DNA of 64,000 bases from Azonexus fungiphilus (lineage in GTDB: Bacteria; Pseudomonadota; Gammaproteobacteria; Burkholderiales; Rhodocyclaceae): NCBI RefSeq assembly GCF_003634965.1, contig NZ_RBXP01000013.1:186001-250000 (forward strand). The letters are read 5' to 3'. This document shows positions 1 to 64,000 of the stretch, one piece after another. Every line of letters starts with the position of its first letter. Position 1 is the stretch's first letter. The notes below the pieces were generated by a model. It was not told the origin of the DNA. It did not search any database and was given only the letters and a program-made list of their open reading frames with translations. The translations under genes and the position numbers were made by a program.

Positions 1-1163
1 CCCTCGGTCACCGCCAGCTTCTCGTTGAGCTTGTCGAGGTAAGGCGCGCGGACCTTGTCGATCAGCGCCTGCATCGCCGGATCGGCCGGCAGCAGGTTGG
101 CGAACACCGGCAGCAGCTTGTAGCGGTAGCCGGCGATCTTGCCGTTCCTGACATCGAAGTCGAGCACGCCGAGATACTTGCCGTTGGAGCCGGCATTGGT
201 CACCAGCGTCTGGCCGCCGGCATTCTTCACCACCACCGGCGCCGGCATGCCGTCGTGGGTGTGGCCACCCATGATCGCGTCGATGCCGCGGATGCGCGAG
301 GCCATCTTGAGGTCGACATCCATGCCGTTGTGCGACAGCACGACGACGACCTGGGCGCCCTTGGCGCGGGCCTCGTCGACCACTGCCTGCATGTTCTCCT
401 CCTGGATGCCGTAGCTCCAGTTCGGCACCTGCCAGCGCGGGTTGGCGATCGGCGTGTAGGGAAAGGCCTGGCCGACGATGGCCACCGGCACACCGTTGAT
501 GTTCTTGATCACGTAGGGCTTGAACACCGGATCGCCGAAATCGGTGGTCTTGACGTTCTGGGCGACGATATCGACGACACCGGCGAAATCCTTCTCCTCG
601 ATTTCCTTGACCCGCTCCTCGCCGTAGGTCGCTTCCCAGTGCAGCGTCATCACATTGACGCCGAGCGCCTTGCAGGCATCGACCATGTCCTGCGCGTTGG
701 TCCACAAGGCGGTGCCGGACCCCTGCCAGGTGTCGCCGCCGTCGAGCAGCAGCGCTCCCGGACGGCTCCCCCGGATACGCTTGACCAGCGTCGCCAGGTG
801 GGCGAAGCCGCCGACCTTGCCGTAGGTTTCGGCCGCCCGGGCGAAATCGAGGTAGCTGTAGGCATGCGCCTCCAGGCTGTTCGGCTTGAAGCCGAAATGC
901 CTGAGCAGGTGCTCGCCGACCAGGTGCGGCACCTTGCCGAACTGTTCGCCGAAACCGAGGTTGACGCTCGGCTCGCGGAAATAGATCGGCTGCAGCTGCG
1001 CGTGGCAGTCGGTGATGTGCAGCAGGCTGACGTTGCCGAAGCGGGGCAGGTCGTACAGCCGGGCGGCGCCTTTCTCGGCGCGGGCGAAATCGCTGTGCAG
1101 GGTCATGCCGCCGGCCGCGGCGACAGCCATGACCTGGAGAAACTCGCGACGATTCATGCTCAT
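1..1163 (-). CDS. soxB: Thiosulfohydrolase SoxB (3' end beyond window)
   Basis: Periplasmic dinuclear-manganese enzyme of the Sox system that hydrolytically releases sulfate from the thiosulfonate carried on SoxY. About 387 codons are visible; the C-terminus lies past the left edge. The start at 1163 reads MSMNRREFLQ and is preceded by GAAGGA. The N-terminus looks like a Tat-type leader (RREFLQ then a hydrophobic stretch). Metallophosphatase-family motifs are visible: HITDCHAQ, LLDGGDTWQGSG, VVVLSHNGMDVD and GGHTHDG, which carry the metal ligands. It is the last visible gene of the sox operon, 59 nt after soxX. The identification is secure from motifs and context. Confidence 0.96.
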   Translation of the reverse strand, partial: MSMNRREFLQVMAVAAAGGMTLHSDFARAEKGAARLYDLPRFGNVSLLHITDCHAQLQPIYFREPSVNLGFGEQFGKVPHLVGEHLLRHFGFKPNSLEAHAYSYLDFARAAETYGKVGGFAHLATLVKRIRGSRPGALLLDGGDTWQGSGTALWTNAQDMVDACKALGVNVMTLHWEATYGEERVKEIEEKDFAGVVDIVAQNVKTTDFGDPVFKPYVIKNINGVPVAIVGQAFPYTPIANPRWQVPNWSYGIQEENMQAVVDEARAKGAQVVVVLSHNGMDVDLKMASRIRGIDAIMGGHTHDGMPAPVVVKNAGGQTLVTNAGSNGKYLGVLDFDVRNGKIAGYRYKLLPVFANLLPADPAMQALIDKVRAPYLDKLNEKLAVTE

Positions 1164-1178
1164 GGGGGATCCTTCAGG

Positions 1179-1206
1179 AAAACCCGGCCGGACGGCGCCG
1201 GCCGGG
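1179..1206 (-). terminator. GC-rich intercistronic hairpin between soxX and soxB
   Basis: Arms 1183-1189 and 1200-1206 (CCCGGCC / GGCCGGG) enclose a 10-nt loop. In the transcript the stem is followed by UUUU. It lies between the soxX stop and the soxB ribosome binding site. It may be a partial terminator or an mRNA-stability element that lowers soxB expression relative to soxX. The short U run makes full termination doubtful. Confidence 0.4.
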
Positions 1207-1222
1207 CAGGTTCACGCAAGCG

Positions 1223-1828
1223 TCATTTCTTGTTGACCGGCGACGCGGGATCGAACAGGAAGGCCATCAGATCCTTGATCTGCTGCTCGGTGAGAATCTC
1301 GGCGTCGCCGTTGCGGGGCATGTTGCTGCAGGCGTTGAAGGCCTTCGCGTTATAGATCTTGCCCCAGGTGTAGCGGACGACATCGTCGGCGTTGCCGCGC
1401 AGCTTGCCGTATTCGAGCAGGCTGGGCCCGATCGTCCCGTAGGAGACCTCGTGATGGCTCATCTGGTGGCAGTTGTAGCAACCACCGCCGTTGTCGTGCG
1501 GCGTCTTGTCGGTCCAGGTCAGGCCACGGCCGCTGACGGCGATCTTCTCGCCCTCCTTCCAGTTGCCGAAGTACTTGCCGTCGGCCGGATAGCGGATGGT
1601 CTTCAACTGCTCGGCCTCGATCCGCGCCATCTCCGCCTTCGCCGGCTGCTTGTCCTGAGAGCAGGCCTTCTGGAAGTCGAGTTGGTACATGCGATGCTTG
1701 GCGGCGATGCCGGTCGTCTTGAACGAACGGTCCATCATCGCCTTGAACTCGGCGTAGGTGTCCTCGCTGCCGGCCCAGGCGGCCGGCATGGCGAACAGGC
1801 AGAACGCCAGCGTGCTGATCTTTTTCAT
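1223..1828 (-). CDS. soxX: Cytochrome c SoxX, SoxAX small subunit
   Basis: Monoheme partner of SoxA; the periplasmic SoxAX complex oxidatively couples thiosulfate to the SoxY cysteine. The protein has 201 residues with a Sec signal peptide ending near AWAG. It carries one heme c motif (CYNCH), the GPSL motif downstream, and a likely methionine axial ligand in ACSNMPRNG. The C-terminal helix (LTEQQIKDLMAFLF) is typical of class I cytochromes. It is somewhat long for SoxX, with an N-terminal insert before the heme. It starts 10 nt after the soxA stop, so the two are co-transcribed. Confidence 0.93.
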   Translation of the reverse strand: MKKISTLAFCLFAMPAAWAGSEDTYAEFKAMMDRSFKTTGIAAKHRMYQLDFQKACSQDKQPAKAEMARIEAEQLKTIRYPADGKYFGNWKEGEKIAVSGRGLTWTDKTPHDNGGGCYNCHQMSHHEVSYGTIGPSLLEYGKLRGNADDVVRYTWGKIYNAKAFNACSNMPRNGDAEILTEQQIKDLMAFLFDPASPVNKK

Positions 1829-1838
1829 GTTCGCCTCC

Positions 1839-2648
1839 TCAGCGCTTGATACCGGGGGTCACGACCTTGCCGCCGTTGGCGGTCGCCGCCAGATAGACGG
1901 ACAGGGCGATGGTCGCGTCGGAGCCGTAGATCGGCTCGGCGGTCCGCTGCTGCCGGAAGCAGTCGTTGAGACGATGCTGCATGGTCCAGAACTGGCCGTT
2001 CGAGACCCGGTAGGCGGGCCAGCTGCCCCAGCCAGAGGCGGCGCCTGCCTGGGTGCGCAGGTCGGGCAGCTCCTGCATGCGGATGCGCTTGCCCTGGTCG
2101 CCGTGACAGGTCGCGCAGGAGAAGTCCATCGGCCCGGTGCGGTAATAGAAAGCCAGCTTGCCCATCTCGTACATCTTCTTCATTTCGGGCGGACGCATGT
2201 CGATGCGGATCTTGTGACCGTTCGACGCAGTGACGACGTAGGCGACCAGCGCCGCCATCTTTTCCTTCTCGCCCTTCAGCCAGCCAGCCTTGACCACGGC
2301 CTGGGGATCGATGCCCTGCAGGGTTTCCATGCAGGTCATCAGGCGCGTCTCCAGGTCCTGGACCTTGCCGGTGTCCTTGAAGAAACGCGGCAACTGGGCC
2401 GAAGCGCCCTTGATCACGCCCGGACCGAGGCCGAGGTCGCACTGCTCGAGCGAGGCGTTTTTCGGTCCGCGCGGCATTTTCCAGAGCTCTTCGCCCTCGG
2501 CCGCGACCAGTTCCGAGGGGTTGCCGTCGGCCAGCGCCTCGCGGTAGGCGTTGATGCCGTCGAGCAGTTCGTCGCCGGCCTGGGCCAGCGGCACGACCGC
2601 CAGGCCGGCAAGCAGGGCCAGGCGGATGGATTTCTGTGGGTTCACCAT
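1839..2648 (-). CDS. soxA: Cytochrome c SoxA, SoxAX catalytic subunit
   Basis: L-cysteine S-thiosulfotransferase subunit, about 269 residues from the start at 2648 (MVNPQKSIRL), chosen because GGAGG lies a few bases upstream; an in-frame ATG at 2675 lacks such a site. A signal peptide ends near AQAG. One heme c motif is present (CATCH). The cysteine in NDCFRQQR matches the persulfide-bearing axial ligand of SoxA. Cysteines in EQCDLG and LMTCMET stand where diheme SoxA has its first heme region, so this is a monoheme type. It is flanked by soxZ and soxX. Confidence 0.93.
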   Translation of the reverse strand: MVNPQKSIRLALLAGLAVVPLAQAGDELLDGINAYREALADGNPSELVAAEGEELWKMPRGPKNASLEQCDLGLGPGVIKGASAQLPRFFKDTGKVQDLETRLMTCMETLQGIDPQAVVKAGWLKGEKEKMAALVAYVVTASNGHKIRIDMRPPEMKKMYEMGKLAFYYRTGPMDFSCATCHGDQGKRIRMQELPDLRTQAGAASGWGSWPAYRVSNGQFWTMQHRLNDCFRQQRTAEPIYGSDATIALSVYLAATANGGKVVTPGIKR

Positions 2649-2674
2649 GTACTCCTCCATGTTGTGGTGCTGCA

Positions 2675-2705
2675 ACCGGATACGGTCTGGCGCCGTCTGT
2701 CCGGT
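2675..2705 (-). other. Imperfect hairpin between soxZ and soxA
   Basis: Arms ACCGGA (2675-2680) and TCCGGT (2700-2705) with an inner ACGG/CCGT pairing (2682-2685, 2693-2696). It lies in the 103-nt gap between soxZ and soxA, just upstream of the soxA ribosome binding site. No U run follows, so it is more likely an mRNA processing or stability element than a terminator. Confidence 0.3.
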
Positions 2706-2751
2706 AGCGGAAGCGCCCCTCCCAGGACGCCCCCGAGACGGTCGATGCCGG

Positions 2752-3066
2752 TCAGGCGATCGCGGCTTCGTCGGTGCGCGATTCGCCCTTGTTGTCCTTC
2801 CAGGAAATCGCGACCTTGTCGCCGGCGGCGCCGCCCTTGAAGCGGAAAGCCAGGTAGGGATTCTTCGAGATCGCGGTGCCGAACTCCGACGACAGGACCA
2901 GCTTGCCGTTGTGCGTCGCGGTCAGTTCGGTGATGAACCACGCCGGGATGACGGCGCCGTTGGCGTCCTTGCGCTGGCCGGTTTCCATTTCGTGGGCGAT
3001 CAGCGCCTTGACTTCGGTGACGCCGTCCTTGACTGCGGCGCGGATGCGCATGGGCTTGGTTGCCAT
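2752..3066 (-). CDS. soxZ: Sulfur-compound chelating protein SoxZ
   Basis: Small beta-sandwich partner of SoxY; the SoxYZ heterodimer is the periplasmic carrier on which sulfur intermediates are processed. It has 104 residues, the normal size. It has no signal peptide, which fits the family because SoxZ is exported together with Tat-targeted SoxY. Characteristic segments include MRIRAAV, LIAHEMETGQRKD and NPYLAFRFKGGAAGD. The start at 3066 follows AAGGAG. It is 36 nt downstream of soxY. Confidence 0.95.
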   Translation of the reverse strand: MATKPMRIRAAVKDGVTEVKALIAHEMETGQRKDANGAVIPAWFITELTATHNGKLVLSSEFGTAISKNPYLAFRFKGGAAGDKVAISWKDNKGESRTDEAAIA

Positions 3067-3102
3067 AAGATATCTCCTTGAATTCGTGTAGTTGATGACC
3101 GC

Positions 3103-3570
3103 TCAGCCGCCGCAGCCGCCGAGGGTGACCTTGATTTCCTTGGTCGCCATGTAGAACTTGTCGCCGGCCTTGACCAGCGCGTAAACGTTCGAGGTCTGAC
3201 CCATCTTGACCCGGGTCTGGACATTCGCCTCGGTGCCCTCGGGCAACTTGAAGCTGCCGGCCAGCGCGTTCGGGTTCTTGTCGATCAGGATCGCGATCAT
3301 CGTCGTGCCGGCGATCGCCGAGGTCACGCCCACCGGCACCACGGCGCCGTTTTCGGCAATGTCCGGGCCGGTCAGCTGGACATCCTTGCTGTCGGCCGGC
3401 TGGGTCGCGCCCAGGGCTTTCAGCGTATCGGCCATGCTCTTGGCCTCGAAAGCCGCCTTGTTCCAGTCGGCCAGGGCAATCCCCGGCGCGATCAGGCCGG
3501 CGGCAGCCAGGGCGCCGAGGACGGCGGCACCGGTACCGGTTTTCAGGACGTTGCGACGTTGCTTGTTCAT
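3103..3570 (-). CDS. soxY: Sulfur carrier protein SoxY
   Basis: Carries the sulfur substrate on a cysteine in a flexible C-terminal tail. The protein (155 residues) ends in GGCGG, the diagnostic SoxY swinging arm with the reactive cysteine. The N-terminus has a Tat-like leader with RRNVLK followed by an Ala/Gly-rich hydrophobic segment. The start at 3570 is preceded by AGGAG. It precedes soxZ, as expected for the SoxYZ pair. Confidence 0.97.
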   Translation of the reverse strand: MNKQRRNVLKTGTGAAVLGALAAAGLIAPGIALADWNKAAFEAKSMADTLKALGATQPADSKDVQLTGPDIAENGAVVPVGVTSAIAGTTMIAILIDKNPNALAGSFKLPEGTEANVQTRVKMGQTSNVYALVKAGDKFYMATKEIKVTLGGCGG

Positions 3571-3595
3571 GATTTCTCCTCTGGTGAAATGGGGT

Positions 3596-4387
3596 TCAAT
3601 GCCCGGTCTTGTCCGCCGGCTGGTCCACGGTGCGAACGCCGCGGACCGGGCCGAACGTACGGTTCTGCTCTTCCAGGTTGCCGTGTGCCGTGCGGGCGTA
3701 CCCGGGCAGCACCGAACCGACTTTGACTTCCTTCTTGCAGTCCTTCATGCAGGCGACGTTCCGCACATCCGGCCGGCCGCCGTTGCCGATCCCGCCCCTG
3801 GCCGCCGGCGCCCCCGGCCACAGGCCGTGGTCGGTGGTCATGCCGTTGCGGTTGGGCATCAGTTTCTGGACTTCGGCGATGTTCTTGTCGGACAACACGA
3901 AGTCCTCCGGAACGATCTCCGCCAGATTCAGGAAGTAGGCAAGGATCGCGTAGACCTCGTCCGGCTTCAAGGATTTCGGCTCGGTCCAGGGCATCGCCCG
4001 ATAAATGTAGTCCCACAGCGTCGAGATCGTCGCCACCTTGGTGAAGGTGGTGCGCTGCGGGATGCTGTCGGTGAGGTAGCCGCCAACCCGGCCGGCCTTG
4101 ATGTCGTCCTTGGTCGTGCCGCCGATCAAGGGCGTGAACACCTCGTTCGACTCGCCGAAGGAACCATGGCACGAGGCGCACTTGTTCTCGAACAGGTCGT
4201 TGCCGTCAGCCACCTTGCCCGACCCGGCGGGCAGGCCCTTGAAATCCGGGCGGACATCGATGTCCCAGGCCTTGACCTCGGCCGCCGTCGCCGGACGCCC
4301 GACCCCCTTGTAGCCTTCGAAGGCCAGGGCACTGCCGGCAAGCGCGGCCAGCACCACGAAGCAAATCGGTTTAGAGAACCTGGACAT
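3596..4387 (-). CDS. soxD: SoxD-type cytochrome c, sulfane dehydrogenase subunit
   Basis: Cytochrome partner of molybdenum protein SoxC; SoxCD removes six electrons from the sulfane sulfur bound to SoxY. The start at 4387 (MSRFSKPICF) follows GGGGAG and overlaps the soxC end by 17 nt. The 263-residue protein has a signal peptide ending near ALAF and one heme c motif, C70-A-S-C-H74. A second cysteine pair (CMKDC) lies near residue 210 but is not a CxxCH. The protein is shorter than Paracoccus-type diheme SoxD and lacks a second heme domain. A sulfite-dehydrogenase cytochrome is the alternative, but soxC-soxYZ context favours SoxD. Confidence 0.85.
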   Translation of the reverse strand: MSRFSKPICFVVLAALAGSALAFEGYKGVGRPATAAEVKAWDIDVRPDFKGLPAGSGKVADGNDLFENKCASCHGSFGESNEVFTPLIGGTTKDDIKAGRVGGYLTDSIPQRTTFTKVATISTLWDYIYRAMPWTEPKSLKPDEVYAILAYFLNLAEIVPEDFVLSDKNIAEVQKLMPNRNGMTTDHGLWPGAPAARGGIGNGGRPDVRNVACMKDCKKEVKVGSVLPGYARTAHGNLEEQNRTFGPVRGVRTVDQPADKTGH

Positions 4388-5717
4388 TGCTGATCTCCCC
4401 GCTTTCGGCAACCTTCCACGTCTGGATGGCGTTGTTGTGATAGATCGATTTCGAGCCGCGCACTGCGCGCAACTGCCCGTAGGACGGCTGCACATAACCG
4501 GTTTCGTCGACCGCCCGCGACTGCAGCATCGCCGGCTTGCCGTCCCAGACCCAGTTCATGTTGAAGCGGGTCAGCGCCTTGTTCTGCACAGGTCCTTCGA
4601 TGCGTGCCGGCTGCCAGTTGATGCCACCATCGGTCGACACGTCGACACGGGTGATTTTGCCGCGCCCCGACCAGGCAATCCCGGAGACGTTGTAGAACCC
4701 CTTCTCCAGAAGACGCTGACCGCCGGACGGCGTGGTGATCACCGACTTGCATTCCTGGATCGAGGTGTATTGGCGGTGCAGGCCATCCGGCATCAGGTCG
4801 ATGTAATGCACCGCTTCGTCCTTGGTCGCCCAGGGCTTGTCGCCAACCTCGATGCGGCGCAGCCACTTGACCCAGGAGACTCCCTGCACGCCGGGCACCA
4901 CCAGACGCAGGGGATAGCCGTTTTCCGGCCGCAGCATCTCGCCGTTCATGCCGTAGGCGACGAAAACCTCGCCGTTCTCGACCATCTCCATCGGAATCGT
5001 CCGCGTCATCGACGAGCCGTCGGCGCCTTCGGCGAGCACGAAACGCGCTTTCTTGTAATCGACACCGCAATCCTCGAGCAGCAGACGCAGCGGCACCCCG
5101 GTGAACTCCGAGCAGGACAGCATGCCGTGGGTGTACTGGACGGTCGGCACGGCGACGTTGCCCCACTCGAGGCCGGTATTGGCACCACATTCGATGAAAT
5201 GGATGCGCGACACCGACGGCAGGCGCATCAGGTCGTCCATCGTGTACACCTTCGGCTGCTTCAGGAAGGCCGGATCGGAAGCATTGATCATCAGTCGGTG
5301 CACCGCCGGATCGACATCGTGCCAGCCCTGGTGATGACGCTCGAAATGCAGGCCGGAGGGAGTGATGATCCCGAACAACCCCTGCAATGGCGTGAACGAC
5401 ACCGAGGCCTGGCCGACCCGGGTCAGTCCCGGCGATTCGCGACGCAATAACTGGCTCTCGTATTTCGACGGCTGCCCGTAAGGATTCATCGCCACCGGCA
5501 TGCCCAGCGTCTTCGACCAGTCCGGCAGATTGAGGATGGCCGGATCGCCCTCGCCGGCGCGGGCCGCAACCGGCGCCGCCAGTGCCGCACCGGCGGCAAT
5601 GAAGCTCTTGCGCAGGAAATCACGCCGTCCGGCGGCGACCGCCTTGACCTGCGCCTCGCTGAGAAAACTCTCCGGCGCAGGTCGCAGACGCCCCGGCTGT
5701 TTCGATAGATCACCCAT
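4371..5717 (-). CDS. soxC: Sulfane dehydrogenase molybdenum subunit SoxC
   Basis: Molybdopterin protein of the sulfite oxidase family, 448 residues. The start at 5717 (MGDLSKQPGR) follows GGAGGGGA; an ATG at 5747 has no comparable site. A Tat leader is visible (RRDFLRKSF, then an Ala-rich core ending AARA). The molybdenum-ligating cysteine is in FIECGANTG. The C-terminal half has the Mo-co dimerisation fold (ITRVDVSTDGGINWQ, NWVWDG). It heads the structural sox genes, 26 nt after the ArsR-type regulator. Co-occurrence with soxB predicts full oxidation to sulfate without obligatory sulfur globules. Confidence 0.94.
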   Translation of the reverse strand: MGDLSKQPGRLRPAPESFLSEAQVKAVAAGRRDFLRKSFIAAGAALAAPVAARAGEGDPAILNLPDWSKTLGMPVAMNPYGQPSKYESQLLRRESPGLTRVGQASVSFTPLQGLFGIITPSGLHFERHHQGWHDVDPAVHRLMINASDPAFLKQPKVYTMDDLMRLPSVSRIHFIECGANTGLEWGNVAVPTVQYTHGMLSCSEFTGVPLRLLLEDCGVDYKKARFVLAEGADGSSMTRTIPMEMVENGEVFVAYGMNGEMLRPENGYPLRLVVPGVQGVSWVKWLRRIEVGDKPWATKDEAVHYIDLMPDGLHRQYTSIQECKSVITTPSGGQRLLEKGFYNVSGIAWSGRGKITRVDVSTDGGINWQPARIEGPVQNKALTRFNMNWVWDGKPAMLQSRAVDETGYVQPSYGQLRAVRGSKSIYHNNAIQTWKVAESGEISNVQVL

Positions 5718-5743
5718 AAGCTTGTCCCCTCCGTTCGATTTAT

Positions 5744-6079
5744 TCACTGACTGCCAGGCGTGGTCGTTATCCCCAGGTGCTCGCCAATGTCACGGCTGGC
5801 CACCGTGATGCTGACGGTCCTGCAGATATCGACGAAATTCGGGTCGACGACGCGGTAGTAGACCGAACTGCCCTCACGCCGCCGGCCAACGACGCCGGCG
5901 CGGTAGAGGATGTTCAGGTGGCGCGAGATGTTCGCCTGCGTCAGGCCGACCTGATCGACGACCTCATGGACGGGACGCTCCTCGCCGCACAGGCAGGAAA
6001 GGATGCGCAGGCGCGTCGGATCAGCCAGCAGGCTGAAGTAGTGCGCCACTTGCTCGAATACTTGGCTTGTCTCGTCCAT
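5744..6079 (-). CDS. ArsR/SmtB-family regulator of the sox operon
   Basis: Winged-helix repressor, 111 residues from the start at 6079 (MDETSQVFEQ). The recognition helix is evident in LTQANISRHLNILYRAG, followed by the beta-wing GRRREGSSVYYRV. Cysteines at about 29, 31 and 86 could form a thiol or persulfide switch like that of BigR/SqrR/SoxR-type ArsR proteins, but the spacing was not checked by alignment. No metal-binding motif is obvious. It is the first gene ahead of soxC and divergent from fccA, so it probably controls both directions in response to reduced sulfur. An in-frame upstream start at 6208 is unlikely because it would encode the AT-rich control region. Confidence 0.85.
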   Translation of the reverse strand: MDETSQVFEQVAHYFSLLADPTRLRILSCLCGEERPVHEVVDQVGLTQANISRHLNILYRAGVVGRRREGSSVYYRVVDPNFVDICRTVSITVASRDIGEHLGITTTPGSQ

Positions 6080-6285
6080 GTCGTTTTTTTGATCTAGGTC
6101 AACAACAATGTATAACTGAGTATTTATATAGTCAACAACTAATATTGTTGCGACGCAGCATGTGTTTCCCGGAAAACTGCTATACCCTTGCACTGCGCAA
6201 CCGGCCACATTCCCATAAAATCAGGCCGGAAGCCGATCGATAACGGTCACACGAACGGACAAACCCAGAGGAAGGAGAAGTCTCG
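6080..6285. promoter_or_regulatory. Divergent control region between the sox regulator and fccA
   Basis: This 206-bp gap has an AT-rich core (about 6085-6150) in an otherwise GC-rich region. The direct repeat GTCAACAAC occurs at 6098-6106 and 6131-6139, 33 bp apart. The second copy forms a dyad CAACAA-N6-TTGTTG at 6133-6150, and a further inverted pair is CAACAAT (6103-6109) with ATTGTTG (6144-6150). These are plausible binding sites for the adjacent ArsR-type protein. Core promoter hexamers could not be assigned with confidence. A strong AGGAAGGAG ribosome site precedes fccA at its right end. Confidence 0.55.
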
Positions 6286-6591
6286 ATGAAAGCATTCACC
6301 CACGCCGCTGCGCTCTGCCTGCTGGCGGCTGCCAGCACCGCCGGTGCCGCCGATGCCAATCTCGGCCGCAATCTTGCGGCTACCTGCGCCAACTGCCATG
6401 GCACCAACGGCAAGGCCGTTCCCGGTTCCGGCATGAGCTCGCTGGCCGGCGAAAGCAAGGCCAACCTGCTGCAGAAGCTGGCCGACTTCAAGAGCGGCGA
6501 CAAGCCGGCATCGATCATGCACCAGATCGCCAAGGGCTATACCGAAGCGCAGCTGACGCTGATTGCCGACTACTACGCGGCACAGAAATAA
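6286..6591 (+). CDS. fccA: Flavocytochrome c sulfide dehydrogenase, cytochrome subunit
   Basis: Class I cytochrome c of 101 residues with a Sec signal peptide ending near AGAAD and one heme motif, CANCH, followed by GTNGKAVPGSGMSSLAG, where the methionine is the likely sixth ligand. It accepts electrons from the FAD subunit encoded 12 nt downstream. It is a short monoheme version; some FccA proteins carry two hemes. The start at 6286 has an excellent ribosome binding site (AGGAAGGAG). Confidence 0.88.
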   Translation: MKAFTHAAALCLLAAASTAGAADANLGRNLAATCANCHGTNGKAVPGSGMSSLAGESKANLLQKLADFKSGDKPASIMHQIAKGYTEAQLTLIADYYAAQK

Positions 6592-6603
6592 GGGGAGACG
6601 AAA

Positions 6604-7881
6604 ATGATGCTGATGAAACGACGCGATTTCCTCAAGATCGGCGCGGCAGCCGGCACGATGGCCTCGCTTTACGGCTGCGCCGCCGGCAACAAGGCCGGTG
6701 GCCATGTCGTCGTGGTCGGCGGCGGCTACGGTGGCGCCACTGTCGCCAAATACCTGCGCATGTGGAGCCAGGGCAGCGTCCAGGTCACCCTGGTCGAACG
6801 CAACCCGAGCTTCATTTCCTGCCCGATCTCCAACCTGGTGATCGGCGGCACCAAGACCATGGAAGACATCACGGTCAGCTACGACAACCTGCAGAGCAAG
6901 TGGGGCGTGCGCGTGATCCAGGACGACGTGGTCGCGCTCGACGCCGTCAAGCGGAGCGTCAAGCTGGCCAAGGGTGGCAGCCTGAGCTACGACCGCATCG
7001 TGCTCTCGCCCGGGGTCGATTTCATGTTCGACCAGATTCCCGGACTCGACAATGCCGCTGCCCAACAGAAGATCCTGCACGCCTGGAAGGCCGGCCCGCA
7101 GACGGTGGCGCTGCGCCAGCAACTCGAGTCGATGAAGGACGGCGGCGTCTTCGCCATCGCCATTCCCAAGGCGCCCTACCGCTGCCCGCCCGGCCCCTAC
7201 GAGCGCGCCTGCCTGGTCGCCGATTACTTCAAGAAGAACAAGCCCAAGTCGCGGGTCGTCATCCTCGATGCCAACGAGGACGTGCAGTCGAAGAAGGGAC
7301 TGTTCGTCAAGGCCTGGGCCGACCTCTACAAGGACCAGATCGAGTACAGGCCGAACAGCGAGGTCAAGGACGTCGACGTGGCCAGCAACACCGCCATCCT
7401 CGAGTTCGACAAGTTCAAGGCCGACGTGCTCAACGTGATCCCGCCACACCGCGCCGGCAACATCGCCAGCCAGTCCGGCCTCAAACTGATCAACAACCGC
7501 TGGGTGGACATCAACTGGCTGTCGATGGAATCGACCGGCACGCCGAGCGTGCATGTGATCGGCGACGCCATTTTCCCGGCACCGACGATGCCGAAATCCG
7601 GGCACATGGCCAACCAGCACGGCAAGCTCGCGGCAGCGGCGATCATCAACCTGCTCGCCGGCGAGGAGCCAAATCCGGCACCGGTGGTGATGAACACCTG
7701 CTACAGCTTCGTCGATGCGAAGAACGCCATCCACGTCGCCTCGATCCACCAGTACGACACGGCGACCAAGCTGGTCCAGCCGGTCAAGGGTGCCGGCGGC
7801 GTCTCGGCCGCACGCAACGAACTGGAAGGCAAGGCAGCACTTGGCTGGGCCAGGAACATCTGGGCCGACATGCTCGCCTGA
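6604..7881 (+). CDS. fccB: Flavocytochrome c sulfide dehydrogenase, flavoprotein subunit
   Basis: FAD-dependent periplasmic sulfide dehydrogenase, 425 residues, oxidising sulfide to sulfur or polysulfide. A Tat leader is present (MKRRDFLKIGAAAG). The FAD-binding Rossmann motif VVVGGGYGGATVAKYL lies around residue 35. Family segments SFISCPISNLVIGG and RCPPGPYERACLVADYF contain the cysteines expected for the redox-active disulfide. The C-terminal half contains VHVIGDAIFPAPTMPKSGHMAN, a second FAD contact. The start could be any of three close methionines; 6604 is the first. A terminator follows. Confidence 0.94.
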   Translation: MMLMKRRDFLKIGAAAGTMASLYGCAAGNKAGGHVVVVGGGYGGATVAKYLRMWSQGSVQVTLVERNPSFISCPISNLVIGGTKTMEDITVSYDNLQSKWGVRVIQDDVVALDAVKRSVKLAKGGSLSYDRIVLSPGVDFMFDQIPGLDNAAAQQKILHAWKAGPQTVALRQQLESMKDGGVFAIAIPKAPYRCPPGPYERACLVADYFKKNKPKSRVVILDANEDVQSKKGLFVKAWADLYKDQIEYRPNSEVKDVDVASNTAILEFDKFKADVLNVIPPHRAGNIASQSGLKLINNRWVDINWLSMESTGTPSVHVIGDAIFPAPTMPKSGHMANQHGKLAAAAIINLLAGEEPNPAPVVMNTCYSFVDAKNAIHVASIHQYDTATKLVQPVKGAGGVSAARNELEGKAALGWARNIWADMLA

Positions 7882-7895
7882 TTGCCGACGACAGC

Positions 7896-7926
7896 AAAAA
7901 GGCCGCCTTGCTGGCGGCCTTTTTTT
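7896..7926. terminator. Bidirectional terminator between fccB and the cytochrome c4 gene
   Basis: Stem GGCCGCC / GGCGGCC with a 5-nt loop, flanked by an A run on the left and a T run on the right. It can therefore terminate both fccB (plus strand) and the converging cytochrome gene (minus strand). Confidence 0.9.
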
Positions 7927-7939
7927 ATTGCTTCAGGCC

Positions 7940-8545
7940 TCAGTCAAGCGTCGCGATGTAAGCGGCAACGGCGTGCGTCTCAAGCTCGCTGAGCTTGGAA
8001 GCGACGGTGTGCATGACCGCATTGTCGTTGGTCCGTTCGCGGGTATTGAACTGCTTGATCTGTTCCTCGGTATAGCGCGGGTGCTGGCCGGCGAGACGCG
8101 GCAGCAGGGGGGTGCCGTGGCCCTGCGGGCCGTGGCAGCTGGCGCAGGCGGGCAGACCGCTGAACTGGTTGCCGCGCTGGAAGATGTACTTGCCGACGGC
8201 GAGCAGATCGGCATCGCGGATTTCCCGTCCGGGCACCTGCTTGCCCTGGAAGAACATGCCCAGCGCCTTCATTTCGGCCGGCTGCAGGTCTTCCACCTGC
8301 GGTTTCATCGTCTCGCTCTTGCGCTTGCCGGACTTGAAATCCGACAGCTGTTTGGCGATGTACTCCCAGTGCTGGCCGGCCAGACGCGGAAAAACGGCAC
8401 TGGCCGCCTCGCCCTGCATGCCGTGGCACAGGAAGCAGCGCCCGGAAACGATCTCCTCGGCCCGCGCCAGGTCGACCTTGTCGGCCGCCTGCAGCGGCGA
8501 AATACAGGCTGTCGCCAACGCCAGCCCGGCGATCAATCTATTCAT
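7940..8545 (-). CDS. Diheme cytochrome c4-like protein
   Basis: Periplasmic electron carrier of 201 residues with a Sec signal peptide ending near PLQAAD. Two class I cytochrome halves are visible, with heme motifs CFLCH and CASCH, each followed by a PRLAGQH segment, a pattern typical of cytochrome c4. Next to Sox and Fcc, it may carry electrons to a terminal oxidase, though c4 proteins are often general carriers. It converges on fccB and is separated from dut by 75 bp. Confidence 0.88.
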   Translation of the reverse strand: MNRLIAGLALATACISPLQAADKVDLARAEEIVSGRCFLCHGMQGEAASAVFPRLAGQHWEYIAKQLSDFKSGKRKSETMKPQVEDLQPAEMKALGMFFQGKQVPGREIRDADLLAVGKYIFQRGNQFSGLPACASCHGPQGHGTPLLPRLAGQHPRYTEEQIKQFNTRERTNDNAVMHTVASKLSELETHAVAAYIATLD

Positions 8546-8620
8546 GATGTCTCCCCCGTTATCGTGATCAACCCGAGAAAATCATTAAATCATGAATTGC
8601 TTACGCCGGGCTTGCGCCGC

Positions 8621-9070
8621 TCAGGCGTGCCCGGTACTGCCGAAGCCGCCCTCACCCCGGTCGCTGGCGGAAAATTCGTCGACCACGTTGAAACCGACCT
8701 GCAGCACCGGCACGACGACCAACTGGGCGATCCGCTCGAGCGGGGCGATGGTGAACGCCGCCTGGCCCCGATTCCACATCGAAACCATCAACTGCCCCTG
8801 GTAATCGCTGTCGATCAGGCCGACCAGGTTGCCGAGCACGATCCCGTGCTTGTGACCGAGCCCCGAGCGCGGCAGGATCATCGCCGCCAGGCCGGGGTCA
8901 GCCAGATGGATGGCCATGCCGGTCGGTACCAGCACCGTCTGGCCGGGCGCCAGTTCGAGCGGTGCCTCGAGGCAGGCGCGCAGGTCGAGACCAGCCGAGC
9001 CGGGCGTCGCGTAATGCGGCGGATTGTCCTTGAGACGGGAGTCGAGAATCTTGACGTCGATGCGGTGCAT
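8621..9070 (-). CDS. dut: Deoxyuridine 5'-triphosphate nucleotidohydrolase
   Basis: Hydrolyses dUTP to dUMP and pyrophosphate, limiting uracil in DNA and supplying thymidylate synthesis. The 149-residue protein shows the dUTPase motifs: AGLDLRA (motif 1), [15 protein letters not shown] (2), GLIDSDYQG (3, catalytic Asp), RIAQLV (4) and the Gly-rich tail [10 protein letters not shown] (5). Length is normal. It abuts coaBC, with start and stop sharing position 9070. Confidence 0.97.
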
Positions 9071-10266
9071 TAGTGCGTTCCTGTGAGTTTGGCGATATGT
9101 TCGATCAGTTGCCGGGCGAGCACGTCCTTGCCGGCCGGCGGAAGAGGATGGCTGCCGCTGTCGTCGAACAGCACCAGCCGGTTGTCGTCGCCGCCGAAGC
9201 CGTCCTGGATCAGGTTGCCGGCGATCAACGGGATATTCTTGCGCCGCCGCTTGGCCTGCGCGTAATCCTCGAGATTACGGCTCTCGGCCGCGAAACCGAC
9301 ACAGAAGGGCCCGTCGCTCAGGGCAGCGACCTCGGCCAGGATGTCCGGGTTCTCGATCAGTTCGATCGCCGGCACCCCGCCCTGGTCTTTCTTCAATTTG
9401 TGCTCGGCGGCATTGGCGACGCGGTAGTCGGCGACTGCGGCGACAGCAATGAAGATGTCGGCCGACGCAGCCCGGCTCATCACCGCCGCGTGCATGTCGA
9501 GCGCACTGCGCACATTGACACGGTCGACGCCTTGCGGCGACGAAAAACCGACCGGGCCGGAAACCAGCGTCACGGCAGCCCCCGCCTGCCGCGCCGCCCG
9601 GGCGACGGCATAACCCATGCGCCCGGACGACAGGTTGGTGATGCCGCGCACCGGATCGATCGCCTCGAAGGTCGGCCCGGCAGTGATCAGCACCCGGCGC
9701 CCGGCGAGCAGCTTGGGCACGAAGAAATCGACCACGGCCTCGAGCAGTTCCTCGGGCTCGAGCATCCGACCGGGCCCCGTCTCGCCGCAAGCCTGGACGC
9801 CGCTGGCCGGACCAAGGATGCCGATGCCGTCGCCGGCCAGACAGGCGATATTGCGTTGCGTCGCGGGGTTTTCCCACATCTGGCGGTTCATCGCCGGCGC
9901 CACCAGCAACGGGCAATCGCGGGCCAGGACCATGGTCGCCAGAAGATCGTCGGCCAGGCCGTTGGCGATGCGCGCCAGGAAATCGGCTGAAGCCGGCGCA
10001 ACAACGATCAGGTCGGCCTGGCGCGACAGGTCGATGTGCGCCATCGCGTTCGGCATCCGCTCGTCCCACTGGTCAACATAAACCGGCTTGCCCGACAGGG
10101 CCTGGAAGGTCGTCGCGGTGACGAAACGGGTTGCGCCGGCGGTCATCGCCACCTGTACGTCAGCCCCCTGGCGAACCAGCAGGCGAAGCAGCTCCGCCGC
10201 CTTGTAAGCGGCAATGCCGCCAGTCACGCCGAGCACGATGCGCTTGCCATTCAATTCCATCGTCAT
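9070..10266 (-). CDS. coaBC: Bifunctional phosphopantothenoylcysteine decarboxylase / phosphopantothenate-cysteine ligase
   Basis: Catalyses two steps of coenzyme A synthesis. The N-terminal flavoprotein (CoaC) half has [16 protein letters not shown], the histidine in [22 protein letters not shown] and the PAMNRQMW substrate loop. The C-terminal CoaB half has [25 protein letters not shown] and the lysine-rich KLKKD. About 398 residues. The start is uncertain: 10266 ([10 protein letters not shown]) and 10260 are both plausible, and a GTG at 10290 would add eight residues. No strong ribosome site discriminates among them. Confidence 0.95.
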
Positions 10267-10310
10267 TTTCGCTAAAGTTGCAGTCGTCACATTCTACTGG
10301 AGACGGCGCC

Positions 10311-10991
10311 ATGGCGATCACCGACTGGCCCAGCGGCGAACGGCCGCGCGAACGCCTGCTGGCACATGGCGCCGAAGCGCTGTCCGATGCCGAGTTGCTG
10401 GCCATCTACCTGCGTGTCGGCATCCGCGGCAAAAGCGCGGTGGACCTCGCCCGCGACCTGTTGCGCCACCACGGCGACCGCCTGGCGCCGCTGGTTGGGG
10501 CCTCGATTGCGCAGATCGCCACGGTGCCGGGCATCGGCACGGCCAAGGCTGTCCAGCTCAAGGCCAGCTTTGAACTGGCCCGGCGGGCACTGGCCGAGGA
10601 AATGACCGAACGCGACAACTTCTGCTCACCGGGCAAGGTCCGCGACTGGCTGCGCCTGCAGTTGGCGCACCGTCCGCAGGAGGTCTTCATGGCCCTCTGG
10701 CTCGACGCGCAGAACCGCCTGCTCGCCAGCGACATACTGTTTACCGGCACACTGACCCAGACTGCCGTCTATCCACGCGAAGTGGTCAAGACCGCGCTGC
10801 AGCGCAACGCCGCTGCCGTCATCCTGGCCCACAACCACCCCTCCGGCGTCGCCGAGCCCTCGCGCGCCGACGAATCGCTGACTGAAAATCTCAAGCAGGC
10901 GCTGGCGATGATTGATGTAAAATTGCTGGATCACTTCATCGTCGCCGGAAACGCCCTGCCACTCTCGTTCGCTGAACGCGGCCTGATCTGA
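10311..10991 (+). CDS. radC: RadC-family JAMM/MPN protein
   Basis: 226 residues. An N-terminal helix-hairpin-helix segment ([14 protein letters not shown]) is followed by an MPN domain with the JAMM zinc motif HNHPSG followed by an Asp (SRADESLT). Historically linked to DNA repair, the biochemical role of RadC proteins is unsettled. The start at 10311 is preceded by GGAGA. It is divergent from coaBC and upstream of rpmB-rpmG, the usual neighbourhood in Proteobacteria. Confidence 0.95.
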
Positions 10992-11004
10992 CGACAAAAA
11001 ACAC

Positions 11005-11033
11005 TTGATCAATGAAGGCCTTCCGGATAAAAT
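11005..11033 (+). promoter_or_regulatory. Sigma-70-like promoter for rpmB-rpmG
   Basis: TTGATC at 11005-11010 and TAAAAT at 11028-11033 are separated by exactly 17 bp. They lie between the radC stop and rpmB, leaving a leader of about 30 nt. Confidence 0.6.
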
Positions 11034-11069
11034 CGCGGGCTTTCTTCTAGCAAATTCTGGAGCACCATC

Positions 11070-11303
11070 ATGGCGCGAGTCTGCCAAGTAACGGGTAAAG
11101 GCCCGATGGTTGGGAACAACGTTTCCCACGCCAATAACAAAACGAAGCGCCGCTTCCTGCCGAATCTGCAGTATCGCCGCTTCTGGGTTGAAAGCGAAAA
11201 CCGCTTCGTCCGCCTGCGCGTTTCCAACGCCGGCCTGCGCCTGATCGACAAGAACGGCATCGATGCCGTCCTGTCCGACCTGCGCGCCCGCGGCGAAATC
11301 TAA
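11070..11303 (+). CDS. rpmB: 50S ribosomal protein L28
   Basis: Small basic ribosomal protein of 77 residues. The N-terminus [27 protein letters not shown] is nearly invariant in the family, and [17 protein letters not shown] follows. It is co-transcribed with rpmG, 17 nt downstream. Confidence 0.98.
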
Positions 11304-11320
11304 TCAAGAGGAACTGACAA

Positions 11321-11491
11321 ATGGCTAGCAAAGGCGGTCGCGAAAAAATCAAGCTGGAATCCACCGCGGGTACCGGTCACTTCTATACCACTTCGAAGAA
11401 CAAGCGCACGACGCCCGAGAAGCTGGAATTCATGAAGTACGACCCGAAGGCCCGCAAGCATGTGGCCTACAAGGAAGTGAAGCTGAAGTAA
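11321..11491 (+). CDS. rpmG: 50S ribosomal protein L33
   Basis: 56-residue ribosomal protein beginning [20 protein letters not shown] and ending [11 protein letters not shown], the typical proteobacterial L33. The zinc-ribbon cysteines found in some L33 proteins are absent, so it is the cysteine-free (C-) form. Preceded by AAGAGGAA and followed by a strong terminator. Confidence 0.97.
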
Positions 11492-11510
11492 GCTTCAGCC
11501 TCCCGACAAA

Positions 11511-11538
11511 AACCCGCCTTCCGGCGGGTTTTGTTTTT
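11511..11538 (+). terminator. Terminator after rpmG
   Basis: Stem AACCCGCC / GGCGGGTT with a short loop, then TTGTTTTTT. It lies 20 nt after the rpmG stop and also just past the converging dsbB stop. Confidence 0.9.
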
Positions 11539-11550
11539 TCGCCTGACAGA

Positions 11551-12063
11551 TCAGGCGGCCGGCCGACGCAGCAGCATCAGTGCGTAGACGGCGATACCGG
11601 CGAACAACAGCATCGACCAGTTGGCCATCGACAAGCCCAGGAAGACCCACTCCTTGCTCGAGCAAAAGCCGGTGGCCAGGAACAGCGACGGCCACTGCAT
11701 GCCAAGCAGATCGACCAGGCGCTCGACCAGGTCCGGATCGGTGAAACCGCATTCCGGCGCCAGGTCGGGATAAGCCTGCATCCAGGTCTGGTAGGCAGCG
11801 ACCCCGAAGCCCCCCAAGGCCAGCAGCAGAATCAGGCCGGCCCACAATGGCGCGGCAACCGGCAACAGGAAGCCGGCCAGCGCCAGCGCACCGATCACCA
11901 GATAAAGCAGACGCTGGAAGATGCAGTAAGGACAAGGGGAAAGCGACAGCAACTGCTGCAACTGCATGCCGGCAGCAGCAACGCCGAAGGTGCCGGCACT
12001 CAGCGCCGAGAACCAGGCACGGACAGGAAAATACGAGAAACACTTGGTCATGATCCGGAACAT
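11551..12063 (-). CDS. dsbB: Disulfide bond formation protein B
   Basis: Inner-membrane quinone reductase that re-oxidises DsbA. About 170 residues from the start at 12063 (MFRIMTKCF), preceded by TTGGAGA; 12051 is an alternative. Four hydrophobic segments are visible. The first periplasmic redox pair is CPYC. The second pair is formed by the cysteines in PECGF and GFCSS. The conserved QR follows the first pair (IFQRLLY). It converges on rpmG and is divergent from the PAS-GGDEF-EAL gene. Confidence 0.93.
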   Translation of the reverse strand: MFRIMTKCFSYFPVRAWFSALSAGTFGVAAAGMQLQQLLSLSPCPYCIFQRLLYLVIGALALAGFLLPVAAPLWAGLILLLALGGFGVAAYQTWMQAYPDLAPECGFTDPDLVERLVDLLGMQWPSLFLATGFCSSKEWVFLGLSMANWSMLLFAGIAVYALMLLRRPAA

Positions 12064-12185
12064 CCACAATCTCCAAAAACGGCGGTAGCGGCCAATGCGC
12101 CACAAAAACCTTGCAAGATCGTAACCCCGCCCGGCAGAATGTCAAAAAAAGCCGCCCAGCGGCCAACAATACCCGGAGACAATCC

Positions 12186-14315
12186 TTGCCCGATCCACAC
12201 TGCCCGCCGCCCCTCGCGCGCGTGCTGGAGTTGCTCGCCGCCAGCAACCGCCAGCGCCTGGCCTGCGTCGACGAAGCGACGATGCTGCAGCAGCAGTGCC
12301 GCCTGCTCGTCGAGTTCGGCGGCTATCGCAGCGCCAAGATCCGACTGGCCCTGCCGGCAGGCGGCTGGCAAGGTGTGGCCGAACACGGCATTGACGGTCA
12401 ACCGGCAAAAAACAGCAAAAACCGCGCTCAGCCAGCCTCGGCCAAGCTGAGCCTGGGCCTCGATGCGAGTGCGCATCCGGTGGGCGAACTGGCGGTCGAT
12501 GGCGACGCCGATTTCACCGCCGAGGAGCGGATCGCCCTCGACATCATCGCCAAGAATATCGGCGAAACGCTTCATGATCTTCGCCAGACGGCCGCCAACG
12601 ACCAGCTCCAGTCGAGCCTGCGCCAGCTGTCGCGGGCCCTCGAGTCGAGCCTGAACGGGGTGATGATCACGTCGTCGACCCAGCTCGACCACCCGATCGT
12701 CTATGTCAATCCGGCTTTCGAGCGGATCACCGGTTACTCGGCCGAGGAGGTGATCGGTGAAAGCGGCCGCTTCCTCGTCCGCGACGACCTCAACCAGCGC
12801 GGTCTCGGCACCATCCGCGAAGCCCTGCGCAGCCGGCGCGAAGCGCATGCGATCCTGCGCAACTACCGCAAGGACGGCTCGCTGTTCTGGAACGAACTGT
12901 TCATCGCCCCGGTGCGCGACGAGAGCGGCAGCATGACGACGCATTTCGTCAGCATCCTCAACGACGTCAGCGAACGCATCAGCTACGAGCAGCAACTCGA
13001 GTTCCACGCCAACCACGACGCCCTGACCGGCCTGGCCAACCGCAACCTGCTCAACGACCGGATCGCCCAGGCGCTGGCCCAGGCGCGCGCCGACAACCTG
13101 ATGGTCGGCGTGCTGCTGCTCGATCTCGACCGCTTCAAGCTGATCAACGACGGCTTCGGTCATTCGCCGGCCAACGAACTGCTCAAGTCGGTCGCCCATC
13201 GCCTCAGCCAGACGGTGCGCGACACCGACACCGTCGCCCGTCTCGGCGGCGACGAGTTCGTCGTAGTCATCGGCCGCCTGCAGTCGGCCGACGACCTGTC
13301 GATCGTCGCCGGCAAGATCCTGCGCTCGCTCAACCAGCCCTTCATCATGGAAGGCAAGGAGATCTTCGTCACCGCCTCGGTCGGCGCCGCGCTCTACCCG
13401 CGCGACGGCGACCACGGCGAAATCCTGCTGCGCAATGCCGACGTCGCGATGTACCGGGTCAAGGAGCACGGCCGCAACAACTACCGCTTCTACACGCCGG
13501 AAATGACGCACATGGCGATCGACCGCCTCGACATGGAAGGCAACCTGCGCCGCGCCCTCGAGCGCGACGAACTGCAGGTCTACTACCAGCCGCTGGTGGA
13601 CCTCGGCAGCGGCGCGATCGTCGGTGCCGAGGCGCTGGTCCGCTGGAGCCATCCGCGCATCGGAATGATCCAGCCGGGCGAATTCATCCCGCTCGCCGAG
13701 GACACCGGCCTGATCATCCCGCTCGGCCAGCTGGTGCTGCGCCGCGTCTGCACCGACATCCGCGACTGGCAGGCCAGCGGCCTGCCGCCGATCAAGATAT
13801 CGCTCAACCTGTCGGCCCGCCAGTTCCGCCAGGACGATCTCTCCGCCTGCATCCGCGAGGTTCTCGACGAAACCGGCGTGGAAGGGCGGCTGCTGGCATT
13901 CGAACTGACCGAGAGCATGGTCATGCACGATGTCGAGAACACGCTCGACACCCTGCGCGAACTCAAGGCGCTGGGCGCGACGATCTCGCTCGACGATTTC
14001 GGCACCGGCTACTCGAGCCTGTCCTACCTGAAGCGCTTCCCGATCGACACTCTGAAGATCGACCGCAGTTTCGTTCGCGACATCCACCAGGACGGCGACG
14101 ACGCGGCAATCGCCCACGCCGTCATCGCCATGGCGCACAAGCTCGGCATCAAGGTCATCGCCGAAGGCGTCGAGTGCCCGGCGCAGCTCGACCTGTTGCG
14201 CGAGTTCGGCTGCGACGAACTGCAGGGTTACTATTTCAGCCGGCCGGTGCCGGTCGAGGAGTTCACGCTGATGCTCCGGCAAGCGCGCTCGCTCGCCGAC
14301 CTGGAACGCGGATGA
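12186..14315 (+). CDS. PAS-GGDEF-EAL cyclic-di-GMP signalling protein
   Basis: About 709 residues. Residues 1-140 are a weakly conserved GAF-like region, followed by a PAS domain (YVNPAFERITGYSAEEVIGE), a GGDEF domain with intact GGDEF at 354-358 and an upstream RxxD inhibitory site (RDTD), and an EAL domain with EAL at 482-484 plus NLSARQF, ELTES, DDFGTGYSS and IAEGVE. All catalytic signatures are present, so both cyclase and phosphodiesterase activity are possible. The start is a TTG at 12186, chosen because CGGAGA lies 7 nt upstream and no ATG fits. No transmembrane segment is evident, so it is probably cytoplasmic. Confidence 0.92.
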   Translation: MPDPHCPPPLARVLELLAASNRQRLACVDEATMLQQQCRLLVEFGGYRSAKIRLALPAGGWQGVAEHGIDGQPAKNSKNRAQPASAKLSLGLDASAHPVGELAVDGDADFTAEERIALDIIAKNIGETLHDLRQTAANDQLQSSLRQLSRALESSLNGVMITSSTQLDHPIVYVNPAFERITGYSAEEVIGESGRFLVRDDLNQRGLGTIREALRSRREAHAILRNYRKDGSLFWNELFIAPVRDESGSMTTHFVSILNDVSERISYEQQLEFHANHDALTGLANRNLLNDRIAQALAQARADNLMVGVLLLDLDRFKLINDGFGHSPANELLKSVAHRLSQTVRDTDTVARLGGDEFVVVIGRLQSADDLSIVAGKILRSLNQPFIMEGKEIFVTASVGAALYPRDGDHGEILLRNADVAMYRVKEHGRNNYRFYTPEMTHMAIDRLDMEGNLRRALERDELQVYYQPLVDLGSGAIVGAEALVRWSHPRIGMIQPGEFIPLAEDTGLIIPLGQLVLRRVCTDIRDWQASGLPPIKISLNLSARQFRQDDLSACIREVLDETGVEGRLLAFELTESMVMHDVENTLDTLRELKALGATISLDDFGTGYSSLSYLKRFPIDTLKIDRSFVRDIHQDGDDAAIAHAVIAMAHKLGIKVIAEGVECPAQLDLLREFGCDELQGYYFSRPVPVEEFTLMLRQARSLADLERG

Positions 14316-14533
14316 AGCAAAAACTGCAATATTTGCTGGTCGACCGTGAACGACTTGCGGCCCACCTCGCCGAGCAGGAAATCCTCGCCGCCGAAGCCAG
14401 CGACGGCACCCACATCTACCGCTGCCGGCGCGGCGCGCAGGAATCGCTGGTGATCGCCCTGGCCAACGGCCAGGGGCTGATCGTCAGCGGCGAGTCGGCA
14501 GCGCCACTGGACCGCCGCCGCCCGCCTCGCTAA
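14312..14533 (+). CDS. Small hypothetical protein
   Basis: A 73-residue ORF (MKQKLQYLLVDRERLA...) whose ATG overlaps the stop of the PAS-GGDEF-EAL gene (ATGA), suggesting translational coupling. It is charged, with a predicted helix at residues 8-30 and a basic Pro/Arg tail, and has no signal peptide or membrane segment. It ends 9 nt before the response regulator. No family was recognised. Confidence 0.55.
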   Translation: MKQKLQYLLVDRERLAAHLAEQEILAAEASDGTHIYRCRRGAQESLVIALANGQGLIVSGESAAPLDRRRPPR

Positions 14534-14542
14534 ACTGCGGCC

Positions 14543-15247
14543 ATGACTACCCGTATCCTGCTTGTCGAAGACGACGAACGCCTGGCCGGGCTGACGGCCG
14601 AGTACCTCACGCGCAACGACCTCAGCGTCAGCATCGAACCGCGTGGCGACAGCGCCGAGGCCCGCATCCTCGCCGAACACCCCGACCTCGTCATCCTCGA
14701 CGTGATGCTGCCGGGCAAGGACGGCTTCGAGGTCTGCCGCGCCGTGCGCCAGCAATACCGCGGCGTGATCCTGATGCTCACTGCCCGTGACGAGGATTTC
14801 GACCAGATTCTCGGCCTCGAACTCGGCGCCGACGACTACATTGCCAAGCCAGTCCAGCCGCGCGTCCTGCTGGCCCGGATCAAGGCCCTGCTCCGCCGCC
14901 TGCCGGCGGCCGGCGACAACGACGCCGGCGACAGCGACTCGCAGGTCTTCGGCCAGTTCCGGATCAGCCAGGCGACCCGCACGGCGACCCTGAACGGCCA
15001 GCCGATCGACCTGACCACCGCCGAGTTCGACCTGCTCTGGCTGCTCGCCAGCCATGCCGGCAACGTCCTGTCACGCGACGACCTGCTCCAGGAACTGCGC
15101 GGCATCGGCTTCGACGGCCTCGACCGCTCGATCGACGCCCGCATCTCGCGGCTGCGCAAGAAACTCAACGACGATCCGGAGAACCCGACGCGGATCAAGA
15201 CCGTACGCGGCAAGGGCTACCTGTTCAGCAAGCATGACTGGAACTGA
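14543..15247 (+). CDS. OmpR-family response regulator
   Basis: 234 residues. Receiver domain with acidic pocket (LVEDDE), phospho-acceptor Asp53 in VILDVMLPG, and the conserved Thr and Lys (MLTARDED, YIAKPVQP). The C-terminal winged-helix DNA-binding domain has LTTAEFDLLWLLASHAGNVLSRDDLL and ends RGKGYLF. It overlaps the sensor kinase gene by 14 nt, so the two form a two-component pair. The overall arrangement resembles RstA/RstB, but orthology was not tested. A TAAACT hexamer at about 14531 lies close to the ATG. Confidence 0.94.
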   Translation: MTTRILLVEDDERLAGLTAEYLTRNDLSVSIEPRGDSAEARILAEHPDLVILDVMLPGKDGFEVCRAVRQQYRGVILMLTARDEDFDQILGLELGADDYIAKPVQPRVLLARIKALLRRLPAAGDNDAGDSDSQVFGQFRISQATRTATLNGQPIDLTTAEFDLLWLLASHAGNVLSRDDLLQELRGIGFDGLDRSIDARISRLRKKLNDDPENPTRIKTVRGKGYLFSKHDWN

Positions 15248-16667
15248 GCCGGACACCGGCGAGGCCGGCAAACCCGGCCGCCAGGGACTGGCCCGCTCGC
15301 TCTTCCGGGTCTCGTTGCCGCGCTGGCGCGGCGGCCGCTACAGCCTGTCCAAGCTGTTCCTCAACTTCTACCTGCTGGCGATGGGCTCCTTCGTGGCCAT
15401 CGCCTTCATCGCCGACTTCATCATCTCGACCGCCCAGCAAGGCATCACCGACGATTACGCCCGGCGTTTCATGCGCGGCACGATCACGCTGATCGAGGAT
15501 GAACTGTTCCGTTACCCGCGACGACAGTGGGAAAGCAAGATCAAGGAGATCGACGGCAAGTTCTACTACCGTCTCGGCATCGTCGAGCGGCGCACGCTCG
15601 ATGTCCGCCTGACCAGCGCCCAGGTCGAAAAACTCGATGCTGGCGATATCGCCATCGCCCACGATCACGACGTCATGTACCACCGCCTCGGCACGACCAG
15701 CAAGGTGCTCGTCGTCGGCCCGCTGTCGGCCAGCCGCAACCCGGAAAGCGATGAGCGACTGCCGCTCGACCTGCGTCTGCGCCTGCTGACCTGGAGCCTG
15801 ATCGGGGTGATCTTCGCCATCGCCCTGTGGTTCTGGGTACGCCCGGTCTGGCGCGACCTCGAAAGCCTGCGCCAGACGGCACGCCATCTCGGCGACGGCA
15901 ATTTCGATGCACCGGCGCCTGCGGTCCAGACGCAACTTTTCGCGCCGCTGGCCGACACGCTGAACAGCATGACCGAGCGTGTGCGCCAGTTGCTGGCGAC
16001 GCACCGCGAGCTCTCCTGCGGCATCTCGCACGAGTTGCGCACCCCGATCGCCCGCATGCGCTTCGCCCTCGAGATGCTTTCCGAAACCTCCGAACTGTCC
16101 GAAAGACAACGCCTGTGGGCAATGATGGAAGGCGACCTGGACGAACTCGACCAACTGATCGACACCAGCCTGACCTATGCCCGCTTCGAGCGGGAAGCAC
16201 CGGAAGCACACTTTTCCAGCGTCCGTTTCGCCGAATGGCTGGCCGACGAGGTCGATAGCGTGCGCCTGCTCGGACGCCAGCTGAATGTCACGGTCGACAC
16301 CAGCGAACTGCCGGAAAACCTGTGCGTCGATCTCGACCGCAAGGCCATGCCCTACGCCCTGCGCAACCTGCTGCGCAACGCCTTCAAGTATGCCAGCAAG
16401 GACATCCGCGTCAGCGCCGAACTGATCGGCGAGCAGCTGTCGATCCACGTCGACGACGACGGCATCGGCATTCCTCCCGAAGAGCGCGAACACATCTTCT
16501 CCGCCTTCACCCGGCTCGATCGTTCGCGCGACCGTTCGACCGGCGGCTATGGGCTTGGCCTGGCGATTGCCCGCCGCGTCCTGGAACTGCACGGCGGCAC
16601 CGCTTTCGCCGGCAATTCGCCATTGGGCGGCGCCCGCTTCACGCTGTGCTGGCGCGCCCACCAGTAA
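15234..16667 (+). CDS. Membrane sensor histidine kinase (RstB-like)
   Basis: 477 residues from the start at 15234. The first membrane helix is about residues 40-65 (LFLNFYLLAMGSFVAIAFIA). A periplasmic domain of roughly 120 residues follows, then a second helix (LLTWSLIGVIFAIALWFWV) and HAMP. The HisKA motif GISHELRTP places the phospho-accepting histidine at 266. HATPase boxes are visible: NLLRNAFKYA (N), DDDGIGIP (G1) and GGYGLGLAIA (G2). Partner of the overlapping response regulator. The signal sensed is unknown. Confidence 0.93.
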   Translation: MTGTEPDTGEAGKPGRQGLARSLFRVSLPRWRGGRYSLSKLFLNFYLLAMGSFVAIAFIADFIISTAQQGITDDYARRFMRGTITLIEDELFRYPRRQWESKIKEIDGKFYYRLGIVERRTLDVRLTSAQVEKLDAGDIAIAHDHDVMYHRLGTTSKVLVVGPLSASRNPESDERLPLDLRLRLLTWSLIGVIFAIALWFWVRPVWRDLESLRQTARHLGDGNFDAPAPAVQTQLFAPLADTLNSMTERVRQLLATHRELSCGISHELRTPIARMRFALEMLSETSELSERQRLWAMMEGDLDELDQLIDTSLTYARFEREAPEAHFSSVRFAEWLADEVDSVRLLGRQLNVTVDTSELPENLCVDLDRKAMPYALRNLLRNAFKYASKDIRVSAELIGEQLSIHVDDDGIGIPPEEREHIFSAFTRLDRSRDRSTGGYGLGLAIARRVLELHGGTAFAGNSPLGGARFTLCWRAHQ

Positions 16668-16807
16668 GCTCCCAGCGCCGTCGTTACAGATCGTCAGGGA
16701 AGCTTGCAGCGCGTTACCTGCAGGCAACGCACACGCAACAGTCATGCGCCGCATGCATCCCTAGAATGACTCCCATGACAACGCAACCGTCAGAACAAGA
16801 GGAGAAG

Positions 16808-16930
16808 ATGATGATCGAAAAAAATATCAAGGAATTCCTGGCCGCCGCCCGCGCCTACCTGCTTGAGCTGATGCCGGCCCCGGAGCCGCGCCTGGCAACC
16901 ATTCCCGTACGCAACGGCGACCGTCGCTGA
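16808..16930 (+). CDS. Small hypothetical protein (40 aa)
   Basis: MMIEKNIKEFLAAARAYL... with GAGGAG just upstream of the ATG. A longer in-frame form from 16775 would start just after a TAGAAT hexamer. It is an amphipathic helix with a basic C-terminus. Its stop overlaps the start of the next small ORF (TGATG), a sign of real coupling. No family was recognised. Confidence 0.45.
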   Translation: MMIEKNIKEFLAAARAYLLELMPAPEPRLATIPVRNGDRR

Positions 16931-17115
16931 TGTCCCTGCCCGACGACCTGCCGGTCAGCGAAAGCCTTGCCGTATTTCTCGGCGTAACCGGCTTTCAATG
17001 GCTGACCGAAGGTCGAGCCGGCCTCCTGCTACCGCTGTCGCTGGCTGCAGCGAGCGGCATCGCCATCCTTGCCATCCGGCGCTACCGGATGCGACGCAAG
17101 CGACAGCAACACTGA
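16930..17115 (+). CDS. Small single-pass membrane protein (61 aa)
   Basis: It begins MSLPDDLPVSESLAVFLGV, has one clear hydrophobic segment (LLLPLSLAAASGIAILAI) at about residues 32-49 and ends in a strongly basic tail (RRYRMRRKRQQH), predicting an N-out, C-in orientation. It is coupled to the preceding 40-aa ORF by a TGATG overlap. A terminator follows. Function is unknown; proximity to a sensor kinase leaves a regulatory or small-subunit role possible. Confidence 0.5.
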   Translation: MSLPDDLPVSESLAVFLGVTGFQWLTEGRAGLLLPLSLAAASGIAILAIRRYRMRRKRQQH

Positions 17116-17147
17116 ATCCCTCCCTCGAACCCACCGTTCGAAGTCTT

Positions 17148-17174
17148 GCCCGCCTGCCGGCGGGCTTTTTTTTT
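17148..17174. terminator. Terminator between the small ORFs and the Nudix gene
   Basis: Stem GCCCGCC / GGCGGGC with a short loop, followed by nine T on the plus strand. It ends just before the converging Nudix stop at 17177. It is strong for the plus strand. Confidence 0.88.
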
Positions 17175-17176
17175 AC

Positions 17177-17716
17177 CTATCGCGTCAGCCAGTACAGCGC
17201 CGTGATCGTCTTGGCGTCGGTAATCCGCCCATCGAACACGGCTTGCCGCGCCGCTTCAGGAGACAATTCAATCAGTTCAAGGAACTCGTTGTGATCGAGT
17301 TCCTGGGCACCGAGGCCGTGCAAGTCGGTGGCGCGAAAAATCTCGATCCGCTCATCGGAATAGCCGATGCACGGGTGCATCACCCCCAGGTGCTCCCAGG
17401 TGTCGGCAAGGTAACCCGTTTCCTCGCGCAACTCGCGCTGGGCAGTATCGATCAGGGCTTCACCGGAATCGATCTTGCCGGCGGGCAGTTCGAGAAATAC
17501 CTGGCGCAGGGGATATCTGAACTGTCGCTCGAACAGCAGATTGCCGTTGGGCAGGAAAGCCAGGACGACAACCGCCCCGGGATGCCGGATGTATTCGCGC
17601 AGCGAGGTATTGCCGTCGGGTAGACGCACGCTGTCGCGGCGAACCTTGAGCAGGACTCCGTCGAAAACCGATTCGGAAGCAATTTCCGCTTCGCGCAGAT
17701 GGGAATCGTCGGACAT
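17177..17716 (-). CDS. Nudix hydrolase, ADP-ribose pyrophosphatase-like
   Basis: 179 residues with a complete Nudix box from GKIDSGEALIDTA to QRELREETGY (GX5EX7REUXEEXGU). The upstream segment RHPGAVVVLAFLPNGNLLFERQFRYP and downstream VMHPCIGYSDERIEIF match the ADP-ribose pyrophosphatase (NudF) group, predicting hydrolysis of ADP-ribose to AMP and ribose 5-phosphate. It lies downstream of nuoN across a terminator. Confidence 0.87.
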   Translation of the reverse strand: MSDDSHLREAEIASESVFDGVLLKVRRDSVRLPDGNTSLREYIRHPGAVVVLAFLPNGNLLFERQFRYPLRQVFLELPAGKIDSGEALIDTAQRELREETGYLADTWEHLGVMHPCIGYSDERIEIFRATDLHGLGAQELDHNEFLELIELSPEAARQAVFDGRITDAKTITALYWLTR

Positions 17717-17732
17717 TTATCTCTCCTCATGC

Positions 17733-17762
17733 AAAAACGCCCCGACTTGGCGGGGCGTTTTC
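17733..17762 (-). terminator. Terminator after nuoN
   Basis: Stem AACGCCCCG / CGGGGCGTT with a small loop, flanked by A and T runs. It lies about 18 nt beyond the nuoN stop and marks the end of the complex I operon. Confidence 0.88.
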
Positions 17763-17779
17763 AAATTGATCCGGGGCGA

Positions 17780-19258
17780 TCAGAGCGAACGCAACAAAGC
17801 GTAGGCACAAAGCGACATGATCACTTGCGGCGCCAGTCCCAGTGCTGCGACGGCAAGCCCGTTGGCCGAGAGCAGGATGCGGATGTGATTGGGGGCGACG
17901 ATCACGGAGTCATCCTGCGGTGCATCGAAGTACATCAGTTTGACGACGCGCAGGTAGTAGAAGGCGCCGATCAGCGAGAACACGACGGCGACGATCGCCA
18001 ACCAGATCTGCCCCGAAGCGACGACGGCCTGGAGCACCGAGAACTTGGCGAAGAAGCCGATGAACGGCGGCACCCCCGCCATCGAGAACATCACGATCAG
18101 CATCACGCCGGCAAACCACGGGCTGCGCTTGTTCAAACCCTTGTAGTCATCGAGGTTGTCGGCCTCGAAACCAGCCTTCGACATCATCAGGATCACGCCG
18201 AAACCGCAGGTCGTCATCAGGACATAGGCGATCACATAGAACATCGCCGAGCTGTAGGCGTTGAGTGCATAACGGGCGTCACCGCTGACGACACCGGTGA
18301 CGATGCCGAGCAGCATGAAGCCCATGTGCGAGATCGCCGAGTAGGCGAGCATGCGCTTGAGGTTGGTCTGGGCGATGGCAGCCAGGTTGCCGACCGCCAT
18401 CGACAGCACCGACAGGATGATCAGCATTTGCTGCCAGTCCTGCGCCAGGGTGATCAGACCACTGACCAGCAGGCGCATCACCAGCGCGAAAGCAGCCAGC
18501 TTCGGAGCCGAACCGATGAGCAAGGTGACCGGGGTCGGGGCACCATGGTAAACGTCGGGAATCCACATGTGGAACGGAACGACACCGAGCTTGAACGCCA
18601 GACCGGAGACCAGGAACACCAGGCCGAAGACCAGCACCGTACGATTGTTTTCCCCGTTGTAGAGCGCCTCGGCAAGCTCGGTGATTTCCAGGGTACCGGT
18701 GGCACCGTAGATCATCGACATGCCGTAGAGCAGCATCCCGGAAGCCAGTGCGCCAAGCACGAAATACTTCATTGCAGCTTCGGTCGAGGCCAGCGAGTCG
18801 CGATTCATCGCAACCATCGCATACAGCGACAGCGACAGCAGTTCGAGACCGACATAGACGGTCACGAAGTTGTTGGCCGAGATCATCACCAGCATGCCCA
18901 GTGTCGCAAACAGTGCCAATACGTAGTACTCGCCCTTGTTCATGTTCGGGCGTTCGAACAGATAGGCGCGCGAGTAGAAGAGGACGATGACCATGGTCAT
19001 GTAGACGAACAGCTTCAGCAGGTCCGCCATCATGTCATCGACGAACATGTTGCTGAAGGTGTAGGTGATCTCACCGGTGCTAGTGAATACCTGGATCGCG
19101 GCACAAGCGACCAGGGTGGCCTGCGCCAGCACGAAGGTAACGGTACGCCGGCTGTCCTTGATGAACAGATCGATCATCAGGATGGCCATCGCCATCGTCG
19201 CCAGGAAAATCTCCGGCGCGGCGGGCAGGAAGTCAGGGATAACGAAATTGTCGAACAT
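17780..19258 (-). CDS. nuoN: NADH-quinone oxidoreductase subunit N
   Basis: Proton-pumping antiporter-like membrane subunit of complex I, 492 residues with about 14 hydrophobic segments. Recognised by [15 protein letters not shown], the conserved lysines in the helix pairs, and [15 protein letters not shown]. It is the last gene of the nuo operon, 12 nt after nuoM and followed by a terminator. Confidence 0.97.
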
Positions 19259-19270
19259 GTCGGCTACCGT

Positions 19271-20755
19271 TTATTGAATCTTGCTGACGGCCACGTGACG
19301 CAGCAGGTCGTTGACCGAGGCGTGCATGACATCGGTGAAAGGCTGCGGGTGGAGGCCCATCCACAGGGTGCACAAGGCGAGAACGGCGAGAATCAGGAAC
19401 TCGCGGCCATTGACGTCGCTCAGTTCCTCGACGTGCTTGTTGGCGACGTCGCCGAAGATCACCCGCTTGTACATCCACAGCGAGTAGGCGGCCCCGAGGA
19501 TCAGCGACGTCGCGGCCAGGAAGGCGACCCAGAAATTGAACTTGACGGCAGCCAGAATGACCATGAACTCGCCAACGAAACCGGAAGTGGCCGGCAGACC
19601 GGCATTGGCCATCGAGAACAGCATGAACAGCGCTGCGAACTTCGGCATCGTGTTGACCACACCGCCGTAGTCGGCAATCTGGCGGCTATGCACGCGGTCG
19701 TACATGACCCCGATGCAGAAGAACATCGCGCCGGAAACGAAACCGTGCGAGATCATCTGGACCAGCGCCCCTTCGATCGCCAGCGGGCTGAACATGAAGA
19801 AGCCCAGCGTCACGAACCCCATGTGTGCGATCGACGAATAGGCAACCAGTTTTTTCATGTCAGCCTGGACCAGGGCAACAAAACCGATATAGACGACGGC
19901 GATCAGCGACAGCGCGATGACCAGACCAGCCAGTTCCTGGGCAGCATCGGGCACGATCGGCAGCGAGAAGCGCAGGAAACCGTAGGCGCCAAGCTTGAGG
20001 CCGATGGCGGCAAGAACGATCGAACCGCCGGTCGGCGCTTCGACGTGGGCATCCGGCAACCAGGTGTGCACCGGCCACATCGGCACCTTCACCGCAAAAG
20101 CGATGAGGAAAGCCAGGAAAATCCAGATCTGCGGTCCCAGTTCGATCGGAAGCTTGTGCCAGTCGAGGATCGAGAAACTTCCCCCCGACTGGAAGAAGAG
20201 GTACATCTGGGCGACCAGAAAGAGCAGCGAACCGAACAGCGTGTAGAGGAAGAACTTGAACGCCGCGTACACGCGGTTGGCGCCGCCCCACACGCCGATG
20301 ATCAGGTAAAGGGGAATCAGCGAAGCTTCGAAGAAGACATAGAACAGGATGCCATCGAGCGAGCTGAAGATGCCGTTCATCAAGCCCGACATGATCAGGA
20401 AGGCCGCCATGTACTGGGCAACCTTGTTCTGGATCACTTCCCAGCCGGCCGCCACGACGATGATCGTGATGAAGGCATTGAGCAGGACGAAGAGCATCGA
20501 AATGCCGTCGACCCCAAGGTGGTAGTTGATGTTGAAGCGGGGGATCCAGCCATGCAGTTCGACGAACTGCATGCCGCCATGGGTAACGTCGAAGCCCGTC
20601 CACAACGGGATGGTGACGAGGAAACCGAGGACCGCACCGATCAGGGCGAGCATCCTGGCCAGGGGCGCATTGCGGTCGCCACCGGTCAGCAGGACGATGC
20701 CGCCTGCGACGATGGGAACCCAGATGGCGAGAGATAGCAGCGGGTAATTAGACAT
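19271..20755 (-). CDS. nuoM: NADH-quinone oxidoreductase subunit M
   Basis: Antiporter-like membrane subunit, 494 residues. Diagnostic segments are FVFFEASLIPLYLIIGVWGG (the conserved Glu of helix 5), WPVHTWLPDAHVEAPTGGS and YSSIAHMGFVTLG. It lies between nuoL and nuoN in the canonical order. Confidence 0.97.
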   Translation of the reverse strand: MSNYPLLSLAIWVPIVAGGIVLLTGGDRNAPLARMLALIGAVLGFLVTIPLWTGFDVTHGGMQFVELHGWIPRFNINYHLGVDGISMLFVLLNAFITIIVVAAGWEVIQNKVAQYMAAFLIMSGLMNGIFSSLDGILFYVFFEASLIPLYLIIGVWGGANRVYAAFKFFLYTLFGSLLFLVAQMYLFFQSGGSFSILDWHKLPIELGPQIWIFLAFLIAFAVKVPMWPVHTWLPDAHVEAPTGGSIVLAAIGLKLGAYGFLRFSLPIVPDAAQELAGLVIALSLIAVVYIGFVALVQADMKKLVAYSSIAHMGFVTLGFFMFSPLAIEGALVQMISHGFVSGAMFFCIGVMYDRVHSRQIADYGGVVNTMPKFAALFMLFSMANAGLPATSGFVGEFMVILAAVKFNFWVAFLAATSLILGAAYSLWMYKRVIFGDVANKHVEELSDVNGREFLILAVLALCTLWMGLHPQPFTDVMHASVNDLLRHVAVSKIQ

Positions 20756-20787
20756 GTTATTCCTTGCTTTTCTGCGAGCTATTCAGG

Positions 20788-22806
20788 CTATGCGCGGTTG
20801 ATCCACAAGGTCATCAGGACCAGCAGGCCGATGATCATCGTGAAGGCGTAGTGATAAACGTAACCGGTCTGGAACATGCGGCTGACTGTAGCCACCCAGC
20901 CGACCAGCCTGGCCGAGCCATTGACGATCAGGCCGTCGATGATCCCGATGTCACCGCCTCGCCACAGCGCCTTGCCAAGGACACGGGCTCCGCCGGCGAA
21001 AACGAATTCGTTGATCTTGTCGAAGTAGTACTTGTTCTCGAGCAGCGTGTTGACCGCGGCAAAGCGTCGCTGGATGGCGGCCGGGATGTCCGGACGCTTC
21101 ATGTAGAAGAACCAGGACAACACCACACCGGCGAGCGCCAGGTAGAACGGCGGCGTCGAGAATGCGTGCAGGCCCATCGCGGCAGCGCCATGGAAGTGCT
21201 CGAGGAAGTGCGACAGCGCCGGATGCGCAGCGGCATCGACATGGATGACCCCCTTGAAGTAATCGCCTGCCACCATCGGACCGATACCGATGTAACCGAT
21301 GATTACCGAGGGGATGGCCAGCAACACCAGCGGCAGGGTGACCACCCATGGCGTTTCGTGCGGCTTCTGACCCGGTGCCAGCCCATGATGGTGGTCGCCG
21401 TGGTCATCATCATGGTGTGCGTCGTGACCGTGATCGTCCTTGCCAAAACGCTCCTCACCATGGAACACTAGGAAATACATCCGGAAGGAATAGAAGGCGG
21501 TGACGAAAACGCCGGCCAGTACGGCAAAATAAGCGAAACCGGCGCCCGGGATGCTGGAGAACTTGACGGCCTCGATGATCGAATCCTTGGAATAGAAGCC
21601 AGCCAGGAAAGGCGTGCCGATCAGGGCCAGCGAACCGATCAGGGAAGTGATCCAGGTGATCGGCATGTACTTGCGCAGACCACCCATGTTGCGGATGTCC
21701 TGATCATGATGCATGCCGATGATCACCGAGCCGGCTGCGAGGAACAGCAACGCCTTGAAGAAGGCGTGCGTCATCAGGTGGAAGATCGCCACCGAATAGG
21801 CCGACGCACCGAGCGCAACGGTCATGTAGCCGAGTTGCGACAGCGTCGAGTAGGCGACGACGCGCTTGATGTCGTTCTGGATGATGCCGAGGAAACCCAT
21901 GAACAGGGCCGTGATCGCGCCGATGACGATGACGAAGGACAGCGCGGTCGTCGACAATTCGAACAGTGGCGACATCCGCGAGACCATGAAGATGCCGGCG
22001 GTAACCATGGTCGCGGCGTGAATTAGCGCCGAGATCGGGGTCGGACCTTCCATCGAGTCGGGCAGCCAGACATGTAACGGGACCTGGGCCGACTTGCCCA
22101 TGGCACCGATGAACAGGCAGATGCAGGTAACCGTCATCAGCGACCATTGCTGATCGCCCCAGAGGTTGATCGTTGCGCTGGCAAACCCGGGCGCCTTCTC
22201 GAAGACGGTGGCGTAATCGAGCGAACCGAAGTGGGCCAGCACCAGACCAATGCCAAGGATGAAGCCGAAGTCGCCGACGCGATTGACCAGGAAGGCCTTC
22301 ATGTTGGCGAAAATCGCCGTCGGCCGCGTGTACCAGAAGCCGATCAGCAGGTAGGAGACCAGGCCGACCGCTTCCCAACCGAAGAACAGTTGCATGAAGT
22401 TGTTGGCCATCACCAGCATCAGCATCGAGAAGGTGAACAGCGAGATGTAGCTGAAGAAACGGTTGTAGCCGGGATCTTCTTGCATGTAGCCGATCGTGTA
22501 GATGTGCACCATCAGCGAGACGAAGGTGACGACCAGCATCATCGTCGCAGTCAGCGTATCGATCAGGAAACCGACTTCAAAGATGTAGTCGCCGGAAGTC
22601 ATCCAGGTGTAGACCGTTCCGTTGAAGGTGTTGCCGGCCATCACGTCCTGAAAGACCACGACCGACGCAGCGAAGGCGATGGCAACACCCGCGATCGTCG
22701 CCGTGTGGGCAAGCCAGCGCGGAATGACCCGACAGAACAGACCGGCGATCATGGCGCCGAACAGCGGCGCCAGCGGAATCAGCAGATAGAGTTTTTGCAT
22801 GTCCAT
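20788..22806 (-). CDS. nuoL: NADH-quinone oxidoreductase subunit L
   Basis: Largest antiporter-like subunit, 672 residues, ending in the long amphipathic lateral helix region. Visible motifs include GWEAVGLVSYLLIGFWY, VPLHVWLPDSMEGPTPISALIHAATMV and YSTLSQLGYM. A loop around residues 440-465 is very rich in His and Asp (DDHGHDAHHDDDHGDHHHG). It lies 2 nt after nuoK. Confidence 0.97.
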   Translation of the reverse strand: MDMQKLYLLIPLAPLFGAMIAGLFCRVIPRWLAHTATIAGVAIAFAASVVVFQDVMAGNTFNGTVYTWMTSGDYIFEVGFLIDTLTATMMLVVTFVSLMVHIYTIGYMQEDPGYNRFFSYISLFTFSMLMLVMANNFMQLFFGWEAVGLVSYLLIGFWYTRPTAIFANMKAFLVNRVGDFGFILGIGLVLAHFGSLDYATVFEKAPGFASATINLWGDQQWSLMTVTCICLFIGAMGKSAQVPLHVWLPDSMEGPTPISALIHAATMVTAGIFMVSRMSPLFELSTTALSFVIVIGAITALFMGFLGIIQNDIKRVVAYSTLSQLGYMTVALGASAYSVAIFHLMTHAFFKALLFLAAGSVIIGMHHDQDIRNMGGLRKYMPITWITSLIGSLALIGTPFLAGFYSKDSIIEAVKFSSIPGAGFAYFAVLAGVFVTAFYSFRMYFLVFHGEERFGKDDHGHDAHHDDDHGDHHHGLAPGQKPHETPWVVTLPLVLLAIPSVIIGYIGIGPMVAGDYFKGVIHVDAAAHPALSHFLEHFHGAAAMGLHAFSTPPFYLALAGVVLSWFFYMKRPDIPAAIQRRFAAVNTLLENKYYFDKINEFVFAGGARVLGKALWRGGDIGIIDGLIVNGSARLVGWVATVSRMFQTGYVYHYAFTMIIGLLVLMTLWINRA

Positions 22807-22808
22807 GA

Positions 22809-23120
22809 TTAACCCTTCAGGCTGCCCAGGTCATCCACATGGATGCTCTTGAGGTTGCGGAACAGCACGATCAGGATGGCCAGACCGATGGCTGCCTCGG
22901 CTGCCGCGACGGCGAGGATGAAGAAGACGAAGACCTGCCCGGAGAGATCGCCGAGGAAGTGGGAAAACGCCACGAAATTCATGTTGACCGCAAGCAGCAT
23001 CAGTTCGATAGCCATCAGCAGCACGATCAGGTTCTTCCGGTTGAGGAAGATGCCGACCACGGCGATCGCGAAGAGGATCGCGCCGAGGATCAGGAAGTGC
23101 GAAAGGGAAAGTGTCAGCAT
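22809..23120 (-). CDS. nuoK: NADH-quinone oxidoreductase subunit K
   Basis: Three-helix membrane subunit of 103 residues. The two intramembrane glutamates of NuoK are visible in [19 protein letters not shown] and [19 protein letters not shown]. The start at 23120 lies 12 nt after the nuoJ stop. Confidence 0.97.
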
Positions 23121-23132
23121 GGGCGCCCCGGA

Positions 23133-23738
23133 TTAATCTTTTTCAACAGGCATCTGCAGGACGCGGATGCGATCCTTGGCCTTGACGAAAACCTGCGTGT
23201 TCGGATTCGATATCTTCGATTTCTTGACCCCGCGGAAGGTCAGAACCACGGCGGCGATCATGCCAACTAGGAGGATCACCGCGGCAAGCTCGAACGGCAG
23301 GACGTAATCGGTGACCAGTAGCGCGCCGATTTCACGGGTGTTCGATACACCTGCGGGAACCGTCGCTTCGGCGAGCGGTACCTGGAAATACTTGCTGCCA
23401 AGCACCAGCCCCATTTCAAGAACCATCAGCAGGCCGAGCACTGCACCCAGCGGCAGGTAACGCCAGAACCCCTCGCGAATGCGGTCGATATTGATGTCGA
23501 GCATCATCACGACGAACAGGAAGAGCACCATCACCGCGCCGACATAGACGACGATCAGCGCGATCGCCAGAAACTCGGCCTGCAGCATCAGCCAGATACC
23601 GCCTGTGGTGAAGAAGGCGAGCATCAGGTGCAACGCGGCATAGACCGGGTTGCGGGCGGTGATCACGCGCAGGGCGGCGAAGATCAGGATCGCCGAGAGA
23701 AAGAAAAAGACTGCGGTCTGAAAATCCATTACAGGCAC
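23133..23738 (-). CDS. nuoJ: NADH-quinone oxidoreductase subunit J
   Basis: Membrane subunit of 201 residues with five hydrophobic helices. The conserved segment VVYVGAVMVLFLFVVMML, which contains the pi-bulge helix, is clear. The C-terminal soluble tail is typical of beta-proteobacterial NuoJ. Four bases separate it from nuoI. Confidence 0.95.
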   Translation of the reverse strand: MPVMDFQTAVFFFLSAILIFAALRVITARNPVYAALHLMLAFFTTGGIWLMLQAEFLAIALIVVYVGAVMVLFLFVVMMLDINIDRIREGFWRYLPLGAVLGLLMVLEMGLVLGSKYFQVPLAEATVPAGVSNTREIGALLVTDYVLPFELAAVILLVGMIAAVVLTFRGVKKSKISNPNTQVFVKAKDRIRVLQMPVEKD

Positions 23739-23741
23739 CTG

Positions 23742-24230
23742 TCAGCGGTAGGGCGCATCGAGTGCGCGGTCTTCAGCGATCTGCTTTTCGTAGCGATCAC
23801 CGTTGGCCAGCAGCATCTGCTTGGTGTAGTAGAGATCACCGCGCTTTTCGCCGTGATATTCGAAAATGCGCGTCTCGACGATGGCGTCGACCGGGCAGGC
23901 CTCCTCGCAGAAACCGCAGAAGATGCATTTGGTCAGATCGATATCGTAGCGCGTCGTCCGGCGCGAACCGTCGTCGCGCGGCTCTGCCTCGATGGTGATG
24001 GCCATGGCCGGACAGATCGCCTCGCACAATTTGCAGGCAATGCAGCGTTCCTCGCCGTTGTCGTAGCGGCGCAAGGCATGCAGGCCACGGAAACGGAAGG
24101 ACTGGGGTGTCTTTTCTTCCGGATACTGGACAGTGATCTTGCGGGCGAAGAAATACTTGCCCGTCACCGACATGCCTTTCAGCAGCTCCTTGAGGAAGAG
24201 GCTGTTGAAGACTTCCTTCATCGAACCCAT
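23742..24230 (-). CDS. nuoI: NADH-quinone oxidoreductase subunit I
   Basis: Peripheral-arm subunit with two [4Fe-4S] clusters (N6a, N6b), 162 residues. Both ferredoxin motifs are intact: [12 protein letters not shown] and [12 protein letters not shown]. The flanking [22 protein letters not shown] is family-typical. It passes electrons towards NuoB. Confidence 0.97.
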
Positions 24231-24240
24231 TCTTCTCTCC

Positions 24241-25290
24241 TCAATTCCAGATGTTCAGCGGGGTGATCATCCACACGCCGACGATGATGACCCAGAAGAA
24301 ACACAGCGGCAGGAAGACCTTCCAGCCAAGGCGCATCAGCAGGTCGTAGCGATAGCGGGGGAAGGTGGCGCGGAACCACAGGAACAGGAAGAGCACGAAG
24401 GACATCTTCGCGAACATCCACCAGATGCCGTCGGGCAGGAAACCCACCGGCGACAGCCAGCCACCGAGGAACAGGATCGAGGTCAGTGCGGCAACCAGGA
24501 TCATGTTGGCGTACTCGGCCAGGAAGAACAGCGCGAAGGCCATGCCCGAATACTCGACGTGGAAGCCGGCAACGATTTCCGACTCGCCCTCGGCGATGTC
24601 AAAGGGCGCACGGTTCAGTTCTGCCGTCCCGGAAATCAGGTACACCAGGAACATCGGCAGCAGCGGCAGCCAGTTCCAAGACAGGAAGCCGAGCCCCATG
24701 TCGGCAAACATGCCCTTGTTCTGGCCGTTGACGATTTCGACGAAATTCAGGCTGCCTGCGATCATCAGCACGGTGATCAGGGCGAAACCCATGGCGATTT
24801 CGTAGGAGACCATCTGCGCCGCCGAGCGCATCGCCCCGAGGAAGGCGTATTTGGAGTTCGACGCCCAACCGGAGAGGATCACGCCATAAACGCCCATCGA
24901 GGTGATCGCCAGGATGTAGAGCAGACTGGCATCGATGTTGGCCAGCACCAGCGTGTCAGTGAAAGGCACGACCGCCCAGGCTGCCAGCGCCGGTGCGATG
25001 GCCAGCATCGGGGCAATGATGAAAACCGCCTTGCTTGAACCGCTGGGGACAATGATTTCCTTGAGCAACAGCTTCAGGCCATCGGCAATCGGCTGGATCA
25101 GGCCCAAAGGCCCAACCCTGTTCGGCCCGATGCGCTGCTGCATGAAACCGATCACCTTGCGCTCGAAATAGGTCAGGTAGGCAACGCCAAGCATCAGCGG
25201 TGCGACGATCAGCACGATCTTGAGCAGGGTCCAGACGGCGATCCAGGCGCCGCCGAAAATCCCTTGTCCGAAATTCATCACTGCGTCCAT
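24241..25290 (-). CDS. nuoH: NADH-quinone oxidoreductase subunit H
   Basis: Membrane subunit forming the quinone-entry chamber, 349 residues. Recognised by [26 protein letters not shown], the charged loop [26 protein letters not shown], and a C-terminal [15 protein letters not shown] segment. The start at 25290 directly abuts the nuoG stop. Confidence 0.97.
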
Positions 25291-27624
25291 TTATGCACGC
25301 TCCACGGTGATCTCGCCGAACATCTCGCCGAGTTGGGCGGTGGTCGGATGGGCAGCGGCGACGCGTACGCAGTCGGCCGGCACGTTATCGTCCTGTTGCA
25401 CGTCGAGCACGGCAACACCATCGCCCTGGCGCACACGGGCCTGACCGCCGGCCGCGAGGCCGAGCGCTGCCAGCGTGCCGGCACTGGCGCGCAGTGCCGG
25501 CGGACGCGCATCCGCCGTCTGCTGCAGCGCAGGCGCACGTCGGGCCATCGGATCGGCAAAGTGAATCGGCACATCGGCAATGCGCTGCAAACCCGCTGCC
25601 GGCTGTGCCGGCATGGCCAGCACCAGACCGCCAAGGTCATTGCTCAGGCCGCTTGCGAATTCACCGGACTGCCCAAGCACTGCGTCGCGGATTTCTTCGC
25701 TCGACTGATAGTCGAAGCCTGCAAAATTGAGGACATTGCCGAGCACACGCAGGATCTTCCAGGCCGGACGGGTTTCGCCACGCGCCTTGACGACGCCGTT
25801 GAAGGATTGAATGCGCCCCTCGGTGCTGACGAAAGTCCCCGAAGTCTCGGTATAAGGCGCGATCGGCAGCATCACGTCAGCATATTCGAGCGCCGGATCG
25901 TGCTTGAATGCCGACATGTAGACAACCAGCGCCGCCTGTTTCAGGGCTGCCAGCGCCTGTTGCGGATTGGCACAATCGAATTCCGGCTCAACCCCCATCA
26001 GGACATAAGCCTTGCGCGGCTGGGCGAACATCTGGCGAGCGTTGGCCCCATTCGGCAAAGCCCAGGCCAGATGGGCGCCGACGGTGTTGGCGCCCTCACC
26101 CAGGAAGCCGACGCTGGCACCGGTCAAACGGCCAAGCTCGAGTGCCAGCAGGTGCAACTGGGTTGCATCGGCAGACTGGGTGGCGACGTTGCCAAGGAAT
26201 ACTGCGCGCTTTTCGCCAGCCAGCAAGCTTGTCGCGATACGCTGGGCTGTCTCGCAGACGGCGACCGCCTCCAGTCCGTCCGGCACGGCCAGCCCCTTGG
26301 CCAAAGCCGCAGCCTTGACCACGCCCGCCAGCGCGAACACCAACTGCGATGGTGCGACGCTCAGGCTGGCATGCAGGTTGATCAGCTGGTCATCGGCCGT
26401 CACCGAAAGCATGCTCACCTTGGTGAATTTCTTGGCGGCCTGGCGCAGGCGCTGGGCGATCAGCGGATGATCCTTGCGCAGGAAGGAACCGACGACCAAC
26501 GCAGCATCGAGATCCTTGATATCGGCCAAGCGCATGCCCAGCCACGGCGTGCCGGCGCGCTTGAAATCGGTGCCGAAATCAGCCTGGCGGGGACGGAAGT
26601 CCACATTGCCGCTGCCCAGGCCCTTCATCACCTTGCCCAGCAGATAAAGTTCCTCGACCGTCGAAGATTGTGCAGCCAGCGCAGCGACAGCATCACCGCC
26701 GTGCTCGCGGGCGACATCCTTGAGACCATGGGCGACGTAATCGAGCGCGACATTCCACTCGACCTCACGCCATTCGCCGCCCTGCTTGACCATCGGCCTG
26801 GTCAGGCGAGCCTCGGAATTGAGCGCCTGGTAAGCGAAACGTTCCTTGTCGGAAATCCAGCATTCGTTCACTGCCTCGTTTTCCCGGGGCAGTACGCGCA
26901 TCACGTTGTCGTGCTTGACCTGGACGACCAGATTGGCCCCCACCGAATCATGCGGGCTGACCGATTTGCGCCGCTGCAACTCCCAAGAACGGGCGGTGTA
27001 GCGGAAAGGCTTCGAGGTCAACGCGCCGACCGGGCACAGGTCGATCATATTTCCGGACAATTCGGAGTCGACCGTGCGACCGACGAAAGTCATGATTTCG
27101 GAGTGCATGTTGCGGTTCGCCATGCCGAGTTCCATGACCCCGGCGATCTCCTGGCCGAAGCGCACGCAACGGGTGCAGTGGATGCAACGGCTCATCTCCT
27201 GCATCGAGATCAGCGGACCTACGTCCTTGTGGAAAACAACATGCTTTTCCTCGGTATAACGGCTCTTCATCGGGCCGTAGCCAACCGACATGTCCTGCAA
27301 CTGGCACTCGCCGCCCTGATCGCAGACCGGACAGTCGAGCGGGTGATTGATCAGGAGGAACTCCATCACACCCTTCTGGGCCTTGACCGCCAGATCGGAG
27401 TGCGTAAACACCTTCATCCCGTTGGTCACCGGCGTCGCACAGGCAGGCAACGGTTTCGGCGCCTTTTCGACCTGGACGAGACACATCCGGCAGTTGGCGG
27501 CGATGGACAATTTCTTGTGGTAGCAGAAGTGCGGGATGTAGACGCCCAACTGTTGCGCGGCATCCATCACCGTGCTGCCGTCGGGCACTTGCGCTTTCTT
27601 GCCGTCGATTTCGATTTCTAGCAT
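25291..27624 (-). CDS. nuoG: NADH-quinone oxidoreductase subunit G
   Basis: Large peripheral subunit of 777 residues. The N-terminal region holds a [2Fe-2S] ferredoxin domain (FCYHKKLSIAANCRMCLV), the His-ligated cluster motif HPLDCPVCDQGGECQLQD, and a [4Fe-4S] motif in CIHCTRCVRFGQEIAG. The remainder is a molybdopterin-oxidoreductase-like domain that has no Mo function in this family. It lies between nuoF and nuoH in canonical order. Confidence 0.96.
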   Translation of the reverse strand: MLEIEIDGKKAQVPDGSTVMDAAQQLGVYIPHFCYHKKLSIAANCRMCLVQVEKAPKPLPACATPVTNGMKVFTHSDLAVKAQKGVMEFLLINHPLDCPVCDQGGECQLQDMSVGYGPMKSRYTEEKHVVFHKDVGPLISMQEMSRCIHCTRCVRFGQEIAGVMELGMANRNMHSEIMTFVGRTVDSELSGNMIDLCPVGALTSKPFRYTARSWELQRRKSVSPHDSVGANLVVQVKHDNVMRVLPRENEAVNECWISDKERFAYQALNSEARLTRPMVKQGGEWREVEWNVALDYVAHGLKDVAREHGGDAVAALAAQSSTVEELYLLGKVMKGLGSGNVDFRPRQADFGTDFKRAGTPWLGMRLADIKDLDAALVVGSFLRKDHPLIAQRLRQAAKKFTKVSMLSVTADDQLINLHASLSVAPSQLVFALAGVVKAAALAKGLAVPDGLEAVAVCETAQRIATSLLAGEKRAVFLGNVATQSADATQLHLLALELGRLTGASVGFLGEGANTVGAHLAWALPNGANARQMFAQPRKAYVLMGVEPEFDCANPQQALAALKQAALVVYMSAFKHDPALEYADVMLPIAPYTETSGTFVSTEGRIQSFNGVVKARGETRPAWKILRVLGNVLNFAGFDYQSSEEIRDAVLGQSGEFASGLSNDLGGLVLAMPAQPAAGLQRIADVPIHFADPMARRAPALQQTADARPPALRASAGTLAALGLAAGGQARVRQGDGVAVLDVQQDDNVPADCVRVAAAHPTTAQLGEMFGEITVERA

Positions 27625-27668
27625 GTCGCTACCTTGTAGCCAGTTTTCTTAACTAATCTGCAACCGTG

Positions 27669-28997
27669 TCAGGCCGGAATCTTGTGGAAACCGCTACCGG
27701 CCCACTGAACATCCTTCGGGACCAGACAGGTCTTGTGATCGATGTGATGCTCGAATTCACCCCGGAAGTGCTTGATGAAGCTCTGCACCGGGAAGGCCGC
27801 AGCATCGCCGAGCGCACAGATGGTCCGGCCGGCGATATTGCCGAGCACGCTGTTGAGCAGATCGAGATCCTCGGGCTTGCCCAGGCCGTTTTCGATGCGA
27901 TGCACCACCTTGTACATCCAGGCAGTCCCCTCGCGGCAGGGCGTGCATTGTCCGCAGGACTCTTCGTGATAGAAGAAGGATAGACGCTCGAGCGCCTTGA
28001 CCATGCAGACGGTTTCGTCCATCACGATGACGGCGCCGGAACCCAGCATCGACCCTGCCTTGCTGATCGAGTCGTAATCCATGGTGCAATCCATGATCAC
28101 GTCGGCCGGCAGAACGGGCGCCGACGAACCACCGGGAATCACCGCCTTGAGCTTGCGACCGCCACGCATGCCGCCGCACATTTCAAGCAGTTGGGCAAAG
28201 GAGGTACCAAGCGGAATCTCGTAGTTGCCCGGACGATTGACGTGGCCGGACACCGAGAACAGCTTGGTGCCGCCGTTGTTCGGCTTGCCCAGGTTGAGGA
28301 ACTCCTCGCCACCCATCTTCAGGATGAAGGGGATCGAGGCGAAGGTTTCGGTGTTGTTGATCGTCGTCGGTTTGCCATAGAGGCCGAACGAAGCCGGGAA
28401 AGGCGGCTTGAAGCGCGGCTGCCCCTTCTTGCCTTCGATCGATTCGAGCAAGGCGGTTTCTTCGCCACAGATATAGGCGCCGTAACCATGATGTGCGAAC
28501 AATTCGAAACCGAACGAAGTTCCCAGGATGTTCTGACCAAGGAAACCGGCGGCACGGGCTTCGTCGAGAGCTTCCTCGAAGCGTTTGTAGATTTCCCAGA
28601 TTTCGCCGTGCACATAGTTGTAACCGCGACTGGCCCCCATCGCAAAACCGGCGATGATCATCCCTTCGATGACCGCATGCGGGTTGTAGCGCATGATGTC
28701 GCGATCCTTGAAGGTTCCCGGCTCGCCTTCGTCGGTATTGCAGACGACGTACTTGTCGCCGGGGAAGGAGCGCGGCATGAACGACCACTTGAGCCCGGTC
28801 GGGAAACCGGCCCCGCCGCGACCGCGCAGCACCGACTTCTTGACTTCGCCGATGACGTCTTCCTGGGTCAGGCCGGTCTGCAGGATGCGCTTGAGCTGCT
28901 CGTAGCCGCCGCGAGCGACATAATCCTTGAGACGCCAGCCATCGTCACCATTCAGGCCGGCCATCAGGACCGGATTGATTGCCCCCATCATGGCCAT
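27669..28997 (-). CDS. nuoF: NADH-quinone oxidoreductase subunit F
   Basis: NADH- and FMN-binding subunit with one [4Fe-4S] cluster, about 442 residues from the start at 28997 ([11 protein letters not shown]), whose first base is the last base of the nuoE stop; GAGGAG lies upstream within nuoE. Motifs: [15 protein letters not shown] (FMN/NADH site), the Gly-rich [12 protein letters not shown] region, and [12 protein letters not shown] (cluster N3). Confidence 0.97.
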
Positions 28998-29470
28998 TAT
29001 TTGCACTCCTCGAGGAGCTTGTCGATCTGTTCCGGATGCATGTGGCTGCACATCGAGCGGTTATTGACGATGAATACCGGCGCATCGCCGCAGGCGCCCA
29101 TGCATTCGCCTTCCTTGAGCGTGAACTTGCCGTCGGCTGTCGTCTCGTTGTAGCCGATGCCCAGCTTCTGCTGCAGGTACTCGCCGGCGTGATAGCCACC
29201 GGACAGCGCGCACGGCAGGTTGGTGCAGACCGTGATCTTGTACTTGCCGAGCGGCTTGAGGTCGTACATGTTGTAGAAGGAAGCCACCTCGTAAGCCGCG
29301 ATCGGCGGCATGCCGAGATAGTTGGCCACGGCCTCGATCGCCTCAGCCGGCAACCAGCCCTTTTCCTCCTGGGCATGCGCCAGGCAGGCCATGACGGCCG
29401 ACTGCTTCTGATCCGCAGGGTACTTGGCGACCTCGCGGGCGAACTTGTCTAGGGTTTCGGAGGAGAACAT
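28997..29470 (-). CDS. nuoE: NADH-quinone oxidoreductase subunit E
   Basis: Thioredoxin-fold [2Fe-2S] subunit, 157 residues. The four ligands are in [13 protein letters not shown] and [10 protein letters not shown]. The spacing between the first two (CX4C) is typical of NuoE. It overlaps nuoD by one base (TGATG) and nuoF by one base (TAATG), indicating tight translational coupling. Confidence 0.96.
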
Positions 29471-30723
29471 CAGCGGTCAATCTCGCCAAAAACGATATCC
29501 TGGGAGCCGATGATCGTGACGACATCGGCCAGCATGTGACCATTGGCCATTTCATCCATCGCGGCCAGATGAGCGAAGCCGGGGGCCCGGATCTTCATTC
29601 GGTACGGCTTGTTGGCCCCATCGGAGACGAAGTAGATACCGAACTCGCCCTTGGGATGCTCGATCGCCGCATAAGCCTCGCCCGGCGGCACGTGTATGCC
29701 TTCGGTGAACAGCTTGAAGTGGTGGATCAGTTCTTCCATGTTCGATTTCATCGCCTCGCGGTTCGGCGGCGCCACCTTGTGATTATCGGTGATGACCGGC
29801 CCCGGATTGGCACGCAGCCAGGCGATGCACTGCTTGATGATGCGGTTCGACTGGAGCATTTCCTCCATCCGCACCAGGTAGCGGTCATAGCTGTCGCCAT
29901 TGACCCCAACCGGCACATCGAAGTCGACCTTGTCGTAGGCTGCGTAGGGCTGCTTCTTGCGCAGATCCCAGGCAATTCCCGAGCCGCGCAACATCGCGCC
30001 GGTGAAGCCGAGTTGCATGGCCCGCTCCGGACTGACGATGCCGACATGAACCAGACGCTGCTTCCAGATCCGGTTGTCGGTCAGCAGCGTGTGGTATTCG
30101 GCATGGTATTTCGGGAAACGCTCGGTGAAATCTTCGAGGAAATCGAGCAGCGAGCCGCTGCGATTGTCGTTGAGTTCCTTGGCCTTCTTGGCGCTGGTCC
30201 AGGTGGACTCGCGGTACTGCGGCATCCGGTCAGGCAGGTCGCGATAGACGCCACCGGGACGGTAGTAGGCCGCATGCAGGCGCGCGCCGCAGACTGCCTC
30301 GTAGGCGTCCATCAGATCCTCGCGTTCGCGGAAGGTGTACAGCGCCATGGTCATCGCGCCGACGTCGAGGGCGTGACAGCCGATCCACAACAAGTGATTG
30401 AGGATGCGGGTGACTTCGTCAAACATCGTGCGGATGTACTTGCCACGCTCCGGCACTTCGAGTTGCAGGAGTTTTTCCACACCAAGACAGTAGGCGTGCT
30501 CGTTGCACATCGTCGACACGTAGTCGAGGCGATCCATGTACGGCACCGACTGGACCCAGGTCCGGGTTTCGGCAAGCTTTTCGGTCGCCCGGTGCAGCAG
30601 GCCGATGTGCGGGTCGGCGCGCTGGACGACTTCGCCGTCCATTTCCAGCACCAGGCGCAGAACGCCGTGGGCCGCCGGATGCTGCGGACCGAAGTTGAGG
30701 GTGTAATTGCGAATATCAGCCAT
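29470..30723 (-). CDS. nuoD: NADH-quinone oxidoreductase subunit D
   Basis: 49-kDa-type subunit forming the quinone-binding site with NuoB, 417 residues. The true start is at 30723 ([20 protein letters not shown]); the frame stays open further upstream inside nuoC, but that extension has no homology signal. Key motifs are [25 protein letters not shown] and the C-terminal [19 protein letters not shown]. Confidence 0.97.
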
Positions 30724-31321
30724 GAGCCGGGTCCCCGTAGGTATCTTCGCGGACGATGCGCGGCGTGTTTTCACGCGGTTCGATGGTAACGGGCTGATAG
30801 ACCACCCGTCCTTGATCCGGGTCGTAGCGCATCTCGACATGCCCGGAAATCGGGAAATCCTTGCGGAAAGGATGGCCGATGAAACCGTAGTCGGTGAGGA
30901 TGCGGCGCAGGTCTTCATGCCCAATGAAAGCGATGCCATAGAGATCGAAGGCTTCGCGTTCGAACCAGTTGGCACTGGTCCATAGCGACGTCACAGAATC
31001 GACCGCAGGGAACTCGTCGCTGTCGGCAAAAACGCGGACGCGCAGGCGAACGTTGTGGGCAATCGACAGAAGATGCACGACGGCGGCAAAACGTTTGCCC
31101 TGCCATGCGCCATCGCCGTAAGTGGAATAATCGACGCCACAGAGGTCGATCAACTCCTCGAAGGAAAAATCGACCTCGTCACGCAGCGACTGCATCAACG
31201 AAAAGTAATCGGCCGCGGCGACTTCCACGGTCAACTCGCCCAGGGCAAGCTTTTTCGACAGCAGCTTGTCCCCGAAACGATCCTGCAATTTTTGGCTAAG
31301 CGTTTCCAGCTTGGCAGACAT
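30716..31321 (-). CDS. nuoC: NADH-quinone oxidoreductase subunit C
   Basis: 30-kDa-type subunit of 201 residues. Recognised by [48 protein letters not shown] and HPFRKDFP. It overlaps nuoD by 8 nt. It is encoded separately from nuoD rather than as a fusion. Confidence 0.96.
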
Positions 31322-31339
31322 AGGGATCAGCCTCGAAAG

Positions 31340-31816
31340 TTAGCGGGCAATGGTGTTGGTGCGGCGGATCTTGTTCTGCAGCTGAATGATCCCGTAGAGC
31401 AGCGCCTCGGCCGTCGGCGGACAGCCCGGGACGTAGATATCGACCGGAACGATGCGATCACAGCCGCGCACGACGGAATACGAATAGTGGTAGTAGCCGC
31501 CGCCGTTGGCACAGGAGCCCATGGAGATGACCCAGCGCGGTTCCGCCATCTGGTCGTACACCTTGCGCAAAGCCGGCGCCATCTTGTTGGTCAGCGTTCC
31601 GGCAACGATCATCACATCGGACTGGCGCGGACTCGGGCGAAAGACGACACCGAAACGATCGAGGTCGTAACGCGAACAGCCGGCATGGATCATTTCGACC
31701 GCACAGCAGGCCAGACCAAAAGTCATCGGCCACATCGAGCCGGTGCGCATGTAGTTGATGAGCTTGTCAGCCGTGGTGGTGACAAAGCCCTCCTGAAGAA
31801 TTCCCTCGATTGCCAT
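31340..31816 (-). CDS. nuoB: NADH-quinone oxidoreductase subunit B
   Basis: PSST-type subunit holding terminal cluster N2, 158 residues. The tandem cysteines are in [13 protein letters not shown], and the other ligands are in [16 protein letters not shown] and [15 protein letters not shown]. It lies between nuoA and nuoC. Confidence 0.97.
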
Positions 31817-31825
31817 TTAACGCCC

Positions 31826-32197
31826 TCATTCCCACTCGAGCGCACCCTTGGCCCAGGCGTAGATGTCGCCCAGCGCAAGAATGCCCATGAAGATCAACAT
31901 TTCGACAAAACCGAAGACCTTGAGCGAATCGATGGCCACCATGTCCGAGAAGACGGTCGCCCACGGCACGAGGAAGGCGATTTCGAGATCGAACAGGATG
32001 AAAAGGATCGCAACCAGGTAATAGCGCACATCGAATTTCATGCGCGCATCTTCAAAAGCCTCGAAGCCACATTCATAGGGCGAGAGCTTTTCAGGGTCCG
32101 GGCGACGCGGAGCGAGCATGAAGCCCATTGCAACCGGCAGGACGCCGACAGCAACCCCCACGAGCACGAACATCAGGATCGGAAAGTAAGCTTCCAT
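31826..32197 (-). CDS. nuoA: NADH-quinone oxidoreductase subunit A
   Basis: Three-helix membrane subunit, 123 residues. Family-diagnostic segments are [33 protein letters not shown] and a conserved Cys in the first loop. First gene of the nuo set, 67 nt after the tRNA-Leu. Confidence 0.97.
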
Positions 32198-32264
32198 AAT
32201 CCGCCGCCAAGTTGTCAGTTTTTTATACGGGCAGTCGGATTGCGACGAGCAGCCCAGTTATTTT

Positions 32265-32349
32265 TGGTGCCGACGGCGAGACTCGAACTCGCACAGCTTG
32301 CGCCACTACCCCCTCAAGATAGCGTGTCTACCAATTTCACCACGTCGGC
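32265..32349 (-). tRNA. tRNA-Leu (anticodon GAG)
   Basis: An 85-nt minus-strand gene including an encoded CCA end. The acceptor stem is GCCGACG / CGTCGGC. The anticodon arm CTATC-TTGAGGG-GGTAG gives anticodon GAG. There is a type II variable arm (TGGCGCAAGCT region), as expected for leucine, and the T arm has GTTCGAGTC. It lies between secG and nuoA on the same strand, so it is probably processed from a tpiA-secG-nuo transcript. Confidence 0.96.
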
Positions 32350-32401
32350 ACTTCTTTTGACCCACCCGGCGAGGGATTCATGCCGGGCCGGCCGCCTTGC
32401 G

Positions 32402-32773
32402 TTACTTAGGTACGTCTTGCGCCTTGGAACCCGCACCAGCCGGAACATTCGACGCCTCGCCACCAGCCTGAACGGCCGGCGAAACAGGCTGAGATTGTAC
32501 CGAATCCTGCATCAGACTGCCAGACGTTTTTGGCTTTTCCGACGCAATGTAGGCCAGCGAGAGACTGGTCGCAAAGAAGACGGCAGCAAGAATTCCGGTC
32601 GTCCGACTGAGGAAGTTGGCGGAACCGGAGGCACCAAAAAGACTGCCCGAGGCACCGCTACCGAAAGCCGCCCCCATGTCCGCCCCCTTGCCGTGCTGCA
32701 TCAGCACAAGACCAATGATGGCCAGCGCCACCAGGATATGGACCGTCAAAACCACGGAAAACAACCAGTTCAT
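32402..32773 (-). CDS. secG: Protein translocase subunit SecG
   Basis: Auxiliary subunit of the SecYEG channel, 123 residues with two membrane helices. Recognised by [35 protein letters not shown], the conserved cytoplasmic loop. A low-complexity Ser/Ala/Pro-rich tail follows the second helix. It lies 12 nt after tpiA, the normal beta-proteobacterial arrangement. Confidence 0.96.
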
Positions 32774-32785
32774 TTTGTATGCCTA

Positions 32786-33535
32786 TCAGTTTGCGGCGCG
32801 ACAAATCGCCAAAAAATCATCTGCTACGAGCGCAGCTCCACCGATCAAACCACCATCGATATCCGGCTGCCCAAACAACTCCTCCGCATTCTGCGGCTTG
32901 ACGCTGCCACCGTACAGAATACGCACTCCCTCGGCCACCGCGGCATCACCAGCACCGACAAAACCACGAATCGCCGCATGCACCGCCTGCGCCTGCACCG
33001 GGGTCGCAGTCACGCCAGTGCCAATCGCCCAGACCGGCTCATAAGCCAGCAAAGCAGCAGCCATCGCCTTGACACTAACCCGCTCGAATACCGCACGCAA
33101 CTGGCGAAAAACCACCGTCTCGGTCAGCCCCGCTTCGCGCTCGGCCAAGGTTTCGCCGACGCACAACACCGGGACCAGCCCGGCCGCCAAGGCCGCTTCG
33201 AACTTGGCGGCGACCAGCGCATCCGACTCACCATACAGGGTACGCCGCTCGGAATGCCCAAGCAGGACGTAGCGGCAACCAAAATCGCGGAGCATCGCCA
33301 GCGACACCTCGCCGGTGAACGCGCCCTGCTGCTGCTCGCTGGCATTCTGGGCCCCGAGACCGATCTCCGACCCAGCCAGCAATTGCTGCAGCTGGGCTAG
33401 ATAAGGAAACGGCGGACAGACGAAGACATCGCACGCCACTTCGCCGATACCGTCGCGCAGACGCCCGACCAGCCCGGCATTGAAGTCGAGACTGCCGTGC
33501 ATCTTCCAGTTTCCGGCGACGAGCTTGCGACGCAT
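32786..33535 (-). CDS. tpiA: Triosephosphate isomerase
   Basis: Interconverts dihydroxyacetone phosphate and glyceraldehyde 3-phosphate, 249 residues. Active-site signatures are GNWKMHGS (Lys), LLGHSERR (His) and AYEPVWAIGTG (Glu). The phosphate-binding LYGGSVKPQN is present. First gene after the promoter at 33568-33597. Confidence 0.98.
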   Translation of the reverse strand: MRRKLVAGNWKMHGSLDFNAGLVGRLRDGIGEVACDVFVCPPFPYLAQLQQLLAGSEIGLGAQNASEQQQGAFTGEVSLAMLRDFGCRYVLLGHSERRTLYGESDALVAAKFEAALAAGLVPVLCVGETLAEREAGLTETVVFRQLRAVFERVSVKAMAAALLAYEPVWAIGTGVTATPVQAQAVHAAIRGFVGAGDAAVAEGVRILYGGSVKPQNAEELFGQPDIDGGLIGGAALVADDFLAICRAAN

Positions 33536-33567
33536 GAGCGCGATGATTCCGAAGGAAAAACCGAAGG

Positions 33568-33597
33568 ATTATAGCCAGCGCGGCAAGCCGAGGTCAA
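33568..33597 (-). promoter_or_regulatory. Sigma-70 promoter for tpiA-secG-tRNA-nuo
   Basis: On the minus strand TTGACC (complement of 33592-33597) and a perfect TATAAT (complement of 33568-33573) are separated by 18 bp. It lies between glmM and tpiA, leaving a leader of about 26 nt. It is the best housekeeping promoter match noticed in the window. Confidence 0.75.
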
Positions 33598-33610
33598 TGC
33601 TCGAGCGGCT

Positions 33611-34966
33611 TCAAGCAGCAACCGCAGCACGAACCGCGGCAGCGATTTCCTCGGCTGCAGCGGCGACTTCGGCCGCATCACCACCTTCGACCATCACCCG
33701 CAGCAACGGCTCGGTGCCCGATGGACGTAGCAGCACCCGACCACGCCCGAGCAGGCGCGCCTCGACCGCCTCGCGGGCCGCCTGGATCGCCGGGCAGTCC
33801 TGCCAGACAAAGCCCTTGGCCACCGGAACGTTGATCAGCTTCTGCGGGTAGAGCACCAGGGCTCCAAGCAGCGTACGCAGGTCACAAGCCGCCTCACGCA
33901 TCGCCGCCAGCACCTGCAGACCGGCAATGATGCCGTCGCCAGTCGAGTGCCGATCCAGCGCCAGGATATGACCGGAATTTTCGCCGCCAAACAGCCAGCC
34001 ATTCCGGTGCAGCATCTCGACCACATAACGGTCACCGACCGCAGCCCGGGCGAAAGGAATTTTCAGGTCGGCGAGGGCGTGTTCAAGCGCCAGATTGCTC
34101 ATCAAGGTCCCGACCACGCCCTGGACCGGCGCCTTGCGCGCCCGGCTGCGGACGATCGCCAGCAGCAACTGGTCACCGTCGTAGAGATTACCGGCGGCAT
34201 CGACCATCTGAATGCGATCGGCATCGCCATCGAGAGCGATGCCGAGATCGGCGCGCTGCGCCAGCACCGCATCGCGCAACGCCAGCGGCGCGGTGGCGCC
34301 GACTGCGTCGTTGATGTTCAGCCCGTTCGGCTGGACGCCGATGCTGACCACCTCGGCTCCGAGTTCGTGGAAGACATCCGGGGCAATGTGATAGGCCGCG
34401 CCGTGGGCGCAATCGACGACGATCTTCAGGCCGCGCAGGTCGAGTTCGTTGGGGAAGGTACTCTTGCAGAATTCGATGTAGCGCCCGCGCGCATCGTCAA
34501 TGCGCCGCGCCCGCCCGAGCTCTGCCGACCCGACGCAGACGATCTCGCGATCGATACCAGCCTCGATCTCCTGCTCAACCTCGTCCGGCAACTTGGTGCC
34601 CTGCGCCGAGAAGAACTTGATTCCGTTATCGTAATAGGGGTTGTGCGAGGCCGAGATGACGATTCCGGCCTGCAGGCGCAGCGCCCGGGTCAGGTAGGCA
34701 ATCGCCGGCGTCGGCATCGGCCCGACCAGGCAGACATCGACGCCGGCCGCGGAGAAGCCGGCCTCCAGGGCCGATTCGAGCATGTAGCCGGAAACCCGGG
34801 TGTCCTTTCCGATCAGCACGCTGGGCCGTTCGCCGGCCGGCATCGTGTTGCGCTGCAAAAGCACCTTGCCGGCCGAATAGCCAAGACGCATGACGAATTC
34901 CGGGGTGATCGGCGATTGACCGACCCGGCCGCGCACGCCATCGGTGCCGAAATATTTTCTACTCAT
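33611..34966 (-). CDS. glmM: Phosphoglucosamine mutase
   Basis: Converts glucosamine 6-phosphate to glucosamine 1-phosphate for UDP-GlcNAc synthesis, 451 residues. The start at 34966 ([13 protein letters not shown]) follows GGGAG. Catalytic serine loop [16 protein letters not shown], metal loop DGDADR and phosphate-binding [15 protein letters not shown] are intact. It lies 22 nt after folP, the classic folP-glmM pair. Confidence 0.97.
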
Positions 34967-34988
34967 TTCACTCTCCCTGATATGCCGC

Positions 34989-35819
34989 TCATTTTGCGTC
35001 TTCGATCGCCGCCCACACGGCCAGTGCATCCCGGGTCTCGGCAACGTCGTGCACGCGCAGGATGGCAGCACCGCGCTGGGCCGCCAGCAACGCCGCGGCG
35101 ACGCTCGCCGCCTGCCTGGCCTCGACCGGACGGCCGGTGATCTGACCGAGCATCGTCTTGCGCGAGACACCGACCAGCAGCGGCAGCCCGGACCAGACTT
35201 TTGCGGTCAACCCGCGAAAAAGGGCCAAATTGTGCGCCAGCGTCTTGCCAAAACCGAATCCCGGATCGAGGACGATGCGCTCGCGCGCAATACCCGCCGC
35301 CTGGCATCGCTCAACCGCTGCCGCCAGCCAACCGGCAACCTCGCCAACGACGTCGCCATAAACCGGCGCCTGCTGCATGTCGCGCGGCCGCCCCTGCATG
35401 TGCATGAGACACAGACCGCAGTCGCTGTCGGCGACGGCCGCCAGCGATTCCGCCGAGGCCAGGCCGGCGATGTCGTTGATCATGCTCGCACCGGCCGCCA
35501 GCGCCGCCCGCATCACCGCCGGCTTGTAGGTGTCGACCGAGACCGGCACCCCCCAGGTGGTGATTTCGGCAAGCACCGGCAACAGGCGCCGCAGCTCTTC
35601 GTCCTCCGGCGTCGGCTGGGCGCCGGGTCGGGTCGATTCGGCGCCGATGTCGAGGATGTCGGCACCGGCCGCCAACTGTCGCCGGGCATGCGCGATGGCA
35701 GCAACGATATCGCCGCCGCGCCCGTCACCCGAAAACGAGTCGGGCGTCAGGTTGACGATGCCCATGACCAGCGGACGCTCGGTCGACAGGCGAAATTTTC
35801 CACATTGAATGCTTTGCAT
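34989..35819 (-). CDS. folP: Dihydropteroate synthase
   Basis: Condenses p-aminobenzoate with dihydropterin pyrophosphate in folate synthesis, 276 residues. Signatures are [16 protein letters not shown] and [12 protein letters not shown], with [11 protein letters not shown] and GVSRKTMLG further on. The N-terminus [11 protein letters not shown] matches the family length. Oddly, no ribosome binding site is visible; the region before the ATG is occupied by a terminator-like hairpin and T run. Confidence 0.96.
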
Positions 35820-35822
35820 ATG

Positions 35823-35848
35823 AAAAAAGCCGGGAGAGAACTCCCGGC
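35823..35848 (-). terminator. Intrinsic terminator between ftsH and folP
   Basis: Stem GCCGGGAG / CTCCCGGC (35829-35836 with 35841-35848), 4-nt loop, then six T (35823-35828) on the minus strand. It lies 17 nt after the ftsH stop and ends only 3 nt before the folP start codon. Read-through or a promoter inside ftsH must supply folP. Confidence 0.88.
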
Positions 35849-35864
35849 TATCCTGGTTTCAGGC

Positions 35865-37745
35865 TCAGGCCGTCGCCGGGGCGCTCGGCTCGGCACCGGG
35901 CTTCTCGCCCGGTGGGTTCGGACGCGACAGGCTTTGCGACGGCTTCGGCGGACGCGGCGGCTTGCCGTCCATGATGTCGTCGATCTGCTCGGCATCGATG
36001 GTTTCCCAGTCGAGCAGCGCCTTGGTCATGGCCTCGACCTTGTCGCGATTCTCCTCAAGCAGGCGGCGCGCCAGCGCGTACTGCTCGTCGAGGATGCGGC
36101 GGATCTCGGCATCGACCTTCTGCATCGTCGCTTCCGACACGTTCTTGTGCTGGGTCACCGAGCGACCGAGGAAAACTTCACCCTCGTTCTCGCCGTAAAC
36201 CATCACCCCGAGATCGGACATGCCGTAGCGGGTGACCATGTCACGTGCCATCGCGGTGGCGCGCTCGAAGTCGTTCGAGGCACCGGTGGTCATCTGGTCC
36301 ATGAACAGCTCTTCGGCAATGCGCCCGCCGAAGAGGACGGCGATGCGCGACAGCAGGTACTGCTTGTCGTAGGCGTAGCGGTCCTGCTCGGGCAACTGCA
36401 TGGTCAGACCGAGGGCGCGACCGCGCGGAATGATGGTGACCTTGTGTACCGGATCGGACTTCGGCACCAGCTTGGCGACGACGGCGTGACCGGACTCGTG
36501 GTAGGCCGTGTTCATCTTCTCTTCCTCGGTCATCACCATGCTGCGGCGCTCGGCCCCCATCATGATCTTGTCCTTGGCCTTCTCGAAGTCTTCCATGTCC
36601 ACCAGCCGCTTGCTGGCACGGGCCGCGAACAGCGCGGCTTCATTGACCAGGTTGGCCAGGTCGGCACCGGAGAAACCGGGGGTACCGCGGGCGATGATAT
36701 CGGCCTTGATGTCGCCGGCAATCGGCACCTTGCGCATGTGCACCTTGAGGATTTCCTCGCGACCGCGGATGTCCGGCAGCGGCACCACGACCTGGCGGTC
36801 GAAGCGGCCCGGGCGCAGCAGTGCCGGGTCGAGGATGTCCGGGCGGTTGGTGGCGGCGATGACGATGATGCCCGAGTGACCCTCGAAGCCGTCCATCTCG
36901 ACCAGCAACTGGTTCAGCGTCTGCTCCCGTTCATCGTTGCCACCACCGAGGCCGGCGCCGCGATGGCGACCAACGGCGTCGATTTCATCGATGAAGATGA
37001 TGCAGGGGGCGTGCTTCTTGGCATTTTCGAACATGTCGCGGACACGCGCAGCGCCGACACCGACGAACATTTCGACGAAGTCGGAACCGGAAATCGAGAA
37101 GAACGGGACCTTGGCCTCGCCGGCGATCGCCTTGGCCAGCAGGGTCTTGCCGGTCCCCGGGTTGCCGACCATCAGCACGCCCTTCGGAATCCGCCCGCCG
37201 AGCTTCTGGAATTTGGAGGGATCGCGCAGGAAGTCGACCAGTTCCTGGACTTCCTCCTTGGCCTCGTCGCAACCGGCAACATCGGCGAAGGTGATGGTGT
37301 TCTGGGCTTCGTCCATCATCCGAGCCTTCGACTTGCCGAAGGAGAAGGCGCCGCCCTTGCCGCCGCCCTGCATCTGGCGCATGAAGAAGACCCAGACGCC
37401 GATCAGCAGCAGCATCGGGAACCAGCTGACGAAGATGTTCATCAGGAAGGACGGCTCTTCTTCCGGCTTGGCCTCGATCTTGACGTCGTACTTGAGCAGG
37501 TCGGAAACCAGCCACAGGTCGGGCGGTGCGTAACTGGTGATGCGCTTGCCGTCGTTGGTGGTTGCTTTCAGCGTGCGGCCTTCCATGACCACCTTGGAAA
37601 TTCGCCCCTGCTTCACTTCCTCGAGAAACTGCGAATACTCGACGGCACCGGTCGCGACCTGACGGGTGTTGAACTGGTTGAAGACGGTCATCAGCACGAG
37701 GCCGATCACCATCCAGATCGCGAGGTTTTTGAACATGTTGTTCAA
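35865..37745 (-). CDS. ftsH: ATP-dependent zinc metalloprotease FtsH
   Basis: Membrane AAA+ protease, 626 residues. Two N-terminal membrane helices flank a periplasmic domain. Walker A is GNPGTGKT, Walker B is [11 protein letters not shown], and the second region of homology is RPGRFDRQV. The zinc motif is HESGH in [14 protein letters not shown] Pro-rich tail follows. It lies 55 nt after rlmE, the conserved rlmE-ftsH order. Confidence 0.98.
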
Positions 37746-37800
37746 GCTGGCTCTCCTTCTGATTCGTCGAGCGATAAAAACATCATTCTAAACAAAACTG

Positions 37801-38418
37801 TCAGCGCAATGTGCGGCCAAGCAGGTAAATCTCGGCGCTGCGGTCACGCGAGGCATCCGGCTTGCGCACGGCGACGGTACGAAAAGTCGCCCGCATCGCC
37901 TTGACGAAAGCCTCGTAATCGCTGCCCTGGAAAACTTTGACCAGAAAAGCGCCATCCGGTTTCAAATGAGCCTGCGAGAACTCGAGCCCGAGCTCGGCCA
38001 AGTGCATCACCCGGGCCTGGTCGACCAGCGGCACTCCTGACATGTTGGGGGCCATGTCCGACATTACAAGCCCGACCCGACGCTCGCCGAGTTTTTCTTC
38101 TAGCTGGCGCAGCACCTCGTCTTCGCGGAAATCGCCCTGAATGAAGTGCACGCCGGCAATCGGCGCCATCTCCAGCAAGTCGAGGGCGAACACCAGACCA
38201 CCACTGCCGACCCGCTGCACGGCGACCTGCGACCAGCCGCCCGGGGTCGCCCCGAGGTCGACGACGACCTCGCCCTGGCGCAGCAGCTTGTCCTTGTCGT
38301 CGATCTCCATCAGCTTGAAAGCGGCGCGCGAGCGCCAGCCTTCCTTCTTCGCAAGCTGGACATAGGGGTCGTTCACATGCTCGCGCATCCACGCCTTGCT
38401 GGTTCTGGTTCGTTTCAT
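37801..38418 (-). CDS. rlmE: 23S rRNA (uridine-2'-O)-methyltransferase
   Basis: Methylates U2552 of 23S rRNA in the 50S A-site loop, about 205 residues from the start at 38418 ([14 protein letters not shown]). SAM-binding motif [15 protein letters not shown] and catalytic-region segments SDMAPNMSG and [14 protein letters not shown] are present. It heads the rlmE-ftsH pair and is divergent from yhbY, as in many Proteobacteria. Confidence 0.96.
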
Positions 38419-38450
38419 TCGGTAAAATGCCGTTTTTGAAAGGTTTTCAC

Positions 38451-38804
38451 ATGCAACAACTGACATCCGCCCAGGTCCGCGAACTGCGCGCCCGGGCCCA
38501 CGGCCTCAACCCGGTCGTCTCGATTGCCGAGAACGGCCTGAGCGACGCCGTGCTCAAGGAAATCGACGTCTGCCTGAAGGCGCACGAGCTGATCAAGATC
38601 CGCGTCTATGGCGACAGCCGCGAGGATCGCCTGGCCTACTACGAACGCATCTGCCAGGAACTTGCCGCGGCGCCGGTACAGCATATCGGCAAACTGCTCG
38701 TCGTCTACCGGGAAAATCCGGAAAAGTTGACGGTCGACCGCAATAATTCGCAAAAAACCCGCGCCGCCGCTCCCCGCCGCACCAAACGCAGCTTCCAGGG
38801 CTGA
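38451..38804 (+). CDS. yhbY: YhbY-family CRM-domain RNA-binding protein
   Basis: Small ribosome-assembly-associated RNA-binding protein, about 117 residues from the start at 38451 ([17 protein letters not shown]). The CRM domain is seen in [38 protein letters not shown] basic tail (RRTKRSF) follows. Divergent from rlmE, with a 32-bp gap containing a TAAAAT hexamer. Confidence 0.92.
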
Positions 38805-39266
38805 TCAACGGGCGGCGCGGCCGCTCCAGACGACCAGCCACAATCCCAGCCCGCTCTGCACCAGGTAGAGCACGCTGGAAATCCCGTGCCAGGTGGCGAA
38901 ACGGTCGCGCAGCACGCTCTCCATGACTTCGCGTGGCAAGGCTTCGAGCTTGAGCTGCGCCATCAGTGGCTGGATGCCGAACAGCTGGACGGCGGCCATC
39001 GCCGCCATCAGCAGGACCAGCCAGAAACCGGCCTGGCGGAAGACCCGGGCGCCACTGCGGGCCACCAGGAAAACCACCAGGTAGATCGCCGCCCCAAGCC
39101 CGATCGCCGCTACCAGGGCAAACAGCTGTCCGGCAACCTGGCCGGCCAACTGGCGATCGCCCAGCTGGGCAAAGAGCACCGGCGCCGCGAGGTAACCGAT
39201 CGCCCACAGCCCGCCGACCCACAGTGTCAGCGCAAACTGGTAAAGGCTTTCGGCGAGGCGGTTCAT
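38805..39266 (-). CDS. DUF4149-type membrane protein
   Basis: 153-residue protein with four hydrophobic helices. It begins MNRLAESLYQFALTLWVGGLWAIGYLAAPVLFA, which resembles DUF4149 (copper-tolerance CopD-like) proteins. It lies 4 nt after greA and next to yhbY, a common beta-proteobacterial arrangement. The biochemical role is unknown. Confidence 0.75.
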   Translation of the reverse strand: MNRLAESLYQFALTLWVGGLWAIGYLAAPVLFAQLGDRQLAGQVAGQLFALVAAIGLGAAIYLVVFLVARSGARVFRQAGFWLVLLMAAMAAVQLFGIQPLMAQLKLEALPREVMESVLRDRFATWHGISSVLYLVQSGLGLWLVVWSGRAAR

Positions 39267-39270
39267 CGAC

Positions 39271-39747
39271 TTACTCGTAACGCACGTCGAGCACTTCGTA
39301 CTCGCGGATGCCGCCCGGCGCCTGAACCTGGGCGATATCGCCGGCATACTTGCCGATCATCGCCCGGGCCATCGGCGAAGCCACCGACAGCTTGCCGTTC
39401 TTGATGTCGGCCTCGTCCTCGCCGACGATCTGGTAGACGACGACCTCGCCGCTGTCCTGATCCTCGATCTCGATGGTGGCACCGAAAACACAGCGACCGT
39501 CGGCATCGAGCAGCTTGGGATCGATGATCTGGGCGTTCGACAACTTGCCCTCGACCTCCTGGATGCGCCCTTCGATGAAGCCCTGGCGCTCCTTCGCAGC
39601 ATCGTACTCGGCGTTTTCGGAGAGATCGCCGTGGGCACGCGCCTCGGCGATCGCAGCGATCACCCAGGGGCGATCGACGGTCTTCAGCCGATGCAGCTCC
39701 TCGCGAAGTTTTTCGGCGCCGGTTACGGTCAACGGAACTTTGCTCAT
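39271..39747 (-). CDS. greA: Transcription elongation factor GreA
   Basis: Rescues backtracked RNA polymerase by stimulating transcript cleavage, 158 residues from the start at 39747 ([18 protein letters not shown]). The coiled-coil carries the acidic tip region [23 protein letters not shown]. The C-terminal domain ends [15 protein letters not shown]. It lies downstream of carB beyond a probable terminator, in the carAB-greA order seen widely. Confidence 0.97.
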
Positions 39748-39764
39748 CTCATTTCCCTGCAAAA

Positions 39765-39803
39765 GCAAAACCGCCGGCGCCCGAAAAAGGCGGCCCGGCG
39801 GTG
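39765..39803 (-). terminator. Probable terminator after carB
   Basis: Imperfect GC-rich stem (ACCGCCGG ... CCGGCGGT) followed on the minus strand by TTTTGCTTTTG. It lies in the 69-nt gap between carB and greA. Confidence 0.6.
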
Positions 39804-39816
39804 GTTCTGGTTGGTT

Positions 39817-43023
<3,207 letters not shown>

Positions 43024-43044
43024 CGTTATCTCTCTCTGTGCCGC

Positions 43045-44202
43045 TTATTGCGCGCTGTTGAGCGCAGCCACGCCGCGCGTCATGGTGTCGAGGAAGCGAT
43101 CGAACAGGTAGGCCACGTCGTGCGGGCCGGGGCTGGCTTCCGGGTGCCCCTGGAAGGAGAAGGCCGGCACGTCGGTGCGGGCAATCCCCTGGTTGGAACC
43201 GTCGAACAGCGAGACATGGGTGACTCGCAGGTTTTTCGGCATCGACTCGGGGTCGACCGCAAAACCGTGGTTCTGGCTGGTGATCAACACCTGGCCGGTA
43301 TCCATGTCCTTGACCGGGTGGTTGGCACCGTGGTGACCGAACTTCATCTTCAGCGTTCTGGCGCCGGAAGCCAGGGCCAGCAACTGGTGGCCGAGGCAGA
43401 TGCCGAAGGTCGGCACGCCGGCGGCGAGGATCTCGCGGATGGCGGCGATAGCATAGTCACAGGGTTCCGGATCCCCCGGACCGTTGGACAGGAAGACGCC
43501 GTCCGGCTGCAGCGCCAGGACATCGGCAGCCGGCGTCTGGGCGGGAACAACCGTCAGCTTGCAGCCGCGCTCGGCGAGCATGCGCAGGATGTTGCTCTTG
43601 ACGCCGAAGTCGTAGGCGACGACATGGAAGCGCTCCTCGCCCCGCTGCTTGTAGCCGTCGAGCGTCCACTCGGCTTCACTCCAGGTGTAGCGCTCGGTCG
43701 CCGAGACGACCTTGGCCAGGTCCATGCCAGCCAGCCCCGGGAAGGCACGGGCCATCGCCAGCGCCTTGGCCTCATCGACCTCGCCGGCGAGGATGCAACC
43801 GGCCTGGGCGCCGGTTTCGCGCAGGATGCGGGTCAGCTTGCGCGTATCGATGCCGGCGATAGCAACGATGCCGTGCTTCTTCAGATAGGTACCGAGATCG
43901 TCCTGGCAGCGCCAGTTCGAGGCCAGGCGCGGCAGGTCCTTGACCACCAGACCGGCGGCGTAGTTGGCGCGCGACTCGAAGTCTTCGGCATTGCAGCCGG
44001 TGTTGCCGATATGCGGATAGGTCAGCGTGACGATCTGGCGGGAATACGACGGATCGGTCAGGATTTCCTGATAGCCGGTCATCGCGGTGTTGAAAACGAC
44101 TTCACCGCTGGTTACGCCGTCGGCGCCGATGGATTGGCCCTTGAAAACCGTCCCGTCGGCGAGGGCGAGGATGGCGGGTGTGAATGAGGGCAGCAGCGAC
44201 AC
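43045..44202 (-). CDS. carA: Carbamoyl-phosphate synthase small subunit
   Basis: Glutamine amidotransferase subunit, 385 residues, delivering ammonia to CarB. The start is a GTG at 44202 ([17 protein letters not shown]), preceded by CAGGAGA; in-frame ATGs upstream lack a ribosome site. The catalytic cysteine is in [12 protein letters not shown], with the His/Glu pair in the C-terminal [12 protein letters not shown]. Confidence 0.97.
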
Positions 44203-44287
44203 GTCAGCTCTCCTGTAATTTTTCTGCTCGTTCATGTGCCAAGCGGGAAGGCTCGCGCCTCCCCGCTTGTGCTTTTTTAACCTTGCC

Positions 44288-44317
44288 ATTTTAGCCGAAA
44301 AGGCCCTTTTCAGGCAA
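44288..44317 (-). promoter_or_regulatory. Possible promoter for carAB
   Basis: Minus-strand TTGCCT (complement of 44312-44317) and TAAAAT (complement of 44288-44293) are 18 bp apart, in the 117-nt gap after the hybrid kinase. A short dyad (GAAAAGGCCCTTTTC) lies between the hexamers and could be an operator. Confidence 0.4.
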
Positions 44318-44319
44318 AT

Positions 44320-46878
<2,559 letters not shown>

Positions 46879-46883
46879 CGCGA

Positions 46884-47693
<810 letters not shown>

Positions 47694-48176
47694 TTAAAAC
47701 CCAATACGGTTCAACAGGCGCCGGACGAATCCCGGCTCTTCGGGCGGCTCCGCCGGCTCGGCGGCAGCAGCCTCGGAAATCGTGCCGAGATCGACCAGAC
47801 GGGTCCGTGACACCGGCGTCGTCAGTTCCTCGACCGAAGCCACTTCGACATCGCCGGCAACGCGCTCGAGGCGACCTTCGGCATTGAAGAAGACCGAGAA
47901 GCGGCGACTCTGTTCCTCGCCGGTGCGGCCATTGCGGAAGCGATAGACGTAGTCCCAGCGCTGCCGGTGAAAAATGTCGGCAATCAGCGGACTGCCCAGG
48001 ATGAAACGGACCTGTTCGCGCGTCTGCCCCGGCTTGAGCTGGGCAACCATGTCCTGGGTCAGGACGTTGCCCTGCTGGACGTCGATCTTGTATTCGTTGA
48101 TGAAGCTCGGCTTGTAGGAGCAGGCGGCCAGCAGCGAGCAGGCCGCGACAAGGAGCAGTGAGCGGGGAAGGCGCAT
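47694..48176 (-). CDS. bamE: Outer membrane assembly lipoprotein BamE
   Basis: Lipoprotein of the BAM complex, about 160 residues from the start at 48176 (MRLPRSLLLVAACSLLAACS). The lipobox LAAC gives a lipidated cysteine. The SmpA/OmlA fold follows (LKPGQTREQVRFILGSPLIADIFHRQRWDYVYRF). The C-terminal extension is Ala/Glu/Pro-rich. Divergent from fur, the common proteobacterial order. Confidence 0.95.
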   Translation of the reverse strand: MRLPRSLLLVAACSLLAACSYKPSFINEYKIDVQQGNVLTQDMVAQLKPGQTREQVRFILGSPLIADIFHRQRWDYVYRFRNGRTGEEQSRRFSVFFNAEGRLERVAGDVEVASVEELTTPVSRTRLVDLGTISEAAAAEPAEPPEEPGFVRRLLNRIGF

Positions 48177-48270
48177 GCGAATTCCGGAGGTTTCGTATCG
48201 GCTGTGAAGCGGTATATCATACCCGAAATAATCAGATACCCAGCCCCGTACAAAAACAGGAAACATCGAC

Positions 48271-48714
48271 ATGAGCGACCCGCAGAGCCTCAAGAGCATC
48301 GGCCTGAAGGCCACCTTTCCCCGGCTGAAGATCCTTGAGCTGTTCGAGAAGGGCACGATGCGCCACATGACGGCCGAAGACGTCTACCGGATGCTGATTG
48401 CCGAAAACATGGATATCGGCCTGGCCACCGTCTATCGGGTGCTGACGCAGTTCGAGCAGGCCGGCCTGCTCGAACGCCATTTCTTCGAATCCGGCAAGGC
48501 CGTGTTCGAGATCAACCACGGCAAGCACCACGACCACCTGGTCTGCGTCGAATGCGGCCGGGTCGAAGAGTTCTACGACGCCGAAATCGAGCGTCGCCAG
48601 CAGATGATCGCCGAGGAACGTGGCTTCAAGATCCAGGAGCACGCCCTCTACATCTACGGCATCTGCAGCAACCACCTGCCCAACCCGGGCGAGGACGAAG
48701 CCGGCAAGAAGTAA
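48271..48714 (+). CDS. fur: Ferric uptake regulator
   Basis: Iron-responsive repressor, 147 residues. The DNA-binding winged helix is N-terminal ([25 protein letters not shown]). The metal-binding region [19 protein letters not shown] contains the His cluster and a CxxC. It is divergent from bamE. No convincing Fur box was found in the 94-bp gap. Confidence 0.97.
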
Positions 48715-48723
48715 GCGCTCCCG

Positions 48724-49329
48724 ATGCTCGATCCTGGCGCCCCGCTCAGCGGCGCCTGGCTCTCCTCGGTCGGCACCAGCTTTCTGGTGATCGGCCTGGC
48801 CGAATTCGGCGACAAGAGCCAGCTCGTCTGCATGACCCTCGCTTCACGCCATCGCGGCCTGCCGGTCGCATTCGGCGCGATCGCTGCCTTCGCACTGCTC
48901 AATCTGCTGGCAGTGCTGTTCGGCGCGGCCGTCGCCAGCTGGCTGCCGGACTGGGCGGTGACGGCGGCTGTCGCCGTACTGTTCGCGGTGTTCGGCATCG
49001 GCGCCTTGCGCTATCAGGATGAAGACGAGGACGAGGCAATCGATGAAAAGCCCGGACACGGGATTTTCGCGACCACCTTCCTGCTCATCTTCCTCGCCGA
49101 ATTCGGCGACAAGACGCAGATTGCCGTCGCCGGGCTGGGCAGCACCGGCAGCGCCGCAGCCATCTGGACCGGGGCCACGCTGGCGCTGGCGAGCACATCG
49201 CTGCTCGGCATCGTCGCCGGCCGCCGCCTGCTCAACCGTCTGCCGCTGGTCTGGATTCACCGCATCAGCGGCGTTTTTTTCCTGCTCCTGTCGGCTTACG
49301 CGATCAGCCGCCTGATCGCTGGTCTTTAG
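48724..49329 (+). CDS. GDT1/TMEM165-family (UPF0016) cation transporter
   Basis: Membrane protein of 201 residues with two homologous halves of three helices. The family signature E-x-G-D-K-[ST] occurs in both: LAEFGDKSQLVCMTLA and LAEFGDKTQIAVAGL. Bacterial members are implicated in manganese export, so its position 9 nt after fur fits metal homeostasis. Substrate is inferred from the family. Confidence 0.9.
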   Translation: MLDPGAPLSGAWLSSVGTSFLVIGLAEFGDKSQLVCMTLASRHRGLPVAFGAIAAFALLNLLAVLFGAAVASWLPDWAVTAAVAVLFAVFGIGALRYQDEDEDEAIDEKPGHGIFATTFLLIFLAEFGDKTQIAVAGLGSTGSAAAIWTGATLALASTSLLGIVAGRRLLNRLPLVWIHRISGVFFLLLSAYAISRLIAGL

Positions 49330-49338
49330 GCCCGGTTT

Positions 49339-51006
49339 TCAGGCTTTTTCGGGCGTCGACCGTAACAGTTCGCGGGCGTGCTCGAGCGTGATCCCGGTGA
49401 TCTCGACGCCACCCAGCATGCGCGCGATTTCCTGAACCCGGCCGTCGTCATCGAGCGCCCGGATCGCCGACAGGACGACGCCGTCGCGGCTGGCCTTGCT
49501 CACCTGCCACTGCCAGTCCGCCTGCGCCGCCACCTGGGCCAGATGGGTGACGCAAAGCACCTGGCGTTCGCGGCCTAGTTCGCGCAGCAGACGGCCGACG
49601 ATCTCGGCAACGCCACCGCCGATGCCGACATCGACCTCGTCGAAGATCAGCGTCGGCACGCTGGCCGAACGCGAAGTGAGAACCTGGATGGCCAGGCTGA
49701 TGCGCGACAGTTCGCCGCCGGAAGCAACCTTGGCCAGCGCCCTGGCTTCGTTACCGGCAAGGCCGCCGATCCTGAATTCAACCTGCTCGAGGCCGTACAC
49801 CGCGCCGCCATCGACCGGCAACAGCGCCACCTCGAAACGGCCGGAAGACAGTGCCAGCTGGCGCATGATCTCGCTGACGCGGGCGCCCATCTCGTCGGCT
49901 GCCTGGCGCCGTCCGGCCGACAACCGCCCGGCGACTTCCAGGTAAGCGCTGCGCAGTGCATCGACACGCGTCCGCAGCCCTTCGAGATCGGCGGCCGCCG
50001 ACAGTTCGGCCAAGCGCGCCTGCCAGCCGGCGAGCAGCGCCGGCAGTTCGACCGGCGGCACCCGGTGCTTGCGCGCCTGGGCCATGACCGCATCCATCCG
50101 CGCTTCGACTTCGGCCAACCGCGACGGATCGAGATCGGCACGGTCGGCATAGCGGCGCAGCGTGGACACCGCGTCCGCCAACTCGGCCTGAACCGAACCG
50201 AGCAGCCCGGCCACCTCGGCCAGCGCCGGATCGTAGTCGGCCAGCCCGGCCAGCCGGGTGGCGACGCGGTCGATCTGGCGCTCGCAGGCAGCATCATCCT
50301 CGGCGAGCACGGCGAGCGCGTACTGGGCACCCTCGATCAGGCTGGCCGCATGACCGAGGCGACGATGCTCGAGGTCGAGCTCGCTCCATTCGTCGGCGGT
50401 GAAGGCCAGCGCTGCCAGCTCGCCGACCTGCCATTCCAGTTGTTCGCGCTCGCGCAGCAGCGCGGCAGCACCTTCGCTCGCCGTCCGCCAGGCCTGTTCG
50501 GCGTCGCGCCAGTCCTTCCAGGCGCCACCGACTGCGCGCGCCAGCTCGCCCAGACCGGCATGGCCGTCAAGCAGCTGGCGCTGCGCATCGGCACGCAAAA
50601 GTGACTGGTGGGCATGTTGACCGTGAATGTCCACCAGCCATTCGCCGACTTCGCGCAGTTGCTGGACGGTCGCCGACGAACCGTTGATCCAGGCGCGCGA
50701 CCGGCCGTTGGCGTCGACCACCCGGCGCAGCAGCAGCTCATCGCCGGCGTCGAGCCCATTTTCGTCGAGCCAGGCGGTGACGTCGGGCACGGCGGCGACA
50801 TCGAAGGTCGCGGCAATCTCGGCCTTGTCGCAGCCGGCGCGAACAACGCCGGCGTCGCCACGCTCGCCGAGCGCCAGCGCCAGGGCGTCGATCAGGATCG
50901 ACTTGCCGGCGCCGGTTTCGCCGGTCAGCGTGCCGAAACCGGCGGAAAATTCGAGTTCGAGGCGGTCGACGATGACGAAGTCGCGCAGGGTCAGGTGACG
51001 GAGCAT
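49339..51006 (-). CDS. recN: DNA repair protein RecN
   Basis: SMC-like ATPase in double-strand break repair, 555 residues from the start at 51006 ([20 protein letters not shown]). Walker A is [11 protein letters not shown] long Ala/Glu-rich coiled coil fills the centre. The ABC signature region ([14 protein letters not shown]) and Walker B ([13 protein letters not shown]) are C-terminal. It starts 2 nt after nadK. Confidence 0.96.
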
Positions 51007-51008
51007 GC

Positions 51009-51905
51009 TTATCCCTTGGGCCGCTCGCTCCACTGCAGCTTCTGCCGCAGCATGGCGAAGTAGCTGTAACCGGGTGGATGCAGGAAACAGATGGTGTGTT
51101 CGGAACGGCGCAGGCGAACGCTGTCGCCGGTCTGCAGATCGAGCGTCAGCTGGCCGTCGAAGTGCACGCGCGGATCGTCGGCATGGGCGATGCGCAGCTC
51201 GATGTCGGCGCTGTCGTTGACGATCACCGGACGATTGGTCAGCGCGTGCGGGCAAAGCGGCACCAGGGCGATGCCGGTCAGCGTCGGATGCAGGATCGGG
51301 CCGCCGGCCGACAGCGAATAGGCGGTCGAGCCGGTCGGCGTGGACACGATCAGGCCATCGGAACGCAGGTTGTAGATGAACTCGCCGTCGATGAACAGTT
51401 CGAACTCGATCATCCGGCCGATCGCCCCCTTGTCCACGACGACGTCGTTGAGTGCCATGTTGGTGGCGATCTCGCGACCGTCGCGGATCACCTCGGCCGC
51501 CAGCAGCATGCGGTTCTCGCGCAGGAAGCGGCCGTCGAGCAGGTCGTCCATGCAGCTCAGCATGTCGTCGCGGGCAATGTCGGTCATGAAGCCGAGCCGG
51601 CCCTGGTTGACCCCGACCAGCGGCACGCAGTAGCGGGCCAGCCGGCGGGCGGCGTTGAGCATGGTGCCGTCGCCGCCGAGGACGATGGCGACGTCGGCGT
51701 GGGCGCCGATATCGTTGAAACCGCAGGTGACCCAGCGCGACAGATCGACCAGCCGGCCGATGTGTTCGGCGGTCTCGCGCTCGACAAAGACCGAGACGCC
51801 GCGCTCGTGCAGGTACTCGGCCAGGCGCCGCAGCGATTCGGCGATTTCCGGGCTGTGGTACTTGCCGACGAGGGCGATGGTGCGGGGTTGGCGCAGACGG
51901 TTCAT
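51009..51905 (-). CDS. nadK: NAD kinase
   Basis: Phosphorylates NAD to NADP, 298 residues from 51905 ([20 protein letters not shown]); 51922 would add six residues. [14 protein letters not shown] is the catalytic NAD kinase motif. The substrate segments [25 protein letters not shown] and [11 protein letters not shown] are intact. nadK-recN is a conserved pair, divergent from hrcA. Confidence 0.96.
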
Positions 51906-51971
51906 GGGTGCGAATTCTTGCATAAAAAACGGCTTGCCGTGCCGCCGCCGGTTTTCTGTAAAATCAGCGCC

Positions 51972-53000
51972 ATGCTTGATGATCGCTCGCGCACCCTGCT
52001 CAAGGCCCTGGTCGAACACTACATTGCCGACGGGCAACCGGTCGGCTCGCGCGCCTTGTCGAAATTTTCCGGCCTCGACCTGTCGCCGGCGACGATCCGC
52101 AACGTCATGGCCGACCTCGAGGAAGCCGGTTTCGTCGCCAGCCCGCACACCTCGGCCGGACGGGTACCGACGGCGCGCGGTTACCGCCTGTTCGTCGACA
52201 GCCTGCTCACCGTGCAGCCGCTCGAAGCCCGCCAGATGGGCGCGATGGAGGAAGCCCTGCACGGCCTGCCGGCCAACCAGGTGATCGCCAATGCCTCGCA
52301 ACTGCTCTCCAGCCTGACCCACTTCGCCGGCGTCGTCATCGCCCCGCGCCGTGCCGCCAACCGCATCCGCCAGATCGAGTTCCTCAGCCTGTCCGAGAAG
52401 CGCATCCTGCTCATCATCGTCACCACCGACGGCGACGTGCAGAACCGCATCCTCAGCAGCGACAAGGCCTACAGCCCGGCTGAACTGGTCGCGGCGGCGA
52501 ACTATCTGAACCAGAATTTCGCCGGGCTCGATTTCGAGCAGATCCGCCAGCGCCTGGCCGGCGAACTGCAGCGCCTGCGCGACGACATCAAGCCGCTGAT
52601 GTCGCTTGCCCTCGAGGCCGGCGACGCCGCGCTCAACGAAAACGCCAAGCCCTACGTGATCTCCGGCGAGCGCAACCTGCTCGATGTCGAGGAACTTTCG
52701 TCGAACATGCAGCGCCTGCGCGAGTTGTTCGACCTGTTCGAGCAGCGCTCCAGCCTGATGCGCCTGCTCGACATTTCCAACCGCGCCGAAGGCGTGCGCA
52801 TCTTCATCGGCGGCGAATCCGGCATCGCCACGCTCGACGAATGCAGCGTCGTCGCCGCCCCCTACAGCGTGGACGGCCAGGTGGTCGGCTCGGTCGGCGT
52901 CATCGGCCCGACCCGGATGGCCTACGAGCGCGTCATCCCGATCGTCGACATCACCGCCCGCCTGCTCACTTCCGCCCTTTCCGGCAAGAACGACAACTGA
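51972..53000 (+). CDS. hrcA: Heat-inducible transcription repressor HrcA
   Basis: Repressor that binds CIRCE elements, 342 residues. The N-terminal winged helix is visible ([52 protein letters not shown]). The GAF-like middle domain and the C-terminal [15 protein letters not shown] are typical. No ribosome binding site precedes the ATG; TAAAAT at 51959-51964 sits unusually close. Its stop overlaps the hemH start. Confidence 0.96.
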
Positions 53001-54103
53001 TGCCCCGCTTCCAGCCCGAACCGCCCTACCGCCACGGCACACCCGCCGGCACCGCCATCGTCCTGGTCAACCTCGGCACGCCCGAGGCGCCGACTGCGCC
53101 GGCCTTGCGCCGCTATCTCAAGCAGTTCCTCTCCGACCCGCGCGTGGTCGAGATTCCCAAGGCACTGTGGTGGTTGATCCTCAATGGCATCATCCTCAAT
53201 ATCCGGCCGGCCAGATCGGCGGCAAAGTACGCCACCGTGTGGACCGACGAAGGCTCGCCGTTGCGCGTGCACACCGAACGCCAGGCCAAGCTGCTCAAGG
53301 GCTGGCTGGGCGAGCGCGGTCACCGGGTCGAGGTCGCCTGGGCGATGCGTTACGGTCAACCCTCGGTCGCTGCCGTTTTTGACCGGCTGAAAGCCGCCGG
53401 CAACCGCCGCATTCTGGTCGTGCCGATGTATCCGCAGTACGCCGCCAGCACCACCGCCACCGTCGTAGACGAAGCTGCCCGCTGGCTGCTGCAGACGCGC
53501 AACCAGCCGGAGATGCGCTTCCTGCGCAATTACCACGACGACGATGGCTACCTGGCAGCACTCGCAGCCAGCGTCGAGCGCCACTGGCAGCAGGTCGGCC
53601 GACTGGGCGACGGTGACCGCCTGCTCATGAGCTTCCACGGCCTGCCCAGGCGCAGCCTCGACCTCGGCGACCCCTACTTCTGCGAATGCCACAAGACTGG
53701 CCGTCTGCTCGCCGAACGTCTCGGCCTGCGCGACGACCAGTACCAGATCTGCTTCCAGTCCCGCTTCGGCAAGGCCGAATGGCTGCAGCCCTACACCGCG
53801 CCGACCCTGCACGCCTGGGGCCAGGCCGGGGTGCGCCGGGTTGACGTGATCTGCCCGGGCTTCTCCGCCGACTGCCTGGAAACGCTCGAGGAAATCGCCC
53901 AGGAGGGGCGCGACGACTTCCTGGCCGCCGGTGGCCAGGCCTATCACTACATCCCTGCGCTCAACGAAGCGCCGGACTGGATCGCCGCGCTCGGCAACCT
54001 CGTCGAGCGCCACCTCGGCGGCTGGGAAACCCGCCGCGCCGACGATCCGCAGGCACTCGCCGCAAGCGCCGCGGCGGCCCGAAAGCACGGCGCGACGACT
54101 TGA
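53000..54103 (+). CDS. hemH: Ferrochelatase
   Basis: Inserts ferrous iron into protoporphyrin IX, the last step of heme synthesis, 367 residues. Motifs: [12 protein letters not shown], the active-site His in [19 protein letters not shown], and [15 protein letters not shown] followed by [18 protein letters not shown]. The ATG overlaps the hrcA stop (TGATG). Heme supply suits the cytochrome-rich gene content here. Confidence 0.97.
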
Positions 54104-54122
54104 ATCGGCGGGCTTCGCCCAC

Positions 54123-54142
54123 ATATCAGCATCTACTGATAT
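54123..54142 (+). other. Hairpin just upstream of the trxC ribosome site
   Basis: Perfect 7-bp stem ATATCAG / CTGATAT with 6-nt loop (CATCTA), ending 13 nt before the trxC ATG and 2 nt before its AGGAG. An element of the same geometry lies before the next gene. It may be an mRNA control element or an operator dyad. Confidence 0.45.
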
Positions 54143-54155
54143 CCAGGAGCCAAGC

Positions 54156-54599
54156 ATGAGCGAATCCCTGCACCTCGTCTGCCCGCACTGTGTTGCGGTC
54201 AACCGCCTGCCGCGGGCAAAAACCGGCGCCGCACCGAACTGCGGCCAATGCCATCGACCGCTATTCACCGGCACGCCGCTGGCCGTCGACGGCGACACCT
54301 TCGAGCGCCAGCTGACGCGCAGCGAATTGCCGCTGGTGGTCGACTTCTGGGCCGCCTGGTGCGGCCCCTGCCGGATGATGGCGCCGGCCTTCGCGCAGGC
54401 GGCCAGCGAGCTCGAACCGCAGCTCCGCTTCCTCAAGGTCGACACCGAGGCCAACCCGGCGCTCGCCGCCCGCTTCGCCATCCGCAGCATCCCGACGCTG
54501 ATCGTCTTCCGCGACGGCCGCGAAATCGCCCGGCACAGCGGCGCGCTCGACCTGTCTTCGCTGAAACGCTGGCTGGCACCGCATTCCGGCACGATTTAA
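54156..54599 (+). CDS. trxC: Thioredoxin 2 (TrxC type)
   Basis: Zinc-containing thioredoxin, 147 residues. The N-terminal zinc ribbon has CPHC and CGQC pairs. The thioredoxin domain has the active site WCGPC in DFWAAWCGPCRMM and the cis-proline segment SIPTLIVF. AGGAG precedes the start. Related TrxC proteins respond to oxidative stress. Confidence 0.95.
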   Translation: MSESLHLVCPHCVAVNRLPRAKTGAAPNCGQCHRPLFTGTPLAVDGDTFERQLTRSELPLVVDFWAAWCGPCRMMAPAFAQAASELEPQLRFLKVDTEANPALAARFAIRSIPTLIVFRDGREIARHSGALDLSSLKRWLAPHSGTI

Positions 54600-54622
54600 T
54601 ATTTGCCTTCGGCGGCCGTTAA

Positions 54623-54642
54623 CAGTGTGTCACTGCACACTG
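54623..54642 (+). other. Hairpin just upstream of the EF-hand gene ribosome site
   Basis: Perfect 7-bp stem CAGTGTG / CACACTG with a 6-nt loop, ending 13 nt before the ATG at 54656 and directly ahead of CGGAGG. The dimensions match the hairpin before trxC, though the sequences differ. Confidence 0.45.
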
Positions 54643-54655
54643 CCCGGAGGCCACC

Positions 54656-55687
54656 ATGAAAATCGCCAGCGCCGAACTCCAGATGGCCTCGTCGCACGCC
54701 AGCCTGCAACGCCATGAAGTCAACGAATCGCTGCGCATGTGGGTCGGCCCGCAGCGCCCGGATTTCGAGGGCAACGGCAACGCCCGCCCGGCGGCCGAAG
54801 TTGTCCTTTCCGAAGCCGGCCTCGCCGCCGCCGCGGCCGAAACCAGCGACGCCGCCGCCAGCGAACTCGACACCGACCCGAAGACGACACTGATCCGGAT
54901 GATGCTCGAGATGCTTACCGGCAAGCGCATGCGCGTCTTCAACCAGAGCGACCTGAAAGCGGAGAACGGCGCAGCGGCACCGGCAGCAGCAGCGGCCCAG
55001 GCACAGCAGCCAGCCGGTTACGGCATCGAATACGACTACCACGAGTCCTACACCGAGGCCGAGTACACCAGTTTCTCGGCAAGCGGCACGGTCAAGACTG
55101 CCGACGGCCGCGAAATCGGCTTCCAGCTTGATCTGGCGATGTCGCGGGTGTACCACGAGGAAAGCTCGGTCAGCCTGCGCCTCGGCGACGCGGCCAGGAA
55201 GGTCGATCCGCTCGTCCTCAACTTTGCCGGCAACGCCGCCAGCCTGGTCGACCAGCGCTTTGCCTTCGATCTCGACGCCGACGGCGACGACGAACAGATC
55301 GCCCGCCTGGCCAGCGGCAGCGCCTACCTGGTCTTCGACCGCAACGGCGACGGCCGGATCAACGACGGCCGCGAACTGTTCGGCCCGAACAGCGGCGATG
55401 GCTTCCAGGAACTTGCCGCTCTCGACGATGACGGCAACGGCTGGATCGACGAAAACGATGCCGCCTTCGAGCAACTCAGGCTGTGGCAGCCCGATGGCGA
55501 AGGCGGTGGCGCACTGCGCACGCTCGCCGACAGCGGCGTCGGCGCCATCGCGCTGGCCCGGGTCGCCAGCCCCTTCGACCTGAACACCCACGACAACCGC
55601 ATGCTCGGCCAGGTACGCAGTTCAGGAATATTTTTGCATGAGGATGGGAGGGCTGGCACAATCCAGCAAATAGACCTGACAGTCTGA
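54656..55687 (+). CDS. EF-hand-like calcium-binding protein of unknown function
   Basis: 343 residues, no signal peptide or membrane helix. The N-terminus (MKIASAELQMASSHASLQRH) resembles a conserved uncharacterised family in gamma- and betaproteobacteria, as far as can be recalled. Residues 104-120 are an Ala-rich linker. The C-terminal half has three Asp-rich EF-hand-like loops: DLDADGDDEQ (205-214), DRNGDGRINDGRE (228-240) and DDDGNGWIDEND (257-268). Such loops occur near the ends of RTX-type secreted proteins. A CGGAGG ribosome site precedes it. Possibly an intracellular or secreted calcium-responsive protein; function unknown. Confidence 0.75.
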   Translation: MKIASAELQMASSHASLQRHEVNESLRMWVGPQRPDFEGNGNARPAAEVVLSEAGLAAAAAETSDAAASELDTDPKTTLIRMMLEMLTGKRMRVFNQSDLKAENGAAAPAAAAAQAQQPAGYGIEYDYHESYTEAEYTSFSASGTVKTADGREIGFQLDLAMSRVYHEESSVSLRLGDAARKVDPLVLNFAGNAASLVDQRFAFDLDADGDDEQIARLASGSAYLVFDRNGDGRINDGRELFGPNSGDGFQELAALDDDGNGWIDENDAAFEQLRLWQPDGEGGGALRTLADSGVGAIALARVASPFDLNTHDNRMLGQVRSSGIFLHEDGRAGTIQQIDLTV

Positions 55688-55698
55688 GGGGACTGTCA
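55677..55698 (+). other. Hairpin at the end of the EF-hand gene
   Basis: Perfect 8-bp stem TGACAGTC / GACTGTCA with a 6-nt loop; the stop codon lies at the loop start. No T run follows, so it is not a classic terminator. It ends 28 nt before the chemoreceptor ATG. Confidence 0.4.
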
Positions 55699-55726
55699 AA
55701 ACGACGACAACAAAGGTTACCGAGAC

Positions 55727-57346
55727 ATGCCACGTTTTGCCGACTTGAAGATTTGGGTCCGACTCACCGCTGCAATCTGGGTTGTCCTCGCGCTGATCTG
55801 GGCTGGTGCCATCGTCTGGATGACCCAGGTCAACCGCGACACGGCGATCAAGCAGGCAAAGGATTTCTCGCAAAGCATCCACGAGATGACGATGGCCGGG
55901 CTGACGGGGATGATGATCACCGGCACCGTCGGCCAGCGCGAGGTTTTCCTCGACCAGATCAAGCAATTGTCGATCATCAAGGATCTGCATGTCGCCCGCA
56001 GCGAGGCCGTGGTCAAGCTCTACGGCCCCGACACCAAGAGCAAGCGCGAGCTCGACAGCCTCGAGCAGCAGGTGATGCGCGACGGCAAGCCGTACGTCTC
56101 GGTCGAGCACGAGAACGGCAGCTCCTTCCTGCGCGTGATCAATCCGACCAATGCCTCGCCCAACTACCTCGGCAAGGATTGCATCGTCTGCCACCAGGTC
56201 CCCGAAGGCACGGTTCTCGGCCTGGTCAGCATGAAGGTCTCGCTCGACTCGGTCGAGGCCGAAGTCGCCAGCTTCCGCCTGAAGATCGCTGGCGCCGCAC
56301 TCGGCGCGCTGGGCGCGCTGCTGCTGATCATCTATTTCCTGACCCACCACTTCGTCACCGCGCCGCTCGAGCAGCTGCGCCAGGGACTGCGCGACATCGC
56401 CCGCGGCGAAGGCGACCTGACGCGCCGCCTGCCGGTCAGCGGCAAGGACGAAGTCGGCCAGTCGGCCTATGTCTTCAACGAGATGATGGGCAACTTCCAG
56501 CAACTGGTCAGCCAGGTCCGCGATGCTGCCAGCCAGGTCTCGGCCCGCGTCTCGGCCCTATCCGACAGCGCTGACCGGGTATCGCAGAGTTCGCACCTGC
56601 AGAACGAGAAATCGAACGACGCCGCAGCGGCCGTCGAGCAGCTGGTTTCCAGCATCTCGTCGATCGCCCAGAGCGCCGAGCACGTCCAGCATCAGTCGCA
56701 GGAAAGCCTGGCCAGGGCCAACGAGGGCAGCCGCAACCTGCAGACGCTGCTCGGAGAAATGAACGTCGTCGAGAGCGCAGTCAAGGAAATGGCCGAATCG
56801 GTCAATAACTTCGTGCGCAACACCGAAGCGATCACGACGATGACCCGCGAGGTCAAGGACATCGCCGAGCAGACCAACCTGCTGGCGCTGAATGCCGCCA
56901 TCGAGGCGGCGCGGGCCGGCGAGCAGGGCCGCGGCTTCGCGGTCGTCGCCGACGAAGTGCGCAAGCTGGCAGAAAAATCGTCGCGTTCGGCCAGCGAGAT
57001 CGACTCGATCACTGCCAACCTGAGCGCCCAGTCGGTCGCCGTCCGGCGCAGCATCGAGGCCGGCATTCACCATCTGGAAACCAGCCAGGCAGCCGTTGCC
57101 TCGGTCTCCAGCGTGCTCCAGGCGACCAACGGCTCGGTCAGCGAGGTGGACCACGGTCTCGAGGCGATCGCCAGTGCCACCGACCAGCAGCGCCGTTTCT
57201 CCGGAGACGTCGAGACCAGCATCGAGGCGATCGCCGGCATGGCCCGCGACAATACCGGCGCCGTCGAGCAGACTGCCGGCGCAGCCCACGATCTGAAGCG
57301 CCTGGCCGACGGCCTGGCCAACCTGGTCGGCCGCTTCAAGGTCTGA
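55727..57346 (+). CDS. Methyl-accepting chemotaxis protein with c-type heme sensor domain
   Basis: 539 residues. Membrane helices at about 12-33 and 186-206 bracket a periplasmic domain of about 150 residues that contains C152-I-V-C-H156, a heme c attachment motif, in [20 protein letters not shown]. This fits a heme-binding PAS/DUF3365-like sensor. HAMP follows, then a full signalling hairpin with the conserved tip [36 protein letters not shown]. No C-terminal pentapeptide for CheR tethering is present. It may sense redox state, oxygen or NO and steer motility. Confidence 0.93.
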
Positions 57347-57390
57347 CCGGTAGCCGGCGGCGGCGCCGAATGCCGTCGCCGGGGCCCGGC

Positions 57391-58740
57391 TCAGTCGGGC
57401 GACAGCTCGAGGTTTAGACCGCTGCCGTATTGCGAGCTGGTGGCCGGATTCAGGGCCTTCTGGCCAAGACTGGCGGCAATCTTGTTGACTTCGCGCAGGC
57501 GCCCGATCAGGCGTGCCAGCAGGGCATTGCGCATGCGCTCGCCGAGCTCCTCCGAAGATAGCGCCAGGGCCGAGGCATTGATCTCGACGAAGAGCGTCGG
57601 TTCGAGCGTGACCACGGTGGCGTGGCGCAGGTCGCTCGCCGGATGCAGGAAGGCGACCTCCCCGACCGGCTCGCCCGGACCGAGGCGGCAGAGCGCCTTG
57701 CCGCCGACCGATACTTCGACGCAACCGCTGATGATGATCCCGAAGACCTTGCTGTTGGTACCTTCGCGGATCAGCGCGACATTGGCGGCAACTTCGCGCC
57801 AGACCGAGACACGCAGCACCTCCCACAGTTCGATATTCTCGAACTCGGTGAAGAACTCGGTCCGGCGCAACTGTTCGAAATGCCGGTTATCCTGCGCCGT
57901 TTCGTCGTCGTCGAGAATCTGGTAGCGCACCGCCGAGAGATCCTTGGCCATTTCGGCACCGTTGCGGTAACGGCTGTACAGATCCTTCTCCAGCGCCTTG
58001 CGCAGGATCGCGTTGAGCCCCTCGGGCAGGTTCGGATTGAGCGCGGTGACCGCTGGCGCATCGGTATTGACGATCTTGTACACCAGCGTCGCCTGGTTGT
58101 TGGCGCGAAACGGCAGCCGCCCGGTGAGCAGCTGGAACATCACCACGCCGAGCGAGTAGAGGTCGGTCTTCTGGTTCAGCGGGTAGCCCTTGATCTGCTC
58201 CGGCGACATGTAGGCCGGCGAACCGACGCCCATGATGAAGGTCGAGTCGCGGTCAAGATCCTTGTTCATGTTCAGGGCCAGGCCGAAATCGGCGATCTTG
58301 GCCTCGTCGCCGGCAGCGACCATGATGTTGGCCGGCTTGATGTCGCGGTGGATGATGCCCTGGCGGTAGGCGGCATCGAGCGCCATGCAGCATTTGAAGA
58401 TGATGCCGATGACCCGGTGCATCGGCAGCAGCCTGTCGATGCGACAGTGCTCCTCGAGGCTGAAGCCGTCGACGTACTCCATCGCCAGGTAGGCGAAATC
58501 GTCCTCGACGACAGCGTCGAAGACGCGCACGATGTTCGGATGATCGAGCCGGCGCGAGACCATCCCCTCGTTCTGGAACAGCTTGCGCATGCGCCGCGAC
58601 ATCGCCGCGCAATCCTGGCCGAAGCGGATCACCTTGACCGCCACCTGGCGCGCATTGTCCGGATCGTCGCAAAGATAGACGGTGGCGGTGGCCCCCTTGC
58701 CCAGCTCGCGGATGACGCGGTACTTGCCTATTGATTCCAT
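57391..58740 (-). CDS. Ser/Thr protein kinase fused to cyclic-nucleotide-binding-like domain
   Basis: 449 residues from 58740 (MESIGKYRVIRELGKGATATVY). Hanks-type kinase domain (about 1-270): Gly loop, Lys36 in VAVKVI, catalytic HRDIKPAN with Asp133, DFG in KIADFGLAL and SPAYMSPEQ. The C-terminal part (about 310-420) is a Crp-like cNMP domain with a phosphate-cassette-like GEVAFLHPASDLRHATVV. No membrane helix or PASTA repeat is present, so it is probably cytoplasmic and ligand-regulated. Convergent with the chemoreceptor. Confidence 0.9.
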   Translation of the reverse strand: MESIGKYRVIRELGKGATATVYLCDDPDNARQVAVKVIRFGQDCAAMSRRMRKLFQNEGMVSRRLDHPNIVRVFDAVVEDDFAYLAMEYVDGFSLEEHCRIDRLLPMHRVIGIIFKCCMALDAAYRQGIIHRDIKPANIMVAAGDEAKIADFGLALNMNKDLDRDSTFIMGVGSPAYMSPEQIKGYPLNQKTDLYSLGVVMFQLLTGRLPFRANNQATLVYKIVNTDAPAVTALNPNLPEGLNAILRKALEKDLYSRYRNGAEMAKDLSAVRYQILDDDETAQDNRHFEQLRRTEFFTEFENIELWEVLRVSVWREVAANVALIREGTNSKVFGIIISGCVEVSVGGKALCRLGPGEPVGEVAFLHPASDLRHATVVTLEPTLFVEINASALALSSEELGERMRNALLARLIGRLREVNKIAASLGQKALNPATSSQYGSGLNLELSPD

Positions 58741-58833
58741 GTCCGGTGCGTTCGGAAAAACCTTTGAACCGATGCTAGCACGAGGTTTCGGCCAGCACTG
58801 TAAACAAGTGTAGACAAAAAGTTCCCGGCGGCT

Positions 58834-58861
58834 CTTGAAAGGCGCCGGAGCATCCCCATCT
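58834..58861 (+). promoter_or_regulatory. Sigma-32 heat-shock promoter for grpE
   Basis: CTTGAAA at 58834-58840, 13-bp spacer, CCCCATCT at 58854-58861: a near-consensus sigma-32 promoter. Predicted start near 58868, about 20 nt before the grpE ATG. The -35 box is flanked by CCGGCG (58825-58830) and CGCCGG (58843-58848). Confidence 0.88.
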
Positions 58862-58888
58862 AGCGAACAGCCTTTTTGGAGAAACACC

Positions 58889-59422
58889 ATGTCCAACCCG
58901 GAAATCCCGCAGGAAAACCTGAACGCAGAAACGCCGGCCGCCGGCGAATCGCACATCGACACGCTGCCCAGCCTCGAGGAGCAGCTGCGCGCCCTCGAAC
59001 TGAAGGTCGCCGAAACCCACGACGCCTGGCTGCGCGCCAAGGCCGAGGGCGAGAACATCCGCCGCCGCGCCCAGGAAGACATCAGCAAGGCGCACAAATT
59101 CGCTGTCGAGAAATTCGCCGGCGAACTGCTGGCCGTCAAGGACAGCCTCGAGGCGGCGCTGGCCGTGCCCGAGCAGACCGTGGACAGCTTCCAGTCCGGC
59201 GTCGAACTGACCCTCAAGCAACTGGTTTCGGCTTTCGAAAAGAATGCGCTGATCGAAGTCAATCCGGTCGGCGAGAAGTTCGACCCGCACCAGCACCAGG
59301 CGATCGGCATGGTCGATTCGGAGCAGGAAGCCAACACCGTCGTCACCGTCCTGCAGAAGGGCTACCTGATCGCCGACCGCGTCCTGCGTCCGGCCCTGGT
59401 CATGGTCGCCAAGGGCAAATAG
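58889..59422 (+). CDS. grpE: Nucleotide exchange factor GrpE
   Basis: Releases ADP from DnaK, 177 residues from 58889 ([11 protein letters not shown]), preceded by TTGGAGA. An acidic N-terminus is followed by a long coiled coil ([25 protein letters not shown]) and a C-terminal beta domain ([38 protein letters not shown]). All are typical of the family. First gene of the dnaK cluster. Confidence 0.97.
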
Positions 59423-59434
59423 CAAAAATCGCCG

Positions 59435-59458
59435 TTTTTTACGGTCGACCGTAAAAAA
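59435..59458. repeat. 24-bp perfect palindrome between grpE and dnaK
   Basis: Six T, then ACGGTCGACCGT, then six A: a perfect dyad with no spacer. It starts 13 nt after the grpE stop and ends 3 nt before the dnaK sigma-32 -35 box. It could be an operator, or a symmetric hairpin acting as a weak two-way terminator, though no U run follows the GC core on the plus strand beyond the dyad itself. Confidence 0.6.
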
Positions 59459-59461
59459 CCG

Positions 59462-59489
59462 CTTGAAATCGGGATCGCCATCCCCACTT
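59462..59489 (+). promoter_or_regulatory. Sigma-32 heat-shock promoter for dnaK
   Basis: CTTGAAA at 59462-59468, 13-bp spacer, CCCCACTT at 59482-59489. It is nearly the same as the grpE promoter with identical spacing. It gives dnaK its own heat-inducible start, with a leader of about 30 nt. Confidence 0.87.
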
Positions 59490-59526
59490 CACGAACATCG
59501 GTAATTCACTTTCAGGAAAGAACATC

Positions 59527-61461
<1,935 letters not shown>

Positions 61462-61479
61462 TTCCTGGCCTGAGCACGC

Positions 61480-61523
61480 GGCGCCGAGCCTTCCGGAGAC
61501 CTCCGGCGGCGCTCGGCGCCTTT
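61480..61523 (+). terminator. Strong hairpin between dnaK and dnaJ
   Basis: Ten-bp stem GGCGCCGAGC / GCTCGGCGCC (61480-61489 with 61511-61520) enclosing a second stem (CCGGAG / CTCCGG), followed by only TTTG. It may be a partial terminator that keeps DnaJ below DnaK levels, or a 3'-end stabiliser. Confidence 0.55.
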
Positions 61524-61545
61524 GTCACATAGACGGGACCACAGC

Positions 61546-62682
<1,137 letters not shown>

Positions 62683-62707
62683 TTTCCGGACCTTGCCCAG
62701 TACCGCC

Positions 62708-62737
62708 AAAGGCGCCGGCAAAACCGGCGCCTTTTTT
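62708..62737 (+). terminator. Terminator after dnaJ
   Basis: Stem AAAGGCGCCGG / CCGGCGCCTTT with a 4-base loop and a run of six T, 25 nt after the dnaJ stop. It ends the grpE-dnaK-dnaJ cluster. Confidence 0.92.
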
Positions 62738-62804
62738 CTGGCTTGCCCGCAAACGCCTCTCCACTGCTAGAATCGGACGGTCGACCATGGGGGAGAGCAA
62801 AAAA

Positions 62805-63947
62805 ATGAAATTCCTGAAACGACTCGGAGCCGCTGCCGTCATCGCGCTGTCGGCAAGCAGTTGGGCCGATAACGGCATCACCGACACGACCGTCACGCTC
62901 GGCATGTCGGCGCCTTTCTCCGGGCCGAACGGCGCCTACGGCGAGGACATGCGGCAGACCGTCGAACGCTACTTCGACCAGGTCAACAAGGGCGGCGGCA
63001 TCAACGGCCGCAAGCTGCAACTGGTCGCCCTCGACGACGGCTACGAAACCGAGCGCACGGTTGCCAACACACGCACGCTGATCAACGACAAGAAGGTCTT
63101 CGCGCTGCTCTCCTTCTACGGTTCGAGCCCGACCACCGAAGCCATGAACACCGTCTTCGGCCCGGCCGGCGTACCGCTGGTCGGCACCATTTCGGGCGCC
63201 GCGACGCTGCGCCAGCCGATCTCGGCCAATCCGAACTCGCGGCTGATGTTCCATGTCCGCGCCAGCTACGCCGACGAAACCGAGGCGATCGTCAATCAGA
63301 TGGTTTCGATCGGCCTGCGCAGCATCGCCGTCTTCTACCAGAACGACGGCTTCGGCAAGGCCGGTCTCGAAGGCGTCGCCGCGGCGCTGAAGAAACATAA
63401 CCTGGCGCCGTCGGCGGTCGGCACCGTCGAGCGCAATTCGCTCGACGTCAATGCCGCGGTTCAGGCAATTGCCAAGAGCAACCCCCAGGCGGTCGTCATG
63501 GTCACGCTGTACAAGCCGACCGCGGCCTTCGTCCGGGCGATGAAGCGGGCCGGCCAGAATCCGATGTTCATGACACTATCGCCGGTCGGCACCGAGCAAC
63601 TGGTCCAGGAACTCGGTCCGGAAGCCCGCGGCATCGGCATCTCGCAGGTCGTGCCCTACCCCTGGAACGACATCGTGCCGGTCGTCCGCGATTACCAGAA
63701 GCTCGCCGCCAAGGCCGGCAGCTATTCCTACTACGGCCTCGAGGCCTACCTGACCGCGCGCACGATGGTCGAAGGCCTGCGCCGCGCCGGCCGCGACCTC
63801 AGCCGCGACAAGCTGATCAGTTCGCTGGAAAGCATCAGCAACGTCGATTTCGGCGGCTACCGCGTCAATTATTCGCCGACCGCGCGCCACGGTTCGCGCT
63901 TCGTCGAACTGACCGTGATCGGCCCGGGCGGCAAGGTCCTGCGCTGA
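62805..63947 (+). CDS. Branched-chain amino-acid-type ABC transporter substrate-binding protein
   Basis: Periplasmic type I binding protein (LivJ/LivK-like), 380 residues with a Sec signal peptide (MKFLKRLGAAAVIALSASSWA). The start of the mature chain (TVTLGMSAPFSGPNGAYGEDM) and the INGRKLQLVALDDGYE segment are family-typical. The start at 62805 follows GGGGGAGAG; an in-frame ATG lies at 62787. TAGAAT at 62770-62775 is a possible -10. No permease or ATPase genes lie beside it in the window, so its ligand is undetermined. Confidence 0.9.
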   Translation: MKFLKRLGAAAVIALSASSWADNGITDTTVTLGMSAPFSGPNGAYGEDMRQTVERYFDQVNKGGGINGRKLQLVALDDGYETERTVANTRTLINDKKVFALLSFYGSSPTTEAMNTVFGPAGVPLVGTISGAATLRQPISANPNSRLMFHVRASYADETEAIVNQMVSIGLRSIAVFYQNDGFGKAGLEGVAAALKKHNLAPSAVGTVERNSLDVNAAVQAIAKSNPQAVVMVTLYKPTAAFVRAMKRAGQNPMFMTLSPVGTEQLVQELGPEARGIGISQVVPYPWNDIVPVVRDYQKLAAKAGSYSYYGLEAYLTARTMVEGLRRAGRDLSRDKLISSLESISNVDFGGYRVNYSPTARHGSRFVELTVIGPGGKVLR

Positions 63948-63965
63948 GACACTGACGGTCGACAC

Positions 63966-64000
63966 GAAAAAACGGCCCGTTTTCACGGGCCGTTTCCGTT
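63966..64000 (+). terminator. Terminator after the binding-protein gene
   Basis: Stem AACGGCCCGT / ACGGGCCGTT with a TTTC loop, preceded by an A run and followed by TCCGTT up to the window edge. It is a good hairpin with a weak visible T run, about 20 nt after the stop. Confidence 0.75.

Follow-up and report, generated by a model that had tools for sequence, protein, structure and literature searches.

The 539-aa methyl-accepting chemotaxis protein (MCP) encoded in the window, by which we mean the whole 64-kb stretch of Azonexus fungiphilus DNA analysed here as part of a 3.5-Mb assembly of 20 contigs, is a new member of the already known heme-c sCache type of sensor, which includes sensors of Geobacter. 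Covalent attachment of heme to this MCP outside the inner membrane is very probable. To the fuller reading of a heme-c single-Cache chemoreceptor with a redox-gated His/Met switch and redox as the main input we give an even chance, and as the natural signal we favour redox somewhat above nitric oxide (NO). Such a receptor would probably let the cell respond to the local redox state or to NO. Sensor structures of heme-c chemoreceptors have been solved for Geobacter, and their natural signal is still unproven in the portion of the literature available to us.

Table 1. Coordinates of the chemoreceptor gene and its features, the preceding gene, and further heme-Cache proteins of the host genome (C, contig; L, locus; all others, window positions)
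Feature	Position	Strand	Basis
539-aa methyl-accepting chemotaxis protein	55727..57346, stop codon included	+	ORF; HAMP and MCPsignal above Pfam cut-offs
TM1 core, residues 13-31	55763..55819	+	Kyte-Doolittle scan, peak 2.25
Sensor query, residues 29-192, predicted single Cache domain	55811..56302	+	AlphaFold2 (residues 27-192 folded); Foldseek top match 3b42
Met63, proposed distal heme ligand	55913..55915	+	register with 3b42_A residue 26; Met in 119/123 rows
C152-I-V-C-H156, c-type heme attachment motif; His156, proposed proximal ligand	56180..56194	+	sequence (codons TGC ATC GTC TGC CAC); 123/123 rows
TM2 core, residues 187-205	56285..56341	+	Kyte-Doolittle scan, peak 2.4
HAMP domain, residues 207-257	56345..56497	+	PF00672, 39.9 bits vs cut-off 25
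MCP signalling domain, best stretch, residues 323-504	56693..57238	+	PF00015, 124 bits vs cut-off 34.6
343-aa ORF	54656..55687	+	aspartate-rich, EF-hand-like stretches by reading
Heme-Cache GGDEF protein, 627 aa	C2:159947-160378 (L122:1457-1879)		GGDEF by motif
Heme-Cache protein, 880-aa frame	C12:81610		GGDEF by reading
Heme-Cache protein	C3:76061		above PF11845 cut-off; kinase-like by reading
Heme-Cache protein	C6:71351		above PF11845 cut-off; kinase-like by reading

The protein shows the architecture of an MCP, with both Pfam domains above their cut-offs, two TM peaks, and HAMP following the second of them. Because the CxxCH motif lies between the two TM helices, with HAMP and MCPsignal after TM2, we placed it in the periplasm, where the periplasmic part takes in about residues 32-184, and the original prediction of a periplasm-facing CIVCH between two membrane helices was thus borne out by sequence, hydropathy and domain order. 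The 282 residues C-terminal of HAMP would fit the 40-heptad class of signalling domains. C152 and C155 are the sole cysteines of the MCP, and a CxxCH would be expected by composition 0.00018 times and was found in none of 20,000 shuffles.

The motif was conserved throughout the related sequences. A similarity search returned 85 distinct related segments, 83 of them with CxxCH, the two others being pieces of 37-38 residues that we took as signalling-domain rather than sensor sequence, and the motif was present in all 25 distant relatives of the sensor. A profile of 32 sensors searched against the ORFs of relatives' loci gave 163 matches in 123 distinct rows, which are akin to each other and were recruited by likeness to the MCP sensor, and hence are not independent. 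CxxCH, near-universal in sCache_heme domains, was found in every one of these rows, in which R91, P140, C152, C155, H156 and G165 were invariant, and R71 was kept in 122 rows, Met63 in 119, G66 in 118 and His52 in 103. Simple motif patterns, applied to ORFs some of which are truncated at contig ends, recognised MCP tips in 99 rows and GGDEF motifs in 16, leaving 8 rows unassigned. For a sensor tree the rows were thinned at 80% identity to 54, to which the MCP of the window was added to give 55; it fell within a 27-row group (support 100/99) composed of MCP rows bar three unclassed. One row from the host genome (L039) had a very long branch and joined the mtr-linked rows described below, a join that may be false.

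The AlphaFold2 monomer model of residues 27-192 (62 sequences, mean pLDDT 79.4, pTM 0.77) runs from a long helix through a second helix, strand 1, two helices, strands 2 and 3, a short motif helix and strand 4 to a last helix. The predicted fold is that of a Cache domain with CxxCH on the short helix between strands 3 and 4, which is where Figure 1 of PMC12889525 places the heme motif of sCache_heme domains. Foldseek listed 516 PDB matches at E <= 10 and three at E <= 0.001, namely both chains of 3b42 (GSU0935; E 1.8e-5 and 2.4e-5) and one WalK model, with CitA next; the superposition on 3b42 was poor (TM 0.39-0.50, rmsd about 15), perhaps because of its swapped-dimer crystal form. VIA-align 2 ranked heme-free WalK at the top (Z 11.0, 123 aligned, rmsd 3.1). 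The comparison with DUF3365/Tll0287-type heme domains that had been proposed as a check returned the Cache fold with the motif in the sCache_heme place, and the match to Tll0287 itself (5b82; Z 8.2, 122 aligned, rmsd 4.2) was level with those to many other Cache domains. We therefore read the fold match as evidence for a Cache domain, and its heme kind from the motif, the place of the motif and the GSU0935 register.

In this sensor region no family in Pfam or NCBIfam was above cut-off. PF11845 did not pick up the window sensor at E <= 1, matched 15 of 32 aligned family members (best E 0.0057) and reached at best 17.5 bits, against a cut-off of 24.1, on ten distant relatives. PF21563 scored 15.7 bits on the window sensor, under its cut-off of 27, and at best 20.3 bits against the same cut-off on the ten distant relatives, and matched one of the 32 members (E 7.8e-6). 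In the host genome it missed the window MCP while giving three sub-cut-off matches elsewhere, and because of this and of sub-cut-off control matches in 2 of 14 control genomes PF21563 alone was not used as evidence. With phmmer the single sensor matched no PDB sequence at E up to 10, and the 32-sensor profile gave weak matches, best to 3b42 (E 0.017) and 3b47 (E 0.32); the other 15 among the matches listed included many cytochromes aligned just around CxxCH. On its modelled structure the MCP fits the sCache_heme type (Tll0287/DUF3365), an assignment that we made from fold, motif place and register, treating the PF11845 miss as the limit of one profile.

Like the MCP sensors GSU0935 and GSU0582 of Geobacter sulfurreducens (3b42 and 3b47; PF21563, Mcp40H-20_sensor), the window sensor lies between two TM helices and has a Cache/PAS-like fold with CxxCH in register and Met63 in the register of GSU0935 Met60, but it is about 18-19% identical to GSU0935 in the Foldseek alignment and has longer loops ahead of CxxCH. 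With the sCache_heme domains (DUF3365/Tll0287, PF11845) it shares a single Cache, a CxxCH helix between strands 3 and 4 and, in the whole protein, the order TM-sensor-TM-HAMP-MCP, whereas the distal ligand would be Met in the window sensor and is Cys in Tll0287. Members of the same order also have heme-Cache GGDEF proteins, such as that at C2:159947 of the host genome, in which a related sensor (29-30% identical) with CxxCH and Met63 is combined with a GGDEF output, assigned by motif. DcrA of Desulfovibrio vulgaris is a chemotaxis transducer with a c-type heme, and its likeness to the window MCP is by description rather than by sequence. The original prediction had regarded heme-c chemoreceptors as uncommon, a view that is outdated given that PMC12889525 counts thousands of such domains across many phyla, about half of them stand-alone and the remainder joined to an MCP, a kinase or a c-di-GMP enzyme.

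In the alignment of the 32-sensor profile with 3b42, CxxCH corresponds to chain residues 106-110 and Met63 to residue 26. According to PMC8396549, GSU0935 carries a covalent heme with Cys140, Cys143, His144 and Met60 as heme residues, and from the offset of 34 between chain and GSU0935 numbering, residue 26 of 3b42_A is Met60. A Met of the GSU0582/GSU0935 distal type is therefore found in register at position 63, where it is a putative ligand. The same source reports that Met60 is bound to the reduced heme, comes off upon oxidation and is displaced by NO or CO, and that redox potentials differ between the two Geobacter sensors. CcmF was above cut-off in the host genome (438.5 bits) and, together with the invariant CxxCH, the Cache fold, GSU0935 at the top in Foldseek and Tll0287 among the matches, upholds the predicted chemoreceptor with a periplasmic c-type heme site, for which we infer heme attachment. 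By analogy with GSU0935, we would expect His156 and Met63 to be the heme ligands and their ligation to switch with the redox state. In the mechanism that we propose, the cytochrome c maturation system would join heme to C152 and C155, His156 would serve as the proximal ligand, and Met63 on the long first helix would be the distal ligand of the reduced heme, released upon oxidation as in GSU0935. This ligand switch would shift the first helix, and the movement, passed on by the membrane helices and HAMP, would alter CheA activity. The likeliest natural input would be the periplasmic redox state (energy or redox taxis), and NO may act on the same Met switch, as it displaces the equivalent Met in GSU0935.

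The sensor was matched in 58 of the 100 genomes searched and its residues 1-224 in 57 of 369 genomes of a class sample, the own genome included in both counts. The best named relatives belong to Azonexus hydrophilus (orthologs at L042 and L045, sensors 90-92% identical), to Dechloromonas and to related metagenome bins. Members of the ortholog group, some of them in named strains in culture, occur in Dechloromonas, Azonexus, Azospira and further Rhodocyclaceae. In a mostly open-access literature, including those parts of PMC2907700 (the D. aromatica genome) and PMC8846402 that were at hand, we found no description of this ortholog group. We looked for Flagellin_N in 60 genomes, 36 from the genus, and defined orthologs of the MCP by E < 1e-60. 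Among the 36 genus genomes, 27 had both, 5 neither, 2 the ortholog only (G001 and G012) and 2 Flagellin_N only (G003 and G013; Fisher p 0.001) in a table that, like that for nirS below, was hand-sorted and takes no account of shared descent or incomplete assemblies. The ortholog thus tracks Flagellin_N, and the gene therefore goes with swimming, as expected of a chemoreceptor.

The main competitor to redox as the signal is that the same heme domain is chiefly an NO sensor, in which NO produced in the periplasm by denitrification would bind the reduced heme, oust Met63 and make cells swim away from NO or towards it. We regard this as possible but somewhat doubtful. It draws on the displacement of Met60 by NO in the Geobacter sensors (PMC8396549), on nirS in the host genome (E 2.9e-149), and on a signalling-type sCache_heme protein of P. 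azotoformans with a slow NO off-rate, tight binding and no stable oxygen complex, described in PMC12889525, a 2026 preprint which argues for NO as the signal for signalling-type members. The distribution of denitrification genes speaks against it. With nirS defined by PF02239 at E < 1e-90 and searched in 100 genomes, 41 of the 60 genus genomes had both nirS and the ortholog, 9 the ortholog only, 10 nirS only and none neither, showing no association (Fisher p 0.33); nirK was above cut-off in 0 of 36 genus genomes, four of which (G006, G010, G012 and G029) had the ortholog without a strong nirS. A link with denitrification is unsupported by these counts, which lend no support to self-made NO as a needed signal. 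Incomplete genomes and shared descent weaken this counter-evidence, NO could come from neighbours, and NO may still act as a signal.

A set of paralogs linked to mtrA and mtrB bears on the redox reading both ways, their place behind these genes counting for it and their Lys at position 63 against it. In four genomes (G056, G012, G005 and G016; loci L131 at 1008-5851, L167, L170 and L171) the gene immediately downstream of mtrA and mtrB, on their strand, encodes a heme MCP whose sensor is 37-40% identical to that of the window. The mtrA genes each encode 10 CxxCH, all four mtrB places were above cut-off (PF11854, E 1.6e-134 in L131), and each genome has a heme-Cache GGDEF gene some 7-9 kb away. 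Exactly these four among the 123 rows have Lys rather than Met at position 63, and mtrB, sought by profile, was absent from the host genome, so that we claim no mtr link for the window MCP. Since MtrB was found in 28 of 100 genomes (E up to 0.001), the majority of these mtrB genes have no such MCP as a neighbour. In the mostly open-access literature, including the accessible parts of PMC5789149 and PMC6896113, we found no description of MCP genes in mtr operons. These paralogs suggest one concrete redox partner, and a bolder, rather unlikely extension of the redox reading is that the Rhodocyclales branch reads electron flow and not gas, with periplasmic carriers setting the heme redox state by which the cell swims, and the heme of the Lys paralogs perhaps retuned for exchanging electrons with the decaheme conduit itself.

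Three further readings fare worse. It is improbable that some small organic molecule is the ligand of the Cache domain and the heme merely structural or inherited: Cache domains mostly bind ligands, and the structural matches include CitA, DcuS and chemoreceptor ligand domains, but CxxCH and Met63 are among the most strongly kept residues and CxxCH is kept alike with MCP and GGDEF outputs. Less probable still is a heme-based oxygen receptor for aerotaxis, plausible as oxygen taxis is in such bacteria and exposed to oxygen as a periplasmic heme would be, since a stable oxygen complex was seen in 0 of 3 sCache_heme proteins (two wild types and one variant) in PMC12889525, and a distal Met, if bound, blocks the oxygen site. 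Of the three signals offered originally, redox, oxygen and NO, oxygen is accordingly the weakest, and oxygen acting by heme oxidation could in any case amount to the redox reading. That CxxCH serves without heme as a disulfide, metal site or relic is highly improbable, for although the motif by itself is short and heme here is deduced, His156, needless for a plain disulfide, is as invariant as the cysteines, the closest structural match (3b42) holds a covalent heme (PMC8396549) and the host genome has CcmF.

The gene neighbourhood is widely kept, in the order hemH-like, thioredoxin-like, 343-aa ORF, MCP, Ser/Thr-kinase-like (opposite strand), GrpE and DnaK, these names being assigned by reading rather than by profile. 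Across 80 relatives' loci, a number of which end at contig edges, neighbours at 30% coverage or more were the 343-aa ORF in 62, the kinase and GrpE in 61 each, hemH in 58, DnaK in 53 and thioredoxin in 46. The 343-aa ORF matched no Pfam family at E <= 0.01. Its end and the start of the MCP are 39 bases apart, and the two may share a transcript; no sigma-70-like promoter was found in 54500-57500.

The host genome has 39 places resembling the MCP, at 37 of which ORFs were taken, giving 37 distinct ones with the window's included and leaving out C2:159899 (the heme-Cache GGDEF protein) and C8:152936 (weak, E 3.1e-4). Only the window MCP among these 37 chemoreceptor-like ORFs has CxxCH. Heme-Cache profiles matched four further host proteins, all with CxxCH, and from their GGDEF or kinase-like outputs a single type of heme sensor may serve more than one output. 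In another genome of the same order (G082, L137:2333-8334), three distinct heme-Cache MCP genes lie on one strand within 6 kb. A recurring cluster in the genus combines a heme-Cache GGDEF gene, a SPASM-domain gene, a CHASE histidine kinase, a three-CxxCH protein and sometimes a HiPIP-like gene, and was found at L164, L165, L167, L168, L170, L171 and L131:6331-12975, with or without mtrA-mtrB nearby.
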